Source of the DNA: Brucella daejeonensis | GTDB taxonomy: Bacteria > Pseudomonadota > Alphaproteobacteria > Rhizobiales > Rhizobiaceae | DNA: 64,000 bases | Direction of reading: 5' to 3' | Assembly (NCBI RefSeq): GCF_014199265.1 | Contig: NZ_JACIJG010000002.1 | Span: 186,001 to 250,000, forward strand | Shown here: piece after piece, positions 1 through 64,000 of the stretch | Position numbering within the stretch: position 1 is the stretch's first letter | Layout: every line of letters starts with the position of its first letter | Program-made: the position numbers and the translations under genes | Notes under the pieces: model-generated | What the model was told of the DNA's origin: nothing | Databases searched by the model: none | The model's input: the letters and a program-made list of their open reading frames with translations, nothing else

Positions 1-352
1 GACGTGTCTGCCCTGCCTGAAAGGCAATCAGCTTGCCGAGGTCTAGCGCCGAACCGCCGCCGAAGGCGATGACACCGTCATGACCGCCATCCTTGAATAC
101 CTTGACGCCGGCATAAAGGTTGCTCTCTACGGGATTGGGCTTCACATCGGAAAAGACCGCGTACTTGACGCCTGCTTCATTCAAGATTGCAAGCGTGGAG
201 GCGACAACGGGAAGCTTTGCCAGACCGGGGTCAGTCACGAAGAGCGGATTCTGAATGCCTGCGGCTTTGAGAACAGCAGGCAGTTCCTTGATACGGCCGG
301 GTCCGAACAGGACCGTGGTGGGGAAATTCCATTTGGCAGTCAAAGTAGTCAT
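1..352 (-). CDS. Iron-containing alcohol dehydrogenase (5' part only)
   Basis: Only the N-terminal 117 residues lie in the window; the gene runs off the left edge. Reading from the ATG at 352, the protein opens MTTLTAKWNFPTTVLFGPG. It reaches the family motif GGGSALDLGK near residue 100, typical of group III (iron-dependent) alcohol dehydrogenases, where it forms part of the NAD-binding site. The family oxidises alcohols to aldehydes. It is the last visible gene of a minus-strand operon, 30 bp behind an aldehyde dehydrogenase, so alcohol to aldehyde to acid steps are coupled. The substrate is not readable from sequence; the neighbouring gamma-glutamyl ligase suggests a gamma-glutamylated amino alcohol. 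Family call firm, substrate speculative. Confidence 0.88.
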   Translation of the reverse strand, partial: MTTLTAKWNFPTTVLFGPGRIKELPAVLKAAGIQNPLFVTDPGLAKLPVVASTLAILNEAGVKYAVFSDVKPNPVESNLYAGVKVFKDGGHDGVIAFGGGSALDLGKLIAFQAGQTR

Positions 353-382
353 GTCTATTGCTTTCCAGAAATGCAGCGCGGA

Positions 383-1768
383 TCAGATTTTTTCACGTAG
401 GTGGAAGGATTTCGGTCGCGTGAGGTTGCCATAGCCGATAGGGGAAAGGGCCGCGCCCTTACCGGTTTCCTTGACACCGGTCCAGACGAGCGCGGGGTCG
501 AGATAGTCGCAACGGTTCATGAACACCGTGCCCGTTTCGATACGGTCGCCAAGTGCGGCGGCATGATCTGTATCGGCGGTCCAGAGCGAGGCAGTAAGGC
601 CGTAAATACTGTCATTCATCAGCGCCAGCGCCTCTTCATCGTTACGTACCCTCATGATGCCGACAATGGGGCCGAAGCTCTCTTCGCGCATGACGCTCAT
701 CTGGTGGTCGACATCGGTGAGCACTTCCGGCGCGATGTAGGGCGAACCGGCTATATCTTGATCGACCTTCATATTTACATGCGCTTTCGCACCCTTGCGC
801 AGGGCTTCCGCCTTCTGTTCGCGGATCAGATCGGCAAAACGGGCCTGCGCCATCGGCCCGAGCGTGGTCGAGTTATCCAGCGGATTGCCGACGACATATT
901 GCCTTGTAAGTTCGATGAAACCGTCGACGAAGCGGTCATAAACGGCTTCGTGGACGTAGATGCGTTCAATACCGCAGCAGCACTGGCCAGAATTGAAGAA
1001 GGCGCCGTCCACCAGATTGGCGACGGCATGATCCAGATTGACATCAGGCAAGACATAGGCCGGGTCCTTGCCGCCCAGTTCCAGCCCCAGCGTCATGAAG
1101 GTTCCGGCAGCGGCCTTTTCGATGGCGCGTCCGCCACCGACCGAGCCGGTGAAGTTCACATGGTCTATCGTACCGGAGGCGAGCAGTTTTTCCGTGGAGG
1201 CATGATCCAGAACGACATTCTGGAAAACACCCTTCGGCAGTCCGGCTTTCTCGAACGCTTTAGCAAAGCGTTCGCCTGCCAGAAGCGTCTGCGTTGCATG
1301 TTTCAGGATGACGCTATTGCCCGCCATCAGGGCCGGAATGATCGTGTTGACGGCAGTGAGATAGGGATAATTCCATGGTGCGATCACCATCACCACGCCT
1401 AGCGGGAGATGTTTCACATAGCGGCGAAAGCCGTCCTTCTGCGCAGGAACATAAGGTTTGAGTGCCTCTTCGGCGATGTCGATCATATATTGGCCGCGTT
1501 CCTGTACGCCACCGTTTTCACCGCCATAGCGAACCGGACGTCCCATTTGCCAGGCAATTTCAGGCACGATTTCGTCCTGCATTGCTGTCAGTGCATCAAG
1601 CGCCGCACGGCAATAGCGTGTGCGTTCGGCAATGTTCAGCCGCGCCCAGTCTGATTGGGCTTCTCGTGCGGTTGCAACGGTCGAGGCGATTGCTGCCTCG
1701 TTTAAAAAGGAACGCTCGGCATAAACCGAACCGTCTATCGGAGAGATGATCTTGGCCGCGCCGCTCAT
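383..1768 (-). CDS. NAD(P)-dependent aldehyde dehydrogenase
   Basis: Full-length 461-residue ALDH-superfamily enzyme. Visible motifs in order are the oxyanion Asn in PWNYP (about residue 132), the cofactor loop FTGSVGGG (about 207), the general-base Glu in LELGGKDP (about 231) and the nucleophile Cys in GQCCC (about 264), followed by EESFGP near residue 365. It oxidises an aldehyde to the carboxylate. It lies between a glutamine-synthetase-like ligase (56 bp upstream) and an iron alcohol dehydrogenase (30 bp downstream), so it probably takes the aldehyde made by the latter. The three consecutive Cys at the active site are unusual but keep the catalytic one. The precise substrate is inferred only from context. 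Confidence 0.93.
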   Translation of the reverse strand: MSGAAKIISPIDGSVYAERSFLNEAAIASTVATAREAQSDWARLNIAERTRYCRAALDALTAMQDEIVPEIAWQMGRPVRYGGENGGVQERGQYMIDIAEEALKPYVPAQKDGFRRYVKHLPLGVVMVIAPWNYPYLTAVNTIIPALMAGNSVILKHATQTLLAGERFAKAFEKAGLPKGVFQNVVLDHASTEKLLASGTIDHVNFTGSVGGGRAIEKAAAGTFMTLGLELGGKDPAYVLPDVNLDHAVANLVDGAFFNSGQCCCGIERIYVHEAVYDRFVDGFIELTRQYVVGNPLDNSTTLGPMAQARFADLIREQKAEALRKGAKAHVNMKVDQDIAGSPYIAPEVLTDVDHQMSVMREESFGPIVGIMRVRNDEEALALMNDSIYGLTASLWTADTDHAAALGDRIETGTVFMNRCDYLDPALVWTGVKETGKGAALSPIGYGNLTRPKSFHLREKI

Positions 1769-1823
1769 CGGTAATTTCCTCTGAAACCTGTCATTTCGTC
1801 ATTTCTTACGGATTGTGCTGCGG

Positions 1824-3194
1824 TTAGTAGCGTTCGAAACCGCGATGCAGCTCCCAATCGGTTACGCGCCGATCATATTCGATCTGTTCCCAATGGGCGG
1901 TATGGACATAGTGACTGATCACCGCCTCGCCGAATGCCTCCTTCAGGAAATCGGAATTCCTGAGAGATTGCGCTGCCTCTCGCAGCGTGTAGGGAATTTC
2001 CTTGAGCTTCACGGCACTATAGGCATCTCCGACGAAAGGTTCTTCCAGTTCCAACTGCTCGTCTATCCCCTTCAGTCCGGACGCGATCAGCGCGGCGAAG
2101 GCGAGATAGGGATTGAGATCCGCACCGCCGATACGGCATTCGATGCGGATGCCTTTCGTGCCTTCACCGCAAAGGCGGAAGCCTGCCGTGCGGTTGTCCT
2201 GGCTCCACATGATCTTGGTGGGCGCGAATGTGCCTGCCTGGAAGCGTTTGTAGGAGTTGATGTAAGGCGCGAGGAAATAGGTGTAGTCGGCCGCATATTT
2301 AAGCTGGCCCGCCACCCATGAGCGCATCAGCGGCGTCATCGTGTACGGCGCTTTCGGATCGAAGAACAGCGGCTCCTTGCCATCCGCGCTCCAGATCGAA
2401 TTGTGCACATGGCTGGAACTGCCGGCCTTGCAGTAGTCATGTTTCGCCATGAAGGTGATGCACTTGCCGTGCGCTTCGGCAATTTCCTTCATTGCATTCT
2501 TCATGACGACATGGCGGTCGGCCATTTCGAGAGCTTCGGCATAACGTACGTTCAGCTCTTCCTGTCCCGGCCCCCATTCGCCCTTGGAGTTTTCAACCGG
2601 AATGCCCGCCGCGGCAAGCTGATTGCGCATGGCGCGCAGGACTGGCTCTTCCTTGGTCGTCAGATGGATGACGTAATCCTGTACATAGGGCGATGCCGTT
2701 TCCATGTCCTGCCAGCGTTTGGCGCGAGCGGTCTTGTAGGTCTCGTCAAAGAGGTAGAATTCGAGTTCGGAGGCGAAATAAGCGCGATAGCCGCGCTCAT
2801 GCAGGCGCGCGATCTGCTTTTTCAGGATTGCGCGCGGCGAGTGTGTCAGGTCGAGATGATCGTGATGACCAAGCACATCGCAAAGGACAAGGGCTGTCTT
2901 TTCCAGCCACGGGGCGAGACGCAGGGTAGAAAGGTCCGGCTTGATGACAAAATCGCCATAGCCCTTGTCCCAGCCCGCCGCTTCATAGCCCGGAACCGGC
3001 TCCATATCGATGTCGTCGGCGAGAAGATAATTGCAGCCGTGGGTCTCGTCGTAACCGGACTCCACGAAAAACTGTCCGTAGAAGCGTTTGCCGATCAGGC
3101 GTCCCTGCATGTCCACGAAACATGCGAGAACGGTGTCTATTTCGCCTTCCGCGACCGCCTTCTTTAATGCATCGAATGTTAATTGTCCGGCCAT
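1824..3194 (-). CDS. Glutamine synthetase-family gamma-glutamyl ligase (PuuA/GlnA4-like)
   Basis: 456 residues, the length of type I glutamine synthetases and of PuuA-type gamma-glutamyl-amine ligases. Metal and ATP motifs are present: ASELEF (about 142), GEWGPGQEELN (about 207), the SSSHVHNS nucleotide loop (about 261), NSYKRF (about 316) and RIECR (about 355). The adenylylation site and the NRSAS loop of true GlnA are not evident. With an ALDH, an alcohol dehydrogenase, an amidohydrolase and a transporter in the same operon, joining glutamate to an imported amine or amino alcohol is more likely than ammonia assimilation. The ATG at 3194 has a GAGGAG ribosome site. Alternative: glutamate-methylamine ligase, but no N-methylglutamate genes are near. 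Confidence 0.85.
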   Translation of the reverse strand: MAGQLTFDALKKAVAEGEIDTVLACFVDMQGRLIGKRFYGQFFVESGYDETHGCNYLLADDIDMEPVPGYEAAGWDKGYGDFVIKPDLSTLRLAPWLEKTALVLCDVLGHHDHLDLTHSPRAILKKQIARLHERGYRAYFASELEFYLFDETYKTARAKRWQDMETASPYVQDYVIHLTTKEEPVLRAMRNQLAAAGIPVENSKGEWGPGQEELNVRYAEALEMADRHVVMKNAMKEIAEAHGKCITFMAKHDYCKAGSSSHVHNSIWSADGKEPLFFDPKAPYTMTPLMRSWVAGQLKYAADYTYFLAPYINSYKRFQAGTFAPTKIMWSQDNRTAGFRLCGEGTKGIRIECRIGGADLNPYLAFAALIASGLKGIDEQLELEEPFVGDAYSAVKLKEIPYTLREAAQSLRNSDFLKEAFGEAVISHYVHTAHWEQIEYDRRVTDWELHRGFERY

Positions 3195-3225
3195 TGAATG
3201 CTTTGCTCCTCACGGGATGAAGTGA

Positions 3226-3253
3226 GAGGTACCGCGCGAATGCGCGATACCTC
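3226..3253 (-). terminator. Strong intercistronic hairpin behind the TRAP binding-protein gene
   Basis: The arms are GAGGTACCGCGC and GCGCGATACCTC, pairing over 12 bp with one wobble and a 4-nt loop. It lies between the stop of the TRAP binding protein and the start of the ligase gene. There is no U-run, so it is more likely an mRNA-stabilising or partial-attenuation hairpin than a full terminator. Confidence 0.7.
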
Positions 3254-3269
3254 CATTGTCAGGCACAAG

Positions 3270-4337
3270 TCAGGTATAACGATAAGGTGCGCCGGCATCG
3301 CGCATGGTCTTCTGGTACTTTTTGAGAATTTCGACCACTTTGGCGTTCCGCTCGCTCTTGGTGGCGATTTCGTCCCAGAACTGTTCGGCCGCTTCTTCGA
3401 TCTGCTTCCATTCGGATTCGGGGATGGTGGTCAGTTCCAGCTTGCCGCCAGTCGTGCGGTAATGCGCCTCGCCCCACCAGTACCAGTGCTGGCGATAGTA
3501 ATGCGAGGAATCCATGGCCAGCTTGAACAGGGTTTTCAGATGATCGGGGACAGCTTCCCATTTCTCCGTATTGGCAAAATAGGAACCGGCCCAGGCACCG
3601 TTGATATTGTTGGTGAGGTAGTATTTGTTGATGTCTGCCCAACCGACCGTATAGGCTTCGGTCGCACCGCACCAGGCAACGCCGTCAAGCTCGCCGGTCT
3701 GGATGGCGACTTCAATGTCTTCCCAGGGCAGCGTCACAGGGACGACGCCGAACTTGGTCAGGAAGCGACCGCCGGTCGGGAAGGTGAAGACGCGCAGGCC
3801 CTGTAGATCCTTCACGCTGCGGATCGGTTTCGTGGTCACGAAATTACATGGGTCCCACGATCCGGCGCTGAGCCATGTGACGCCCGGGATTTCCTTATAG
3901 GCTTCCTCCCATATTTCGTTCAGCCCATACCAGTTGAACAACGCCGGCACGTCCAGGCTGTAGCGCGACGCGAAGGGAAAATAGGCTCCGAAGACAGCCA
4001 CGTCCACCGGCGAGGCCATGGAGTCGTCGTCGCTTTGCGCGGCGTCGATGGTTCCGGCCTGCACGGCACGGAAAAGTTCGCCCTGTGGCACGAGCTGGTC
4101 GGACGTATAAAGCTCGATGACCATGTCGCCATTGGCGGCTTTGTTGAAAGCGTCGATAGATGGCTTGATGACATGCTCGGCAAGTGCCGGACCAGCATAG
4201 GTCTGTAGACGCCATTTGATCGGACTTTGTGCTCTGACATAAGGCGTCGCGAGCGTGCTGGCGCCAAGCGCGCCAACTGTCGTCAGTCCGGCTTTCTTGA
4301 GAAAATCGCGTTTGTTAAGCTTGCTATTCTCACTCAT
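3270..4337 (-). CDS. TRAP transporter solute-binding subunit (DctP/TakP-like)
   Basis: Periplasmic receptor of a tripartite sodium-driven importer, 355 residues from the chosen start. The signal region KRDFLKKAGLTTVGALG followed by TPYVRAQ resembles a Tat leader, with Lys-Arg in place of the twin Arg. The mature part has the DctP-family pattern (KWRLQTYAG, LVPQGELFRAVQAG, SMASPVD) seen in 2-oxoacid/TakP-type receptors. I chose ATG 4337 because GGGAG sits 7 nt upstream; the longer frame begins before this Shine-Dalgarno. The gene is followed by a strong hairpin (3226-3253). Membrane partners are immediately upstream. The ligand is unknown; TRAP receptors bind carboxylates, including zwitterionic amino compounds. 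Confidence 0.92.
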   Translation of the reverse strand: MSENSKLNKRDFLKKAGLTTVGALGASTLATPYVRAQSPIKWRLQTYAGPALAEHVIKPSIDAFNKAANGDMVIELYTSDQLVPQGELFRAVQAGTIDAAQSDDDSMASPVDVAVFGAYFPFASRYSLDVPALFNWYGLNEIWEEAYKEIPGVTWLSAGSWDPCNFVTTKPIRSVKDLQGLRVFTFPTGGRFLTKFGVVPVTLPWEDIEVAIQTGELDGVAWCGATEAYTVGWADINKYYLTNNINGAWAGSYFANTEKWEAVPDHLKTLFKLAMDSSHYYRQHWYWWGEAHYRTTGGKLELTTIPESEWKQIEEAAEQFWDEIATKSERNAKVVEILKKYQKTMRDAGAPYRYT

Positions 4338-4438
4338 GCTCATTCTCCCACTCTTGTTTGAGTTCACCCTTTATTTGTTCCGGCCCGGCCGTGTCTGGCT
4401 CTTGTCACCGGTTTATGCGCAGTCAACTGCAAGTTCCG

Positions 4439-5764
4439 TCATCGCCCAGTGTACCAGTTGGGCAGCCACATCGCGATCTGGGGAAAGATCATCAATATGA
4501 TGATGGTCAGCACCATGAGAAAGAAGAAAGGTATAATGGAGCGATAGATATCGAACATCGTGATGTCTTTGGGCGCAAGTGCCCGCATCATGAAGAGGTT
4601 ATAGCCGAAGGGCGGCGTTATATATGCGAGCTGGCAGGTGATGGTGTAGAGGATGCCGAACCAGATCGCGTTGAAACCAAGGCTCTTCACCAGCGGAATA
4701 TATAGCGGTGCGACTATGACCAGCATGGCCGTATCGTCGAGGAACATTCCAAGCACGATGAAAGAGAGCAACATCAATATCAGGATTGACCACGGAGACA
4801 GGTCGAACGTGCCAAGCAGGATGTTTTCGATCGCCTTGACCGCTCCAAGACCGTCATAGACGGACGAAAAGCACAGCGCAGCCAGAATGATCCAGAGGAA
4901 CATGCAGGTGACTGTGAGGCTGTTGCGTGTCGATGTTTCCCAGACCTGTTTTGATAGCCTTCCTGTGAAAAGGGCGGCCAGGGTCGCTAGGAGCGCACCG
5001 ACGGCGGAGCTTTCCACGAGACTTGTGACACCGGTCAGAAACAGTCCCATCATCAAGCCGAACACTACAAGCGGCAGGATACCTGCGCGTAGCGCGACAA
5101 GGCGGTCATGCCAGGTAATGCTGTCCAGTTCCTCCTGCGGCAGCGCGGGTCCGAGTTCCGGGCGCATACGGCAGCGAATATAGATATAAATGGCAAAGAG
5201 TGCGGCCATCAGAAGACCGGGGCCAATGCCTGCCAGCCAGAGCTGCAATACCGGCTGGCGGGCGATCATGGCGTAGAGAACCAGTACCACGCTGGGCGGG
5301 ATCAGGATGCCGAGCGAACTGCCCGCCTGAATGACGCCTGTTACCATGACCTTGCTGTAGCCCCGCTTCAGGAGTTCCGGCAGGGCAACGGTGGCGCCGA
5401 TAGCCATGCCCGCGACGCTCAGCCCGTTCATGCATGAGATGAGCACCATCAGGCCGATGGTCCCAAGCGCCAGCCCCCCGCGAATGCCGCCGAACCAGAC
5501 GTGAAACATGCGGTAGAGATTGCTGGCGATGCCGGATTCCGACAGCATGTAGCCCATGAAGACGAAGAACGGCACAGTAATGAGCGGATACCAGTTCAGC
5601 ACCGCGAAGGTGGCATTGTAGGGCATCTCGAAAGAGCCTTTGCCCCACAAAAGAATAGCCGCAAGCGAGCCGACAAAGCCGATGACGCCAAAGACACGCT
5701 GCCCAGTCATGAGCAATACCATCATGGTGGCGAACATGAAGAGGGTGATGAGTTCCGAACTCAT
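4439..5764 (-). CDS. TRAP transporter large permease (DctM)
   Basis: A 441-residue polytopic inner-membrane protein with about 12 hydrophobic segments, the DctM/IT-superfamily ion-coupled channel of a TRAP importer. Typical stretches are GTIGLMVLISCMNGLSVAG near 120, GSSLGILIPPS near 150 and ITCQLAYITPPFG near 380. The ATG overlaps the stop of the small permease by 4 bp (5761-5764), so the two are translationally coupled, as expected for subunits needed in fixed ratio. The binding protein follows about 100 bp downstream. Confidence 0.95.
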   Translation of the reverse strand: MSSELITLFMFATMMVLLMTGQRVFGVIGFVGSLAAILLWGKGSFEMPYNATFAVLNWYPLITVPFFVFMGYMLSESGIASNLYRMFHVWFGGIRGGLALGTIGLMVLISCMNGLSVAGMAIGATVALPELLKRGYSKVMVTGVIQAGSSLGILIPPSVVLVLYAMIARQPVLQLWLAGIGPGLLMAALFAIYIYIRCRMRPELGPALPQEELDSITWHDRLVALRAGILPLVVFGLMMGLFLTGVTSLVESSAVGALLATLAALFTGRLSKQVWETSTRNSLTVTCMFLWIILAALCFSSVYDGLGAVKAIENILLGTFDLSPWSILILMLLSFIVLGMFLDDTAMLVIVAPLYIPLVKSLGFNAIWFGILYTITCQLAYITPPFGYNLFMMRALAPKDITMFDIYRSIIPFFFLMVLTIIILMIFPQIAMWLPNWYTGR

Positions 5765-6312
5765 ATGTGGTGTCCCTCCTCAATCGCCGGTCCCGCTATC
5801 GTATCGATCGGTTTTCCGCGTAACGATGCCCAGTCCTTGAGGAAATTCGAGACACATTGCAGCAGCAGGAGAAAAATGCCGAGGGTCATTATGAGTTTGA
5901 TTGGCCAGAGGAGTGGCGCCCAGGCTGTGTAATTCTTCTGGCCGTAGGTGAGGGCATACCCGGTTGAGGAGATGCCGCCAGCAACCATCACACCTAGGTA
6001 GAAGATGATGAAAAGGATCGTGATCATATCGGTGATCATCTTCCGGCGCGGAGGGAGACGGTCGAAGAACAGATCCATGCGCACATGCGCGCCCTGCTGC
6101 ATTGCGTAGGCCCCACCCAGCAGATAATAGGCCGAGAGCAGAAACTGCGACATTTCCAGTACCCAATTGACCGGCGCGCCCAGGATCACGCGCGAAAACG
6201 TCGAATAGAGCAGACCGGCGCCAAGCACGAAGAAGAGATACATCGCGAAACGGCCGACATAATAATTCAGTGCATCAACATACTTGACGAATAGTCTGAT
6301 CGGTTTCGGCAT
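5761..6312 (-). CDS. TRAP transporter small permease (DctQ)
   Basis: 183 residues with four hydrophobic segments (about 20-45, 55-75, 95-115, 135-155). The family motif for DctQ is visible around residues 35-75: RVILGAPVNWVLEMSQFLL followed by GGAYAMQQGAHVRMD. It assembles with the large permease that overlaps its 3' end. The upstream gene, the amidohydrolase-fold enzyme, ends only 12 bp before it, so transport and catabolism are in one transcript. Confidence 0.94.
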   Translation of the reverse strand: MPKPIRLFVKYVDALNYYVGRFAMYLFFVLGAGLLYSTFSRVILGAPVNWVLEMSQFLLSAYYLLGGAYAMQQGAHVRMDLFFDRLPPRRKMITDMITILFIIFYLGVMVAGGISSTGYALTYGQKNYTAWAPLLWPIKLIMTLGIFLLLLQCVSNFLKDWASLRGKPIDTIAGPAIEEGHHI

Positions 6313-6324
6313 TTTCCGGCTCCT

Positions 6325-7113
6325 TCAGGCTTTCTGTTCCGTGTTCGCGAGTGTTTGCGCGACATGCTTCAATATGTTTGCAAGCCTTTCCGCCCAAGCG
6401 ATCTGTGTCTGGGAACTGGCGATTTCGTCATTACGGATCTCCACCATTACACATGGTGCGTTTCGCGGGCGGGCGTGTCGTTCCAGCGTGTAATAGACGC
6501 GGTCTGCCGGCGAATAGGGCTCATTAAGGCCGACATTGAGATTTGCGTCCCTTTGCAGCTCAGCAATCAGAGGATTTGCAATCCGGTCATCCTCGTCATG
6601 GATGATGCCGATTTGCCAGGGGCGGGCTACGCCGCGATAAACGGGCGTGAAAGAGTGGATCGTCACGACCCATGAGGGCAGACCGCGTGCAGCGCGAGCC
6701 GCGATGATCTCTTCGACGCGTGTATGAAAAGGACGATGCGAAAGATCGATCCGCGCCGTGCGTTCCGTTGTCGTCAGATTATGATTTCCCGGAACGATAG
6801 TGGTCTCGCTGATCTCGGGAATGAGATCGGGTGCATCAAGCGGGCGGTTGCAGTCGATTAACAGCCGCGAAAGACCGCTTTCGACCAGCGGTGCACCGAG
6901 CGACAATGCAAGGTGTCGTGCGACGTCGATTGCACCTGGATCCCAGGCGATATGCGCCTTCAATGCTTCGACACCGAGGCCCAATGCATTAAAACGCTCG
7001 GGGATAAAATTGGATGCGTGCTCGCAAACGAGCAGATAAGGACTCATCCCATCCGCATTGAAAACAGAAACAGGTTCGCACGAAGCTGTGCGACATGCTC
7101 GCTCGTTCGTCAT
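6325..7113 (-). CDS. N-formylglutamate amidohydrolase-family hydrolase
   Basis: 262 residues, the length and fold signature of the zinc-dependent N-formylglutamate amidohydrolase family. Visible motifs are VCEHASNFIPERF (about 29), DPGAIDVARHLA (about 58), VVTIHSFTPV (about 149) and VMVEIRND (about 225), carrying the metal-binding His and Glu. The canonical reaction is hydrolysis of N-formylglutamate to glutamate and formate in histidine breakdown. No other hut gene is nearby and the gene heads a TRAP/ligase/dehydrogenase operon, so here it may instead release glutamate from a gamma-glutamyl conjugate. That role is an inference. The N-terminal 22 residues before MSPYLL could be non-coding if that later Met is used. 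Confidence 0.88.
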   Translation of the reverse strand: MTNERACRTASCEPVSVFNADGMSPYLLVCEHASNFIPERFNALGLGVEALKAHIAWDPGAIDVARHLALSLGAPLVESGLSRLLIDCNRPLDAPDLIPEISETTIVPGNHNLTTTERTARIDLSHRPFHTRVEEIIAARAARGLPSWVVTIHSFTPVYRGVARPWQIGIIHDEDDRIANPLIAELQRDANLNVGLNEPYSPADRVYYTLERHARPRNAPCVMVEIRNDEIASSQTQIAWAERLANILKHVAQTLANTEQKA

Positions 7114-7240
7114 TCTGTTCGTTCCCCGCGCTGTAACTTATGTTACGTTTTTTCGGTTTATGCGCTATTGCGGATTATTTGATACGCCCTATGATTATTT
7201 GTCAAACGCAAATTCGCCTGAATTCAAAAAGAGCCATTGA
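7114..7240. promoter_or_regulatory. Divergent promoter region with a GTAAC-TTAT-GTTAC dyad
   Basis: This is the spacer between the minus-strand TRAP/ligase operon and the plus-strand RpiR regulator. A perfect inverted repeat, GTAAC-N4-GTTAC, lies at 7133-7146, 20 bp upstream of the operon's first start codon. Two copies of GATTATTTG occur at about 7172 and 7192. A single RpiR-family regulator reading outward from the same spacer makes the dyad a plausible operator. No clean -35/-10 pair stands out. Confidence 0.4.
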
Positions 7241-8083
7241 ATGGAAAAAACAGCATCGGTGAACGCAAGCGTTGCAGAACTGATCAATGAGCGGATCGAT
7301 ACGATGCCCGCGGGTGAGCGAAGGGCGGCACAGACGCTGATCGTTAATTATCCGATGTTGGGTCTGAAGACGGTGGCGGAGTTTTCAGTGCAGGCTGGAG
7401 TCAGTTCGCCTACGATCCTGCGCTTCGTCAATCGCCTCGGCTTCCTGAATTACCCGGATTTTCAGGCCCGTCTGCAGGACGAACTGGCGGCGCAGCTTCA
7501 GTCGCCGCACAATCGCAACGAACAGCCGGGAGCAGGCACGGAAGCGGTCTATCCAGCGGTTGAACACACGATGGAAAATATACGGGAAAGCTTCCGTCAT
7601 CTGGGCGAAAAGCAATTGCAGCAGGTCGTAGCAGCCCTCGGCAATGCGAAGGGAGACGTTTATCTCATCGGCGGGCGTTTTACCGATTCAATCGCGCAAT
7701 ATATGGCGGCGCATATGACGGTCATTCGTCCGCACGTGTTTCATCTCGGCGGTCAGGAAAGCGCCTGGCGCGACCGTCTTCTGGACATGGGCAAGCGCGA
7801 CGTGCTCGTCGTCTTCGACATTCGCCGCTATCAGGACAGTCTTTTGATGTTGGCAGAGAAAGCGCGGGCGCGGGGTGTGGAAGTGGTTCTCGTCACAGAT
7901 CAGTGGCTGTCGCCCATTGCCCGTGTTGCGCGTCATGTGCTCGCCGGACGTACCACTGTACCATCTGCGTGGGATTCGTCGGCAGCGCTTTTCGTGCTCG
8001 CGGAAACGATCATTCGCGAAATGACGCGTATGCTCGAAAAAGATAGTGCTGCGCGTATCGCGGAGCTTGAAGGGCTGCGCTGA
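7241..8083 (+). CDS. MurR/RpiR-family transcriptional regulator
   Basis: 280 residues. The N-terminal 80 residues form an RpiR-type helix-turn-helix (TVAEFSVQAGVSSPTILRFVNRLGF around 47-71). Residues about 115-270 form a SIS sugar-isomerase-like ligand domain (VYLIGGRFTDSIAQYMAAHM, then VVFDIRRYQDSLLMLAEKA). SIS domains usually sense phosphorylated or acidic metabolites. It is divergent from the TRAP/gamma-glutamyl operon across 127 bp, so it is the likely local regulator. Whether it represses or activates cannot be seen. A short GCCCG/CGGGC hairpin follows the stop codon. Confidence 0.93.
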   Translation: MEKTASVNASVAELINERIDTMPAGERRAAQTLIVNYPMLGLKTVAEFSVQAGVSSPTILRFVNRLGFLNYPDFQARLQDELAAQLQSPHNRNEQPGAGTEAVYPAVEHTMENIRESFRHLGEKQLQQVVAALGNAKGDVYLIGGRFTDSIAQYMAAHMTVIRPHVFHLGGQESAWRDRLLDMGKRDVLVVFDIRRYQDSLLMLAEKARARGVEVVLVTDQWLSPIARVARHVLAGRTTVPSAWDSSAALFVLAETIIREMTRMLEKDSAARIAELEGLR

Positions 8084-8378
8084 TTATTCCAGCCCGCAGG
8101 CGGGCAAAAACAGCGCTGAAACTTTCTTTCGATCCGATCCAGATCGAACGGTTCGTCCTTGTTCAGTTCCATCATGCTGCGGACTTGCGCTTCGAAGTCG
8201 ACATAGTGCTGCGTGACAGCCCAGATATGTGTCTGAAAGAGAAGGGACAATCTGACCGATCGGTCCAACTAAATTTAAAAATATCAGAATTGCATGCAAT
8301 TAAGATGTGAATCCGTGACCGATAGGCCACGCGGCGGGCAGCGACGCGTTTATGATGTGCGGAAATTTCGGAGGTCCT
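8084..8378. other. Intergenic stretch, no confident gene
   Basis: 295 bp between the RpiR gene and the flavoprotein. A 7-7-7 inverted repeat (TTCGATC / GATCGAA) lies at 8128-8148. A minus-strand frame across 8095-8268 reads protein-like for about 45 residues but continues without stop into the antisense of the regulator and has no ribosome site; it may be a gene remnant. No convincing promoter was identified. Confidence 0.4.
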
Positions 8379-9611
8379 ATGGACAACAGATGCATTATCA
8401 TCGGGGCCGGTCACGCCGGTTCGCAGGCCGCGATCAGCCTTCGCCAGGAAGGCTATGCAGGCGAAATCGTTCTTATCAACGATGAGACGGATATCCCCTA
8501 TCATAAGCCCCCGCTCTCCAAGTCTTATCTCAAGGCGCCGGAAGCGGGCGGCCTGGTCCTGCGTCCAGAAGCGAGCTATCGCGACAGCAATATCGAGTTG
8601 CTTTTTGGTACCCGTGTGGATGCGGTTTCGATTGCCGACCGCACGGTGACGCTGGATGACGGTCGTGTGCTGCGATGGTCGGACTTGATCTTCGCGACGG
8701 GCGCGCGGGCGCGTATCCCCGACCTGCCGGGCATCGGACTTGAAGGCGTCGTCACGCTGAGACGCATGGAAGATGCGCGTCGTATCGCCACCCTGATGCC
8801 GGACGTGCAGGATGTCGTGATTGTCGGGGGAGGCTTCATCGGTCTTGAAATGGCACATAGCGCTATCGCGCTTGGCAAGAAGACGGTTCTGATCGAGGCA
8901 GCCCCGCGCGTTCTGGGCCGCTCGGTCGCGACGCATATTTCCAGCCATGTAGAGAGCCGCAGCCGCGCTGTCGGTATTACGCTTCTGACGGGGCTCGGCG
9001 TGCGCGCCATTGAAGGTGAAAACGGTCGCGTAGCGAGTGTGAAGACGACGGATGGAACCGCATTTCCTGCCGATATGGTGGTGATTGGTACGGGGGCCGT
9101 GCCGAATGTGGAACTTGCGATGCAAGCCGGGCTTGAGGTCGATAACGGCATCGTCGTTGACGAGTGTTTGAGAACATCCGCTGATCGCGTCTATGCCATT
9201 GGCGATTGCGTGAGCTACGATCACTTTCATGCCGGTTGTCGCGTGCGACTGGAATCGGTGCAGAACGCTACCGATCAGGCAAAACATGTGGCGCGCACCA
9301 TCGTCGGGCGGGGCGCCCCTTATCAGGAGGTCGCCTGGTTCTGGTCCGATCAGGGCGATATGAAGCTTCAGACTGCCGGTATTTCCTTCGATGCGGACCG
9401 ACATATCCTTTCGGGCAATCCGGACGGCAATGCTTTCTCGGTTTTCCATTTCAAGGGTGACAGGCTGGTGGCGGTCGATTCCATTAACCGTCCGGCGGAC
9501 CATATGATCGCCCGACGTCTGCTTGCAGCAAACATCAGCCCAAGCGAAGAGGATATTGCGGCGGGGGCGCCGCGTCTTAAAGAATTGATCGCGACTGCGC
9601 CTAAATACTGA
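8379..9611 (+). CDS. FAD-dependent NAD(P)H-ferredoxin reductase (rhodocoxin/putidaredoxin reductase type)
   Basis: 410 residues. It has an N-terminal FAD dinucleotide fold (IIGAGHAGSQAA, residues 6-17), an internal NAD fold (VVIVGGGFIGLEMA, about 147-160), the FAD-closing motif VYAIGDC (about 270) and the reductase C-terminal domain (FWSDQGDMKLQTAG, about 318). Such enzymes pass electrons from NAD(P)H to a ferredoxin serving a cytochrome P450 or Rieske oxygenase. ATG 8379 is chosen because GGAGG lies 5 nt upstream; the ATGs at 8352 and 8355 lie before it. No ferredoxin or oxygenase gene is adjacent, so it works with a partner elsewhere. It converges on the small-RNA locus downstream. Confidence 0.92.
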   Translation: MDNRCIIIGAGHAGSQAAISLRQEGYAGEIVLINDETDIPYHKPPLSKSYLKAPEAGGLVLRPEASYRDSNIELLFGTRVDAVSIADRTVTLDDGRVLRWSDLIFATGARARIPDLPGIGLEGVVTLRRMEDARRIATLMPDVQDVVIVGGGFIGLEMAHSAIALGKKTVLIEAAPRVLGRSVATHISSHVESRSRAVGITLLTGLGVRAIEGENGRVASVKTTDGTAFPADMVVIGTGAVPNVELAMQAGLEVDNGIVVDECLRTSADRVYAIGDCVSYDHFHAGCRVRLESVQNATDQAKHVARTIVGRGAPYQEVAWFWSDQGDMKLQTAGISFDADRHILSGNPDGNAFSVFHFKGDRLVAVDSINRPADHMIARRLLAANISPSEEDIAAGAPRLKELIATAPKY

Positions 9612-9715
9612 GGATTGACGCTAACTGTTATGAAACGTCTGCGACCGCGGGACATGGCGGTGCCTTTTGCGGCCAATAGCCAGGGTATCAAGGTGATCGC
9701 GGCGCGGTAGTTCCC

Positions 9716-9845
9716 ACACGAAAACACCCGTCGCGGGAGGAAGCGACGGGTGTTTATGGGGAAGACCGGACTGGGAGGAGGATATCCGGCCTTGAATCAC
9801 CGAGGAAATGGGAGGAGGAGAAAACACCTCGGTGATATTCCGAAA
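9716..9845 (-). ncRNA. CCUCCUCCC-loop small RNA (CcsR/Cuckoo or alpha-r14-like), copy 1
   Basis: On the minus strand three hairpins follow each other. The first has arms at 9827-9836 and 9797-9806 (ATCACCGAGG pairing) with CUCCUCCUCCC in the loop. The second has arms at 9785-9789 and 9766-9770 with loop CCUCCUCCC. The third has a perfect 13-bp stem (9743-9755 / 9722-9734), a CCUCC-containing loop and a short U-rich tail. Unpaired anti-Shine-Dalgarno CCUCCUCCC loops define the CcsR/Cuckoo RNA and alpha-r14 families of alphaproteobacteria. The RNA begins about 70 nt behind a DUF1127 gene on the same strand. In Rhodobacter, CcsR RNAs are cut from a DUF1127 transcript. Ends are approximate. Confidence 0.8.
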
Positions 9846-9913
9846 ACTGTGGGACCGCGCGGTTTATGAGGCTCACGATCCTTGAAGAAGGCCGATGCCT
9901 TCCGGAGGCGCTA

Positions 9914-10060
9914 TTAGCGAGCGGCGGCCTTGCGTGCGACGAACGGGATTTCCGAAGGCAGAATTCCGAGGTCGTTCAGTTCGCGTGGGCTCAGGCGGCT
10001 CAGTTCGTTCACGGTGTTGCGGTAACGGCGCCAGTTGTTGTACGAGCGGATCAGGTTCAT
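9914..10060 (-). CDS. DUF1127 (YjiS-like) small protein
   Basis: A 48-residue arginine-rich protein starting MNLIRSYNNWRRYRNTVNEL and continuing with the family signature SRLSPRELNDLGI, then ending AARK-rich. It has the size and motif of the short DUF1127 class. Members are small RNA-binding or stress-linked proteins; the Rhodobacter one (CcaF1) is encoded just before the CcsR small RNAs, exactly the arrangement seen here with the RNA at 9716-9845. A GGTGAGAGAA purine stretch precedes the ATG. Upstream, CTATAT lies at about 10100 and matches the alphaproteobacterial -10, but the -35 is weak (CTCCAA at 17 bp). Function in this species is inferred from the family. Confidence 0.88.
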   Translation of the reverse strand: MNLIRSYNNWRRYRNTVNELSRLSPRELNDLGILPSEIPFVARKAAAR

Positions 10061-10557
10061 TTCTCTCACCTAGTAAATCTTATCTCTTTGTTGCAAACGG
10101 CATATAGGTCGTAAGCATTTCGAATTGGAGAGACAGATTTGCATAGCTGCAATGCGTTAAAGCCTGTCAGTTTCACGCCTTTTTCGCTGCTCGGTCATGA
10201 TGCGATCATAATCCTCTGTCCGAGTGGGGAAATGGCCTCAATTCAGGCAGTTTCAGCGGCTGATCGGTTAAGCACTCTTTAAAATCGGTGTTCCGGCGAA
10301 TCTCTTTTGCAAGAACGACATAGCGTACGCTCGTTCCTGGAACGGATACGCCGAAAGGCGGTCTTTTGTTCATGTAAGGACACACATCGACAGAAGAATA
10401 TAAGTTCGACCGCTATGGGGTTTGATTTTGTCGCATAAGTCCGCGGAATCGTCGGTTTGAGGCAACAATTCCGCATGACTCTCGGGCCGGATTGAGTTAA
10501 GGGAGTTGCGTCGGGTGCAGAAGCGTCGCGTTGCGTGAGCGTTTTTGCACTGTCTGT
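10061..10557. other. Intergenic region between DUF1127 gene and glycine riboswitch
   Basis: About 500 bp with no gene I can support. It must hold the divergent promoters of the DUF1127/small-RNA unit (minus) and of the gcv operon (plus). ATGAT-GCG-ATCAT, a perfect 5-3-5 dyad, lies near 10198-10210 and could be a regulator site. A 65-residue minus-strand frame at 10279-10476 is Cys/Arg-rich, lacks a ribosome site and is taken as chance. Confidence 0.45.
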
Positions 10558-10735
10558 CTGCGGGAGAGAGCCGTTAAGGCCGCCGAAGGGGAAATCGCCC
10601 GAAATCTCTCAGGTACAAGGAACCGCAGATGGATAAGGCGACTCTGGAAAGTCGGGGGAAACCCTGCGCCGAAGGTGTAAGTATAGCTTAACGGCTATGC
10701 GAGTCTCTCAGGCCTGAGACAGAGGGGCGCGAAGC
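10558..10735 (+). ncRNA. Tandem glycine riboswitch
   Basis: Two consecutive glycine aptamers. The first is closed by CTGCGG (10558-10563) pairing with CCGCAG (10623-10628) and contains GGGAGAGAG, CCGAAGGGG and CUCUCAGG elements. The second spans about 10632-10735 with GACUCUGGA, CGCCGAAGGUG and CUCUCAGGCC ... GACAGAGGG. This is the classic gcv leader: glycine binding turns on glycine-cleavage genes. It ends about 43 nt before the gcvT start. Confidence 0.97.
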
Positions 10736-10777
10736 AACCGCATTTTGCGGGGGCATACGTGCGACTCTGGAGTTGTT

Positions 10778-11881
10778 ATGGGCGATACCGCACATTTGAA
10801 GACCCTGCCTTTGCAGGACATGCATGAACAGGCTGGCGCGCGTTTCGGCGGCTTTGCCGGCTGGAACATGCCGATCACCTATCCGCTGGGCGTGATGAAG
10901 GAACATCTTCATACGCGTGACCATGTGGGCCTTTTCGACATTTCCCACATGAAGCTGATCGAAGTTTCGGGCGCAGAAGCAGCCGACATGCTGGCGACCA
11001 CGTGCCCGCTCGATCCCGCTTCTCTCAAAACGGGACAGTCGAAATATACCTTCTTCCTCAATGATAAGGGCGGCATTCTTGACGACCTGATCGTCACGCG
11101 GCTTGGCGAAGACCGTTTCATGGTTGTCGCCAATGCGGGCAATGCGGATGCCGATGTCGAGCATCTTTATGAAGCTGCCGAGGGCAGGAAAGTTAAAGTC
11201 GATCCGCTCGACCGCGTATTTCTGGCCATTCAGGGCCCGGAAGCTGAAGCCGTCATCAAGGATGCCGGTTTGCCTGCGGCTGCGGAACTCTCCTTCATGA
11301 GCGGCTTTGAGCCGAAAGCCGGTTGGTTCATGACCCGTTCGGGCTATACCGGCGAAGACGGTTTTGAAGTCGGCCTGCCTGCCGATGAGGCTCGCGAACT
11401 GGCGGCAAAGCTGCTTGCTGACGAGCGCGTCGAATGGATTGGCCTTGCCGCGCGCGATAGTCTGCGCCTTGAGGCCGGCCTTTGCCTGCATGGTAATGAC
11501 ATCACGCCGGAAACCGATCCGGTTTCGGCAGGTCTGACATGGGCAATCACCAAATCGGTGCGCGAAAAGGCAGCCTTCAATGGCGCCAAGGCCGTGCTGG
11601 ACGCTCTCGCCAAGGGTGCGGCTGCAAAGCGCGTCGGCCTGAAGCCGGAAGGTCGCCAGCCGGTGCGCGGTGGCGATCTTTTCGATGAAAGCGGCCGTCA
11701 GGTCGGCACCGTCACTTCGGGTGGTTTTGGTCCATCTGCCGGTTTCCCGGTCGCCATGGGCTATGTCGAGGCAAGCCTCGCTATCCCCGGCACCCGTATT
11801 TTCGCAGAGATTCGCGGCAACAAGGTTCCCGTTGACGTCTCAGCACTTCCCTTCACACCGCATCGCTATCGCAAAGGATGA
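10778..11881 (+). CDS. gcvT: Aminomethyltransferase, glycine cleavage T protein
   Basis: 367 residues. T protein takes the aminomethyl group from lipoyl-H protein, releases ammonia and makes 5,10-methylene-tetrahydrofolate. Family stretches are visible: [13 protein letters not shown] (about 26), [10 protein letters not shown] (about 50), [24 protein letters not shown] (around 175-198, given here only as landmarks) and [13 protein letters not shown] (about 230). The start at 10778 follows CTGGAG at 5 nt; an in-frame ATG at 10745 lies next to the riboswitch and has no ribosome site. First gene of gcvTHP; the next start is 5 bp past its stop. Controlled by the tandem glycine riboswitch. Confidence 0.97.
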
Positions 11882-11886
11882 TTTCC

Positions 11887-12255
11887 ATGGCCAATATCCT
11901 GTTCACCGAAGATCATGAATGGATCAGCGTCGAAGGTGGCGTCGCCACCGTCGGCATCACCATCCACGCGCAGGAACAGTTGGGCGATCTCGTTTTCGTC
12001 GAGCTGCCAGAAGTAGGTCGCACCGTTTCCAAGGGCGAGGGCGTCGTGGTTGTGGAGTCGGTCAAGGCCGCTTCCGACGTCTATGCGCCGATTGATGGCG
12101 AAGTGGTTGAAGTCAATGACGCCACCGCTTCCGATCCGTCGCTGGTCAATCAGGCCGCCGAAGGCGCTGGCTGGCTGTTCAAGCTGAAGCTTTCCGACGA
12201 GGGTCAGCTTGCCGGTCTTCTCGACAAGGCTGGTTACGACAAGCTGGTAGGATAA
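11887..12255 (+). CDS. gcvH: Glycine cleavage H protein
   Basis: 122 residues, the lipoyl carrier that shuttles the aminomethyl group from P to T protein and hands reducing equivalents to lipoamide dehydrogenase. The lipoylated Lys lies in [15 protein letters not shown], about residue 60. The start MANILFTED is preferred over the ATG three codons earlier because AAGGA lies at a workable distance from it. It is packed between gcvT (5 bp) and gcvP (3 bp). Confidence 0.97.
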
Positions 12256-12258
12256 GAA

Positions 12259-15066
12259 ATGACTGCTCTTCCTTTTGTTACCCGTCATATCGGGCCAAGG
12301 CTGGAAGACGAGCGCGCCATGCTGGCCGCGCTCGGTCTTCCGTCCATGGAAACTCTTATCACTCAGGCAGTCCCGGCCTCGATCCGGCTCAACCGCGCGC
12401 TTGATCTGCCCGCTCCGCTTGGCGAGGCAGAAGCCCTTGCCGAGCTTGGCGAGATCATGGGCCGCAATGTGGTGAAGAAGAGCTTCATCGGCGCGGGCTA
12501 TCACGGCACGCATGTGCCGCCGGTTATCCAGCGCAATATGTTTGAAAATCCGGCATGGTACACGGCCTATACGCCGTATCAGTCGGAAATCAGTCAGGGT
12601 CGTCTGGAACTTCTGTTCCATTTCCAGACCCTCGTGGCTGAACTGACCGGCTTGCCGGTTGCCTGCGCTTCGCTGCTTGATGAAGCGACCGCCGTGGCCG
12701 AAGCCATCGGTGTTGCCGTTCGCCATCACCGCGACAAGCGCAGCCGCGTGCTGCTGGCAGGCGATCTGCATCCACAGACGGTCGATGTGATCAACACCCG
12801 CGCCGAACCGCAGGGCTGGCAGATTGAAACCGGTAGCGATGTCGATGACGCCACGGCGGCAATCATTGTGCCGTGGCCGGATACGCGCGGCGTCTATGGC
12901 GACTTTGCCAAGGTCATCGCCGATGCCAAGGCCAAGGGCGCTCTGGTGATCGCCGTTGCCGATCCGCTGGCGTTGACTGTCATGGAAGCGCCTGCGAAAT
13001 GGGGCGCAGATATGGCCGTTGGCTCCATGCAGCGCTATGGCGTGCCGATGGGCTTTGGTGGCCCGCATGCCGCTTATCTTGCCGTTTCCGAACCGCTAAC
13101 CCGTATCATTCCGGGCCGCATCATCGGTCAGTCGCTGGATGCGCATGGCCGTGCCGCCTATCGCTTAGCGCTCCAGACACGCGAGCAGCATATCCGCCGC
13201 GACAAGGCGACCTCGAATATCTGCACCGCGCAGGCGCTTTTGGCCAATATGGCTGTGGCTTACGCGATCTGGCATGGACCTTCCGGCTTGCAGGCGATTG
13301 CCACGCGTATTGCCACGCTTGCCGCCCGTTTTGCCGCTGGTCTGAAAGCTGCCGGGATCGAATTTGCAGGTGAAAGCCTGTTTGATACGGTCACGATTAA
13401 GGTTGCAGGCAAGGCCGCGAAAATCGCTGCGGAAGCCGACAAGGGCGGTCGCCTGATCCGCATCATCGATGCGGATACGGTTGGCGTCAATTTTGACGAA
13501 ACCTCCACGGAAGACGATCTGGCGGCATTGGCCGTTCTGTTTGGCGCAAAGCCGGTGGATGGCGACAAGCTTCTCGTTCCCGGAAAGGGGCGCGGCGAAG
13601 GTTTTCTGACGCAGGAAGTCTTCCATAGCCACCGTTCCGAAACCGAGATGATGCGCTTCCTGCGTCGTCTGGCCGACAAGGATCTGGCGCTTGATCGCGC
13701 GATGATCCCGCTTGGCTCCTGCACGATGAAGCTGAATGCGGCTGCTGAAATGATGCCGGTGAGCTGGAACACGGTTGCCAATCTGCATCCCTTCGCACCT
13801 TCAGAACAGGTGCAGGGCTATGCGAAGATGACCTCGGATCTGGCGGGCTGGCTTTGCGAAGTCACCGGTTTTGCGGGCGTGTCTTTGCAGCCAAATGCCG
13901 GTAGCCAGGGCGAATATGCCGGTCTTCTGGCCATCCGCCATTATCATCAGGCACGCGGCGAGGGACATCGCAACATCTGCCTCATCCCGTCTTCCGCGCA
14001 TGGCACCAATCCGGCCAGCGCCTCGATGGCTGGCATGAGCGTGGTCGTGGTCAATTGCCGCCCGGATGGAGACATCGATCTCGACGATCTCAAGGCCAAG
14101 GCCGAGAAGCATCGCGATAATCTTGCCGCCTTCATGATTACCTATCCGTCCACCTATGGCGTGTTCGAGGAAGGCATCAAGACCTTCTGCGAAATCGTGC
14201 ATGAGAATGGCGGTCAGGTCTATTTCGACGGTGCGAACCTCAATGCGCTGGTTGGCCTTGCGCGTCCGTGCGACATCGGCGCCGATGTCTGCCACATGAA
14301 CCTGCACAAGACCTTCTGCATTCCACATGGCGGCGGCGGACCGGGCGTCGGTCCGATCGGCGTGGCCAAGCATCTGGTGCCTTATCTTCCGGGGCATGTG
14401 GAAGCAGGTTCGAAACACGCCGTTGCGGCAGCGGAGTTCGGCAGCGCATCCATTCTGGTCATTACGTGGATGTATATCCGCATGATGGGTGGTGCTGGCC
14501 TGAAGCAGGCGACTGAGGCAGCGATCCTCAATGCCAATTATATCGCGCACCGCCTGAAGGACGCCTATCCGATCCTGTTCACCGGCGCGCATGAGCGCGT
14601 GGCGCATGAGTGCATCGTGGATACGCGCGTTCTGAAAGACAGTGCGGGCATCACCGTGGACGATGTGGCCAAGCGCCTGATCGACTATGGCTTCCATGCG
14701 CCTACCATGTCGTGGCCGGTTGCCGGTACCTTGATGATCGAGCCGACCGAGTCCGAACCGAAGTCGGAAATCGATCGTCTTTGCGATGCAATGCTGGCCA
14801 TTGCGGGCGAGGCGAAGAAGGTTGCCGATGGCGTCTGGCCTGCCGACGACAATCCGCTGGCCAATGCGCCACATACGGTTGCTGATACGCTTGCCAGCGA
14901 TTGGACGCATCCTTACACGCGTGAAGAAGCAGTCTTCCCGGCAAGCGCCATCAATGGCGATTTCGACCCGACAGCGAAATATTGGCCACCGGTCAGCCGC
15001 GTGGACAATGTCGGTGGCGACAGAAACCTTATCTGCACCTGCCCGCCAGTTGCTGCCTATGGCTGA
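12259..15066 (+). CDS. gcvP: Glycine dehydrogenase (decarboxylating), P protein
   Basis: 935 residues, the single-chain P protein with fused alpha- and beta-like halves. It decarboxylates glycine with pyridoxal phosphate and loads the aminomethyl group on H protein. The PLP Lys is in [16 protein letters not shown], about residue 687. Other family landmarks are [15 protein letters not shown] (about 76) and LGSCTMKLN (about 485). It is co-transcribed with gcvTH under the glycine riboswitch. It would consume any glycine produced by the amino-alcohol route suggested for the upstream operon. Confidence 0.97.
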
Positions 15067-15166
15067 TAAGCGGCCTACATGATGTGAATGGAAAGCGCTG
15101 CGGAAACGTGGCGCTTTTTCTTTGCGCGAACGAGGTTGTGATCTGGAGGGGAACCTGATTTCAGGC
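15067..15166. other. gcvP downstream region
   Basis: A GAAAGCGCTGCGGAAACGTGGCGCTTTTTCTTTG segment at about 15089-15122 forms an AAAGCGC / GCGCTTT hairpin followed by a T-rich tail. It is a likely terminator for the gcv operon, facing the terminator of the minus-strand small RNA. Confidence 0.6.
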
Positions 15167-15276
15167 AAAAAAAAGCCGGACTGAAAAGCCCGGCCAAGTT
15201 ATGAAGGTGCCACTTGGGGCAAACCTCCAGAGGGGAACACTTACCGCGCGCAATGGGAGGAGGCACAGCGGTAAGT
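15167..15276 (-). ncRNA. CCUCCUCCC-loop small RNA (alpha-r14/Cuckoo-like), copy 2
   Basis: A free-standing minus-strand transcript of about 110 nt. Hairpin 1 pairs UUACCGC with GCGGUAA (15268-15274 / 15241-15247) and exposes CCUCCUCCC in its loop. The middle part has CCCCUCUGGAGG and a CCAAGU / ACUUGG stem. The 3' end is a strong terminator, CCGGGC...GUCCGG, followed by eight U (15167-15174). The promoter at 15283-15311 places the 5' end near 15276. It has the same loop motif and hairpin architecture as the 9716-9845 RNA but its own promoter and terminator. Predicted to sequester ribosome-binding sites of transport-gene mRNAs, as shown for alpha-r14 RNAs in Sinorhizobium. Confidence 0.8.
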
Positions 15277-15282
15277 AACTGT

Positions 15283-15311
15283 GATATGGATCAGCTTGCC
15301 CTATTCTTCAA
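15283..15311 (-). promoter_or_regulatory. Sigma-70 promoter of the second small RNA
   Basis: On the minus strand TTGAAG (15306-15311) and CATATC (15283-15288) are separated by exactly 17 bp. This is close to the alphaproteobacterial CTTGAC / CTATAT consensus. It lies immediately before the first hairpin of the small RNA. Confidence 0.7.
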
Positions 15312-15542
15312 CCCCCAAAACACATTTATTTTTGACCATTTCGGAAAATTTTGAATTTTCCCGTCGCGATCCATAAGCCGAGAAAACTGAGGCGCCTTTC
15401 ATGTGTCAATTCAGCCGTATAACCCCAGACAGAGTTCGGTGTATTCAGGAAGAAAGAAACTAAATCATTTCCAATTGATAGCTCGCTCATAACGGCGGAT
15501 GTGCGACGCGGCGATGAGCGGGTACACTAATGCTATGAAATT

Positions 15543-15559
15543 ATTAGAATAATTCTAAA
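15543..15559 (+). promoter_or_regulatory. Irr box / iron control element upstream of efe operon
   Basis: ATTAGAATAATTCTAAA contains the perfect dyad TTAGAA-N3-TTCTAA, matching the Irr/ICE consensus TTTAGAA-N3-TTCTAAA of rhizobia and Brucella. It lies about 30 bp upstream of a candidate -35 (CTTGCA, 15589-15594) that is 16 bp from TATAAA (15611-15616). The upstream position suits activation under iron limitation, when Irr accumulates. Binding is inferred from sequence only. Confidence 0.75.
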
Positions 15560-15705
15560 ACATTCCTGCGATTGTCAACTTCATTTAACTTGCAGTGAAG
15601 GCAGCGCGGATATAAAAGATGACCAATTGATGAAGGCTTTGTGCCGAATTTGAAGGGAAACGACCAGGAGCCAGGTCTGTTTCCCCGGTTATTGGACAAG
15701 TTTGT

Positions 15706-16548
15706 ATGCTCGTACCTTTTCTCATCATGTTCCGCGAAGGTGTGGAAGCGGCCCTGATCGTTGGCATCATTGCGAGCTATTTGCATCAGACAGGTCGCAG
15801 CGCCTGGATGCCCGTCGTGTGGATAGGCATTCTTCTGGCGCTGGCAATGTCATTGACTGTCGGCGCTATCTTGCAGTTGCTCAGCGCGGAATTTCCGCAA
15901 AAAGCGCAGGAGCTCTTCGAAGCTATTATCGGTCTGATCGCCGTTGTCGTCCTGACCTCTATGGTGTTCTGGATGCGTAGGGCGGCAAGATCCATCAAGG
16001 TGGAACTGCATCAATCCATCGATGCGGCTTTTGAAACATCGACCTATCAGGGGTTGGGTCTGATCCTTATGGTTTTTTTCGCGGTGGCGCGGGAAGGGCT
16101 GGAGTCGGTGTTCTTTCTGCTTGCCGCTTTTCAGCAGAGCGAAGGCGGGGCAGCGCCACTCGGGGCGCTTCTTGGTGTGTTGCTGGCAGCGGCAGTCGGA
16201 TACGGCATATACAAGGGCGGGTTGAGGCTCAATCTTCGCCGTTTCTTCCGCTGGACTGGTATTTTCATCCTGATAATCGCGGCCGGTATCCTCGCCAATT
16301 CCGTTATGGCGCTGCACGAAGCCGGGCTCTGGAACCGCTTTCAGGCAGTCGCCTTCGATGCCAGCAGCGTTCTTCCGCTCGATAGTGCGCTCGGTTCCAT
16401 TCTGGCTGGAATTTTCGGCTACATCGCCACACCGACGATTAGCGAAGTGGTTGCCTATCTGGCGTTCCTCATTCCCGCGCTCGTCCTGTTTTTGATGCCG
16501 GGGGGGAACTCGACGACTGCCGCCCGGATCAAGACAAGTATTCAGTAA
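15706..16548 (+). CDS. efeU: FTR1-family iron permease
   Basis: 280 residues, polytopic with about seven membrane segments. Both iron-binding REGxE motifs are present: REGVE at residues 10-14 and REGLE at 129-133. These mark the EfeU/FTR1 channel that moves oxidised iron across the inner membrane. It is the first gene of efeU-O-B-M. The next gene begins 11 bp downstream. An Irr box and a promoter lie 150 and 95 bp upstream. No strong Shine-Dalgarno precedes the ATG. In contrast to the FtrABCD system of Brucella, the partners here are EfeO, EfeB and EfeM types. Confidence 0.94.
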   Translation: MLVPFLIMFREGVEAALIVGIIASYLHQTGRSAWMPVVWIGILLALAMSLTVGAILQLLSAEFPQKAQELFEAIIGLIAVVVLTSMVFWMRRAARSIKVELHQSIDAAFETSTYQGLGLILMVFFAVAREGLESVFFLLAAFQQSEGGAAPLGALLGVLLAAAVGYGIYKGGLRLNLRRFFRWTGIFILIIAAGILANSVMALHEAGLWNRFQAVAFDASSVLPLDSALGSILAGIFGYIATPTISEVVAYLAFLIPALVLFLMPGGNSTTAARIKTSIQ

Positions 16549-16559
16549 ACGAGATTTTC

Positions 16560-17750
16560 ATGACCAACTCGAAGTCCGCAGAACCGTTTTCGCGCAATCT
16601 GGTCCAGGTTGGACTGGCTCTGGCCGTATTGTTGCTTCTGGCGGCAGGTGCTGCATTTTATTATGCATCGAGAGTGTCGGATAAGGCGCGTCATGCAAAT
16701 GCCGATGGCAAGATACGGGTGGCTATCAACGCCAGGAACTGCGAGCCGAATGAGCTCACTGTTCCGGCAGGGCGCTCGGTTTTCGAGATCGTCAATCAGT
16801 CCGACCGCACGGTAGAATGGGAAATTCTCGATGGCGTGATGGTGCTGGAAGAGCGTGAGAATATCGCGCCCGGTTTCAGGCAGATGATCACGGCAAAGCT
16901 CGCGCCGGGTGAATACCAGATCACCTGTGGGCTCCTGTCCAATCCGCGCGGCAAGCTTACTGTAACGCCGTCCGCCGTAAGCGAAGCAGAAAAGGGTAAG
17001 TTGCCGCTGACTGCATTCATCGGAGCGCTGGCCGAGTACCAGATTTATCTCGGCGTGGAGGTTGTTGCTTTTCAGAAGGTCGTGGGTGATCTCTCGACGG
17101 CTGTTGCGGGTGGCGATCTCGCTGCCGCACAGGCTGCATATGGCCCGGCGCGGGCTGCCTATGCACGCATTGCTCCGGTTTCCGAAGCCTTCTCCGATCT
17201 TGATACGGCCATCAATGCGCGGGCTGATTACTTTGAAAAGCGTGAACAGGATCCGGCTTTCGGCGGCTTGCATCGGATCGAATATGGTCTTTTTGAGCAG
17301 AAGTCGGTCGATGGGCTCGCTCCCGTAGTGCGGAAACTGGAGCAGGATGCGAGCGCCCTGAAGAAACGTATTCGCAGCTTGCGGATTTCGCCGGATCGTA
17401 TGATGGCCGGTACTGCATCCGCATTGAATCGTTTTGCGTCTGTGGCAGGCGATAATGGCGAAGACCGCTATGCCCATACCGATCTGGAGGCTTTGTCGGG
17501 GCTTCTCGATGGTGCCGGAAAGACCGCCGATGTTCTGCGTCCCGTCGTTGTCAAAGCTGACGCCAAGGCGTTCGATAATGTCGACAGGGATGCAGCTTCC
17601 ATCGCTAGGCTTCTCGCTACCGATGCCGAGGGCAATCACTACCGAACATATGACACGCTGTCCTCGGACGAAAAGGCAAAGATCAGAGATGGTGTGACCG
17701 CGCTCGCCACACAGTTTTCGAAACTCCGCGACCAGTTAGGGGTGGAATGA
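16560..17750 (+). CDS. efeO: EfeO iron-binding protein (cupredoxin plus M75 domains)
   Basis: 396 residues. One N-terminal membrane anchor or uncleaved signal (about 17-40) is followed by a cupredoxin-like domain (about 55-140; VAINARNCEPNELTVPAG start). An imelysin/M75 peptidase-like domain occupies about 150-390 with the HRIEYGL motif near residue 238, the HxxE metal site. It is thought to bind and oxidise ferrous iron or hand ferric iron to EfeU in the periplasm. The stop overlaps the start of efeB by 4 bp. The duplicated M75 protein four genes into the operon lacks the cupredoxin part. Confidence 0.92.
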   Translation: MTNSKSAEPFSRNLVQVGLALAVLLLLAAGAAFYYASRVSDKARHANADGKIRVAINARNCEPNELTVPAGRSVFEIVNQSDRTVEWEILDGVMVLEERENIAPGFRQMITAKLAPGEYQITCGLLSNPRGKLTVTPSAVSEAEKGKLPLTAFIGALAEYQIYLGVEVVAFQKVVGDLSTAVAGGDLAAAQAAYGPARAAYARIAPVSEAFSDLDTAINARADYFEKREQDPAFGGLHRIEYGLFEQKSVDGLAPVVRKLEQDASALKKRIRSLRISPDRMMAGTASALNRFASVAGDNGEDRYAHTDLEALSGLLDGAGKTADVLRPVVVKADAKAFDNVDRDAASIARLLATDAEGNHYRTYDTLSSDEKAKIRDGVTALATQFSKLRDQLGVE

Positions 17751-19084
17751 TGACCAGAAAATTTTTCAGCAACAAAGATACTTCATCCAGAGAGACCGTT
17801 TCAGCCGGGCGCAGGGCCTTGCTGCTTGGAGCGGGAGCGACGGGCGTCGCTGGCGCGGTCGCGGGTGTTCTGGCGCCGCAGTCGGCTCAGGCGCTCTCGT
17901 CAGATAGCGTGACCAACGCCCCTGAAAGCGGCAAAATGCATGAGAGCCGGTCGTTCTACGGCAGATATCAGCCGGGCATTGTCACGCCGCGACCGGCCGC
18001 AGGTCTGGTTGCTTCGTTCGACGTCCTGGCGCGTGATCGCGCAGAACTGGAGCGCATGTTCAAGCTTTTGACCGAGCGCGCAGCATTTTTGATGAGGGGC
18101 GGTGAACCGCCGCAACTCGATCCGAAATTCCCACCATCCGATTCCGGTATTCTCGGGCCTGTCGTCACGCCCGACAATCTCACCATTACAGTGGCTCTCG
18201 GCGCCTCACTATTCGATGATCGTTTCGGGCTGAAGCCAATGAAGCCGAAACTTCTGCAACGCATGACTGGCTTTCCGAACGACGCGCTGCAGAAGGACAT
18301 CTGCCACGGCGATCTTGTTGTTCAGTTCTGTTCGAATACGCCAGACACGAATATTCACGCACTGCGCGACATCATGAAGAACATGCCCGACCTCCTGATG
18401 GTCCGCTGGAAGCAGGAAGGCTCGGTGCCGGTGCAGCCGCCGCATTCTCCCAAGGCGAAGGAAAGCGCACGGAACTTCCTCGGCTTCCGGGACGGCTCCG
18501 CCAATCCGGATTCGACTGACGAGGCACTCATGCAGCAGGTCGTCTGGGTGACGGAAGCAAATGAAGAGCCGGAATGGGCGCTTAACGGCAGCTACATGGC
18601 CGTGCGCATCATTCGGAATTTCGTCGAGCGCTGGGACCGCACGCCGTTGCAGGAGCAGGAAGCCATTTTCGGCAGGCGCAAGGATAGCGGTGCTCCGTTT
18701 GATGGCAAAACCGAGACCGACGTTCCTGATTACGCGAAAGATGCCGACGGGAAGGTTACCCCGCTGGATTCGCATATTCGCCTGGCTAATCCGCGCGATG
18801 CAAGCGCCAGGGAACATCTCATTTTGCGTCGGCCATTCAACTATTCCAATGGCGTCAGCAAATCGGGGCAACTCGACATGGGGCTTCTCTTCATCGCCTA
18901 TCAGGCCGATCTGGAGAAGGGATTCATTACTGTCCAGAACCGGCTGAACGGCGAGCCGCTTGAAGAATATCTCAAGCCGATCGGCGGCGGTTACTTCTTC
19001 ACGCTGCCGGGTGTGCGGGATGAAAAGGATCATTATGCGCGTGCATTGCTGGTGGCGAGTGGTCCCCAGAGTGCCCGCGGATGA
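17747..19084 (+). CDS. efeB: EfeB, Tat-exported DyP-type heme peroxidase
   Basis: 445 residues. The leader carries GRRALLLGAGATG around residue 25, a twin-arginine signal, so the heme protein is exported folded. The DyP motif GFRDGSANP (GxxDG) is near residue 247 and the proximal His is probably in DSHIRLANPRD near 345. EfeB either oxidises ferrous iron using peroxide or releases iron from heme; the family literature supports both. It overlaps efeO by 4 bp, giving coupled translation. It is part of the Irr-linked iron operon. Confidence 0.94.
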   Translation: MMTRKFFSNKDTSSRETVSAGRRALLLGAGATGVAGAVAGVLAPQSAQALSSDSVTNAPESGKMHESRSFYGRYQPGIVTPRPAAGLVASFDVLARDRAELERMFKLLTERAAFLMRGGEPPQLDPKFPPSDSGILGPVVTPDNLTITVALGASLFDDRFGLKPMKPKLLQRMTGFPNDALQKDICHGDLVVQFCSNTPDTNIHALRDIMKNMPDLLMVRWKQEGSVPVQPPHSPKAKESARNFLGFRDGSANPDSTDEALMQQVVWVTEANEEPEWALNGSYMAVRIIRNFVERWDRTPLQEQEAIFGRRKDSGAPFDGKTETDVPDYAKDADGKVTPLDSHIRLANPRDASAREHLILRRPFNYSNGVSKSGQLDMGLLFIAYQADLEKGFITVQNRLNGEPLEEYLKPIGGGYFFTLPGVRDEKDHYARALLVASGPQSARG

Positions 19085-19150
19085 CGGTGATGTCAGGATT
19101 TTGACTTGGTGCGCGTTTCTCGGAATGCGCTTTCTGTGGAGAGGTTAAAC

Positions 19151-19978
19151 ATGAAATATCGTCTGCCATTGCTTGCATCGGCATGTGCCGTTGCTCTCGC
19201 GCTCAGCTTAGGTGCCGCCAGAGCTGAAGTTTCGCCGCTGGACCTGGTTCAGCCGATTGCTGACTACAAGATCTATGTGCAGGACAATCTTGATATTCTC
19301 GTAAAGGATACCAAGGCCTTCACCGATGCGGTCAAAGCAGGCGAACTGGAAAAAGCCAGGGAGCTTTATCCGTCAACCCGCGTATCCTATGAAAAGATCG
19401 AGCCGATTGCCGAACTTTTTGCCGATCTCGATGCCTCCATCGACAGTCGTGCCGACGATCATGAGAACGGTGAGAAATCGGAAGATTTCACGGGCTTCCA
19501 TCGCATCGAGTATGGCTTGTTCGCCCAGAATACGACCGACGGGCTGGCTTCGGTTGCCGACAGGCTCTACGCCGATGTGCTGGAACTGCAAAAGCGCGTA
19601 AAAGACCTGACTGTCCCGCCCGAAAAAGTGGTCGGTGGTGCTGCGGCCCTGCTCGAAGAAGTGGCTGCAACCAAGATTTCCGGTGAGGAGGACCGCTACA
19701 GCCATACTGACCTTTGGGATTTCAAGGCCAATGTCGACGGTGCCCAGAAAATCGTCGAACTTTTCAAGCCTTTGCTCGAAAAGGAGAATTCCGATCTCGT
19801 GAAAAAGGTTGAAGTCAACTTCAAGACTGTCGACGATATCCTCGCGAAGTACAAGAAGGGCGAGGGATACGAATCCTATGACAAGCTGTCGGATGACGAC
19901 CGTAAGGCGCTTGCCGGCCCCGTGACGACACTGGCGGAAGATTTGTCCACACTGCGCGGCACGCTTGGCCTCAATTAG
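19151..19978 (+). CDS. efeM: EfeM-type periplasmic M75 iron-binding protein
   Basis: 275 residues with a Sec signal (KYRLPLLASACAVALALSL, cleaved near ARA-EV). It is a single M75/imelysin domain with FHRIEYGLFAQ near residue 118, the HxxE metal-binding motif shared with EfeO. There is no cupredoxin domain, which makes it the EfeM class. The start at 19151 is fixed by GGAGAGG six nt upstream. It closes the efeUOBM operon and is followed at once by a rho-independent terminator. Its closeness to the M75 half of EfeO suggests duplication with loss of the cupredoxin part. Confidence 0.9.
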   Translation: MKYRLPLLASACAVALALSLGAARAEVSPLDLVQPIADYKIYVQDNLDILVKDTKAFTDAVKAGELEKARELYPSTRVSYEKIEPIAELFADLDASIDSRADDHENGEKSEDFTGFHRIEYGLFAQNTTDGLASVADRLYADVLELQKRVKDLTVPPEKVVGGAAALLEEVAATKISGEEDRYSHTDLWDFKANVDGAQKIVELFKPLLEKENSDLVKKVEVNFKTVDDILAKYKKGEGYESYDKLSDDDRKALAGPVTTLAEDLSTLRGTLGLN

Positions 19979-20013
19979 AGCTGCAATCCGCTCAAACTGG
20001 ACGGAATTTAAAG

Positions 20014-20040
20014 ATGGCGGAGCAATCCGCCATTTTCTTT
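20014..20040 (+). terminator. Rho-independent terminator of efe operon
   Basis: ATGGCGGA / TCCGCCAT, 8 bp with a GCAA tetraloop, followed by TTTCTTT. It lies 36 bp after the efeM stop. Confidence 0.9.
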
Positions 20041-20083
20041 GGAAGTGGGTTTAGCTTCCAGATGACCCGTTTGGGGCGCCGGG

Positions 20084-21124
20084 TCACGCGCTCATGCGTA
20101 GCTTGATTTCCGCATTGAGCAAGATGCGTTGGTTTTCGGGCAGTTCCAGCCGGTCATCTGTCGTTTCGCCGAGCGTTCGAAAGAGAAGTTCGATCGCCAG
20201 CCGACCGATCTCGTTATAATCCTGCGCCACGGTGGTAAGCGGCGGACAGGTATATTCGGAAAGCGGATTGTTATCGTGTCCCGCGACGCGCACGTCACAA
20301 TCCTTGAGCCTGCCGATTTTCAATCCCGCTTGCCAGAGTGCCGCTGTAACGCCAAAGGCAATTCTGTCGTTGGAGCATAGAACGGTGCTGGACGGCAAGC
20401 GTCCCTTCTCACGCAGGATTCGCGCCGTCTGTTCAAAGGCGTATTGCTCAAAATCCCAGCTTCTGCTTGGCTCAAGGTCCACGATGCGCGGTTCAAACCC
20501 GAGCTTGTCCATTGCCTGACAATAGGCTTCCTGCCGCTTGATTGCGTTGTTGTTGACCATGGGCATGGAAAAATAACATGGTTCGCTGCCCGAGCGGCAC
20601 AGATAATCAACGATCAGGTGAAAGGACCTGATATTGTCGGTACCGACAAAAGGAGACGTGTTGTTCAGTGGAGAGTCCACGTAGACAATAGGTATATCGT
20701 CGGCGAGATGGGCCAGCATCGAATGCTGAGACTGCTCGCCCAAGGGCGCGATGATCGCGCCAGCCACATTGAAGGAGCGCAAGGTTTCAATAGCTTGCTT
20801 TTCAAGCTCCGGTTTGCCGTCGGACGATAGCACGACGGCAAGAAAACCGCGTTGCTCGGCGAGCGATTGCAGCCGCCGTGTCATGGCCATGTAGAAATGG
20901 TCTAGCTGGTTTGGAATGATGATGCCAAGAATTGTCGTGCGCCGACGATTTAGGTTCACCGCGAAAAGATTGGGGCGAAACCCTGATTGTTTGACTGCAG
21001 CCTCAATGAGTTCGCGGGTCCGGGGGCGGACAGATGATGGATCGTTGAAATATTTCGAAACCGTAGGACGGGATAGTCCGACCAGTTCCGAAAACTCCTC
21101 CATGGTGCGTATCGTCTTGCGCAC
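20084..21124 (-). CDS. LacI-family regulator of the polyol operon
   Basis: 346 residues. The N-terminal LacI helix-turn-helix is clear (EFSELVGLSRPTVSKYFNDP around 10-29), followed by the hinge and a periplasmic-binding-protein-like ligand domain. Region TILGIIIPNQLDHFYMAMTR starts about residue 64. It is divergent from the polyol transporter/dehydrogenase operon over 535 bp. A perfect 12-bp dyad overlaps that operon's predicted transcription start. Most likely it represses the operon until a polyol or its oxidation product binds. The hinge-helix reads RRRTTILG rather than the commoner AARLLATG-type, a family variation. Confidence 0.93.
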   Translation of the reverse strand: MRKTIRTMEEFSELVGLSRPTVSKYFNDPSSVRPRTRELIEAAVKQSGFRPNLFAVNLNRRRTTILGIIIPNQLDHFYMAMTRRLQSLAEQRGFLAVVLSSDGKPELEKQAIETLRSFNVAGAIIAPLGEQSQHSMLAHLADDIPIVYVDSPLNNTSPFVGTDNIRSFHLIVDYLCRSGSEPCYFSMPMVNNNAIKRQEAYCQAMDKLGFEPRIVDLEPSRSWDFEQYAFEQTARILREKGRLPSSTVLCSNDRIAFGVTAALWQAGLKIGRLKDCDVRVAGHDNNPLSEYTCPPLTTVAQDYNEIGRLAIELLFRTLGETTDDRLELPENQRILLNAEIKLRMSA

Positions 21125-21580
21125 GTCTTTATGTCCTGTCCGTCTGCTGTCGCAGGCTTTTCATGGCCGCAACCTCTGTTCTGCTGAAGCCTTCAATTAT
21201 GTCGGGACGCGTAGATCGACTTGGACGCCGGTTGTCAATGGCTGCCCTTCGTCAATGATTTCAAGGCTTTTCTCCGGCGTCATCTATCCATTTCCGTCCG
21301 GATGAAGTGCAGTCAAACTGACAAAGCCCGTACGGAACGTCAAGCAAACAAATGTGTTCATCGGGAATGATGCAGTGAAAAGTCAAATATGTTAAAACAA
21401 CAAAAAACTGAAATTGCAGGGCGGAGGTGTCTGTATTTCTGACGTGCTGAATCATCATTTCGCGACTTGGTTCGGCCGGTGTTGCGAGTTGTGATGAAAA
21501 GACAGGGCGCACTGCGCTGATCTGGGAATACAGCCATGAGACAGTTATCCTGCCTCGCAACGCAAAATTGAAGACTGCGC
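21125..21580. other. Divergent intergenic region, no confident gene
   Basis: About 455 bp between the LacI gene and the polyol promoter. A minus-strand 28-codon frame with ATG at about 21291 and stop at about 21207 reads MTPEKSLEIIDEGQPLTTG and ends LRVPT. It looks like the tail of a lost gene, or a leader peptide, but no ribosome site is seen. Otherwise nothing recognised. Confidence 0.35.
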
Positions 21581-21610
21581 TTGACAAGCCACGATGGCTC
21601 GCGCCATAAA
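21581..21610 (+). promoter_or_regulatory. Sigma-70 promoter of the polyol operon
   Basis: TTGACA (21581-21586) and CATAAA (21605-21610) are separated by 18 bp. Transcription would start near 21617, inside the palindrome TTACATATGTAA. The ribosome site GGAGGAGG precedes the start codon at 21660. Confidence 0.7.
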
Positions 21611-21612
21611 GT

Positions 21613-21624
21613 TTACATATGTAA
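21613..21624 (+). promoter_or_regulatory. Candidate LacI-family operator
   Basis: TTACATATGTAA is a perfect 12-bp palindrome three bases after the -10 box, covering the expected start of transcription. This is the classic place for a repressor site. The divergent LacI-family gene is the obvious candidate protein. No binding data are available. Confidence 0.55.
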
Positions 21625-21659
21625 GAATTTTGCTATGCATTCGTAAAGGAGGAGGCGAG

Positions 21660-22979
21660 ATGCGGACCAAATCGTATGTTGCGGGGCTGGTAGCTTCTGC
21701 TGCGAGTATCGCGTTTACGACCGGAGTTGCGTGGGCCGAGGAGCTCACCATCGCCACGGTCAATAATGGTGACATGATCATCATGCAAAAACTGTCGCCG
21801 GAATGGGAAAAGGAAACCGGCAACAAGATCAACTGGGTGGTGCTTGAAGAAAACGTGTTGCGGCAGCGTGTCACCACCGACATTGCCACCAAGAGCGGCC
21901 AGTTCGACATCTTGACTATCGGGGGCTATGAAACGCCGATCTGGGGCAAAGCCGGATGGCTTCTTCCGGTTGACGATCTTGGTGACGATTACGGTTACGA
22001 CGATCTCATCAAACCGGTGCGCGCCGGTCTCACGGTCGACGGCAAGCTCTATGCAGTGCCATTCTATGCCGAGAGTTCGTTCACGCTTTACCGCAAGGAC
22101 CTGTTCGATGCCGCGGGACTGAAGATGCCCGATGCGCCGACCTATGCCGAGATCAAGGAGTTTGCCACCAAACTCACCGACAAATCGAAGGAGCAATATG
22201 GTCTCTGCCTGCGCGGTAAGCCGGGTTGGGGCGAAAATATGGCTTATCTCGGTACTCTGGTGAACACGTTCGGCGGGCGCTGGTTCGACGAAAACTGGAA
22301 GCCGCAGATCAATTCGCCGGAATGGAAAAAGGCCATCAATTTTTACGTTGATCTGATGAAGGAAGCTGGCCCCCCCGGAATTACCTCGAATGGCTTCAAC
22401 GAAAATCAGGCTTTGTTCTCTACTGGTCATTGCGCGATGTGGGTTGATGCAACGTCGGCAGCTGGACGCATTTACGACCCGAAGCAAAGCCAGGTTGCCG
22501 ACAAGGTTGCTTTCACCAAGGCTCCCGTGGAGGTGACGCCGAACGGTTCTTCATGGGCTTGGTCATGGAATCTTGCGATTCCGGCTTCGAGCAAGAAGGT
22601 GGAAGCTGCAAAATCGTTCCTCAAGTGGGCGACTTCGAAACAATATGTCGAACTCGTCGGCAAGTCTGAAGGTTGGGTTGCCGTGCCTCCGGGTACGCGC
22701 CAGTCAACCTATGCCAATGAGGAATACAAGAAGGCCGCCCCCTTCGCGGGCACGGTGCTGAAGGCGATCGAATCCGCAGATCCGACCAAGCCGACCAAGG
22801 ATCCGGTTCCCTATACCGGTATCCAGTTCGTGGCCATTCCAGAGTTTCAGGCTATAGGCACGCTCGTTGGGCAGGCGATCTCATCGGCTGTTGCCGGTCA
22901 GCAAAGCGTGGACGCGGCGCTGGATGGCACGCAGCGTCAGGTCGAGCAGATCATGACGCAGGCCGGTTACATCAAATAG
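21660..22979 (+). CDS. Polyol (sorbitol/mannitol) ABC transporter substrate-binding protein
   Basis: 439 residues with a Sec signal ending in AWA-EEL near residue 24. It is an extracellular solute-binding protein of the family-1 type. The opening ELTIATVNNGDMIIMQKL and the IGGYETPIWGK segment (about 80) strongly resemble SmoE/MtlE sorbitol/mannitol receptors of Rhodobacter and Agrobacterium. Start set by GGAGGAGG; the longer frame from 21594 would include the -10 box. A strong hairpin follows the stop (22993-23025). Two permeases, an ATPase and three polyol dehydrogenases follow on the same strand. Confidence 0.9.
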   Translation: MRTKSYVAGLVASAASIAFTTGVAWAEELTIATVNNGDMIIMQKLSPEWEKETGNKINWVVLEENVLRQRVTTDIATKSGQFDILTIGGYETPIWGKAGWLLPVDDLGDDYGYDDLIKPVRAGLTVDGKLYAVPFYAESSFTLYRKDLFDAAGLKMPDAPTYAEIKEFATKLTDKSKEQYGLCLRGKPGWGENMAYLGTLVNTFGGRWFDENWKPQINSPEWKKAINFYVDLMKEAGPPGITSNGFNENQALFSTGHCAMWVDATSAAGRIYDPKQSQVADKVAFTKAPVEVTPNGSSWAWSWNLAIPASSKKVEAAKSFLKWATSKQYVELVGKSEGWVAVPPGTRQSTYANEEYKKAAPFAGTVLKAIESADPTKPTKDPVPYTGIQFVAIPEFQAIGTLVGQAISSAVAGQQSVDAALDGTQRQVEQIMTQAGYIK

Positions 22980-22992
22980 CAGCAAATGCAGA

Positions 22993-23025
22993 CCTGCCGC
23001 CTTCCTCTTCATTGAGGGCGGCAGG
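22993..23025 (+). terminator. Intercistronic hairpin after polyol binding-protein gene
   Basis: CCTGCCGCC / GGCGGCAGG, a perfect 9-bp stem with a 15-nt loop, followed by CTTGTTTCC. It lies in the gap between the binding protein and first permease. It probably stabilises the upstream message or reduces read-through, raising receptor over membrane subunits. Confidence 0.7.
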
Positions 23026-23072
23026 CTTGTTTCCTTGCAGCTAGCCAGATGAAAGGGGAGGAAAGGTTCGCT

Positions 23073-23990
23073 ATGCCAGCAAATCAGGCATTGGCCACAG
23101 GCACGAAATCGCGTTTCGCCGCCCGATCACGGCGCAGTGTCCGCACCGGACCACTGCTCGCTCCGGCGGTCATCCTGCTTCTGTTGTGGATGATCGTTCC
23201 GCTGGCGATGACGATCTGGTTCTCGTTCCAGTACTATAATCTCATCAATCCTTTCATCACCGGTTTTGCCGGTTTCTCGAACTATTCCTTCTTACTGTCC
23301 GATCCGACGCTGTGGTCGGCAATTGTCAAGACGCTGATACTCGTCATGTCGGTATTGGCCATCTCGGTCGTTGTGGGCGTTCTCTTCGCCGTCATTTTCG
23401 ATCAGGATTTCTGGGGCAAGAACATTGCCCGATTGCTGGTGATAGCGCCGTTCTTCGTCATGCCGACGGTTTCGGCGCTGATCTGGAAAAACCTCCTGAT
23501 GCATCCGGTGAATGGGCTTTTTGCCTTCATTTCCCGAAGTTTCGGCTTGCCGGTCGTTGACTGGTTCGCACAGTTCCCGATGGCTTCGGTCATCATCATA
23601 GTGTCCTGGCAGTGGGTGCCTTTCGCAACGCTCATTCTCATGACTGCCATGCAGTCGCTTGACCGGGAGCAGATGGAAGCGGCGCGGCTCGACGGGGCCA
23701 AGGGACCCGTCATGTTCTTCTATATCGTTCTGCCGCATCTGTTGCGTCCGATCTCCGTCGTCATCATGATCGAGACAATTTTCCTGCTGTCGGTGTTTGC
23801 GGAAATTCTCGTTACTACCTCGGGCGGACCGGGCATCGCTACCACGACGCTCACCTATTTCATCTATCTGAAGGCGCTGCTGCAGTGGGATATCGGCGGC
23901 GCATCGGCTGCCGGCGTCATTGCCATTATCCTCGCCAATATCGTGGCCGCGTTCCTGATCCGGACCGTTGCGCGTAATCTGGACAATTAG
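23073..23990 (+). CDS. Polyol ABC transporter permease 1 (SmoF/MalF-like)
   Basis: 305 residues with six predicted membrane segments. The EAA loop that contacts the ATPase is visible as EQMEAARLDGAKGPVMFFYIVLP around residues 199-220. It pairs with the second permease. The start at 23073 (MPANQALAT) is chosen because AAAGG lies six nt upstream; the frame's earlier ATG at 23049 precedes the ribosome site. The second permease begins 11 bp downstream. Confidence 0.93.
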   Translation: MPANQALATGTKSRFAARSRRSVRTGPLLAPAVILLLLWMIVPLAMTIWFSFQYYNLINPFITGFAGFSNYSFLLSDPTLWSAIVKTLILVMSVLAISVVVGVLFAVIFDQDFWGKNIARLLVIAPFFVMPTVSALIWKNLLMHPVNGLFAFISRSFGLPVVDWFAQFPMASVIIIVSWQWVPFATLILMTAMQSLDREQMEAARLDGAKGPVMFFYIVLPHLLRPISVVIMIETIFLLSVFAEILVTTSGGPGIATTTLTYFIYLKALLQWDIGGASAAGVIAIILANIVAAFLIRTVARNLDN

Positions 23991-24001
23991 GAGGCTGACC
24001 G

Positions 24002-24829
24002 ATGGCTGTAAAACACAAGATCGACAGGGCCACGGTCTCCGCCGGCATCATCGGATGGATTGTGGCGCTCGCAATGTTCTTTCCGATTTTCTGGATGCTG
24101 CTTGCATCCTTCAAGACGGAGATCGACGCGGTTGCGCCGCCGAAGCTCTTTTTCGAGCCGACGCTTGAAAATTTTGCCGTGGTAAACCAGCGCGCGGATT
24201 ATTTTCGCTATGCGATGAACAGCGTAGTGGAAAGTCTTGGTGCGACGATACTTTCGCTCATCGTTGCTGTGCCTGCGGCCTATGCGGCGGCGTTTTTCCC
24301 GGGCAAGCGCACAAAGGATCTGCTTCTTTGGATGCTGTCCACCAAGATGCTACCGGCCGTCGGGGTTCTGGTGCCGATCTATCTTCTGTCGCGTGACAGT
24401 GGGCTTCTCGATACGCGCACCGGCCTCATCATTATCTTCACCCTGTCCAACCTGCCGATTGTAGTGTGGATGCTCTATTCCTTCTTCAAGGAAGTTCCAG
24501 GCGAAATTCTGGAGGCAAGCCGCATGGACGGCGCGAAAGTGAGCCAGCAGATACGCTATCTGCTTTTACCGCTCAGCCTTCCCGGCATCGCGTCCACCGC
24601 GCTTCTCTCCATCATCCTGTGCTGGAATGAGGCGTTCTGGAGCCTCAACCTGACAGCTTCGCAGGCCGGGCCGCTCACCGCTTTCATTGCGTCCTTTTCC
24701 TCTCCGGAAGGTCTGTTCTGGGCAAAGCTGTCGGCGGCTTCGACACTCGCCATCGCGCCAATCCTCGTCTTCGGATGGGTCACGCAGCGCCAACTGGTGC
24801 GCGGTCTCACCTTCGGCGCCGTGAAATAA
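24002..24829 (+). CDS. Polyol ABC transporter permease 2 (SmoG/MalG-like)
   Basis: 275 residues, six membrane segments, with the EAA loop [19 protein letters not shown] around 164-182. It is the MalG-type inner-membrane partner of the preceding permease. GGAGG lies just before the ATG. The ATPase gene starts 10 bp after its stop. The gene order binding protein, F, G, K matches the smo/mtl operons of Rhodobacter and Agrobacterium. Confidence 0.93.
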
Positions 24830-24839
24830 AGGAAATAAA

Positions 24840-25952
24840 ATGGCCACACTTTCACTGAAGAACGCCACCAAATCCTTCGGCCCTGTTGACGTCATAAAAG
24901 GGGTCGATCTCGACATAGCGGACCGCGAATTCGTGGTTTTCGTGGGGCCGTCCGGTTCTGGAAAATCGACGCTTCTGCGCATGATTGCGGGGCTTGAGGA
25001 AATTACCAGTGGGGATCTTTCCATAGACGGTGAGCGTGTTAACGACACACCGCCGGATGAGCGCGGCCTTGCCATGGTATTCCAGACCTATGCGCTTTAT
25101 CCGCATATGAATGTGCGCGACAATATGGGTTTCGCGCTCAAACTGGCAGGCGTGGCAAAGGCCGAACGCGATCGCAAGGTGGGGGAAGTGGCGAAAACGC
25201 TGCAACTTGACCAGCTTCTCGATCGCAAGCCGCGCCAGCTTTCAGGTGGGCAGCGCCAGCGTGTCGCCATCGGGCGCGCGATGGTCCGCGAGCCGAAGAT
25301 TTTCCTGTTCGACGAACCGCTTTCGAACCTCGATGCGGCGTTGCGGGTGCAGATGCGCATCGAACTTGCGCGCCTGCATGACAGGCTGAATGCGACTATG
25401 ATCTATGTTACGCACGACCAGGTGGAGGCGATGACGCTGGCCCACAAAATCGTCGTGCTGCGCGATGGGCGGGTAGAGCAGGTAGGGTCGCCTCTGGAAC
25501 TTTATCATCATCCGGTTAATCGGTTCGTTGCCGGTTTCATCGGCTCGCCGACCATGAATTTCATAGATGTGAAAGTAAGTGCAACGGATGCGGATGGCGT
25601 GACGGTGGAACTCGCCAATGGCCGTTCTGTCAAGGTACCAGTGAAAAGCGATGGCGTGAGTGCCTCCGCGCCTCTGGTTCTCGGTATACGCCCTGAACAT
25701 CTGCATCCTGCTGCCGACGGCATTCTTGACGGTGAGATCATGGTTGTCGAGCGGTTGGGTGGCGAGACCTATCTCTACGTGCAGCACGACGGCGCGAACG
25801 GCTTGATCGTTGCGGAAGCGGGGGGAAACAGCGTTGCCCGTGCGCATCAGCCGGCGAAGCTTGGATTCGATCCGGCGGATGCACATTTGTTCATGCCGGA
25901 CGGTAAAGCTCTGGAACGTTATGAGCGGCATCCATTGCTTCTGGCAGAATAG
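24840..25952 (+). CDS. Polyol ABC transporter ATPase (SmoK/UgpC family)
   Basis: 370 residues. Walker [10 protein letters not shown] (about 37), Q-loop [11 protein letters not shown] (about 81), signature LSGGQRQR (about 134) and Walker [12 protein letters not shown] (about 154) are all intact. A C-terminal TOBE/OB regulatory domain (about 235-360) marks the MalK/UgpC group of carbohydrate importers. It powers the two preceding permeases. A polyol dehydrogenase gene follows 40 bp later. Confidence 0.95.
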
Positions 25953-25992
25953 AAACGCACTTTTGAGTGTAGACTTACATCCGGAGTTCCCC

Positions 25993-26763
25993 ATGAGACT
26001 GAAAGACAAGGTTGCCCTTATCACCGGCGCGGCGCGCGGCATCGGGCTTGGCTTCGCCGAAGCCTATGCGCGTGAAGGCGCGAAGGTCATCATCGCCGAT
26101 ATCAATATCGAGCGGGCCGAGGAAGCCGCACGTGCCATAGGGGATTCGGCCCACGCCGTTCGACTGGATGTGACCGATCTTGGCGCAATCGACAAAGTGG
26201 TCGCGGAAATCGACGCGGAGTATGGCGGCATCGATATTCTGGTTAACAATGCCGCGATCTTCGACATGGCGCCGATCAATGAACTTACCGAAGACAGCTA
26301 TGAGCGAGTGCTGGGCATCAATTTAAAAGGGCCTCTCTTCATGATGAAGGCCGTCTCCAATGTCATGATTAAGCGCGGACGTGGCGGGAAGATCATCAAT
26401 ATGGCCAGTCAGGCGGGCCGTCGCGGCGAGGCACTGGTGACACTTTATTGCGCCTCCAAGGCGGCGATCATCTCCGCGACGCAATCCGCGGCACTTGCGC
26501 TGGTGAAACACGGGATCAATGTAAATGCCATCGCCCCCGGAGTGGTCGATGGCGAACATTGGGATGTGGTAGACGCGAATTTTGCCAAGTGGGAAGGCCT
26601 GAAGCCGGGCGAGAAAAAAGCTGCGGTGGCAAAGTCGGTGCCTATCGGCCGCTTTGCGAAACCGGAAGATATCACCGGTATGGCCGTGTTCCTCGCTTCG
26701 TCGGATAGCGATTATGTCCTCGCCCAGACTTTCGGCGTGGATGGCGGCAACTGGATGGCTTGA
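25993..26763 (+). CDS. Short-chain polyol dehydrogenase (sorbitol dehydrogenase SmoS-like)
   Basis: 256 residues, classical SDR. The cofactor motif TGAARGIGLG is at about 13-22, NNAA at about 86, and the catalytic Ser and Tyr-x3-Lys lie in MASQAGRRGEALVTLYCASKAAI (S near 139, YCASK near 152). NAD-dependent oxidation of D-sorbitol to fructose or of a related polyol is the likely reaction, from resemblance to SmoS and galactitol dehydrogenases and from position directly behind the transporter. The start used has GGAG at 8 nt; a longer in-frame reading overlaps the ATPase gene and is rejected. Confidence 0.9.
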   Translation: MRLKDKVALITGAARGIGLGFAEAYAREGAKVIIADINIERAEEAARAIGDSAHAVRLDVTDLGAIDKVVAEIDAEYGGIDILVNNAAIFDMAPINELTEDSYERVLGINLKGPLFMMKAVSNVMIKRGRGGKIINMASQAGRRGEALVTLYCASKAAIISATQSAALALVKHGINVNAIAPGVVDGEHWDVVDANFAKWEGLKPGEKKAAVAKSVPIGRFAKPEDITGMAVFLASSDSDYVLAQTFGVDGGNWMA

Positions 26764-26781
26764 ACAAGCCCGGGTAAGGCG

Positions 26782-27792
26782 ATGAAAGCGATATATTTCA
26801 CTGGTCACGGTAAAGCCAGTCTGGCCGACCTGCCGGAACCGGAACTGAAGCCTGGTCACGTTCTGATCGATGTCAGAGCGTCCGGCCTATGTCACACGGA
26901 TATCGACGTGTTGCACGGTCGTTATGGTTCCAGTGCTTCTCCGCTTGTGCCCGGACATGAATATGCAGGCGTCGTATTGGCCGTCGCGGAAGACGTGGCC
27001 AATGTGAGACCGGGAGACCGAATTGCCGTCGATCCCAATATTCCCTGCGGGCATTGCCGCGCTTGCCGGAAAGGCCTGAGTAATCTCTGCTCCAACCTGA
27101 AAGCCTATGGCGTCACCCACAATGGAGGCTTCGCGGAGCAAAGTCGCGTTCATGTGGCGCATGTTCATCCGATAGGTGATCTGTCGTTCGATGTTGCCGC
27201 ACTCGCCGAACCATTGGCCTGTGTGTTGAATGGACTGGATACGGCGGGGTTGGGAACTGGGTCGCGATGTCCAGAGAACGCTCTCGTTTTCGGGGCTGGC
27301 CCCATAGGTTTGCTGATGGCCTTGTCACTAAAGGCGCAAGGGGTGGCGCAGGTGTCGGTCGCCGATATCAATGAACATCGCCTTGCCTTTGTGGAAAGTT
27401 TGGGGTTGGAGCCTGTCATGTCCGGTTCCGACGCGTTGGAAAAAAGCAGGCGCAGTTTCGACTTCGTGGCCGACGCTACCGGTATCGCGACGGTCGTGGA
27501 GGGCATGGTGGATTTTGCCGCGGATGGCGGCACGGTTCTGGTGTTCGGCGTCTGCGCACCAGATGCTCGAATTGCCGTCGCTCCGTTTGAAATTTTTCGC
27601 CGCCAGATACGCATTGCCGGTTCACATTCTTTGAATCGCAACATTCCACAGGCTTTGGAAATACTGAAAAAGGACAGAGGCGACATGGCGCGGCTCGTTT
27701 CACACCGGTTGCCGCTCAGTGAGATGCTGCCATTCTTCACCAAGCATGGCAGTGATTCCGCGACGATGAAAGTTCAGTTCGTAGCTGATTGA
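26782..27792 (+). CDS. Zinc-dependent medium-chain polyol/alcohol dehydrogenase
   Basis: 336 residues, MDR superfamily. Catalytic zinc ligands are Cys in ASGLCHTDID (about 37) and His/Glu in VPGHEYAG (about 58). The structural zinc loop is CGHCRACRKGLSNLC (about 91-105). The nucleotide fold is FGAGPIGLLMA (about 170). It most resembles sorbitol/threonine/arabitol-type dehydrogenases. It sits between the SDR and mannitol dehydrogenase genes and overlaps the longer possible start of the latter. A third oxidoreductase suggests that the operon handles several polyols. The exact substrate is not determined by sequence. Confidence 0.88.
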   Translation: MKAIYFTGHGKASLADLPEPELKPGHVLIDVRASGLCHTDIDVLHGRYGSSASPLVPGHEYAGVVLAVAEDVANVRPGDRIAVDPNIPCGHCRACRKGLSNLCSNLKAYGVTHNGGFAEQSRVHVAHVHPIGDLSFDVAALAEPLACVLNGLDTAGLGTGSRCPENALVFGAGPIGLLMALSLKAQGVAQVSVADINEHRLAFVESLGLEPVMSGSDALEKSRRSFDFVADATGIATVVEGMVDFAADGGTVLVFGVCAPDARIAVAPFEIFRRQIRIAGSHSLNRNIPQALEILKKDRGDMARLVSHRLPLSEMLPFFTKHGSDSATMKVQFVAD

Positions 27793-27809
27793 TTTTAAAG
27801 GAAAGTGTC

Positions 27810-29294
27810 ATGACAAAGCTGTCGCGCGCAACGCTCCAGAGCTTCGACAAGGTACACAGACCCGGTTACGACCCGGCAGGGCTGAGACCGGGTATCGTGC
27901 ATTTCGGTGTTGGCAATTTCCATCGTGCGCATCAGGCCGTTTATCTGGATGAATTGTTCACAACCGGCGAGGGGCATGACTGGGCGCTGGTGGGGGCGGG
28001 CGTACGCGTCAGCGACGATGCGATGCGTGAAACGTTGAAGGCGCAGGACTGGCTTACTACTGTCGTCGAGCAGGAGGCCGACTATGCCGGCGCGCGGATT
28101 ACCGCTTCCATGGTCGATTATGTGACCATATCCACGGATGAAGGACGCGAGGCCTTGATGGCCTATCTCACGTCGCCCGATACCCGTATCGTTTCGATGA
28201 CGATTACGGAAGGTGGCTATTATATCGATCCCGCAAGCCAGACCTTCGATCCGGCTCATCCCGATATCGTGGCGGACGCGACGCATTCCGACAGACCGAA
28301 AACCGTTTTCGGCTTGATTGTCCTGGCACTAAAACTGCGCAGGGAGGCAGGTGTCGCGCCTTTCACGGTCATGTCATGCGACAACATTCCCGGCAACGGG
28401 CATGTTACGGAAGACGCGGTGACGGGCCTTGCAAAGTTGAGCGACCCCGTTTTTGCCGATTGGATTTCGGCTAACGTCGCCTTTCCGAATTCAATGGTGG
28501 ATCGCATCACACCCGCTACTGGCGCACGCGAAAGAGAGATCGCCGCGAAGGATTTTGGCGTCGAAGATCGTTGGCCGGTTTTCTGCGAAGGTTTCAGGCA
28601 ATGGGTGGTGGAGGATAATTTCCCGACCGGGCGACCCGCGCTGGAAAAGGTTGGCGTTACTTTTACCGATCAGGTGGCCGCTTACGAATTGATGAAAATC
28701 CGCATCCTCAACGGTGGTCATGCGGCTATCGCCTATCCGGGCGGATTACTCGATATTCACTTCGTTCACGAAGCGATGGAGCATCCGTTGATCCGGCGCT
28801 ATCTGGAAAAGCTTACCCAGGAAGAGATTATCCCGGAAGTGCCTCTGGTGCCGGACACGAACCTGGACGAATATCGGATACTGATTGACAAACGTTTTGC
28901 CAATCCGCGTATCGGCGACACCATTCGCCGCCTGTGTCTGGACGGTTCCAACCGTCAGCCGAAATTCATCCTGCCGACAGCAGTTGATCGTGTTGCCGAA
29001 GGTAAATCCGTCACCGGTCTTGCACTGGTGTCGGCCTTCTGGTGCCGTTACTGCTACGGTACGACTGACAGCGGCACAGTGATCGAGCCGAACGATCCGT
29101 CATGGGATCGCCTCACCAAGCAGGCCGCTCTTGCAAAAGACAACCCGGCGGCCTGGCTTGCCATGGACGATATTTTTGGCGCACTAGCTTCAAATCCCGC
29201 TTATGTCGCGGCATTTTCGTCTGCTCTTCTGCGCATATGGCAGGAAGGCACAGTCAAAGCGCTGGAACGCTATCTGGCTGATGAACCGTTGTAA
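27810..29294 (+). CDS. mtlK: Mannitol 2-dehydrogenase (long-chain polyol dehydrogenase)
   Basis: 494 residues, the usual size of monomeric long-chain mannitol/fructuronate/arabinitol dehydrogenases. NAD-binding motif GVGNFHRAHQAVYLDEL lies at about 37-53. The domain start around KIRILNGGHAAIAYPGGL (about 300) carries the catalytic Lys and the family's conserved NGxH. It oxidises mannitol to fructose. The start MTKLSRAT follows AAAGGAAAG; the frame is open 7 codons further, overlapping the zinc enzyme's stop. Final gene of the polyol operon; it converges on putR only 6 bp away. Confidence 0.91.
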   Translation: MTKLSRATLQSFDKVHRPGYDPAGLRPGIVHFGVGNFHRAHQAVYLDELFTTGEGHDWALVGAGVRVSDDAMRETLKAQDWLTTVVEQEADYAGARITASMVDYVTISTDEGREALMAYLTSPDTRIVSMTITEGGYYIDPASQTFDPAHPDIVADATHSDRPKTVFGLIVLALKLRREAGVAPFTVMSCDNIPGNGHVTEDAVTGLAKLSDPVFADWISANVAFPNSMVDRITPATGAREREIAAKDFGVEDRWPVFCEGFRQWVVEDNFPTGRPALEKVGVTFTDQVAAYELMKIRILNGGHAAIAYPGGLLDIHFVHEAMEHPLIRRYLEKLTQEEIIPEVPLVPDTNLDEYRILIDKRFANPRIGDTIRRLCLDGSNRQPKFILPTAVDRVAEGKSVTGLALVSAFWCRYCYGTTDSGTVIEPNDPSWDRLTKQAALAKDNPAAWLAMDDIFGALASNPAYVAAFSSALLRIWQEGTVKALERYLADEPL

Positions 29295-29300
29295 GAGCAG

Positions 29301-29795
29301 TCACAGCGCGCCCGGATAGACCCTCACCGGCCGGTTATCCTTGACCGATTCCATCACGACGAAGGTGGATGTGCTCGCCACATTGGGCAGGCTGGAAATC
29401 TTTTCGCCCAGCACTTCGCGATAGCGTCGGATGTTGTGTGTGCGTACTTTCAAAAGATAGTCGAAGGAGCTTGCTATCATATGGCACTCCTCGACTTCGC
29501 GGATTTTGCGAACGGCGGTATTGAAGGCGTTGAGTGCCGTTTCACGTGTGTCCGATAGTTTGACGGTCGTGAATGCAATATGGTCGAGGCCCAGTTTTTC
29601 CGGATCGATTGCCGCGCGAAAGCCCAGAATATAACCTTCATCGACAAGTCGTTTCAGTCGTGCCTGACATGGCGTTTTGGAAAGCCCGACTTTTTTTGAC
29701 AGTTCGGTCACGGGAATGCGCCCGTCTTCGCTCATCACTTCCAGAATGCGGCGATCGAACTGATCCAGATCGTCTACAGAGTCTATTTTTCTCAT
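29301..29795 (-). CDS. putR: Lrp/AsnC-family regulator of proline catabolism (PutR)
   Basis: 164 residues from the chosen start. An N-terminal winged helix (DDLDQFDRRILEVMSEDGRI, then ELSKKVGLSKTPCQARLKRL) is followed by the AsnC/RAM effector domain. It is divergent from putA, the arrangement of putR-putA in Agrobacterium and rhizobia, where PutR activates putA in response to proline. The ATG at 29795 has GAAGG at 8 nt; the open frame continues 35 codons upstream, but that part is low-complexity and overlaps the putA regulatory space. Confidence 0.92.
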   Translation of the reverse strand: MRKIDSVDDLDQFDRRILEVMSEDGRIPVTELSKKVGLSKTPCQARLKRLVDEGYILGFRAAIDPEKLGLDHIAFTTVKLSDTRETALNAFNTAVRKIREVEECHMIASSFDYLLKVRTHNIRRYREVLGEKISSLPNVASTSTFVVMESVKDNRPVRVYPGAL

Positions 29796-29956
29796 TCTAT
29801 TAGCCTTCCATAGTTCCAATAATAGGATCGGATTTCCTTTCTGTAGCCGAAATGAAGGCAGAATGAAATTTCCACCAATGATAATGTGCACCCAAATCAA
29901 AGAAGGGTTATCCTGAGTGACATCTGGAGCCGTTTCCTTTTTGTGAGCAGTGCACC

Positions 29957-32900
29957 ATGACCGACAATATTCCCGTTTCCAAAGCTCCCGTTTTTCAGAA
30001 TTTCGCGCCGCCGATTCGCGAGCAGAGCGCGCTGCGTCAGGCGATCACCGCCGCCTATCGCCGCCCGGAAGCCGAGTGCGTTACGGCTTTGGTCGAGCAG
30101 GCGACTTTGCCGGAAGAAACGCGCAAGGCCATTCGCACCACGGCGCGCCGTCTGATCGAGGCGCTACGCGCCAAGCACAAGGGTACCGGCGTCGAAGGTC
30201 TGGTGCATGAATATTCACTGTCGAGTCAGGAAGGCGTGGCGCTGATGTGCCTTGCCGAGGCCCTTTTGCGCATCCCGGACATGGCGACCCGTGACGCGCT
30301 GATCCGTGACAAGATTTCACACGGCGACTGGAAATCCCATATGGGCGGCGGACGTTCGCTGTTCGTCAATGCCGCTACATGGGGCCTTGTCGTCACCGGC
30401 AAGCTCACCAATACGGTCAATGATCACGGTCTTTCGGCGGCGCTGACGCGTCTGATCGCGCGCTGCGGCGAGCCGGTCATCCGGCGCGGCGTCGATATGG
30501 CGATGCGCATGATGGGCGAGCAGTTCGTCACCGGCGAAACCATTGACGAAGCACTGAAACGGGCAAAAGCGCTGGAAGAGCGCGGCTTCCGCTATTCCTA
30601 CGATATGCTGGGCGAGGCAGCTACGACGGCAGCCGATGCAGAGCGTTATTACGAGGATTACGAGACGGCCATTCATGCCATCGGTCGCGCTTCCGCCGGT
30701 CGCGGGATTTATGATGGTCCCGGTATTTCGATCAAGCTTTCGGCGCTTCATCCGCGCTATGTCCGCTCGCAGAGCGAACGCGTCAAGGGCGAGCTGTTGC
30801 CCAAGGTGAAGGCACTGGCCGCAATCGCCAAGTCTTACAATATCGGCCTCAATATCGATGCTGAGGAAGCTGACCGTCTGGAACTGTCGCTCGACCTGTT
30901 GCAGAGCCTTTGTGAAGACCCCGATCTGGCGGATTGGGAAGGCATCGGCTTTGTCGTGCAGGCCTATGGCAAGCGCTGCCCCTTCGTGCTCGATTTCATC
31001 ATCGATATGGCGCGCCGCAACAAGCGCCGCGTTATGGTGCGTCTGGTCAAGGGGGCTTACTGGGACGCCGAAATCAAGCGTGCGCAGGTGGACGGTCTGG
31101 AAGATTTTCCGGTCTATACGCGCAAGGTTCACACCGATGTTTCTTATATCGCATGCGCCCGCAAGCTTCTGGCCGCAACCGATGCGGTCTTCCCGCAATT
31201 TGCGACGCATAATGCGCTGACGCTTGCCACCATCTACCATCTGGCCGGAGAAGATTTCAAAACCGGCAAGTTCGAGTTCCAATGCCTGCACGGCATGGGT
31301 GAACCGCTTTATGACGAAGTGGTTGGTCCGTCGAAGCTGGGCCGTCCGGCGCGCATCTATGCGCCCGTTGGCACGCATGAAACGCTGCTGGCCTATCTGG
31401 TGCGCCGCCTTCTCGAAAACGGCGCCAATTCCTCTTTCGTCAACCGTATCGGAGACGAAAGCGTTTCCGTCGATGAACTGGTGGCCGATCCGGTCGAGGT
31501 TGTGCGTTCCATGGCTGTGGTTGGTGCGCGCCACGACCAGATTGCGCTCCCAGAAAGTCTCTATGGCGCTCGCCGGAATTCCACTGGCTTCGATCTTTCC
31601 AATGAAGTGACGCTTGACGCTTTGAGCAAAACCCTTGCGGAAACGGCAAGCCGCGAATGGGTGGCCGAACCGCAGATCGCTGGCAAAAAGGTCAAGGGCA
31701 CAAGCCGCCCTGTTCTGAACCCCGGTGACCGCGACGATATTGTCGGTACGGTCACCGAAATTGACGCAGCAGACGTTGCCAGGGCGATGGCCATCGCGGA
31801 GAAAGCCACCGCAAGCTGGTCGGCCTTTGCGCCGGTAACACGCGCCGCCTTTCTTGAACGTGCCGCCGACATCATGCAGCGCGACATGCCGCAATTGCTG
31901 GGTCTCGTGATGCGCGAAGCCGGTAAATCCATGCCGAACGCCATCGCCGAAGTGCGCGAAGCGATTGATTTCCTGCGTTATTATGCCGAGCAGACTCGCC
32001 GCACGCTGGGCGTCGGCCATAAACCGCTTGGGCCTGTCGTTTGTATTAGCCCGTGGAATTTCCCGCTGGCTATCTTCACCGGCCAGATTGCTGCTGCCCT
32101 CGTCGCGGGTAATCCGGTTCTGGCCAAGCCTGCCGAAGAAACGCCGCTGATCGCGGCGCAGGGCGTGCGTATCCTGCATGAAGCGGGCATCCCCACCGAT
32201 GCATTGCAGCTTCTGCCGGGTGATGGCCGTATCGGCGCAGCGCTGGTGGCCGCACCTGAAACCTGCGGCGTGATGTTCACCGGCTCGACAGAGGTGGCGC
32301 GGCTTATTCAGGCGCAGCTTGCCACGCGCCTGTTGCCGAATGGCAAGCCAATCCCGCTCATCGCGGAAACCGGTGGCCAGAACGCCATGATCGTGGATTC
32401 GTCGGCTTTGGCGGAACAGGTTGTCTTCGACGTGATCGCCTCGGCTTTCGATAGCGCCGGTCAGCGCTGTTCGGCGCTGCGTGTGCTCTGCCTTCAGGAC
32501 GATGTTGCCGATCGTATTTTGACCATGCTCAAGGGCGCGTTGAAGGAACTCTCCATCGGTCGCACCGACAAACTCAATGTCGATATTGGCCCGGTCATTA
32601 CCGATGAAGCCAAGGGCATTATCGAAAAGCACATTGACGCGATGCGCGGCCTTGGCCGCAAGGTCGAGCAGCTTCCGCTGGGGGCTGAGACGGATCAGGG
32701 CACATTCGTTGCACCGACGATCATCGAGATCGAATCCTTGAGCGATTTGAAGCGCGAGGTGTTTGGTCCGGTTCTGCATGTAGTGCGCTACAAGCGCGAC
32801 GACATGGAGCACCTGATCGACGATATTAATGCAACCGGCTATGGCCTGACCTTCGGTCTGCACACGCGCCTTGACGAAACCATTGCCAATGTCGCGGGGC

Positions 32901-33637
32901 GTATTCGCGTTGGTAACATCTATATCAACCGCAATGTCATCGGTGCGGTTGTTGGTGTGCAGCCCTTCGGCGGTCGCGGCCTGTCCGGTACTGGCCCCAA
33001 GGCGGGTGGCCCGCTTTATCTGGGGCGTCTGGTGGATAATGCGCCGATCCCGCCGCGTCACAGCTCGGTTCATACCGATGCGGCACTCAAGGATTTTGCC
33101 AAGTGGCTCGGCAATCGCGGCGAGAATGATCTGGCGCAGGCGGCGCGCGAAACCGGCAGCGCTTCGGCGCTTGGCCTTGAGATCGAATTTTCCGGGCCGG
33201 TCGGCGAGCGCAATCTCTATGCGCTTCATCCGCGGGGCCGCATCCTGCTTGTTCCGCAGACCGAGATCGGTCTTTATCGCCAGCTTACCGCAGTTCTTGC
33301 CACCGGCAATATGGCGGTAATCGATGCGGCTTGCGCCCTTCAGGAGAGACTCAAGGATTTGCCGGCCAACGTCGCCTTACGCATTCACTGGAGCAAGGAC
33401 TGGGCCACGGATGCGCCTTTTGCAGGCGCGCTGATCGAAGGCGACAGTGCCCGGATACTGGAGGTCAACCAGAAGATCGCGGCACTGCCAGGGCCATTGG
33501 TGCTCACCCAGGCTGCCTCTTCGACGGAACTGGCACAGGATGATGCCTATTGCCTCAACTGGCTCCTGGAAGAAGTTTCGACCTCGATCAACACCACCGC
33601 AGCAGGTGGTAATGCCAGCCTGATGGCAATCGGCTGA
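29957..33637 (+). CDS. putA: Bifunctional proline dehydrogenase / L-glutamate gamma-semialdehyde dehydrogenase
   Basis: 1226 residues. The N-terminal half is the FAD proline dehydrogenase barrel (about 70-490; GPGISIKLSALHPRY near 255, DAEEADRLE near 302 and RLVKGAYWD near 361). The central-C-terminal half is the NAD aldehyde dehydrogenase (about 530-1050) with SPWNFPLA near 698, EL/ETGGQNAM near 811 and active-site Cys in DSAGQRCSALR near 838. It converts proline to glutamate, channelling the semialdehyde between sites. The N-terminal ribbon-helix-helix DNA-binding domain of enteric PutA is absent, consistent with a separate PutR. A 3' terminator follows. Confidence 0.97.
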   Translation: MTDNIPVSKAPVFQNFAPPIREQSALRQAITAAYRRPEAECVTALVEQATLPEETRKAIRTTARRLIEALRAKHKGTGVEGLVHEYSLSSQEGVALMCLAEALLRIPDMATRDALIRDKISHGDWKSHMGGGRSLFVNAATWGLVVTGKLTNTVNDHGLSAALTRLIARCGEPVIRRGVDMAMRMMGEQFVTGETIDEALKRAKALEERGFRYSYDMLGEAATTAADAERYYEDYETAIHAIGRASAGRGIYDGPGISIKLSALHPRYVRSQSERVKGELLPKVKALAAIAKSYNIGLNIDAEEADRLELSLDLLQSLCEDPDLADWEGIGFVVQAYGKRCPFVLDFIIDMARRNKRRVMVRLVKGAYWDAEIKRAQVDGLEDFPVYTRKVHTDVSYIACARKLLAATDAVFPQFATHNALTLATIYHLAGEDFKTGKFEFQCLHGMGEPLYDEVVGPSKLGRPARIYAPVGTHETLLAYLVRRLLENGANSSFVNRIGDESVSVDELVADPVEVVRSMAVVGARHDQIALPESLYGARRNSTGFDLSNEVTLDALSKTLAETASREWVAEPQIAGKKVKGTSRPVLNPGDRDDIVGTVTEIDAADVARAMAIAEKATASWSAFAPVTRAAFLERAADIMQRDMPQLLGLVMREAGKSMPNAIAEVREAIDFLRYYAEQTRRTLGVGHKPLGPVVCISPWNFPLAIFTGQIAAALVAGNPVLAKPAEETPLIAAQGVRILHEAGIPTDALQLLPGDGRIGAALVAAPETCGVMFTGSTEVARLIQAQLATRLLPNGKPIPLIAETGGQNAMIVDSSALAEQVVFDVIASAFDSAGQRCSALRVLCLQDDVADRILTMLKGALKELSIGRTDKLNVDIGPVITDEAKGIIEKHIDAMRGLGRKVEQLPLGAETDQGTFVAPTIIEIESLSDLKREVFGPVLHVVRYKRDDMEHLIDDINATGYGLTFGLHTRLDETIANVAGRIRVGNIYINRNVIGAVVGVQPFGGRGLSGTGPKAGGPLYLGRLVDNAPIPPRHSSVHTDAALKDFAKWLGNRGENDLAQAARETGSASALGLEIEFSGPVGERNLYALHPRGRILLVPQTEIGLYRQLTAVLATGNMAVIDAACALQERLKDLPANVALRIHWSKDWATDAPFAGALIEGDSARILEVNQKIAALPGPLVLTQAASSTELAQDDAYCLNWLLEEVSTSINTTAAGGNASLMAIG

Positions 33638-33660
33638 TCCTTCGGCAGATATTAATACAG

Positions 33661-33690
33661 AAAGGCGGCGTGAAAGCCGCCTTTTCTTTG
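33661..33690 (+). terminator. Rho-independent terminator of putA
   Basis: AAAGGCGGC / GCCGCCTTT, 9-bp stem with a 6-nt loop, then TCTTTGTTTG. Confidence 0.9.
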
Positions 33691-33856
33691 TTTGTTGTGC
33701 CGCACACATCACTAGAAAACAGAATTATTGAATTATTTTCTTGAGATTCGGAATGAAATTTACATCTTGATTGACACGCCGTTCTAAAAGGCGAACATTA
33801 TGCAAGCGCCTGTAAGGGCGTCGGCGTGGAGGCGCCGCATAAAGGGAGGGAAAACA

Positions 33857-34882
33857 ATGCGTTCGGTAATTCTGGTAACGGCGCTGGCCGCTGGCGTGTC
33901 TTCATTTGCATTTTCTGCCGAGGCTGCAGGTAATCTCAATCTGATTTGCTCGGCGGATGTGGTGATTTGCGAGCAGATGAAGAACATGTTCGAGAAAGAC
34001 ACGGGTACCAAGGTAAACATGGTGCGTCTGTCATCAGGCGAAACCTATGCCAAGGTTCGAGCCGAAGCGCGCAATCCGAAGACCGATATCTGGTGGGCGG
34101 GCACAGGTGATCCGCATCTTCAGGCCGCAGCCGAAGGGCTGACGCTTGAATACAAGTCGCCAATGCTTGATCAGTTGCAGGATTGGGCCAAAAACCAGGC
34201 CGAAAGTTCCGGTTTCCGTACTGTTGGTGTTTATGCAGGTGCGCTCGGCTGGGGGTACAACACCGATATTCTTTCCAAAAAGAAACTGAAGGAACCCAAG
34301 TGCTGGGCGGATCTGCTCGATGCGTCCTATAAGGATGAGATCCAGATGGCCAATCCCAATTCGTCCGGTACCGCCTATACGGCGCTCGCGACGCTTGTTC
34401 AGATCATGGGGGAAGACAAGGCCTTTGAATATCTGAAGAAGCTCAATGCCAATGTCTCACAATATACCAAATCCGGGTCCGCGCCGGTGAAATCGGCTGC
34501 ACGCGGCGAAACGGGCATTGGAATTGTTTTCATGCACGATGCGGTTTCGATGACGGCGGAAGGTTTCCCGATCAAATCGGTCGCGCCATGTGAGGGAACC
34601 GGCTATGAAATTGGCTCCATGTCCATCATCAAGGGCGCCAAGAATCTCGACAACGCCAAGAAATGGTATGACTGGGCCCTGACCGCTGAAGTGCAGTCGC
34701 ATATGAAGGATGCCAAGTCTTTCCAGCTTCCCTCCAATAAGTCTGCCGAGGTTCCCAAGGAGTCTCCGCGCTTCGAAGACATCAAGCTGATCGATTACGA
34801 TTTCAAGGCCTATGGCGAACCAGCCAAGCGTAAGAAATTGCTTGAACGCTGGGATAAGGAAATTGGCGCGGCCGCCAACTGA
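33857..34882 (+). CDS. AfuA-like ABC transporter substrate-binding protein (organophosphate candidate)
   Basis: 341 residues with a Sec signal ending SAEAAG near 24. It resembles the AfuA branch of the ferric-binding superfamily: NPNSSGTAYTALAT (about 164), SQYTKSGSAPVKSAARGE (about 205-222) and PCEGTGYEIGS (about 248). Genuine FbpA proteins carry a Tyr-Tyr iron ligand pair in the segment after the AxAN motif; here that segment reads GIVFMHDAVS, with no such pair. AfuA was shown to bind sugar phosphates rather than iron. The start is set by GGGAGGG six nt before ATG 33857. An extended hairpin follows (34924-34958), then a fused permease, ATPase and a phosphatase. Confidence 0.88.
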   Translation: MRSVILVTALAAGVSSFAFSAEAAGNLNLICSADVVICEQMKNMFEKDTGTKVNMVRLSSGETYAKVRAEARNPKTDIWWAGTGDPHLQAAAEGLTLEYKSPMLDQLQDWAKNQAESSGFRTVGVYAGALGWGYNTDILSKKKLKEPKCWADLLDASYKDEIQMANPNSSGTAYTALATLVQIMGEDKAFEYLKKLNANVSQYTKSGSAPVKSAARGETGIGIVFMHDAVSMTAEGFPIKSVAPCEGTGYEIGSMSIIKGAKNLDNAKKWYDWALTAEVQSHMKDAKSFQLPSNKSAEVPKESPRFEDIKLIDYDFKAYGEPAKRKKLLERWDKEIGAAAN

Positions 34883-34923
34883 TCGTGACATCAACGCTCG
34901 CCGTTGGCGGCGGGATGATCAGA

Positions 34924-34958
34924 ATAGTGCAAACCCGACTTGGTCGGGTATGCACTAT
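34924..34958 (+). terminator. Long intercistronic hairpin behind AfuA-like gene
   Basis: ATAGTGCA-A-ACCCGA / TCGGGT-A-TGCACTAT: 14 paired bases with one A-A mismatch and a 5-nt CTTGG loop. There is no U-run. It separates the receptor gene from the permease gene and probably sets the receptor to permease expression ratio. Confidence 0.75.
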
Positions 34959-35003
34959 CTATTTCCCTGAAATACCCGGTAAATAGGGGAAGCGGACGCA
35001 CTT

Positions 35004-37220
35004 ATGAAACAGCATAACCGTAGACTGGATGCCGTTCTGGCAATCGCGCTAATCGCCTTTGTTTTGTTGCCCTGGTACCGCATTGAAGACGGATTTTTCC
35101 ATTTCAGTTGGCTTGAAAGACTGTTCAGCGACGGTGCTGCCGCGCCCGGCATTCTGCAGACATTCCTGTTCGGGCGTCCATGGATTGGCGCAATCGCCGT
35201 TCTTATGCTTATTTGCGCTTTTGCACCCTTTGCCTTGCCCGCAGGAAAGCGAAGCGGCGTTCTCATCGGTGCAAGCCTGATTGGCGTCGGTTTTCTGGCG
35301 TTGCAGGGATTGGCAATCGGCTTTTCCGGCTGGAACTGGGCAATCATCGAAAAGCTTTTCGGGATGCTCGACGACGGTCAGCCATCTTTTGGTGCCGGCG
35401 CTGTTTTCATGGGCCTATCCTTTCTCCTGATCTTCTCTTTCGCACTTGCCGAGCGCGGTGTGATGAAGGGCGACGCCTTTGTCGTTTCATCGATCACGCT
35501 TTTGGTGGCACTCGTCGGTGTCTTCGTGTTCTATCCGGTACTGAGCATGTTTGCAGGTTCGGTACAGGACTTTGACGGCTCGTTCAAACCGGACGGTTTC
35601 GTCGGCAACATTCAGGACTCTTCCATCTGGAGCTTCGCCTGCGTGGTCGGGGAAGGGCGCTGTGGCGTTGCATGGCGTACGCTTTGGCTGGCGCTGATGA
35701 CGGCGATCGGGTCCACGGTTCTGGGCCTTGCTTTCGCTCTTGTCTCCACCCGAACCGGCTTTCCCTTCAAGAAAGGCTTGCGGCTTCTCACCATTCTTCC
35801 CATCATCACGCCGCCCTTCGTGATAGGTCTCGCGCTTACACTTTTATTTGGGCGCGCGGGCGTGGTGACGGAGCAGATTTCCCACATCCTCGGTGTTGAG
35901 CCGGGCCGCTGGCTCTACGGCCTGACCGGCATCTGGATCGCGCAGGTTCTGTCCTTCACGCCGATCTCGTTTCTCGTTCTGATCGGCGTTGTCGAAGGTG
36001 TTTCCCCCTCGATGGAAGAAGCCTCGCAGACACTTCGAGCTGACCGCTGGCGCACCTTCAGGCGCGTTTCTCTGCCACTGATGGCTCCTGGCCTCGCCAA
36101 TGCCTTTTTGCTCTCTTTTATTGAAAGCATGGCCGATTTCGGTAACCCGATGGTGCTGGGCGGAAGTCATGGCGTTCTCTCAACGGAGATTTTCTTCGCC
36201 GTCGTCGGCGCACAGAACGACCCGTCGCGCGCAGCGGTTCTGGCAATCGTGCTTCTCTTTTTCACGCTCTCGGCCTTTCTCGTCCAGCGGTTCTGGCTGT
36301 CGGGCAAGAATTTCGCCACGGTCACTGGCAAGGGCGATTCCGGCATACATGCGGGCCTGCCGCGTGGGTTGAGGATCGGCGCCTATATGCTTGTTATTCC
36401 GTGGATGATCTTCACCGTGGTCGTCTATGCGATGATCCTCGTCGGAGGTTTCGTACGTCAGTGGGGCCTCGACAATACGCTGACGTTGGAGCATTACGCG
36501 CGCGCTTTCTCCGTCGTATCGACGGACGACGGGTTGGCATGGACCGGCGTTGCGTGGAATTCGTTCTGGACGACGATGGAAATTTCGCTCGTGTCCGCGC
36601 CGCTCACCGCCGCTGTCGGCTTGCTCACGGCCTATCTGATCGTGCGACAGCGTTTTGTCGGGCGCAACGTGTTTGAATTCGCGCTGATGCTGAGTTTTGC
36701 CATTCCTGGCACGGTCATCGGCGTCAGCTACATCATGGCTTTCAATCTGCCTCCGCTGGAAATGACCGGCACGGCGCTGATCCTCATTGCCTGCTTTGTA
36801 TTCCGCAACATGCCTGTTGGTGTGCGCGGCGGCATTGCGGCGATGAGCCAGCTCGACCGTAGTTTGGACGAAGCCTCGCTCACGCTGCGCGCGGGCAGTT
36901 TCCGCACTATTCGCAAGGTTATCCTTCCTTTGTTGCGACCGGCCATCACAGCCGCGCTTGTCTATTCCTTTGTGCGTGCGATCACTTCCATCAGCGCCGT
37001 GATCTTTCTCGTTTCAGCCCAATACAATATGGCGACCGCCTATATCGTCGGGCTGGTGGAGAACGGCGAATTCGGCGTGGCGATTGCCTATTCCTCCATG
37101 CTGATCGTGGTGATGGTCGTCGTCATAACCAGTTTCCAGCTTCTCGTAGGCGAACGCAGGCTGCGGCGCGAAAATCGCGTCGCGTCCGTTACGCCAGCCC
37201 GTCAGGAGAAAATCGCATGA
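35004..37220 (+). CDS. ABC transporter permease, two permease domains fused
   Basis: 738 residues, a fused FbpB/AfuB-like permease with about 14-15 hydrophobic segments. Two EAA loops are visible: EEASQTLRADRWRTFRRVSLP near 342-362 and DEASLTLRAGSFRTIRKVILP near 625-645, one per permease half. The N-terminal 150 residues add extra membrane segments before the first permease core. The stop overlaps the ATPase start by 4 bp, so the subunits are translationally coupled. Substrate follows the receptor: by family either ferric iron or, as argued for AfuA, a phosphorylated sugar. Confidence 0.92.
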   Translation: MKQHNRRLDAVLAIALIAFVLLPWYRIEDGFFHFSWLERLFSDGAAAPGILQTFLFGRPWIGAIAVLMLICAFAPFALPAGKRSGVLIGASLIGVGFLALQGLAIGFSGWNWAIIEKLFGMLDDGQPSFGAGAVFMGLSFLLIFSFALAERGVMKGDAFVVSSITLLVALVGVFVFYPVLSMFAGSVQDFDGSFKPDGFVGNIQDSSIWSFACVVGEGRCGVAWRTLWLALMTAIGSTVLGLAFALVSTRTGFPFKKGLRLLTILPIITPPFVIGLALTLLFGRAGVVTEQISHILGVEPGRWLYGLTGIWIAQVLSFTPISFLVLIGVVEGVSPSMEEASQTLRADRWRTFRRVSLPLMAPGLANAFLLSFIESMADFGNPMVLGGSHGVLSTEIFFAVVGAQNDPSRAAVLAIVLLFFTLSAFLVQRFWLSGKNFATVTGKGDSGIHAGLPRGLRIGAYMLVIPWMIFTVVVYAMILVGGFVRQWGLDNTLTLEHYARAFSVVSTDDGLAWTGVAWNSFWTTMEISLVSAPLTAAVGLLTAYLIVRQRFVGRNVFEFALMLSFAIPGTVIGVSYIMAFNLPPLEMTGTALILIACFVFRNMPVGVRGGIAAMSQLDRSLDEASLTLRAGSFRTIRKVILPLLRPAITAALVYSFVRAITSISAVIFLVSAQYNMATAYIVGLVENGEFGVAIAYSSMLIVVMVVVITSFQLLVGERRLRRENRVASVTPARQEKIA

Positions 37221-38278
37221 CCGCTATCCGTCCCGGTTCCGTAACCTTCGAAAACATAACCAAGAAATTCGGCAATTTCACGGCCCTGACCGATTTGTCC
37301 CTGACGGTGGAACCCGGTACGCTGGTTACGCTGCTGGGGCCTTCCGGTTGCGGCAAAACCACGACGCTGCGGCTTCTGGCCGGTCTGGAGCATCCGACAT
37401 CAGGTCGCATTCTCATCGGCGGCAAGGATGTGACCAATCTGCCCGCCAACGAGCGCGACGTCTCGATGGTCTTTCAGTCCTATGCGCTCTTTCCGCATAT
37501 GACATCGCTGGACAATGTGGCTTATGGGCTGGAATCCTCCGGCTTCAAGAAGAACGAAGCGCGCGAGCGCGCCGAAGAAGGGCTGAAGCTCGTAGGCCTT
37601 GGCGGGATGGGCCACCGCCTTCCGGCGGAACTATCTGGCGGACAGCAGCAGCGTGTGGCGGTGGCCCGCGCGCTCGTGCTGGAGCCGCAGGTTTTGCTTC
37701 TGGATGAACCGCTTTCCAATCTCGATGCGCGCCTTCGCCGCCGTGTGCGTACGGAAATCCGTGAGTTGCAGCAACGCCTTGGCTTCACAGCCGTCTATGT
37801 GACGCACGACCAGGACGAGGCACTGGCCGTATCGGACACAATCATCGTTATGAAGGAGGGGGAAATTGCCCAGAAGGGCAGCCCGCGTGACCTTTACGAA
37901 GCTCCGGCTTCTGCGTTCATTGCCGATTTCATGGGAGAAGCCAATGTCGTGCCCTGCGAAGTGGTGAGCTCTGAAGACGGCGAGGCCGTCATTCGCGTCG
38001 CCGGTCTTACCCATCGCGTACCGACACGCAATGCCCGACCCGGACCGGCGCAACTTGCGATCAGGCCCAACGGCGTTACCCTGCAACCTAGGACGGGCGG
38101 TGGGTTTTCCGGCCGCGTGGCGCATTCGGCCTATCTCGGCGATCATATCGAATATGAAATCGAGACCGAACACGGCAAGCTGTTCATCGTCGATCCGGCG
38201 GTCGAACAGGCCTTGCCGCCGCAGACAGATGTTTCTATCCAGTTCAAGACACGCGGCCTTGCCATCATCAACCAATAA
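37217..38278 (+). CDS. ABC transporter ATPase (AfuC/FbpC/PotA family)
   Basis: 353 residues. Walker A GPSGCGKTT (about 40), Q-loop VFQSYALFPHM (about 84), signature LSGGQQQR (about 137) and Walker [12 protein letters not shown] (about 157) are intact. A TOBE domain lies at about 270-350. It energises the overlapping fused permease. An inositol-monophosphatase-family gene follows 17 bp after its stop on the same strand, so the phosphatase is probably co-transcribed. Confidence 0.94.
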   Translation: MTAIRPGSVTFENITKKFGNFTALTDLSLTVEPGTLVTLLGPSGCGKTTTLRLLAGLEHPTSGRILIGGKDVTNLPANERDVSMVFQSYALFPHMTSLDNVAYGLESSGFKKNEARERAEEGLKLVGLGGMGHRLPAELSGGQQQRVAVARALVLEPQVLLLDEPLSNLDARLRRRVRTEIRELQQRLGFTAVYVTHDQDEALAVSDTIIVMKEGEIAQKGSPRDLYEAPASAFIADFMGEANVVPCEVVSSEDGEAVIRVAGLTHRVPTRNARPGPAQLAIRPNGVTLQPRTGGGFSGRVAHSAYLGDHIEYEIETEHGKLFIVDPAVEQALPPQTDVSIQFKTRGLAIINQ

Positions 38279-38295
38279 GCACACCGGAAATCATC

Positions 38296-39096
38296 ATGAC
38301 TGCCCATTTCCAACAGGACCTTGAAATACGGTTGGCTTTTGCCAAAAAGATCGCGCGCGAGGCGGGTGCGAAGGCATTCGACTATTTCAACCGTCGTGAA
38401 ACGCTGGTCATCGAAACCAAGCGCGGCCCGCAGGATGTGGTGTCGATAGCCGACCGCGATGTGGAACAACTCATCCGCGCGCACGTATCTGAAAGCTTTC
38501 CGCAGGATGGGTGTCTGGGCGAGGAATATGGGCTGAACGCCGGTTCATCCGGTTATACATGGGTGGTCGATCCGATCGACGGCACCAGTCCCTTCGTCAA
38601 TGGTATGCCCAACTGGTGCGTTTCCATCGCTGTTTTGAAAGACGGTGAACCGGTGGTGGGCGTCATTCGGGCACCGTGTTTCGATGAGCTTTATGCTGCT
38701 GCCAAAGGGCAAGGCGCGACATTGAATGGCAGGAAGCTAGCGCTCGATCCGTCACGCAATATTCGTAATGCGGTGACAGGCATCGGCGCAAATAATTATG
38801 TAACGCCGCAGCTAGTGGCAAAGATAGTTGAAAATCTGCTGGAAGCAGGCGGCACGTTCATCCGCAACGGTTCCGGTGCGCTGATGATTGCCTATGTCGC
38901 GGCTGGCAGGCTGGTCGGCTATTACGAACCATATATGCACGCCTGGGATTGCATGGCAGGCTTCTGTCTTGTACGCGAGGCTGGCGGCTATATCCACCCA
39001 TTCCCGACCGACGGCGAAAATCTCACCAGCGGCAACAGGGTTTTCGCCGCCGCGCCCGGTGCGGTGGACGACCTGAAAAATGTTGTCGGTCTATGA
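38296..39096 (+). CDS. Inositol monophosphatase-family phosphatase
   Basis: 266 residues. Metal-binding motifs of the Li+-sensitive phosphatase fold are present: GEEYG (about 74), DPIDGT (about 94, in WVVDPIDGTSPFVNG) and HAWDCMAG (about 215). The family hydrolyses inositol, sugar, histidinol or nucleotide phosphates. It is the fourth gene of an AfuA-like transporter operon and faces the myo-inositol catabolic genes across a bidirectional terminator. A role in removing phosphate from an imported ester is the natural reading, not proven. No signal peptide, so it acts in the cytoplasm. Confidence 0.92.
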   Translation: MTAHFQQDLEIRLAFAKKIAREAGAKAFDYFNRRETLVIETKRGPQDVVSIADRDVEQLIRAHVSESFPQDGCLGEEYGLNAGSSGYTWVVDPIDGTSPFVNGMPNWCVSIAVLKDGEPVVGVIRAPCFDELYAAAKGQGATLNGRKLALDPSRNIRNAVTGIGANNYVTPQLVAKIVENLLEAGGTFIRNGSGALMIAYVAAGRLVGYYEPYMHAWDCMAGFCLVREAGGYIHPFPTDGENLTSGNRVFAAAPGAVDDLKNVVGL

Positions 39097-39098
39097 AA

Positions 39099-39118
39099 AG
39101 CCCCGGATTTCCGGGGCT
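39099..39118. terminator. Bidirectional terminator between phosphatase gene and iolB
   Basis: AGCCCCGG / CCGGGGCT around an ATTT loop, lying in the 29-bp convergent gap. A-rich bases precede and C/T-rich follow; it can serve both strands. Confidence 0.8.
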
Positions 39119-39125
39119 CCTCCGG

Positions 39126-39935
39126 TCAAGGATTGTCGCGTTTGAAAATCCAGTCATGGTCGGGATGGTTTTTGAACCGCCATTTGCGTAGAGGTCCGGC
39201 CATGACATTGAGGTAATACATCTCGTAGCCATAGGGCGCGCCACAGGGATGATGGCCCTTGGGTACCAGAACCACATCGCCATCGGAGACCGCCATAGTC
39301 TCATCGAGGCTACCATCTTCGGTGAAAACGCGTTGAAAGCCGAAGCCCTGGGCCGGGTTGAGCCGGTGATAATAGGTTTCCTCCAGATAGGTCATATCCG
39401 GGAAGTTGTCCTCGTCATGCCGGTGCGGCGGATAGGACGACCAGTTGCCCTGCGGCGTAAAGACTTCCGTTACCAGAAGGCTGTCGGCGACGTCGCGGCC
39501 TTCCATCGCGATATTGTGGATGAAGCGGGTATTGGCACCCGTGCCACGCTGTTCGAGCGTCAGTCCTTCCGGTCCGAGCTTCTGCGCCTTGCGACCGGGC
39601 TTGCCCGGCGCCGTGCAGACCGCCAGCACGCATTCGCTAGTGGCCGTGGCATTCCATTCGCTTTCGGCGGGAACATAAAGGCAGTGCGGTGGCAATTTCT
39701 CGAATGGGCTCATGCGTTCGCCCATTTCGCCAAAGGCTACGCCGGAAGCGGAAATCTCGGCCTTACCTTCCACCAGAACAAGGATAGCTTCCGTCGCGCC
39801 AGTTTTCTCGGACGCACGTTCACCGGGCTTTAGGCGATAGAGGCCGAAACCGACATAGCCCCAGCCAGCGTTTTCAGGGGTAATGTCGTGAACCTTGCCG
39901 CTCGCGGCCTTGGGTTTACGCAACAGTTCGACCAT
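39126..39935 (-). CDS. iolB: 5-deoxy-glucuronate isomerase
   Basis: 269 residues, a bicupin. Visible are YVGFGLYRLKPGE (about 27), the metal-binding SSYPPHRHDEDNFPDM (about 166-181; HxH and later Glu) and LVPKGHHPCGAPYGYEMYYL near 230-249. The reaction converts 5-deoxy-D-glucuronate to 5-dehydro-2-deoxy-D-gluconate, step 4 of inositol breakdown. It is the last gene of iolC-D-E-B; 3 bp separate it from iolE. It ends just inside a bidirectional hairpin. Confidence 0.96.
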   Translation of the reverse strand: MVELLRKPKAASGKVHDITPENAGWGYVGFGLYRLKPGERASEKTGATEAILVLVEGKAEISASGVAFGEMGERMSPFEKLPPHCLYVPAESEWNATATSECVLAVCTAPGKPGRKAQKLGPEGLTLEQRGTGANTRFIHNIAMEGRDVADSLLVTEVFTPQGNWSSYPPHRHDEDNFPDMTYLEETYYHRLNPAQGFGFQRVFTEDGSLDETMAVSDGDVVLVPKGHHPCGAPYGYEMYYLNVMAGPLRKWRFKNHPDHDWIFKRDNP

Positions 39936-39938
39936 GTC

Positions 39939-40844
<906 letters not shown>

Positions 40845-42668
40845 TTAGTTTCTTTCCTTGATCTGGGCTTCATAGTTTTGGCGCGCGGCGCGCACCTGTT
40901 CACGTTCCGAAACCTCCGGTACGGCCACATCCCACCACCAGCCACCGGTTTCCGGCGTCGGGTACGGATCGGTGTCGATGACGATGACTGTGGTGCGCAG
41001 GCTATTACGGGCTTCGGCCAACGCGTTCTCGAGCTCGCGGATCGAACCTACCTTCTTTGAATCAGCGCCCATGGCTGCGGCGTGGGCGGCAAAATCGATC
41101 TGTGATGGGTTCACATGCGCGGCATGATCGAGCAGATTATTGAACTCCCCGCCGCCCGTTGCCATCTGCAACCGGTTGATGCAGCCAAAGCCTCGATTGT
41201 CAGTGACAACCACCGTGATCTTCTGCCCCATCATAATGCTGGTGGCGAGTTCCGAATTCGCCATCATGTAGGAACCATCGCCAACCATCACGATCACGTC
41301 GCGGTCGGGTTCAGCCATCTTGATGCCAAGCCCGCCGGCGATCTCATAGCCCATGCAGGAGAAGCCATACTCCATATGATAGGACATTGGGCGTCCTGCC
41401 TTCCAGAGCTGATGCAGTTCTCCCGGCATGGTGCCCGCCGCGCACATGACGACGGAATTTTCGCGCGCCTGACGCTGAACTGCGCCGATCACCTGCATGT
41501 CGGTTGGTAGTGCATTGCCATCACTTGGCGCGACGGTGAAACGGTCGGCGGCGGCAAACCAATTCGTTTTGAGGGTGGCGTCGACGGGCTGGCGCCTGTA
41601 TGCGCCGATGGCGTTGGAAAGCGCCCTAAGGCCAACCTTTGCATCGGCTACAAGTGGTAGGGAGCTATGCTTGGATCCGTCATAGGGCTGTGCGTTGAGC
41701 GCAAGCAGTTTGCGGCCTGGATGTTTGAACAAGGCCCACGAACCGGTGGTGAAATCCTGAAAGCGTGTGCCGACACCAATTATCAGATCGGCTTCCGCAG
41801 CAACCGCGTTGGCGCTGTCAGCTCCGGTCACGCCGACGGGACCGAAGTTCAACGGGTGGTCCCATGGCAGCGCGGATTTACCCGCCTGTGTTTCGATGAC
41901 GGGAATGCCGTGAGTTTCGGCAAAATCGCGCAGCGCCTCGTGCGCGGCTGAATAATGTATACCGCCACCCGCCACAATAACGGGTTTCAGCGCGTTCTTA
42001 ACGGCAGCGGCAGCGCCCGTAAGTTCCTGCTCATCCGGGGGCGGACGGCGCCAATGCCAGATTTTGGGCGCAAAGAATTCTTCCGGCCAGTCGTAGGCTT
42101 CCGCCTGCACGTCCTGACAAAAAGCAAGGGTTACCGGACCGCAGTCGGCCGGGTCAGTCATGGTTCGGAAAGCACGGGGAAGGGCGGTAAGCAGCTGTTC
42201 CGGTCTGGTGATCCGATCAAAATAGCGGCTTACCGGACGGAAACAATCGTTGACGGTCATGGTACCGTCGTTGAAGTCCTCGATCTGCTGGAGCACCGGA
42301 TCGGGGCCGCGATTGGCAAAGACATCGCCCGGAATAAGGAGGACGGGCAGGCGATTCACATGGGCGAGCGCTGCGGCCGTGACCATGTTGGTCGCACCGG
42401 GGCCGATCGAGGACGTGACCGCGCAGGCGCGTCTGCGCCCAAGCTGCTTGGTATAGGCAATGGCCGCGTGGGCCATGGTCTGCTCGTTATGGCCGCGCCA
42501 TGTGGGCAGCTTATCGCGGATGCCATACAAAGCCTCGCCAAGCCCGGCCACATTGCCATGCCCGAAAATGGCCCACACCCCTGCGATAAACTTGTCGCCC
42601 TCCGGCGTCATCTGATTTGCCAGATAGCGCACCAGAGCCTGCGCAGCGGTCAGTCGAACGGTTTTCAT
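40845..42668 (-). CDS. iolD: 3D-(3,5/4)-trihydroxycyclohexane-1,2-dione hydrolase
   Basis: 607 residues, thiamine-diphosphate enzyme of the acetolactate-synthase fold. Seen are GIRDKLPTWRGHNEQTMAHAA near 46-66 with the catalytic Glu, VTSSIGPGATNMVTAA near 84, and the ThDP/Mg motif VGDGSYMMANSEL-N near 456. It opens the inositol ring to 5-deoxy-glucuronate. 30 bp separate it from iolC upstream. Family length 600-640 agrees. Confidence 0.96.
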   Translation of the reverse strand: MKTVRLTAAQALVRYLANQMTPEGDKFIAGVWAIFGHGNVAGLGEALYGIRDKLPTWRGHNEQTMAHAAIAYTKQLGRRRACAVTSSIGPGATNMVTAAALAHVNRLPVLLIPGDVFANRGPDPVLQQIEDFNDGTMTVNDCFRPVSRYFDRITRPEQLLTALPRAFRTMTDPADCGPVTLAFCQDVQAEAYDWPEEFFAPKIWHWRRPPPDEQELTGAAAAVKNALKPVIVAGGGIHYSAAHEALRDFAETHGIPVIETQAGKSALPWDHPLNFGPVGVTGADSANAVAAEADLIIGVGTRFQDFTTGSWALFKHPGRKLLALNAQPYDGSKHSSLPLVADAKVGLRALSNAIGAYRRQPVDATLKTNWFAAADRFTVAPSDGNALPTDMQVIGAVQRQARENSVVMCAAGTMPGELHQLWKAGRPMSYHMEYGFSCMGYEIAGGLGIKMAEPDRDVIVMVGDGSYMMANSELATSIMMGQKITVVVTDNRGFGCINRLQMATGGGEFNNLLDHAAHVNPSQIDFAAHAAAMGADSKKVGSIRELENALAEARNSLRTTVIVIDTDPYPTPETGGWWWDVAVPEVSEREQVRAARQNYEAQIKERN

Positions 42669-42698
42669 GTCTCCTCCATCCCTCCTGACGGGAAGTGT

Positions 42699-44603
42699 TC
42701 AGTATGAGCGCGCCTTGTCCCAGACATCGCAAAGGCTTCGATAACGCGAGGCCATTTCAGCAATGGCTTCCGCATCGCCGATTGAACCGCTCAGCCATTT
42801 GCGGGCGGCCTCCCCAAAGATTGTGCGGCCGACCGCAAACCCTTTCACCAGATCGAAACCGGCTGCGATAGTGAGGCTGGATTCCAGTTCCTCAGCGGGT
42901 GCATCCAGTCCCAGAACGACAATACCGCGTGTGTGCCGGTCGTTTCGGGTGATGGCGTCGCAGGCATCGGCCCACGCGGCCTTCGTCTTCAGTGGTTCCA
43001 GCTTCCACCAGTCGGGATTGACGCCGATTTCATAGAAACGCTCGATTACGCGCGCGGTGGTCATGTCATCCACCGGCCCAGCCTTGGACGGTATGATTTC
43101 CAAAAGAAATTCCAGACGGTTACGCCGAGCGGCTGTGAAAAGACGTTTAACCGTTTTCTCCTGTTCGGCCCTTAATTCCGCGGTGTCGTCGGGATGATAG
43201 AAGCAGAGCAGCTTCACTACATGTTCCACAGGCCATTCCGAGAGCCCGCCGCAATCGGCACCGAGTTCCGGTTCAAGTTCAAGCGGGCGCGAACCGGGCC
43301 ATTCGGTTGGGCGGCCGATCCAGAGACCGCTTCCGGCGGCGCGGTAAAGCGCGTCGCGTCCGAGTCTGCTGTCGCAAAGGATGCCATAGCCATCTGCTCC
43401 ATCCGCAACCTGCATGGCCGCGTCCAGACAAAGCTGCTTGAATTCACCGATCTTTTCCGTCGAGACGCCTGCTTCCGCCGCCATCTCTTCCAGTTGGATA
43501 CGATGGTCGAAAGCAAAAACCCGCATATGAGGCCAGTCGCCATTGCGGTTGGTAGACCAGTGCACCTGTTCCAGTTCCGCATCCTTACGCAATGCCTTGT
43601 CGCGAATGCCGCGTTGCAGGAAGAATTGAAGTTCTTCCCAGCTTGGATAAGCGGGCGTGCAGCCGTGGCGCGAAACCGCAAAGGCGCCGCAAGCATTGGC
43701 GAATTTCAGGCTGGTCGGCCAGTCTTCGCCCCTCAGCCAACCGCGAAGCAGGCCGGACATGAACCCGTCGCCCGCGCCCAACACATTAAAGACCTCGATG
43801 GGAAACCCCTGACCGCTTTGTCCCTTGTCGAGATCGTCGGGTATTTCTCCTTCGAAAACCACCGCGCCCATCGGCCCACGCTTGCATACGAGCGCCGCTT
43901 TCGTCGCCTTACGTACGGACCTGAGCGCCTCCAGCGTATCGGTAGAGCCGCCTGCTATGTGGAATTCTTCTTCCGTGCCGACGATCAGGTCGAAAAGATG
44001 CAGCGTCGATTGCAGTTTGGCTGTAACGGCCTCGCTTTCGATGAAGCGGTTTTCACCGTCGCCATGGCCGGAAAGCCCCCAGAGATTGGGGCGGAAATCA
44101 ATATCGAGGGCTGTGCGACTTCCGTTTTCGCGGGCAAGCCGCAGCGCTTTCAGTACGGCTGCTTCTGTGCGCGGATGCGACAGATGCGTACCGGTGGCGA
44201 GCAAGCAACCGGATTCCGCGATGAAATCCGGGTCGATATCGTCTTCGCAAAGAGCCATATCGGCACAATTCTCGCGATAGAAGATAAGAGGGAAATGTTC
44301 CTGATCGCGAATCCCCAGAATGACAAGAGCGGTGAGACGTTCGGGGTCGGTAACAATACCGCGCGTATCGACACTTTCACGTTCCAGTTCACGCAGCAGG
44401 AAGCGCCCCATATGCTCATCACCCACGCGGGTAATAAGCGCCGATTTAAGACCGAGTCTCGCTGTTCCTGTTGCAATATTGGTCGGAGAGCCGCCGACAT
44501 ATTTGTTGAAGGAGGCCATATCTTCCAGAAGGCCCCCGACCTGCGCACCATAAAGATCCACCGAGGATCGGCCAATCGTGATCAAATCCAGCCGTTTCGC
44601 CAT
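42699..44603 (-). CDS. iolC: 5-dehydro-2-deoxygluconokinase fused to DUF2090 domain
   Basis: 634 residues, about twice a simple IolC. Residues 1-330 are a PfkB/ribokinase-type sugar kinase: GGSPTNIATGTARLG (about 37) and the active-site NVLGAGDGFMSGLL (about 282-295). Residues about 335-630 form the DUF2090 domain, likened to aldolases of class I, with FAFDHRIQLEEMA near 359. The kinase makes the 6-phosphate of 5-dehydro-2-deoxygluconate; the fused domain may cleave it, as IolJ does in Bacillus. I chose ATG 44603 because GAGGG lies six nt upstream, rather than the ATG two codons earlier. Confidence 0.95.
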   Translation of the reverse strand: MAKRLDLITIGRSSVDLYGAQVGGLLEDMASFNKYVGGSPTNIATGTARLGLKSALITRVGDEHMGRFLLRELERESVDTRGIVTDPERLTALVILGIRDQEHFPLIFYRENCADMALCEDDIDPDFIAESGCLLATGTHLSHPRTEAAVLKALRLARENGSRTALDIDFRPNLWGLSGHGDGENRFIESEAVTAKLQSTLHLFDLIVGTEEEFHIAGGSTDTLEALRSVRKATKAALVCKRGPMGAVVFEGEIPDDLDKGQSGQGFPIEVFNVLGAGDGFMSGLLRGWLRGEDWPTSLKFANACGAFAVSRHGCTPAYPSWEELQFFLQRGIRDKALRKDAELEQVHWSTNRNGDWPHMRVFAFDHRIQLEEMAAEAGVSTEKIGEFKQLCLDAAMQVADGADGYGILCDSRLGRDALYRAAGSGLWIGRPTEWPGSRPLELEPELGADCGGLSEWPVEHVVKLLCFYHPDDTAELRAEQEKTVKRLFTAARRNRLEFLLEIIPSKAGPVDDMTTARVIERFYEIGVNPDWWKLEPLKTKAAWADACDAITRNDRHTRGIVVLGLDAPAEELESSLTIAAGFDLVKGFAVGRTIFGEAARKWLSGSIGDAEAIAEMASRYRSLCDVWDKARSY

Positions 44604-44713
44604 TTTCATCCCTCAATGCTTCTTATCGCGCCGCGCTCGACCTTTATTCCATTTTCGATTAAAATAGATTTATTATTCCATTTCAACCGAAAAATAGAAT
44701 GCGGGGTGAGGCG
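44604..44713 (-). promoter_or_regulatory. iolC promoter region with repeated IolR-like half-sites
   Basis: Two direct copies of TTATTCCATTT lie at 44644-44654 and 44673-44683, 29 bp apart. Each is followed by an imperfect inverted partner (AAAATAGAT at 44661, AAAATAGAATG at 44692). They share the GGAAT core with the perfect dyad in front of iolG. AT content is much higher than in flanking genes. The region separates the iolR stop from the iolC start. Confidence 0.55.
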
Positions 44714-45547
44714 TCAGTCACTTTGGCGGGCAGTTCCGACCGAAACGGCGAGTGCAATTGCGAGACAAAGTGTTGCCGAGAGGGAACGAAACGCACCGAA
44801 GTCGACTTCGGATACGAGCAGCGTCTGTTTGGCATGCTTGCTCATGGGGCTGACAAAAGTGTCGGTTATACCGACAACGTCTATGCCGCGCGCAGCCACG
44901 GCTTCGGCCATGGCCACCGTCTCGGGAGAATAGGGTGAGAAGGTAATTGCAAGCAGTACGTCGCCTTCGCGAATTGCATGCAGGTTTTCGAGTTTGCCGA
45001 CCGCGCTGTGCAGCATGGCCGGAACTTCCATCTTCTCCAGCGCATAGGCGAGGTAGCTTGCGACGGGAAATGCGCGGCGGATGCCGACAATGTGGATTGT
45101 CTGTGCATTGGCCAGCAATTTAACGGCTTTCTCAAGCGATTCCGGGTCGACGGTTTTGAGCAATCCTTCAAGTGAGGTGCGGCCAGCTTCGGCAAATTCC
45201 GCGAGCAGGGCCGGGGCGCTTCCTGCGGCCGTTTCCCGCAGATGCTGCAATCTCGTGGAATAATCGGGCCAACCGCCCGCATAGGACTCCCGGAAGAGTT
45301 TCTGCATTTCCGAGAAGCCGGAAAACCCCATGATCTGGCAAAAACGCATGAAGGCTGAACTTTGCACCCCCGCACCTTCGGCCATTTCCGCGACGGTCGA
45401 TACAGCGATACGATCCTGATTGGCGGCAACGAAATCGGCGCATTGCTTGAGTCGTTTTGGCAGGCGGTCCGAAACCTCCAGCAGTTTCGCTTCGAACTCC
45501 TTGATATTTGTTGGAACGCTGGTCGATGACGGGATCGGAGAATCCAT
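44714..45547 (-). CDS. iolR: RpiR-family regulator of inositol catabolism
   Basis: 277 residues. N-terminal helix-turn-helix (TVAEMAEGAGVQSSAFMRFCQ around 50-70) and SIS domain (HIVGIRRAFPVASYLAYALEKM near 146-167, then LAITFSPYSPETVAMAEAV). It sits between iolCDEB and the divergent iolG, the place of iolR in Sinorhizobium, where it represses iol genes through GGAA-N6-TTCC sites; such a site is present at 45603-45616. Start 45547 chosen because AAAGGA lies five nt upstream. The inducer in rhizobia is thought to be an inositol catabolite. Confidence 0.9.
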   Translation of the reverse strand: MDSPIPSSTSVPTNIKEFEAKLLEVSDRLPKRLKQCADFVAANQDRIAVSTVAEMAEGAGVQSSAFMRFCQIMGFSGFSEMQKLFRESYAGGWPDYSTRLQHLRETAAGSAPALLAEFAEAGRTSLEGLLKTVDPESLEKAVKLLANAQTIHIVGIRRAFPVASYLAYALEKMEVPAMLHSAVGKLENLHAIREGDVLLAITFSPYSPETVAMAEAVAARGIDVVGITDTFVSPMSKHAKQTLLVSEVDFGAFRSLSATLCLAIALAVSVGTARQSD

Positions 45548-45600
45548 TATTATCCTTTCAATATGGTCTCTTGACAATTGTTATGCCGCATTCTAGCAAA

Positions 45601-45618
45601 ATGGAATAAATATTCCAT
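45601..45618. promoter_or_regulatory. IolR operator candidate (GGAA-N6-TTCC dyad)
   Basis: ATGGAATA-AA-TATTCCAT is a perfect 8-2-8 dyad in the 120-bp spacer between iolR and iolG. It contains GGAA-N6-TTCC exactly as described for Sinorhizobium IolR. It is 50 bp from the iolG start and 53 bp from the iolR start, so it can serve both genes. Confidence 0.75.
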
Positions 45619-45667
45619 ATCATATCTTCGACCGATTGAAGAAGGCTGTTCTGGGGAGGATGAGGCA

Positions 45668-46672
45668 ATGGTGACACGTCTGGCATTGCTCGGCGCAGGC
45701 CGCATTGGCAAGGTTCACGCAGACGCAATCGCGGCGGATAAACGCGCACGACTGGTTGCGGTCGCCGATGCCAACGACGAAGCGGCCCGGGCAATAGCCG
45801 ATGCAACGGGCGCCGAAGTTCGCACGATCGACCTTATCGAAAAGTCGGACGATGTCGATGCAGTGTTGATTTGCACGCCGACGAACACGCACGCCGATCT
45901 TATTGAACGGTTTTCACAGGCAGGCAAGGCTGTGTTCTGCGAAAAGCCAATCGATCTCGATATCGGACGGGTGAAAGTCTGTCTTGGGGTCATTCGCCAG
46001 ACCGGTGCGAAAGTGATGCTCGGTTTCAATCGCCGTTTCGACCCACATTTTGCAGCCGTTCGCAAAGCCATCGAAGAAGGTGGTATCGGTAATGTTGAAA
46101 TGGTCACTATCACCAGCCGCGATCCCGGTGCGCCGCCCGCCGATTATATCAAGGTTTCCGGCGGCATCTTTCGCGATATGACGATACATGATTTCGACAT
46201 GGCGCGGTTTCTGCTGGGTGAGGAGATCGAGAGCGTGTCCGCATCGGCGTCGGTGCTGGTCGATCCGAAGATCGGCGAGCTTGGTGATTACGACAGTGCA
46301 AGCGTCATCCTGACCACGGCTTCGGGACGTCAATGCGTGATCTCCAATTCGCGGCGCGCTTCCTATGGCTACGATCAGCGTATCGAGGTTCACGGATCAC
46401 TCGGAGCAGTTTCGGCGGAAAACCAGCGTCCCGTTTCCATAGAAATTGCTTCCAAGGACGGTTATAACCGCCCGCCACTCCACGATTTTTTCATGACGCG
46501 TTATACGGCGGCCTATGCGGCCGAAATTGCCTCATTCATAGATGCGCTCGATACTGGCAAGGCACCGCTTCCCTCCGCCGAAGATGGATTGCAAGCCCTG
46601 GCACTTGCTGAAGCCGCGCTTCGTTCGGTCCGGGAAGCCCGGACCATCAAAATTGCGGAAGTTCTCGGATAA
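45668..46672 (+). CDS. iolG: Myo-inositol 2-dehydrogenase
   Basis: 334 residues, Gfo/Idh/MocA family. N-terminal NAD fold LGAGRIGKVHADAI (about 6-19), the Lys motif CEKPID (about 95) and catalytic His/Asp in MTIHDFDMARFLLG (about 172-185). It oxidises myo-inositol to 2-keto-myo-inositol, the first step of the pathway completed by the minus-strand iol genes. The start at 45668 follows GAGGATGAGG; the reading frame is open further upstream into the operator. Confidence 0.95.
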   Translation: MVTRLALLGAGRIGKVHADAIAADKRARLVAVADANDEAARAIADATGAEVRTIDLIEKSDDVDAVLICTPTNTHADLIERFSQAGKAVFCEKPIDLDIGRVKVCLGVIRQTGAKVMLGFNRRFDPHFAAVRKAIEEGGIGNVEMVTITSRDPGAPPADYIKVSGGIFRDMTIHDFDMARFLLGEEIESVSASASVLVDPKIGELGDYDSASVILTTASGRQCVISNSRRASYGYDQRIEVHGSLGAVSAENQRPVSIEIASKDGYNRPPLHDFFMTRYTAAYAAEIASFIDALDTGKAPLPSAEDGLQALALAEAALRSVREARTIKIAEVLG

Positions 46673-46722
46673 CGCGGCAATTTCGTTTGCCTTTTTATGC
46701 ATTCGGCTGCGATATGCAGAAT

Positions 46723-47799
46723 ATGGCCTACGAGATCGACAACCTGCCGTTCGAAGAATTTTTCGTGCCCGTCAGCAAGGCAACGGCCGCAGTGGTGCGG
46801 CTCGACGAACGGATTTCCCGCTCACCTATTCGTGACGGAATGGTAGCGCGGATGCATATGCAAGATGCGGTTGCGTCGATGTGGCTTGAAGGCGAACTGG
46901 TGCATATGGAAGATCTCGTCCTCCACGACGCCCTCATGGACAGCCGTATGCCGAGCCATGCACTCACTATTGCTCATGCGGTGTTGCGTATGCGTCGGCA
47001 GATCGCCGGTCGATCTGAGAGCTGGGCTCTCAGTTCGGCCGGAATACAGCAATTGCTTGGTCGTGCCGTTGATACGGCTCCTGACCGGGAGATTGCCAGC
47101 TCAACTGTCGCTGAAACTGCCGATGCCGATCCGCTACTCGATGATATAGACAGCTTGCTTGCACGCACCGATGCGCTGTTAAAAAATGCCGTCCCAGACA
47201 CGGCCAAACCGGACGTCGTTTCGCGCGACGCGTTGCTTTATGACGATGACTGGGACGAGGATGCCCGTTTGGAAGCGTGGCGGAATTGCCTCACTTCAAC
47301 AAGACACCTGCCGCCCCTCATGCGCGCCGCAATTATTCATGACGCGTGGTTTTCTATGGAAGTGCTGCAGCGCTCCTCATGGATCGGGCGGCTATTGACT
47401 TCGGCTTTCTTGCGTCAGAGCGGCATTGCAACCAGTCATCTCCCTTCGATCAGCCTTGGGCTACGTTCCAGACGACCGGACGATCGTCGTTCGCCCAATC
47501 GGCTTACTCGCCTCAGGAGCTTCTTCGAAAGTATCGAGGACGCTGCGGATACGATGATGAAGGAACATGACCGGCTGCTCCTGGCACGCGAGCAGATGCA
47601 GCGCAAGCTCAAGGGGCGTCGTTCGAATTCACGGTTGCCACAATTGATGGAACTTGTATTGCGTAGTCCGCTTGTTTCCAGTCAGATGGTCGAAAAAGAA
47701 CTGCAAGTGACGCAGCAAGGTGCGTTGAAACTTATAGCGGAACTCAATCTGCGGGAAATCACCGGGCGCGGTCGGTTCCGGGCCTGGGGTATTCTTTAG
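46723..47799 (+). CDS. DUF1612 / RHE_PE00001-family putative DNA-binding protein
   Basis: 358 residues from the chosen Met; two slightly longer starts exist and no clear ribosome site decides. It resembles the RHE_PE00001 (DUF1612 plus C-terminal helix-turn-helix) family, common on rhizobial plasmids and secondary replicons. The opening YEIDNLPFEEFFVPVSKA and LDERISRSPIRDG (about 30) are the family's hallmark. The C-terminus (MVEKELQVTQQGALKLIAEL near 325) looks like a winged helix. Function is unknown. It lies behind iolG, 40 bp after its stop, and its stop overlaps the oxyR stop by 4 bp on the other strand. It could be an unrelated insertion or a regulator. Confidence 0.72.
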   Translation: MAYEIDNLPFEEFFVPVSKATAAVVRLDERISRSPIRDGMVARMHMQDAVASMWLEGELVHMEDLVLHDALMDSRMPSHALTIAHAVLRMRRQIAGRSESWALSSAGIQQLLGRAVDTAPDREIASSTVAETADADPLLDDIDSLLARTDALLKNAVPDTAKPDVVSRDALLYDDDWDEDARLEAWRNCLTSTRHLPPLMRAAIIHDAWFSMEVLQRSSWIGRLLTSAFLRQSGIATSHLPSISLGLRSRRPDDRRSPNRLTRLRSFFESIEDAADTMMKEHDRLLLAREQMQRKLKGRRSNSRLPQLMELVLRSPLVSSQMVEKELQVTQQGALKLIAELNLREITGRGRFRAWGIL

Positions 47800-48701
47800 G
47801 TAAGCTTCATGCAACTGCTGCGCAGATGGCTTGCGAAAAGCTGGAATTCGCTGCGGCGGGCGGCATTGGCGCGCCAGACGAGTACCAGCGACCTGAAATT
47901 ATTCTGCCCCTCATAGCGGACGATGCTCAGATTCGTTCCCCGCGTGACGCCAGCCTTGACGGCCACTTCGGGCAAGAGCGTAACGCCCATACCGAAATCG
48001 ACAAGCTGCACCAGTGTCATGATGGATGTGGCGTGAACGCCGCTGTCGGTCTGCGTGGGCTTTGAACCTATCGCCGCCATGACATGCTCACGAAGGCAAT
48101 GTCCGGTTTCGAGCAAGAGAAACGGCTGGTCTCGCAGGTCACTGGCGTCGACCCGGTCACGGTTTGCCAACGCGTGATCGCGGGATACAGCCAAAAAGAA
48201 TGGGTCTTGTCCAAGTTCGACCATTTCAAACTCATCGAGATCATACGGATGAGCAACAAGCGCCACGTCAAGTGAACCTGAACGCAGACTGTCAAGCAGC
48301 GAACGGGTAATCCCTTCACGAACCGTCAACTGCAGCTCAGGAAAAGCACAGGTAGTTGCAGGCAGGACCTTGGGCAGGAGAAAGGGAGCAATCGAAGGAA
48401 TGACTCCCATGCGCAGCCTGGTCGTCAAGGGACGTTCGGCTTGTCGCGCGTGTTCCGGCAATTCCTCAATGAGCGCCACGATATTGCGCGCACGCGCCAT
48501 GAAGTCTTCACCAGCGGGTAAAAGCTGCATGCGCCGTCCCGAACGATCGATCAATTTCACGCCGAGTTCGGCTTCCAGTGTCTGGATGGCCGCACTCAGG
48601 GTGGACTGCGTGACACCCACCATATCGGCTGCGCGTGAAAAAGAACCGACCTGAACGAGAGCCAGAAAATAATGGAGTTGCCGCACGCTTATATTGGGCA
48701 T
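47796..48701 (-). CDS. oxyR: OxyR-like LysR regulator
   Basis: 301 residues. LysR helix-turn-helix at 1-60 (FLALVQVGSFSRAADMVGVT, then STLSAAIQTLEAELGVKL). The effector domain carries LLETGHCLREHVMAAIG near 196-212. Cys202 corresponds to the peroxide-sensing Cys199 of E. coli OxyR, but the partner Cys208 position is Ile here. Remaining Cys are at 118 and near the C-terminus. It is divergent from ahpC-ahpD, with an OxyR-like four-half-site array between. The start used is MPNISVRQLH with AAGG upstream; the frame is open much further but runs into ahpC. Confidence 0.88.
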   Translation of the reverse strand: MPNISVRQLHYFLALVQVGSFSRAADMVGVTQSTLSAAIQTLEAELGVKLIDRSGRRMQLLPAGEDFMARARNIVALIEELPEHARQAERPLTTRLRMGVIPSIAPFLLPKVLPATTCAFPELQLTVREGITRSLLDSLRSGSLDVALVAHPYDLDEFEMVELGQDPFFLAVSRDHALANRDRVDASDLRDQPFLLLETGHCLREHVMAAIGSKPTQTDSGVHATSIMTLVQLVDFGMGVTLLPEVAVKAGVTRGTNLSIVRYEGQNNFRSLVLVWRANAARRSEFQLFASHLRSSCMKLT

Positions 48702-48719
48702 GTTCAAGCCTTGAGTGCC

Positions 48720-48756
48720 ATCGTTTTTAACGATTGTTTTAATCGCTTTAATCGCT
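48720..48756. promoter_or_regulatory. OxyR-type operator array between oxyR and ahpC
   Basis: ATCG-N7-CGAT-N7-ATCG-N7-CGCT spans 37 bp. Spacing equals the OxyR layout (ATAG-N7-CTAT, repeated), with ATCG/CGAT half-sites. It ends directly at the ahpC -35 (TTGACC, 48757-48762), which is 17 bp from TATAAA (48780-48785). It also begins 19 bp from the oxyR start, so it fits activation of ahpC and self-repression. Confidence 0.65.
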
Positions 48757-48857
48757 TTGACCGATGTGACTATGCCGACTATAAATGACTCGCAAGCGGA
48801 AATTTCTGAAAATTCCGAAATTTCTGCACAACAATTGAGTTTACAGGTAGGTATGAG

Positions 48858-49412
48858 ATGCTCGGTATTGGCGATAAGCTTCCTTCTTTCAAAGTCACTG
48901 GCGTGAAGCCGGGTTTCAACTTCCATGAAGAAAACGGCGTTTCGGCTTTTGAAGAAATCACCGAAGCCAGCTTCGAAGGCAAGTGGAAGGTTATTTTCTT
49001 CTACCCGAAGGATTTCACCTTCGTCTGCCCGACCGAAATTGCTGAATTCGCACGTCTGGCTCCGGATTTCGAAGACCGTGATGCCGTCGTTCTCGGCGGT
49101 TCGACCGATAATGAATTCGTAAAGCTCGCATGGCGTCGCGACCACAAGGATCTGGACAAGCTGCCGATCTGGTCGTTTGCCGACACCAACGGCTCGCTGG
49201 TTGACGGTCTTGGCGTTCGTTCGCCGGATGGCGTGGCCTATCGCTACACCTTCGTTGTCGATCCGGACAACACGATCCAGCATGTTTACGCGACCAACCT
49301 CAATGTCGGCCGCGCTCCCAAGGATACGCTGCGCGTTCTCGATGCACTGCAGACCGATGAATTGTGCCCGTGCAACCGCGAAGTCGGTGGCGACACGCTC
49401 AAGGCAGCCTGA
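48858..49412 (+). CDS. ahpC: Peroxiredoxin AhpC
   Basis: 184 residues, 2-Cys peroxiredoxin. Peroxidatic Cys57 lies in FTFVCPTEI. The C-terminus has C170 and C172 in ELCPCNREVGG, the double-Cys arrangement known from mycobacterial AhpC that is reduced by AhpD rather than AhpF. It reduces hydrogen peroxide, alkyl hydroperoxides and peroxynitrite in the cytoplasm. ahpD follows 80 bp later. Promoter TTGACC-N17-TATAAA with an OxyR-like array just upstream. No ahpF or thioredoxin reductase in the window. Confidence 0.96.
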   Translation: MLGIGDKLPSFKVTGVKPGFNFHEENGVSAFEEITEASFEGKWKVIFFYPKDFTFVCPTEIAEFARLAPDFEDRDAVVLGGSTDNEFVKLAWRRDHKDLDKLPIWSFADTNGSLVDGLGVRSPDGVAYRYTFVVDPDNTIQHVYATNLNVGRAPKDTLRVLDALQTDELCPCNREVGGDTLKAA

Positions 49413-49491
49413 CCGGCTCTGACTATGAGTGGAACGGCGGGTCAAGGCCCGCCTTTCTTTTATTCAGAATTTGCAGACTAACGAGGATACC

Positions 49492-50019
49492 ATGTCCATT
49501 GACGATCTGAAGTCCAAAATCCCGGATTTTGCCAAGGATGTCCGTCTCAACCTGTCGTCCATGGCGAGCGACGAAACGCTGACGCTTCAGCAGAAATACG
49601 GCCTGTTTGTCGCTTGCGGTATCGCTTCGCGTAATGCCGATGTGCGCAAGGCCTTGGTTGCGGAAGCAACAGGAAAGATCGACGCGGCCGCTATTCAGGC
49701 TGCAAAGTCGGCTGCGGCCATCATGGGCATGAACAACGTCTATTATCGCTTCGTGCATCTGGCCACGAACAAGGATTACCGCACCATGCCGGCAAAGCTG
49801 CGCATGAACGTGATCGGCAATCCGGGCGTGGACAAGATTGATTTCGAACTCTGGTCGCTGGCTGTGTCGGCGATCAATGGCTGCGGCATGTGCATCGATG
49901 CACACGAGGATGTGCTTCGTAAGGCTGGCGTTTCGACGGAAGTGATTCACACGGCTGCGCGTTTTGCCTCGATCATCCAGTCAGTCGCTATTGCATTGGA
50001 AGCGGCCGATACCGAATAG
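49492..50019 (+). CDS. ahpD: AhpD-type alkylhydroperoxide reductase partner
   Basis: 175 residues. The CxxC thiol pair C131/C134 and the relay residues lie in [14 protein letters not shown], the AhpD signature. In mycobacteria AhpD passes electrons from lipoylated dihydrolipoamide succinyltransferase to AhpC. Start 49492 (MSIDDLKSK) chosen over the long frame beginning in the ahpC 3' spacer; GAGGATACC precedes the ATG. Followed by a strong terminator. Confidence 0.96.
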
Positions 50020-50041
50020 AGTTCGGTCCGGCGATCCAAGT

Positions 50042-50077
50042 AAAAATCCCGCGCAGAGCGATCTGCGCGGGATTTTT
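50042..50077. terminator. Bidirectional terminator behind ahpD
   Basis: AAAAATCCCGCGCAGA / TCTGCGCGGGATTTTT, a perfect 16-bp stem with a GCGA loop and flanking T-run. It can stop ahpCD on the plus strand and the convergent MFS gene on the minus strand. Confidence 0.93.
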
Positions 50078-50098
50078 CTTTTTCGTTAGAGCATTTGC

Positions 50099-51379
50099 TT
50101 ACGCGTTGCGCTTGAACGAGATGAAGGCGAAACCAATAAGCGAGATTACGGCGGCGACAACCATGTAATAGCCGACATAGTCGAAGCTATAATGCGTTGC
50201 CAGCCATGTTGCGATGTAAGGGGCCACCGATGCGCCCAGAATTCCCGCCAGATTGAAAGTGAGCGAAGCGCCCGTATACCGAACGGAGGTTGGGAATGGT
50301 TCGGCAAGCGCTGCACCGATTGGACCATAGGTCAGCCCCATCAGGCTGAATCCGATGATGAGAAAGGTAAGAACGCCAGCTGTGCCAGCCATGAAGAGTG
50401 GGGCCATGACGAAGCCATAAACGCCGATGAGAGCCGTCACCGCAACCATTACCTTTCGCATTCCGTATCTGTCGGAGAGCAGGGCCGCAACCGGAATGGT
50501 GAGGCCGAAGAATACGACGCCGACCATCTGCATGACGAGGAATTCTTCACGGCTATAGCCAAGCGCACGCGTACCCCAACCGAGCGAAAACACGGTCATA
50601 AGGTAGAACAGAACGAAGGTTGCGACCGCTCCGATAGTGCCTAGAAACAGGCTCATCTTATGTTGCCTGAACAAGGTGGCAACAGGAACTTCGACGCGTT
50701 CGGCCTTGTCTATGGCCTTCTGGAATTCCGGCGTTTCCGCGACCTTCAATCGAATGAAAAGGCCGACACCAACCAAAAGGGCGCTGGCGATAAAGGGAAT
50801 GCGCCATCCAAAGGCGAAGAATTGCTCTTCCGTCAAAGTTTCGGCCAGAAGGAAGAAGATGCCCGTTGCCAGAATGAACCCCACCGGAGCGCCGAGTTGG
50901 GGGAACATGCCATACCAGGTGCGCTTGCCTTGGGGTGCATTTTCCGTCGCGAGCAGGACGGCGCCGCCCCACTCACCACCAAGGCCGAGGCCCTGGCCCA
51001 GACGGCAGAATGCGAGCAGCAATGCCGCCCAGACACCGATGGAATCGTAGGTAGGCAGGAAGCCGATAGCGACTGTGGAAATGCCCATGGTCATAAGGGC
51101 TGCAACGAGCGTTGCCTTACGGCCGACCTTGTCGCCGAAATGCCCGAACAGTGCACCGCCGATGGGGCGGGCAAAGAACGCAATTGCGAACGTGGCCAGC
51201 GATTGGAGCAGCGCCGAGTTGCCGTCGCTTGCGGGAAAGAAAAGATGCGGGAACACGATCACCGCAGCGGTAGCGTAAATGTAGAAGTCGAAGAATTCGA
51301 TCGTTGTTCCGATCATGCTCGCGGCCAGAACGCGGCGCGCAGAGTTTTTCAGCGGTACAACCGCTATAGCGACAGTCAT
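50099..51379 (-). CDS. MFS transporter, metabolite:H+ symporter type
   Basis: 426 residues, 12 hydrophobic segments. The motif GHFGDKVGRKATLV near residue 80 (loop 2-3) and RLGQGLGLGGEWGGAVLLATE near 128-148 place it in the MHS branch (shikimate, alpha-ketoglutarate, proline/betaine, citrate symporters). Start ATG 51379 is not preceded by an obvious Shine-Dalgarno. The substrate cannot be named. It is transcribed alone, convergent to ahpD and divergent from the copper-linked genes. Confidence 0.9.
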   Translation of the reverse strand: MTVAIAVVPLKNSARRVLAASMIGTTIEFFDFYIYATAAVIVFPHLFFPASDGNSALLQSLATFAIAFFARPIGGALFGHFGDKVGRKATLVAALMTMGISTVAIGFLPTYDSIGVWAALLLAFCRLGQGLGLGGEWGGAVLLATENAPQGKRTWYGMFPQLGAPVGFILATGIFFLLAETLTEEQFFAFGWRIPFIASALLVGVGLFIRLKVAETPEFQKAIDKAERVEVPVATLFRQHKMSLFLGTIGAVATFVLFYLMTVFSLGWGTRALGYSREEFLVMQMVGVVFFGLTIPVAALLSDRYGMRKVMVAVTALIGVYGFVMAPLFMAGTAGVLTFLIIGFSLMGLTYGPIGAALAEPFPTSVRYTGASLTFNLAGILGASVAPYIATWLATHYSFDYVGYYMVVAAVISLIGFAFISFKRNA

Positions 51380-51621
51380 TGTTTCATATCCAGTATTGTG
51401 GGCCGTCGAAAGGCTGGGAGGGGCCCGAGGTGGCGCCTCTTTAAAACGCAGGAAGATGAAACCGCAAGCGGAAAAGGGCGCTTGAGAAATTTTATGATTT
51501 CGGGAGCCTGTTTTTCGAAAGAAAAGTGAAAATGCTCAAAATCTGTGCTCTTAACGGTTCCGGTCTTTAATTTGCCTTGGCTGACGATTAAGTTTCCTGC
51601 ATCACCTGCATGGGGAGAACG
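51380..51621. other. Divergent spacer between MFS gene and copper genes
   Basis: 240 bp with promoters presumed for both directions. No clear dyad of the CueR or CopY type and no gene recognised. GGGGAGAACG precedes the plus-strand start. Confidence 0.4.
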
Positions 51622-52044
51622 ATGCGTCGCTCGCAAAATCAGTCTGGTTCAAGAGGTATGACACGGGGCCATGCTGCCCTGCGCTCGTCTTCTCGTACGC
51701 TGATCGCCTTGCTGTCGTTTCTCTTTCTTGTTTCGACGCAGCTTTGTTATGCCATGGCACACGATGTGTCGCCCGCTTCACCGGTTTTCGACATGCAGGA
51801 GAGTGTGGCTGGTCATATGGATCACGTCACAATGGCAACCGATAGTGAAAAAGCCGCTCCCACGGATCACGGCGTCAAGTCACCAAACGCCTGTGTCATG
51901 ATAACATGCGGCGGTATGCACCAGATTGGAGCGGGCCTGCATATGTTCGTGCCCATTCGGGCTTTCGGCTTGCCGCCCCTTGTCGCGGCGTTAAGCGGCA
52001 GCGCGCTGCAGACGGATTTGCGACCGCCCATCTTGCGGACATAA
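51622..52044 (+). CDS. Small exported Met/His-containing protein next to multicopper oxidase
   Basis: 140 residues with an N-terminal basic stretch and a hydrophobic segment (TLIALLSFLFLVSTQLCYAMA, about 25-45) acting as Sec signal or anchor. The mature part has several Met and His (SVAGHMDHVTMATDSE near 60; CVMITCGGMHQIG near 90, two Cys). The start at 51622 follows GGGGAG at 4 nt. It lies 56 bp before a Tat-exported multicopper oxidase. No family is recognised. A periplasmic copper-binding or delivery role is suggested by composition and position only. Confidence 0.7.
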   Translation: MRRSQNQSGSRGMTRGHAALRSSSRTLIALLSFLFLVSTQLCYAMAHDVSPASPVFDMQESVAGHMDHVTMATDSEKAAPTDHGVKSPNACVMITCGGMHQIGAGLHMFVPIRAFGLPPLVAALSGSALQTDLRPPILRT

Positions 52045-52100
52045 TCGGGTAAATGCCGCCGTTTTCTGCGGCCATGATGATTATTGTCTGGAGACTTACC

Positions 52101-53705
52101 ATGACTGGAATTACACGTCGCCGCCTGCTCGCACTCGGTGCAGGTGTGGCTTTTCTTGCTGCTGTCCGCCCTTTCGAGAGCGCGGCGCAGGACATGCATC
52201 AACAAATGGGGCACGGGCAGAAACCTTTGCCGTCCGGAACCCGGATATTACCTCTGCCGCCGCTCGTAGAGCCGGATGCAACCGGTATAGTCAAACTCAA
52301 AGTGCAAACGGGCCGGCACAGTTTCGAAGAAGGAAGCGAAGCGGCATCCGCGGGCATCAATGGAGCCTATCTCGGCCCTCTCGTCCGTTTAAAAAACGGC
52401 GAAAGGGTTACATTGTCGGTTGAAAATGCCATGGAGGAAGAAACAACCCTTCATTGGCACGGACTCTTCGTCCCTTCTGTTCTCGATGGCGGGCCGCATA
52501 ACCCCATTTCCGCGGGCGGGCGTTGGGAACCCGAAGTTACGATCAACCAGCCAGCCTCGTTCAATTGGTTCCACCCTCATCTGCACGGAAATACCGCTCG
52601 TCAGGCGCATATGGGCATTGCCGGTCTGATGATTGTCAGCGATGGCAAGGATACCGAGCGTGGATTGCCTGAAGATTACGGTGTGGATGACATTCCGCTG
52701 GTACTGCAGGACCGTCGGGTCATTGAGGGCAACGATGTTTATCGGCCCGACATGATGGATTTGTTGCACGGTTTCCGTGGCGATAAACTGATCGTGAATG
52801 GAGCGGTTTCGCCAGAGGCGCGTGTTCCTGCGTCGATCGTTCGTCTGCGTTTCTTGAACGGCGCAAATGCTCGAAACTTTCATGTCCGGCTGAGCGACAC
52901 CCGGCCTTTGCTCGTCATCGCCTCCGACGGTGGTTATATCGAAAAGCCCGAACCTGTTGAACGACTGACTATCAGCCCCGGTGAGCGCTACGAGGTGCTT
53001 GTCGATTTTTCCAGGGGTAACGGTGCGGATCTGCTTACCTTCGATAGGGATGATGGCGGTGACGAACTGCACTTGATGCGTTTTTCCGTGGACACTGAAC
53101 TGGTGGGGAAAATCACAAAATTGCCAGCCAGTCTCGACGGTCCCGATGCGCCGGACGAAAAATCCGCTGCAGGCCGGCGTTCATTCTTTTTCGATGAACG
53201 CCTGTCGGAGAACATGAAGCTGGAGCCGGTAAAACCGTCTACCAATCCGGGTACGGGACACAATATGGGCGCCATGGATATGGGGGCAATGCAAGGCGAC
53301 GCCATGGATCACGACATGCACGGGAGTAGAAGTTCCTCCAATGCCGGTCCGGCGCTGGAGGCCTTGACGTCGGGCGTGGAGATGGCAATTGCCGGAAAGC
53401 CGTTCGACATGGGGCGTATCGATGTCGAAGCGAAGCTTGGTTCGTGGGAAATATGGGAACTTACGACCAAGGAGATGCCGCATCCGTTCCACATCCACGG
53501 GGCATCGTTCCGCATCCTGACGCTGAATGGCAAGGCTCCGCCTGTTCACCGCTCGGGGTGGAAGGATACTGCGCTGATCGACGGCAAGGCGGAAATTCTC
53601 GTTCATTTCGACCGGGAAGCAGCCCGCAGTCACCCGTTCATGTTTCATTGCCATGTATTGGAACATGAAGACGTCGGTATGATGGCTCAGTTTGTGACGC
53701 TGTAG
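52101..53705 (+). CDS. Multicopper oxidase, Tat-exported (CueO/CopA-like)
   Basis: 534 residues. Tat signal ITRRRLLALGAG near 4-15. All four copper-binding motifs are present: HWHGLFV (about 122), HPHLHG (about 163), HPFHIHG (about 463) and HCHVLEHEDVGMM (about 515). A Met/His-rich insert (GHNMGAMDMGAMQGDAMDHD, about 390-409) sits where CueO binds cuprous ions. It oxidises Cu(I), and possibly phenols or Fe(II), in the periplasm for copper tolerance. The start follows GGAG at 7 nt. The preceding small protein is 56 bp upstream. A hairpin lies 7 bp after the stop. Confidence 0.94.
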   Translation: MTGITRRRLLALGAGVAFLAAVRPFESAAQDMHQQMGHGQKPLPSGTRILPLPPLVEPDATGIVKLKVQTGRHSFEEGSEAASAGINGAYLGPLVRLKNGERVTLSVENAMEEETTLHWHGLFVPSVLDGGPHNPISAGGRWEPEVTINQPASFNWFHPHLHGNTARQAHMGIAGLMIVSDGKDTERGLPEDYGVDDIPLVLQDRRVIEGNDVYRPDMMDLLHGFRGDKLIVNGAVSPEARVPASIVRLRFLNGANARNFHVRLSDTRPLLVIASDGGYIEKPEPVERLTISPGERYEVLVDFSRGNGADLLTFDRDDGGDELHLMRFSVDTELVGKITKLPASLDGPDAPDEKSAAGRRSFFFDERLSENMKLEPVKPSTNPGTGHNMGAMDMGAMQGDAMDHDMHGSRSSSNAGPALEALTSGVEMAIAGKPFDMGRIDVEAKLGSWEIWELTTKEMPHPFHIHGASFRILTLNGKAPPVHRSGWKDTALIDGKAEILVHFDREAARSHPFMFHCHVLEHEDVGMMAQFVTL

Positions 53706-53712
53706 CGTAGAG

Positions 53713-53745
53713 ATGACCGCGCGGCTTGATCGACTGCGCGGTCAT
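53713..53745 (+). terminator. Hairpin after multicopper oxidase gene
   Basis: ATGACCGCGC / GCGCGGTCAT, 10-bp stem with a 13-nt loop; no U-run. A second hairpin (CTGCGGTCT / AGACCGCAG, 53793-53818) lies before the end of the convergent oxidoreductase gene. Confidence 0.65.
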
Positions 53746-53830
53746 TAATTGTGGTGCCATAATCGCCGAACAACACTGGGGACTTGCTCCGCCTGCGGTC
53801 TGATCGAATAGACCGCAGCAGTTTCAAACC

Positions 53831-55159
53831 CTATCCCCAGTTTTCGATGCGGATTTTCGAACCATTCGAAAACCGCGAGATATGGAACGGTGAGGGATCA
53901 ACAACCGGCGTTTCACCACTGACCATATCGGCGACGAGCTTCCCTGCGCCCGGTCCGATTCCGAAACCGTGTCCGGAAAAGCCTGTGGCCACGATCAATC
54001 CTTCGATGCCCGGCACAGGCGAAATAACCGGAATGACATCGGGCATGGTATCGATAAGACCTGCCCATTCCTGTGCTATTGTCGCCGATGCAAACGAAGG
54101 GATAGCCTGTTTGAGCTTTTTAAGAATCTGCGCATTGGCCGCACGATGCGGATCGGGGTCGAGAGTACGTATTTTCTCGAAGATTGAAACCTGATCGGCA
54201 GGGCGAAGCTTCCACTGGAAGGCTTCTTCGAAAAAACGCTCACCAAAGCGGAATCGCAGTGAGCGCCATTCGGTCGAAAGCGACGGAACGAAATCACGGA
54301 AGAATCGGAAACTGTCAGGCACGATATCGGCGATGGAACCGCCGAGGCTGGCGACCGTGTAGCCGCCGTCCAGCCTCTTGCGCAGTGCGAAATCCGAAAA
54401 GGCAATCGCCTGCTCGACACCTGTGTCGATTGGAGCGGTGCGAAAGACGGATGAGCGGACCTTGAGTTGAGGCAGGTGGGCATCGAAGGCCGACAGGATC
54501 AGTCGTGACCATGCGCCTCCTGCCACGACAACGGCTTCGCAAGACACGCGACCCTTTTCTGTCACGAGGCCCGTTATCCGGCCATTCGTGGTTTCTATGC
54601 CGCGCACGGCACAGTTCTGGAGGATGATCGCCCCATTTTCCTGTGCTTTCGCCGCAAGCGCCGGAACTGCTTTCTGTGGCTCCGCGCGCCCATCAAGCGG
54701 GGTGATCATGCCGCCTGCGAGGCGGCGGCTCATACCGGGTGCGAGTTCTTCGGCCTGGCGGGCATTAAGCAGATCGGTCTGGATACCGTGTTCGCGTGCA
54801 ATGTCGATCCATCTGGCGTAGAGCGCCAACTGCTCTTCTTTCTCCGCAGCATAGGCAATCCCGGTAATCCGAAAGCCCGTTTCACGTCCGGTTCGTTCGT
54901 TCATGCCTTCCCATAGGCGCATACTCTCGATGATAAGCGGCAATTCACGGCTGTCGCGACCGGTACGGCGGCACCAGCCCCAGTTGCGGCTCGATTGCTC
55001 GCCCGCGATTTCGCCTTTCTCGAACAGGGCGACGGGGATGCCACGTTCAGACAGGAAAAGGGCCGTAGATACACCGATTATGCCACCGCCGATGATGGCG
55101 ATACTGGTGGTATGCGGCAACGTTTCGGCCGTCGCGATCTTATCCGTGACCGGACCCAT
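53831..55159 (-). CDS. FAD-dependent D-amino-acid/glycine oxidase-family oxidoreductase
   Basis: 442 residues, DAO family. N-terminal FAD fold SIAIIGGGIIGVSTALFLSE (about 17-36), EQSSRNWGWCRRTGRD near 53-68 with the WGWCR motif typical of the group, and C-terminal VATGFSGHGFGIGPGAGKLVADM near 400-422. It oxidises an amine or imino/amino acid, passing electrons to oxygen or the respiratory chain. The substrate is unknown. AGGAG precedes the ATG. It stands alone, divergent from the fbp operon over 209 bp. Confidence 0.9.
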   Translation of the reverse strand: MGPVTDKIATAETLPHTTSIAIIGGGIIGVSTALFLSERGIPVALFEKGEIAGEQSSRNWGWCRRTGRDSRELPLIIESMRLWEGMNERTGRETGFRITGIAYAAEKEEQLALYARWIDIAREHGIQTDLLNARQAEELAPGMSRRLAGGMITPLDGRAEPQKAVPALAAKAQENGAIILQNCAVRGIETTNGRITGLVTEKGRVSCEAVVVAGGAWSRLILSAFDAHLPQLKVRSSVFRTAPIDTGVEQAIAFSDFALRKRLDGGYTVASLGGSIADIVPDSFRFFRDFVPSLSTEWRSLRFRFGERFFEEAFQWKLRPADQVSIFEKIRTLDPDPHRAANAQILKKLKQAIPSFASATIAQEWAGLIDTMPDVIPVISPVPGIEGLIVATGFSGHGFGIGPGAGKLVADMVSGETPVVDPSPFHISRFSNGSKIRIENWG

Positions 55160-55368
55160 TTCATTATTCTCCTGAATGCGTGCGGGTGAGTTGAGTATGC
55201 GGAAGCATATCGAACATGCCCCGCTTTTTGTTCAATATCAACTGGATAACCGGCTCGGCAAATATCAAATTTTCATATTCATGAGGCTTGTGGTCTTGTT
55301 TCTATAGCTTTCCGTGAGATGAGCCTCTATATGCGGTTGAACAGTAATTTGAACACGCGGCCAGGCAT

Positions 55369-56463
55369 ATGGATGCACGCAATCCACACGATGAACGACA
55401 AGCTTTGAATCACGCCGGTCCGGCGCTAACGCTGACAGGTGTCAGCCGCCGGTTCGGTCGTGTTTGCGCGCTCAACGATATATCGCTGGACGTGCATCCC
55501 GGTGAAATCATTTGTCTGGTGGGACATTCCGGTTGTGGCAAAACCTCTCTCCTGCGGGTAATCGCGGGAATCGATGCTCCAGATAGCGGTCTTATCACCA
55601 TGGGAGGGGAGGCACTTGTTTCGCCTTCGGTTTTCGTCGAGCCGGAAAAGCGCAATGTCGGCGTAGTTTTTCAAGACTATGCATTGTTTCCACACCTCAC
55701 GGTGAAGGAAAACCTGCTCTTTGGCTTGCGGAAAATGCATCGAGACGAGGCGAATGCGAGGGTGAGCGAGCTTCTTGATCTCGTTGCGCTGTCCCATATG
55801 GCCAACCGCTATCCGCATATGCTTTCAGGTGGGGAGCAGCAGCGTGTCGCACTGGCTCGTGCGCTTGCTCCCAAGCCGCATCTCTTGCTGATGGATGAAC
55901 CTTTTTCCAATCTCGACAGGGGCCTGCGCGCCACCGTGCGACGCGAAACAGTCGCTCTGCTGCGAAAGCTTGGGACAACGGCAATAATTGTGACCCACGA
56001 AGCGGAGGAAGCGCTCTCGACCGGTGATCGGGTGGTGCTCATGCGTTCGGGAGAAATAGTTCAAAGCGGCTCCGCCCGCGATCTGCATGAGCGGCCCGTG
56101 AACAGGTACGCGGCGGACTTTTTTTGCGATTTCAATGTGATATCGGGAAATTTTGACGGGCGGGCACTGATTACACCCTTTGGGGCCGTCAAGGTGCCGA
56201 AGGCGTTGCCAGCGGGGGCGGAAACGATCCTCTATCTGCGCCCGCGCGATTTCACCATTCTGACCGAAGACAACATCGATAGAACCTCGCTGCGAGGTCG
56301 GATAGAAGCGCGCACATTCCTGGGAGAAATCGAGGAACTGGTGGTGCGTGTAACCGATACGGGGCCGCGCCTGAGAATCCGCACACATCAGCATATTCCC
56401 ATGTCTGCCGCCGAAGTGTTGATCTGCCCGCATTGGGAGAAGGTACTCGTTTTTTCTGCGTGA
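55369..56463 (+). CDS. fbpC: Ferric iron ABC transporter ATPase
   Basis: 364 residues. Walker A GHSGCGKTS (about 51), Q-loop VFQDYALFPHL (about 102), signature LSGGEQQR (about 153) and Walker B LLMDEPFSNLD (about 173). FbpC-type TOBE region (about 280-355). The receptor and permease genes follow on the same strand (113 and 69 bp gaps). Unlike many operons, the ATPase gene is first. No ribosome site of note precedes the ATG. Confidence 0.9.
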   Translation: MDARNPHDERQALNHAGPALTLTGVSRRFGRVCALNDISLDVHPGEIICLVGHSGCGKTSLLRVIAGIDAPDSGLITMGGEALVSPSVFVEPEKRNVGVVFQDYALFPHLTVKENLLFGLRKMHRDEANARVSELLDLVALSHMANRYPHMLSGGEQQRVALARALAPKPHLLLMDEPFSNLDRGLRATVRRETVALLRKLGTTAIIVTHEAEEALSTGDRVVLMRSGEIVQSGSARDLHERPVNRYAADFFCDFNVISGNFDGRALITPFGAVKVPKALPAGAETILYLRPRDFTILTEDNIDRTSLRGRIEARTFLGEIEELVVRVTDTGPRLRIRTHQHIPMSAAEVLICPHWEKVLVFSA

Positions 56464-56550
56464 AAGAAAATATCTGCATCTGACCTGTCCTGACCAATTG
56501 ACCGTGAGCAAAGCGCGCCATATAAGTTGATCAATAAGCTCATGATTCAA

Positions 56551-56566
56551 AATGAACAGATTCATT
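56551..56566 (+). promoter_or_regulatory. AATGAA-CAGA-TTCATT dyad overlapping fbpA ribosome site
   Basis: A perfect 6-4-6 inverted repeat 10 bp before the fbpA start, abutting GGAGG. It could be an operator of an internal promoter or a small hairpin occluding the ribosome site. The surrounding 110-bp gap is AT-rich. Confidence 0.4.
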
Positions 56567-56576
56567 CGGAGGTAAA

Positions 56577-57593
56577 ATGTCCAAGTTCACGCGTTCCGGC
56601 CTTGCTTTCGTGGCAGCGGCGCTCCTTGCAGGCGCAGCCCAAGCAAATGAAGTGAACATCTATACGACGCGCGAACCGGGGCTCATTCAGCCTCTGCTCG
56701 ACGCCTTCAAGTCGTCTACGGGCATCACCGTCAACACGGTATTCCTGAAGGATGGTCTGGCCGAACGCGTGGCATCGGAAGGCGAGAACTCGCCTGCGGA
56801 CATTCTCATGACTGTTGACGCCGGCAATCTGGTGGACCTTGTTGAAAAAGACCTGACCCAGCCGGTTGACTCCAAGGTGTTGAAGGATGCCGTTCCTGAA
56901 CAGCTTCGCGACGCGAAGGACAACTGGTTTGCTCTTTCTCTGCGCGCCCGTATCGTATATGCGGCCAAGGATTTGGAATTAGACAAGATCAATTATGAAG
57001 ACCTTTCCGATCCAAAGTGGAAGGGCAAAATCTGCATCCGCGCAGGTCAGCATCCTTACAATACAGCTCTCTTTGCCGATTACATCGCTCATTACGGTGC
57101 GGAAAAGACCGAGGAATGGCTGAAGGGTCTCAAGGACAATCTAGCCCGCAAGGCTGCTGGCGGCGACCGCGACGGCGCAAAGGATATTGTCGGCGGCATC
57201 TGCGATATCGCTGTGGCCAATTCCTATTATGTCGGCCTGATGCGTTCGGGTAAGGGTGGCGATGAGCAAAAGACCTGGGGCGAGGGCATCAAGGTTCTGC
57301 TGCCGACCTTCAAGGACGGCGGTACGCAGGTCAACATCAGCGGTGCTGCCGTTGCAAAACACGCGCCCCACAAGGAAGAAGCAGTGAAGCTGCTTGAATA
57401 TCTGGTTTCGGACGAGGCCCAGAAACTCTATGCGAAGGCCAACTTCGAATATCCGGTGAAGCCGGGCGCGCCGCTCGATCCAATCGTGGAATCCTTTGGC
57501 GAACTGAAGGTTGACAGCGTACCTCTTTCTGAAATTGTCGCGCATCGCAAAAAAGCAAGCGAATTGGTCGACAAAGTGGGCTTTGACAACTAA
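56577..57593 (+). CDS. fbpA: Ferric iron ABC transporter substrate-binding protein
   Basis: 338 residues, Sec signal cut near AQA-NEV (about 23). The Tyr-Tyr iron ligand pair typical of FbpA/FutA is present in CDIAVANSYYVGLM near residue 213, and NIYTTREPGL near 28 opens the mature protein. This contrasts with the AfuA-like receptor at 33857, which lacks the pair. GGAGG lies just before the ATG. A strong hairpin (57616-57647) lies between it and the permease. Binds ferric iron, possibly as a complex, in the periplasm. Confidence 0.93.
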   Translation: MSKFTRSGLAFVAAALLAGAAQANEVNIYTTREPGLIQPLLDAFKSSTGITVNTVFLKDGLAERVASEGENSPADILMTVDAGNLVDLVEKDLTQPVDSKVLKDAVPEQLRDAKDNWFALSLRARIVYAAKDLELDKINYEDLSDPKWKGKICIRAGQHPYNTALFADYIAHYGAEKTEEWLKGLKDNLARKAAGGDRDGAKDIVGGICDIAVANSYYVGLMRSGKGGDEQKTWGEGIKVLLPTFKDGGTQVNISGAAVAKHAPHKEEAVKLLEYLVSDEAQKLYAKANFEYPVKPGAPLDPIVESFGELKVDSVPLSEIVAHRKKASELVDKVGFDN

Positions 57594-57615
57594 AAAGCCG
57601 GGCAAATTGCGTGAA

Positions 57616-57647
57616 GCGGCGCCGGTGCAGTCATGCGCCGGCGCCGC
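57616..57647 (+). terminator. Intercistronic hairpin after fbpA
   Basis: GCGGCGCCGG / CCGGCGCCGC, a perfect 10-bp GC stem with a 12-nt loop. It covers an in-frame ATG at 57633, arguing against that ATG as the permease start. Confidence 0.8.
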
Positions 57648-57662
57648 AGTATCGAGAGGCCA

Positions 57663-59345
57663 ATGATAGAAGCATTTACAGCGATGCGAAAACTGACTTC
57701 GCAGCCGGTACGGGCAGGGCGCGGCTGGCTTTGGCTTTCAGCGCTGGTAGCGACGTTGGTTATGTTGCCGGTTCTGGCGCTCATGCTGGAGGCCATGCAT
57801 GGTTCGGCGGGGCTATGGACACACCTGCTGTCTACCAGTTTGCCGACAGCTTTTCTCGATACGATCATTCTGCTTGCAGGCGTCGGTATTATTGCCGCGA
57901 CGGTTGGAACCTCCATGGCATGGCTGGTGACTGCCTATGACTTCCGGGGACGCGGCATATTGGAGTGGGCGCTTTTGCTTCCGCTGGCCGTGCCGACTTA
58001 CATTATCGCTTACGCCTATCTCGATATACTTCATCCCATCGGGCCAGTGCAGGGCGCTATTCGCTTTTTGCTGGGGTACGACAGCCCGCGTCAGTTTCGG
58101 TTACCCGATATCCGCTCCATGACAGGGTGTATTATTCTTCTGGGGTTTGTTCTCTACCCCTATGTCTATATTCCGACACGGGCGATGTTTCTCACCCAGT
58201 CCGCCAGTCTGATCGAAGCCGCCCGAACGCTGGGTGTGAGCCGGAGAGGAATTTTTTGGCGTGTAGCGCTACCACTCGCCCGTCCGGCGGTGGCGGTCGG
58301 CGTCAGTCTCGCCCTGATGGAGACGCTGAATGACGTCGGCGCGGCCGAGTTTCTTGGCGTGCGCACGCTGACAGTTTCGATCTATACAACATGGATCACG
58401 CGGTCCGATCTGCCGGGCGCGGCCCAACTGGCGCTGGCGCTGTTATTTCTCGTTGTAGCACTTGTTTCAGTAGAGCGGTGGGCGCGTCGCAAACAACGCT
58501 TTTCTTCGAATATCCGACATTCACGCGGGTTCGATCCGGTAAAGACAGGTCGTTTCCAGGGCATCGGACTTTTGTGCCTGTGTGCGTTGCCCGTTCTGAT
58601 CGGATTTGTCTTGCCCGCTACCTATCTGGTTGCCGAAGCAGCTAAAAGGGTAGGTTTTGCTGGTATCTCGTCACGGTTGGCCAGTGAGGCCTTCAACACC
58701 ATCGCCCTGGCGTCGATCGCAACGGCCCTGGTTCTCATTTGCGGTATGCTTGTCGCTTATACCGTTCGGCTTTTTCCCGGGGTAGTTTCGCGCTGGCTAT
58801 ATCGCCTGTCCACCATGGGCTATGCAGCACCGGGCACGGTGATAGCAATCGGCATTCTGGTGCTTGCGGGAGGCTTCGATCGCTTGTTCAATCAGTTTAC
58901 ATCCGACCTCTTCGGATTTTCTGCTGCGCTGATGCTGATCGGCACGGGTGGAGCGGTCGTTTATGCCTATGTCGTACGGTTTCTGGCAATCTCTGCTGGC
59001 GGCATCGATTCCGGACTGGAACGTATACCTCTGTCGCTCGATCATGCGTCGCGCACTTTGGGGCGCGGCGTGGGGGCGACGTTCCGTGCGGTTCACCTGC
59101 CTCTTTCCAAAACCGCGATCATTGCTGCAGGGCTTCTGGTTTTCGTGGATTGCGTAAAGGAACTACCGGCAACGCTTCTGTTGCGTCCCCTGAATATCGA
59201 AACTTTCTCTACCCATCTTTATGGTGAAGCAGCGCGGGGGACCTATGAGGAAGCATCCATAGCAGCTCTCGCAATCGTTATCGTCGGCATCTTGCCGGTG
59301 ATCCTGCTTGCCCGCGTGGGGCGGCGCTTTGGCAAGAGCCGCTGA
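57663..59345 (+). CDS. fbpB: Ferric iron ABC transporter permease (fused)
   Basis: 560 residues with about 12 hydrophobic segments; two permease halves each with an EAA loop: EAARTLGVSRRGIFWRVALP near 188-207 and DHASRTLGRGVGATFRAVHLP near 460-480. It is the FbpB fold of ferric importers. Start 57663 (MIEAFTAMRKL) is chosen since the earlier ATG at 57633 is buried in a hairpin and the downstream site has GAGAGG. It closes the fbpC-A-B operon. Confidence 0.92.
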   Translation: MIEAFTAMRKLTSQPVRAGRGWLWLSALVATLVMLPVLALMLEAMHGSAGLWTHLLSTSLPTAFLDTIILLAGVGIIAATVGTSMAWLVTAYDFRGRGILEWALLLPLAVPTYIIAYAYLDILHPIGPVQGAIRFLLGYDSPRQFRLPDIRSMTGCIILLGFVLYPYVYIPTRAMFLTQSASLIEAARTLGVSRRGIFWRVALPLARPAVAVGVSLALMETLNDVGAAEFLGVRTLTVSIYTTWITRSDLPGAAQLALALLFLVVALVSVERWARRKQRFSSNIRHSRGFDPVKTGRFQGIGLLCLCALPVLIGFVLPATYLVAEAAKRVGFAGISSRLASEAFNTIALASIATALVLICGMLVAYTVRLFPGVVSRWLYRLSTMGYAAPGTVIAIGILVLAGGFDRLFNQFTSDLFGFSAALMLIGTGGAVVYAYVVRFLAISAGGIDSGLERIPLSLDHASRTLGRGVGATFRAVHLPLSKTAIIAAGLLVFVDCVKELPATLLLRPLNIETFSTHLYGEAARGTYEEASIAALAIVIVGILPVILLARVGRRFGKSR

Positions 59346-59724
59346 CTCGCTTCGTTTGTTATAAGTTGCGCCGGTCAGTTTTTTATCGGGCGGAATGCTG
59401 TCTCTAATTGTTACAAAGCTGTTACCGGCAGCGATTGTAACTGTAATGTGACGGGTGCAACCAATCGTGATTGAACGCCGAATTTCCCTGTCCGTGGAAG
59501 GAGTTGCCCCGCGTCTATCCCGTCGATGAGCGTGAATAAGGCAATATTTTCAACACGATATTTCGCGTGATCGCAATAATAAGTGAGTTTATCCAAGGCC
59601 AGTTTCCGTGCTTCTAACATTTTGCGGCCACAAAGCGAAAGCTGAATGGAGCAAACGGTAACAGTACTCCAGATCGTAACGACGATACTGAAAGATCAAT
59701 CGTTATAAGTTTTGGTTTAAGTGG
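59346..59724. other. Intergenic stretch after fbpB
   Basis: About 380 bp, relatively AT-rich. A minus-strand frame at 59411-59620 (69 codons, starting MLEARKLALDKLTYYCDH) has a protein-like look but no ribosome site and no recognised family; it is not annotated as a gene. No dyad of note. Confidence 0.4.
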
Positions 59725-60081
59725 ATGACGGAAACAATGCTTACTTCGCCACAATGGCTTCCGGTCGAGTTGCTCAATATCGGGCTGGCCGCGGCCCTTT
59801 TCTTTGCCTGCCTCGTTCATTCGTTGTGGAAGGCTGTTTTTGACGAACTCAATCCTGTGTTCTGGCGCCGCACGGCCGCTTTACTCTGGGGCGGTATCTT
59901 TGTTGTCGCTTTGAGTGGAGGGCTGGAAAGCTTCAGTTGGCCGCAGGCCATAGGCTGGCTTCTGGTACTCGGCGGCGTGGCTGCGACCGTGGCACGCACC
60001 GGTATGGGCTATTATCGCCAGTATTGTGCACATACGTCACGCGGCGTTCATTCTGGACGCACGCGGCTTTCGGGGCGGTGA
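59725..60081 (+). CDS. Small membrane protein, unknown
   Basis: 118 residues. Hydrophobic segments at about 15-35 (NIGLAAALFFACLVHSLW), 50-65 and 75-90, so probably three membrane spans, then a basic tail. A start at the fourth codon (MLTSPQWLP) is equally possible. No family is recognised. It is followed by the convergent phosphatase gene and has no obvious operon partner. Codon use is like that of its neighbours. Confidence 0.55.
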   Translation: MTETMLTSPQWLPVELLNIGLAAALFFACLVHSLWKAVFDELNPVFWRRTAALLWGGIFVVALSGGLESFSWPQAIGWLLVLGGVAATVARTGMGYYRQYCAHTSRGVHSGRTRLSGR

Positions 60082-60150
60082 TCGTCATGTTTGCAAAGAC
60101 AGTCGAAATGCCTTTAAGACTTCACCGCCCGCGTAGCCTGCGCTCGTTTT

Positions 60151-60495
60151 TTATCCGCGCTTTTGGCTCTGTGCGATCCCGTAAATATTCGTAGAGCGTG
60201 CGCCTGAGCGGCAGTAAGCGAGGATCGGTCCTTCCGCTTCCTCCAGAGCTGCCGTCATCGCGTCTACATTCTCCTGGGTCAAATGTCCGCCGACGACCGG
60301 GACATAGTAGGTGGCAAGCCCTGCCTTTTCTGCTACGCGCGTAATTTCAGCGAATTCAGGTTGGTCAGGCCCGCCTTCGTGATCGGGGCGATTACAAATA
60401 ATTGTGCGGAACCCCTCCGCTGCAATATCACGTACATCGTCGGGTTCGATCTGCCCCGTGACCGAGTAATTATCGTCTATCTGGCGAATATCCAT
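60151..60495 (-). CDS. TIGR01244-family (DUF442/Blh-type) phosphatase or sulfur-transfer protein
   Basis: 114 residues. The motif YCRSGARSTN near residue 95 matches the C-x4-R loop of the TIGR01244/DUF442 dual-specificity-phosphatase-like family; TIICNRPDHEGGPDQPEF near 33-50 is the family's other conserved block. The domain also occurs fused to the sulfide-responsive Blh enzyme. A GAGGAAAA ribosome site precedes the ATG at 60495; the frame is open further but unsupported. Catalytic activity is not established for most members. Confidence 0.85.
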   Translation of the reverse strand: MDIRQIDDNYSVTGQIEPDDVRDIAAEGFRTIICNRPDHEGGPDQPEFAEITRVAEKAGLATYYVPVVGGHLTQENVDAMTAALEEAEGPILAYCRSGARSTNIYGIAQSQKRG

Positions 60496-60613
60496 TTTTT
60501 CCTCGCTTGCCGCTGGACTACAGCGACTTGTCCGATGGCACCTTACATAAAAGCTGATTTCATGCCACATGAAACTGTTAGGTTCATAATGCGATGGCAG
60601 GCGAGCGAACGAG

Positions 60614-61423
60614 ATGACCATCCAGAAGACAAGTCGGAACGCGGCTCATGTCGCACATCGTGCTTCGCGTTTTCATGAAGACATTCGTAAAGTACCGGAG
60701 GAGGTACCTGTAGCGGTCAGCTACAATGGCTCCACGCAGGCCGTTATGATGGCAACGCCTGACAATCTTGAAGACTTTGCCATCGGTTTCACCCTGACTG
60801 AAAATATTGTCGATCATATTTCAGAGATCGAATCCGTTGAAACTGTCGCCTTCGAAAAGGGCATAGACATACAGATCAGACTGGCCGAACCTCAGGAACA
60901 GCGGCTTGCAGCGAGACGCAGATTTATGGCCGGGCCTGTCGGCTGCGGGTTGTGTGGCATTGACTCGATCGAACACGCACTGCGCCCGCTGAAAGCTCTG
61001 GATTGCAAAGGCAGGCGGTTTTCGGCGAGAGAAATCTGCTCCGCCATCGCTTCGCTAGCGGAGGGGCAACAGTTGAACGCCGAGACCAGGGCGGTCCATG
61101 CGGCGGGCTTTTTTGTGCCGGGTGATGGGCTTGTTGCCGTCCGGGAGGACATTGGTCGCCATAATGCGCTCGACAAACTTGTCGGGGCGGTTTCGCGCGC
61201 GGGCGTCGCATCAGGACAGGGAGTTGTAGCGATTACCAGTCGTGTCTCGGTGGAGATGGTGCAAAAGGCCGTAATGTTCGGTGCACCAGTTCTGGCGGCT
61301 ATTTCGGCCCCGACAGCCTTGGCAATCCGAACGGCAGAAGAAGCAAACCTGACGCTTGTCGCGCTGGTTCGCGGCGATGAGTTCGATATTTATACCCATG
61401 CGGAGCGCATCTTGGAGGAATGA
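60614..61423 (+). CDS. fdhD: FdhD, sulfurtransferase for formate dehydrogenase maturation
   Basis: 269 residues. The invariant loop GPVGCGLCGIDSIEHA near 112-127 carries the two Cys that pass sulfur from the desulfurase to the molybdopterin cofactor. EDIGRHNALDKLVGAV near 180-195 is also conserved. It matures formate dehydrogenase, which is not in the window. The ATG follows a poor ribosome site. A terminator overlaps the stop codon. Confidence 0.95.
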   Translation: MTIQKTSRNAAHVAHRASRFHEDIRKVPEEVPVAVSYNGSTQAVMMATPDNLEDFAIGFTLTENIVDHISEIESVETVAFEKGIDIQIRLAEPQEQRLAARRRFMAGPVGCGLCGIDSIEHALRPLKALDCKGRRFSAREICSAIASLAEGQQLNAETRAVHAAGFFVPGDGLVAVREDIGRHNALDKLVGAVSRAGVASGQGVVAITSRVSVEMVQKAVMFGAPVLAAISAPTALAIRTAEEANLTLVALVRGDEFDIYTHAERILEE

Positions 61424-61447
61424 CCGGCCTCTTATTGGAGGCCGGTC
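61422..61447. terminator. Convergent terminator between fdhD and ribH
   Basis: GACCGGCCTC / GAGGCCGGTC, perfect 10-bp stem with a TTATTG loop, starting in the fdhD stop codon and lying in the 32-bp convergent gap. It can serve both genes. Confidence 0.85.
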
Positions 61448-61455
61448 CAAAGCAC

Positions 61456-61947
<492 letters not shown>

Positions 61948-62007
61948 CTAGAATCAGGGCGTACAAAGGAACGCACAGTCCGTGCCAGAACAGCACAAGC
62001 GCTACGC

Positions 62008-62165
62008 TCTTTCGCTCTCTTCCATCCGGACTGTAACCGTCGGCTCCGGCATCTCACCGGATCTGCTGACCTTGGATGAAGGCAAAGTCCCTTTTCCAAG
62101 CGCTCGCGGGCTCAAAGCGTAAGCTTTATACCGCCGGTGGGGAGTTTCACCCCGCCCCGAGAACA
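62008..62165 (-). ncRNA. FMN riboswitch (RFN element)
   Basis: On the minus strand the leader reads from GUUCUCGGGGCGGGGUGAAA through CCCACCGGCGGU, AGCCCGCGAGCG, GGUCAGCAGAUCCGGU and ending ACAGUCCGGAUGGAAGAGAG. These are the conserved RFN blocks in the right order. FMN excess would lower ribH expression. The ribH start lies about 75 nt downstream. Confidence 0.97.
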
Positions 62166-62763
62166 AACTCGCACACCATTGTGCAAGCGGAGCGAACGTA
62201 GCTGCGCGCCAGGTACTTGTCCAGCCCGCCCGAAGAGATTTCCGCCTCTCATCGGAGAATTGCCCGTCGAGGGTTTTCCGGTTTATTCGCTGAGAGTTTC
62301 CTATGAGTTTGGTTTGATGGGATAAAATAACTCTTTGTTTTAAAAGAGCTTTTGGATGTTGTCTTTCGATACTCTATTTTAATCGATTAAATTTCGTACA
62401 CATTCTCCAGCGGGGGATATTGACACCGTAGCGGTGTTTGAGCCTATCCTGCGATCCACATCTTGTCTTTGGGAATGGCTCACATTCCTAAAAGACAACG
62501 TTGTCAATCGGGGTAAAGCGGCGTAAGAGTGAGGTGGAGGATTCCGGGATGAGCGCCGCAAGCAAGGGCCGGGCACAGGCGATTGCATGAGCTTTCGCAC
62601 CGTATTGCGGCAGTGAACAGGAGGAACCGGCTGTTTGATGTTGCCGGTTTCGAGCCCGCGCCGAAAGGCGCGGATGGGATAACGAGGCGGAATGCCGAAC
62701 TGGTGCAGAGGCACGAGTGGCAATCCGGGACTATGGTTTCGTTTGTTTCTACGGGAGGTAGAT
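62166..62763. other. Regulatory region of the sugar transporter operon
   Basis: 600 bp between the divergent FMN riboswitch and the sugar receptor gene. It contains TTTAATCGATTAAA (62378-62391), TTGACA-N17-CCTATC (promoter, 62420-62448), ACACCG-TAG-CGGTGT (62423-62437), GGAATG-N5-CATTCC (62472-62488) and GACAACGTTGTC (62494-62505). The predicted transcript has a leader of about 300 nt with a CCGCGCC / GGCGCGG hairpin near 62654. No gene is seen in the leader; a 13-codon frame beginning at 62550 is probably incidental. Confidence 0.6.
62420..62448 (+). promoter_or_regulatory. Promoter with overlapping dyad for the sugar receptor gene
   Basis: TTGACA (62420-62425) and CCTATC (62443-62448) are 17 bp apart. 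The dyad ACACCG-TAG-CGGTGT covers the -35 end and spacer, a position suited to repression. Confidence 0.6.
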
Positions 62764-64000
62764 ATGCATAAACTTTTGAAGCTCGCCGCGATGGGTACAG
62801 CAGCCTGTGCCTTGCTCGCCGGAATGGCGCCTGTCGCCAATGCGCAGGACAAGCAGAATGTTGAAGTTCTGCATTGGTGGACCGCCGGCGGCGAGGCGGC
62901 CGCACTCGATGTCCTCAAGAAGGATCTCGAAAAGAAGGGTATTAGCTGGACCGACATGCCGGTTGCCGGTGGTGGTGGCACGGAAGCCATGACCGTTCTG
63001 CGCGCACGCGTAACTGCCGGCAATGCACCGACAGCCGTGCAGATGCTCGGCTTCGACATTCGCGACTGGGCGGAACAGGGCGCTCTCGGAAATCTTGACG
63101 ATGTCGCGAACAAGGAAGGTTGGGAAAAGGTAATTCCGGCTCCTCTGCAGGAGTTTGCAAAATATGACGGTCACTGGATTGCCGCTCCTGTAAACGTTCA
63201 CTCCACCAACTGGATGTGGATCAACAAGGCAGCGCTCGACAAGGCTGGCGGTAAGGAGCCTACCAACTGGGACGAACTGATTGCCCTCCTCGACAAATTC
63301 AAGGAGCAGGGCATTACGCCGGTCGCTCATGGCGGTCAGCCATGGCAGGACGCCACGATATTCGATGCAGTTGTACTTTCTTTCGGTACGGACTTCTACA
63401 AGAAGGCCTTCATCGATCTCGATCCTGAAACCCTCGGCAGCGATACGATGAAGCAGGCTTTCGATCGCATGACAAAGCTGCGTTCTTATGTGGACGACAA
63501 CTTCTCCGGTCGTGACTGGAACCTCGCTTCGGCCATGGTCATCGAAGGCAAGGCGGGCCTCCAGTTCATGGGCGACTGGGCAAAGGGCGAGTTCATCAAG
63601 GCTGGCAAGAAGCCGGGCGAAGATTTTGTCTGCATGCGCTATCCGGGCACGCAGGGCGCCATAACTTTCAACTCTGACATGTTCGCGATGTTCAAGGTCT
63701 CGGAAGACAAGGTTCCAGCCCAGCTCGAAATGGCTTCGGCAATCGAAAGCCCGATTTTCCAGTCGGCCTTCAACGTGGTGAAGGGGTCGGCTCCTGCACG
63801 CACAGACGTACCTGACACCGATTTTGATGCTTGCGGTAAGAAGGCTATCGCCGACGAAAAGGAAGCGAGCGAGAAGGGAACCATGCTTGGCTCTATGGCA
63901 CATGGCTATGCCAATCCGGCTGCTGTGAAGAACGCCATCTATGACGTGGTAACCCGTCAGTTCAACGGTCAGCTTTCTTCGGAAGACGCCGTCAAGGAAC
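62764..64000 (+). CDS. Sugar ABC transporter substrate-binding protein (3' end outside window)
   Basis: First 412 residues of a family-1 extracellular binding protein; the stop is past the window edge. Sec signal cut near ANA-QDK (about 27). The mature start [19 protein letters not shown] and the segment [15 protein letters not shown] near 99-113 strongly resemble glucose/mannose-type receptors (GtsA/GlcE). [21 protein letters not shown] lies near 236. GGAGGT precedes the ATG by 4 nt. Permease and ATPase genes are expected just outside. Control by the dyads in the 600-bp upstream region is likely. Confidence 0.92.

What the first reader, a model, noticed from the sequence alone, without database searches (positions are those of the whole stretch)
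1..7240. TRAP-linked gamma-glutamylation operon with alcohol and aldehyde dehydrogenases: a candidate amino-alcohol catabolic route
Seen: one minus-strand operon holds an N-formylglutamate-amidohydrolase-fold enzyme, TRAP Q, M and P subunits, a PuuA/GlnA4-like ligase, an ALDH and an iron alcohol dehydrogenase, facing an RpiR gene. Known: PuuA and Streptomyces GlnA4 glutamylate polyamines or ethanolamine; oxidation and hydrolysis follow. Inference: a TRAP-imported amino alcohol is capped with glutamate, its hydroxyl oxidised to the acid, and the amidohydrolase frees glutamate and the product (glycine if the substrate is ethanolamine). I do not know this set as a described pathway, and pairing it with TRAP and this amidohydrolase is unusual.
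Basis: partly seen in the sequence, partly recalled or inferred. Interest (0 to 1): 0.72.

Follow-up and report, generated by a model that had tools for sequence, protein, structure and literature searches.

The report
Known ethanolamine-to-glycine operon, TRAP-fed
This gene cluster very probably lets the bacterium import ethanolamine, a piece of membrane lipid, tag it with glutamate, oxidise it and split it into glycine and glutamate; the same cluster is already described in other bacteria, so it is a good reading of the sequence but not a new system.

Summary
In detail: a minus-strand operon of an FGase-fold amidohydrolase, DctQ, DctM, DctP, a glutamine-synthetase-like ligase, an ALDH and an Fe-ADH (cut by the window start), facing an RpiR gene. 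The proposed chemistry is very probably right, with ethanolamine as substrate and glycine plus glutamate as products. The novelty is not: the same eight genes in the same order are described in Phaeobacter sp. MED193 (PMC10132767), after earlier work on Chromohalobacter salexigens. The window's receptor is a close relative of the solved ethanolamine receptor Csal_0678 (4uab), keeps its ligand-holding Glu and lacks the carboxylate-binding Arg of ordinary TRAP receptors. The ligase lacks the flap Glu seen in glutamine synthetases. Of 80 named relatives, 34 carry all eight genes in the same order and orientation. Eighteen Halomonas-type loci carry a second version, with another ligase and a class-I amidotransferase in place of the FGase-fold hydrolase; the two hydrolases occur together in 0 of 80. 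That exchange supports the hydrolase assignment and is the only part I did not find in print. The host is of the Brucella/Ochrobactrum lineage. Interest is low.

The parts
7241..8083 (+). RpiR-family regulator (HTH_6 + SIS), divergent from the operon
   Evidence: in 43 of 80 named relatives together with the FGase-fold gene
7133..7146 (-). operator-like inverted repeat GTAAC-ATAA-GTTAC in the divergent gap (candidate RpiR site)
   Evidence: exact in the window and in 23 of 43 relatives' gaps; one place in the whole genome with up to 1 mismatch; inferred function
7177..7205 (-). promoter-like TTGACA-17-TCAAAT upstream of the operon
   Evidence: read from the sequence, similar in relatives; not scored by the consensus scan
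6325..7113 (-). FGase-fold amidohydrolase, predicted gamma-glutamylglycine amidohydrolase (GGAH)
   Evidence: PF05013; misses the HutG cut-off, 19.7 vs 278.75 bits
5761..6312 (-). DctQ, TRAP small permease (EtoV type)
   Evidence: PF04290
4439..5764 (-). DctM, TRAP large permease (EtoW type)
   Evidence: PF06808
3270..4367 (-). DctP, ethanolamine receptor (EtoX type)
   Evidence: best PDB match 4uab/4xf5, 512.7 bits, next 65.4; Glu237 in 81 of 81, no Arg at position 194 in 81 of 81
1824..3194 (-). glutamine-synthetase-like ligase, predicted ethanolamine gamma-glutamylase
   Evidence: PF00120; below the GlnA, type III and PuuA cut-offs; flap Glu replaced by Phe323
383..1768 (-). aldehyde dehydrogenase, predicted to make gamma-glutamylglycine
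   Evidence: PF00171; reaches no NCBIfam cut-off among the 25 families shown of 44
1..352 (-). iron alcohol dehydrogenase, N-terminal part; the rest lies left of the window (G000:C2:185180-186000)
   Evidence: PF00465

Best explanation
An orthologue of the published eto-type gamma-glutamylation operon for ethanolamine. The receptor (EtoX, DctP) binds ethanolamine in the periplasm and DctQM imports it. The ligase joins it to the gamma-carboxyl of glutamate using ATP. The Fe-ADH and then the ALDH oxidise the hydroxyl to aldehyde and acid, giving gamma-glutamylglycine. The FGase-fold enzyme splits this into glycine and glutamate, so the cap is recycled. RpiR probably represses the set from the divergent gap until substrate or an intermediate is present. 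Shown by others in relatives: ethanolamine binding by the receptor and induction of the proteins on phosphoethanolamine. Inferred here: everything about this genome's copy, the order of the oxidations, and the mode of RpiR.
For: Same genes and order as MED193_10021-10056 (PMC10132767). Receptor closest to Csal_0678, 512.7 bits against 65.4 for the next, which PMC12410723 says binds ethanolamine through Glu220; the aligned Glu237 is invariant in 81 of 81. The Arg that TRAP receptors use for carboxylates is Phe (70) or Tyr (11) in 81 of 81 (PMC4646407). Flap Glu of glutamine synthetases replaced. 34 of 80 relatives keep all eight genes in order; of 16 genomes whose transporter stands without a linked ligase, 14 hold a 59-76% identical ligase elsewhere. 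EutB not found in the genome.
Against: No activity was measured for this genome's proteins. The published Phaeobacter figure calls the pathway predicted, and in Phaeobacter only the receptor was assayed among these proteins in the parts I read. The hydrolase's substrate rests on position and gene exchange. 19 of 80 loci have neither hydrolase within the flank, and the genome of L094 holds no close ligase. The consensus promoter scan found no promoter.
Confidence: 0.93

Rival explanations
1. The operon serves mainly another small amino alcohol (alaninol, serinol, 1-amino-2-propanol) by the same chemistry, with ethanolamine a side substrate.
For: The same chemistry would work on them. I recall that 4xf5, the second entry with the 4uab sequence, holds 2-amino-1-propanol; no call showed this.
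Against: In Phaeobacter the receptor binds ethanolamine with Kd 7.9 uM and the proteins rise on phosphoethanolamine. Amino alcohols other than ethanolamine were not among the analogues named in the section I read, so this is not excluded there.
Confidence: 0.04
2. A polyamine (Puu-type) route: the ligase glutamylates putrescine or a similar diamine.
For: The ligase matches the gamma-glutamylputrescine synthetase model with 185 bits, and PuuA-type pathways also use an ALDH and a gamma-glutamyl hydrolase (recalled).
Against: The curated cut-off of that model is 650 bits. A diamine needs no alcohol dehydrogenase. The receptor belongs to the ethanolamine type.
Confidence: 0.01
3. Unrelated functions side by side: an ordinary glutamine synthetase, a HutG-like deformylase and a carboxylate TRAP transporter.
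For: General family names would suggest this.
Against: GlnA, type III and HutG cut-offs are missed widely (237.9 vs 429.15; 226.4 vs 469.6; 19.7 vs 278.75). Flap Glu lost; TRAP Arg lost; gene order kept in 34 of 80 loci.
Confidence: 0.01

Closest known systems
Phaeobacter sp. MED193 ethanolamine operon, MED193_10021-10056 (Westermann et al. 2023, PMC10132767; abstract, outline, passages and section 9 seen)
   Same: RpiR, GGAH, EtoV, EtoW, EtoX, ETAGA, GAADDH, GETADH: the same eight genes in the same order
   Different: Marine Roseobacter rather than Brucella/Ochrobactrum lineage; I had no sequence of it to align
Chromohalobacter salexigens ethanolamine pathway (Csal_0678 receptor, 4uab; Gerlt 2016 and Vetting 2015, not held, known through)
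   Same: PF00120 ligase, PF00465 ADH, PF00171 ALDH, PF05013 hydrolase; receptor 512.7 bits to the window's
   Different: Gene order there was not seen by me
Streptomyces coelicolor GlnA4 ethanolamine pathway, SCO1610-SCO1615 (PMC6529630, passages)
   Same: Ethanolamine glutamylation, then oxidation and hydrolysis to glycine plus glutamate (proposed)
   Different: Amino-acid permease gene instead of TRAP (absent in S. coelicolor itself), short-chain dehydrogenase, other regulator
Puu putrescine pathway of E. coli (recalled)
   Same: Glutamate cap, oxidation, hydrolysis
   Different: Diamine substrate, no ADH or TRAP; PuuA-type cut-off not met here

Membership tests
eto-type ethanolamine gamma-glutamylation operon (PMC10132767) | eight genes RpiR/GGAH/DctQ/DctM/DctP/ligase/ALDH/Fe-ADH in this order | tested here: met
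eto-type ethanolamine gamma-glutamylation operon (PMC10132767) | receptor of the Csal_0678/EtoX type: platform Glu kept, TRAP Arg absent | tested here: met
   the mapping of Glu220 to chain position 217 is by nearest Glu
eto-type ethanolamine gamma-glutamylation operon (PMC10132767) | receptor binds ethanolamine | not testable with these tools
   shown for the Phaeobacter protein, not for this one
eto-type ethanolamine gamma-glutamylation operon (PMC10132767) | ligase, ADH, ALDH and hydrolase act on the gamma-glutamyl intermediates | not testable with these tools
   inferred from position and families
Glutamine synthetase (GlnA, type III) | NCBIfam equivalog cut-off | tested here: not met
   237.9 vs 429.15 and 226.4 vs 469.6 bits
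Glutamine synthetase (GlnA, type III) | flap Glu (GYEAP) | tested here: not met
   GTFAP here; Phe 36, Tyr 1, Trp 1 of 38
PuuA gamma-glutamylputrescine synthetase | NCBIfam NF045547 cut-off | tested here: not met
   185 vs 650 bits
HutG N-formylglutamate deformylase | NCBIfam TIGR02017 cut-off | tested here: not met
   19.7 vs 278.75 bits; PF05013 fold family met with 152 bits
Eut ethanolamine ammonia-lyase route | EutB (PF06751) in the genome | tested here: not met
   0 matches; the control rang in 1 of 14 genomes, E. coli; EutC not searched

The most novel reading that the evidence does not exclude
The eto operon exists in two separately assembled versions that share the TRAP transporter, ALDH and Fe-ADH but differ in the rest: ligase GS-A with an FGase-fold hydrolase and RpiR in one; ligase GS-B (29-34% identical) with a class-I amidotransferase-type hydrolase and LysR in the other. 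The exchange would show that two unrelated folds do the same last step, hydrolysis of gamma-glutamylglycine.
Probability: 0.65. Interest if true: 0.3.

Novelty: already known. Interest (0 to 1): 0.15.

Why it matters
It gives this lineage a way to use ethanolamine, a common membrane-lipid headgroup, as carbon and nitrogen without the Eut enzymes (EutB not found), ending in glycine and glutamate. The pathway itself is in print. What is added is confirmation in another lineage, site residues, a candidate operator, and a natural exchange of hydrolases that makes the least-tested step easy to test.

Tried and rejected
Rejected: a Puu-type polyamine route, a plain glutamine synthetase with HutG and a carboxylate TRAP, and the Eut route. 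Also dropped: the idea that the neighbouring ferredoxin reductase (8352-9611) and glycine-cleavage genes belong to the system because glycine is the product. Reductase, GcvT and GcvH were detected in 0 of the 80 named loci (flanks up to 10 kb, some cut short by contig ends), so that neighbourhood is not conserved. The consensus promoter scan found nothing. Three founding reports on C. salexigens were not seen: two look-ups failed and a 2015 meeting abstract was not looked up.

Limits of the counts. The 80 named loci are the best 80 of 216 relatives found and are related in groups, so they are not independent. Presence was scored by tblastn at E <= 1e-10 with at least 45% of the query covered; contigs that end early count as missing genes (L044, L066, L067, L068, L074, L077 among them). 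For the order check matches of 34% identity or less were left out, which removed a weak second DctM in L060 and an extra ligase-like gene in L088. L032 shows no ALDH match at that coverage; not looked into. Of 23 loci with no ligase in the flank, 16 were followed into their genomes; the other 7 (L057, L066, L067, L068, L070, L072, L074) were not.
Full report
1. What is there. The window and the adjoining stretch of its contig confirm a minus-strand operon: FGase-fold enzyme (6325-7113), DctQ (5761-6312), DctM (4439-5764), DctP (3270-4367), GS-like ligase (1824-3194), ALDH (383-1768) and Fe-ADH (from 352 leftwards, cut by the window edge; the whole 390-aa frame is L002 13181-14353). An RpiR gene (7241-8083) faces away. 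Pfam agrees with each name. The window is G000:C2:186001-250000 of a 4.64-Mb genome. The closest named relatives of the receptor are Brucella and Ochrobactrum records, so the host belongs to that lineage. The species was not determined, and the tool warns that records of the window's own genome may be left out.

2. The receptor points to ethanolamine. Among solved structures its best match is the sequence of 4uab and 4xf5 at 512.7 bits; the next scores 65.4. PMC12410723 (passages) identifies 4uab as Csal_0678 with ethanolamine bound, amine and hydroxyl held by Glu220. The Glu nearest to 220 in the chain is at position 217. It aligns with Glu237 here, which is invariant in 81 of 81 receptors (window plus 80 loci). 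PMC4646407 (passages) says that TRAP receptors select carboxylates through an Arg and that Csal_0678 lacks it. By the alignment with 4yzz that site is Phe194 in the window; it is Phe in 70 and Tyr in 11 of 81.

3. The ligase is not an ordinary glutamine synthetase. It misses the NCBIfam cut-offs for GlnA, type III glutamine synthetase and gamma-glutamylputrescine synthetase by wide margins. Its nearest solved relatives are 11zs (973.8 bits) and 5dm3 (560), both labelled only as glutamine synthetases; the next scores 180.7. In three glutamine synthetase sequences printed (two of them nearly the same) the flap reads GYEAP; here it reads GTFAP. The Glu position is Phe in 36, Tyr in 1 and Trp in 1 of 38 aligned ligases. 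That this Glu serves ammonia binding is recalled.

4. The pathway is in print. PMC10132767 (abstract, outline, passages and section 9) describes in Phaeobacter sp. MED193 one operon of RpiR, gamma-glutamylglycine amidohydrolase, EtoV, EtoW, EtoX, ethanolamine gamma-glutamylase, an aldehyde dehydrogenase for the gamma-glutamyl aldehyde and a gamma-glutamylethanolamide dehydrogenase: the order found here. The receptor bound ethanolamine with Kd 7.9 uM. Five of the eight proteins are in its Table 2 as raised on phosphoethanolamine. Its Figure 5 legend calls the pathways predicted; its text says that closely related genes were demonstrated in C. salexigens and A. tumefaciens (its reference 32, not held). 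PMC9397018 (passages) lists PF00120, PF00465, PF00171 and PF05013 for C. salexigens.

5. Spread and conservation. In a sample of the host's class 36 of 289 genomes, the host included, hold the receptor at E <= 1e-70. Of 80 named loci (the best of 216), 34 have all eight genes in the same order and orientation. In these 34 the median identity to the window is 61% for the hydrolase, 71% for DctQ, 79% for RpiR and 84-89% for the other five. Twenty-three of the 80 have no ligase in the flank; 16 of these were followed into their genomes. Fourteen of 16 hold a ligase 59-76% identical to the window's. The genome of L101 holds only a 31% relative and that of L094 none above 34%. Eight of the 14 ligases were fetched (L104-L111): in 7 of 8 the ALDH is beside the ligase, and in 4 (L104-L107) a second RpiR, 65-67% identical to the window's, faces it. 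So the pathway stays in the genome where the operon is split.

6. A second version. In 18 of 80 loci, all from Halomonas, Billgrantia, Litchfieldella or Modicisalibacter records, the transporter, ALDH and Fe-ADH stand with another ligase (GS-B, PF00120, 29-34% identical to the window's) and a class-I amidotransferase-like protein (PF00117). Seventeen of the 18 also have a LysR gene; the other, L077, lies on a contig that starts within DctM. The FGase-fold gene is in 43 loci, the amidotransferase in 18, neither in 19, both in none. The simplest reading is that both cut gamma-glutamylglycine. This is inference, and because the loci are related in groups the exclusion counts for few independent events. 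Three loci have ligase, ALDH and ADH but neither hydrolase in the flank (L083, L089, L095), which this reading leaves open. Two literature searches that could have shown this exchange (the second listed 10 of 22 papers) showed none in their listings; apart from the papers cited here, the listed ones were not opened.

7. Regulation. The gap between RpiR and the hydrolase holds GTAAC-ATAA-GTTAC at 7133-7146, read on the minus strand. It is exact in 23 of 43 relatives' gaps: those whose RpiR is 76% or more identical, and none of the 20 at 70% or less. Close relatives share much of this gap anyway, so conservation alone is weak evidence. In the whole genome it occurs once with up to one mismatch; the reversed control pattern occurs three times. 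It lies downstream of TTGACA-17-TCAAAT, as a repressor site would. The scan for consensus promoters found none. Operator and repression are inferred.

8. Verdict. A well-kept member of a described pathway in a genome where EutB was not found. Confidence in the mechanism is high, novelty low.

Noticed in passing
L002 9361-12470 (left of the window, beyond the ADH): An ABC transporter with an OpuAC-type (glycine betaine/choline family) binding protein lies about 0.7 kb beyond the ADH; the binding protein is in the flank of 8 of 80 named loci. Choline and ethanolamine are both lipid headgroups.
   Followed up: partly
window 8352-15066: Beyond RpiR stand a ferredoxin-reductase-like FAD protein, gcvT, gcvH and a 935-aa frame (probably gcvP, not tested). 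Glycine is the predicted product of the operon, but reductase, GcvT and GcvH are in 0 of 80 relatives' flanks.
   Followed up: yes
L104-L107: Split operons: ligase and ALDH lie apart from the transporter, facing a second RpiR closer to the window's (65-67%) than the one beside the transporter (38%).
   Followed up: partly
window 3270-4367 (N-terminus of DctP): The receptor begins with a KRDFLKK stretch that resembles a twin-arginine signal with Lys in place of the first Arg; its Arg20 and Phe22 are in at least 80 of 81, and the solved relative is named after that signal.
   Followed up: no
L039: A record titled Bacillus subtilis SK6B4 carries the operon 84-88% identical in DctM, DctP, ligase, ALDH and ADH, like the Pseudochrobactrum records; the title is probably wrong.
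   Followed up: no
PMC6529630: The Streptomyces cluster's orf5 is called a glutamine amidotransferase in a figure legend, while SCO1615 is put in the formylglutamate amidohydrolase family in the discussion; if the first is right, Streptomyces resembles version B.
   Followed up: no
window 6325-7113: The hydrolase is the least conserved gene of the set (median 61% in 34 loci, against 84-89% for DctM, DctP, ligase, ALDH and ADH).
   Followed up: no
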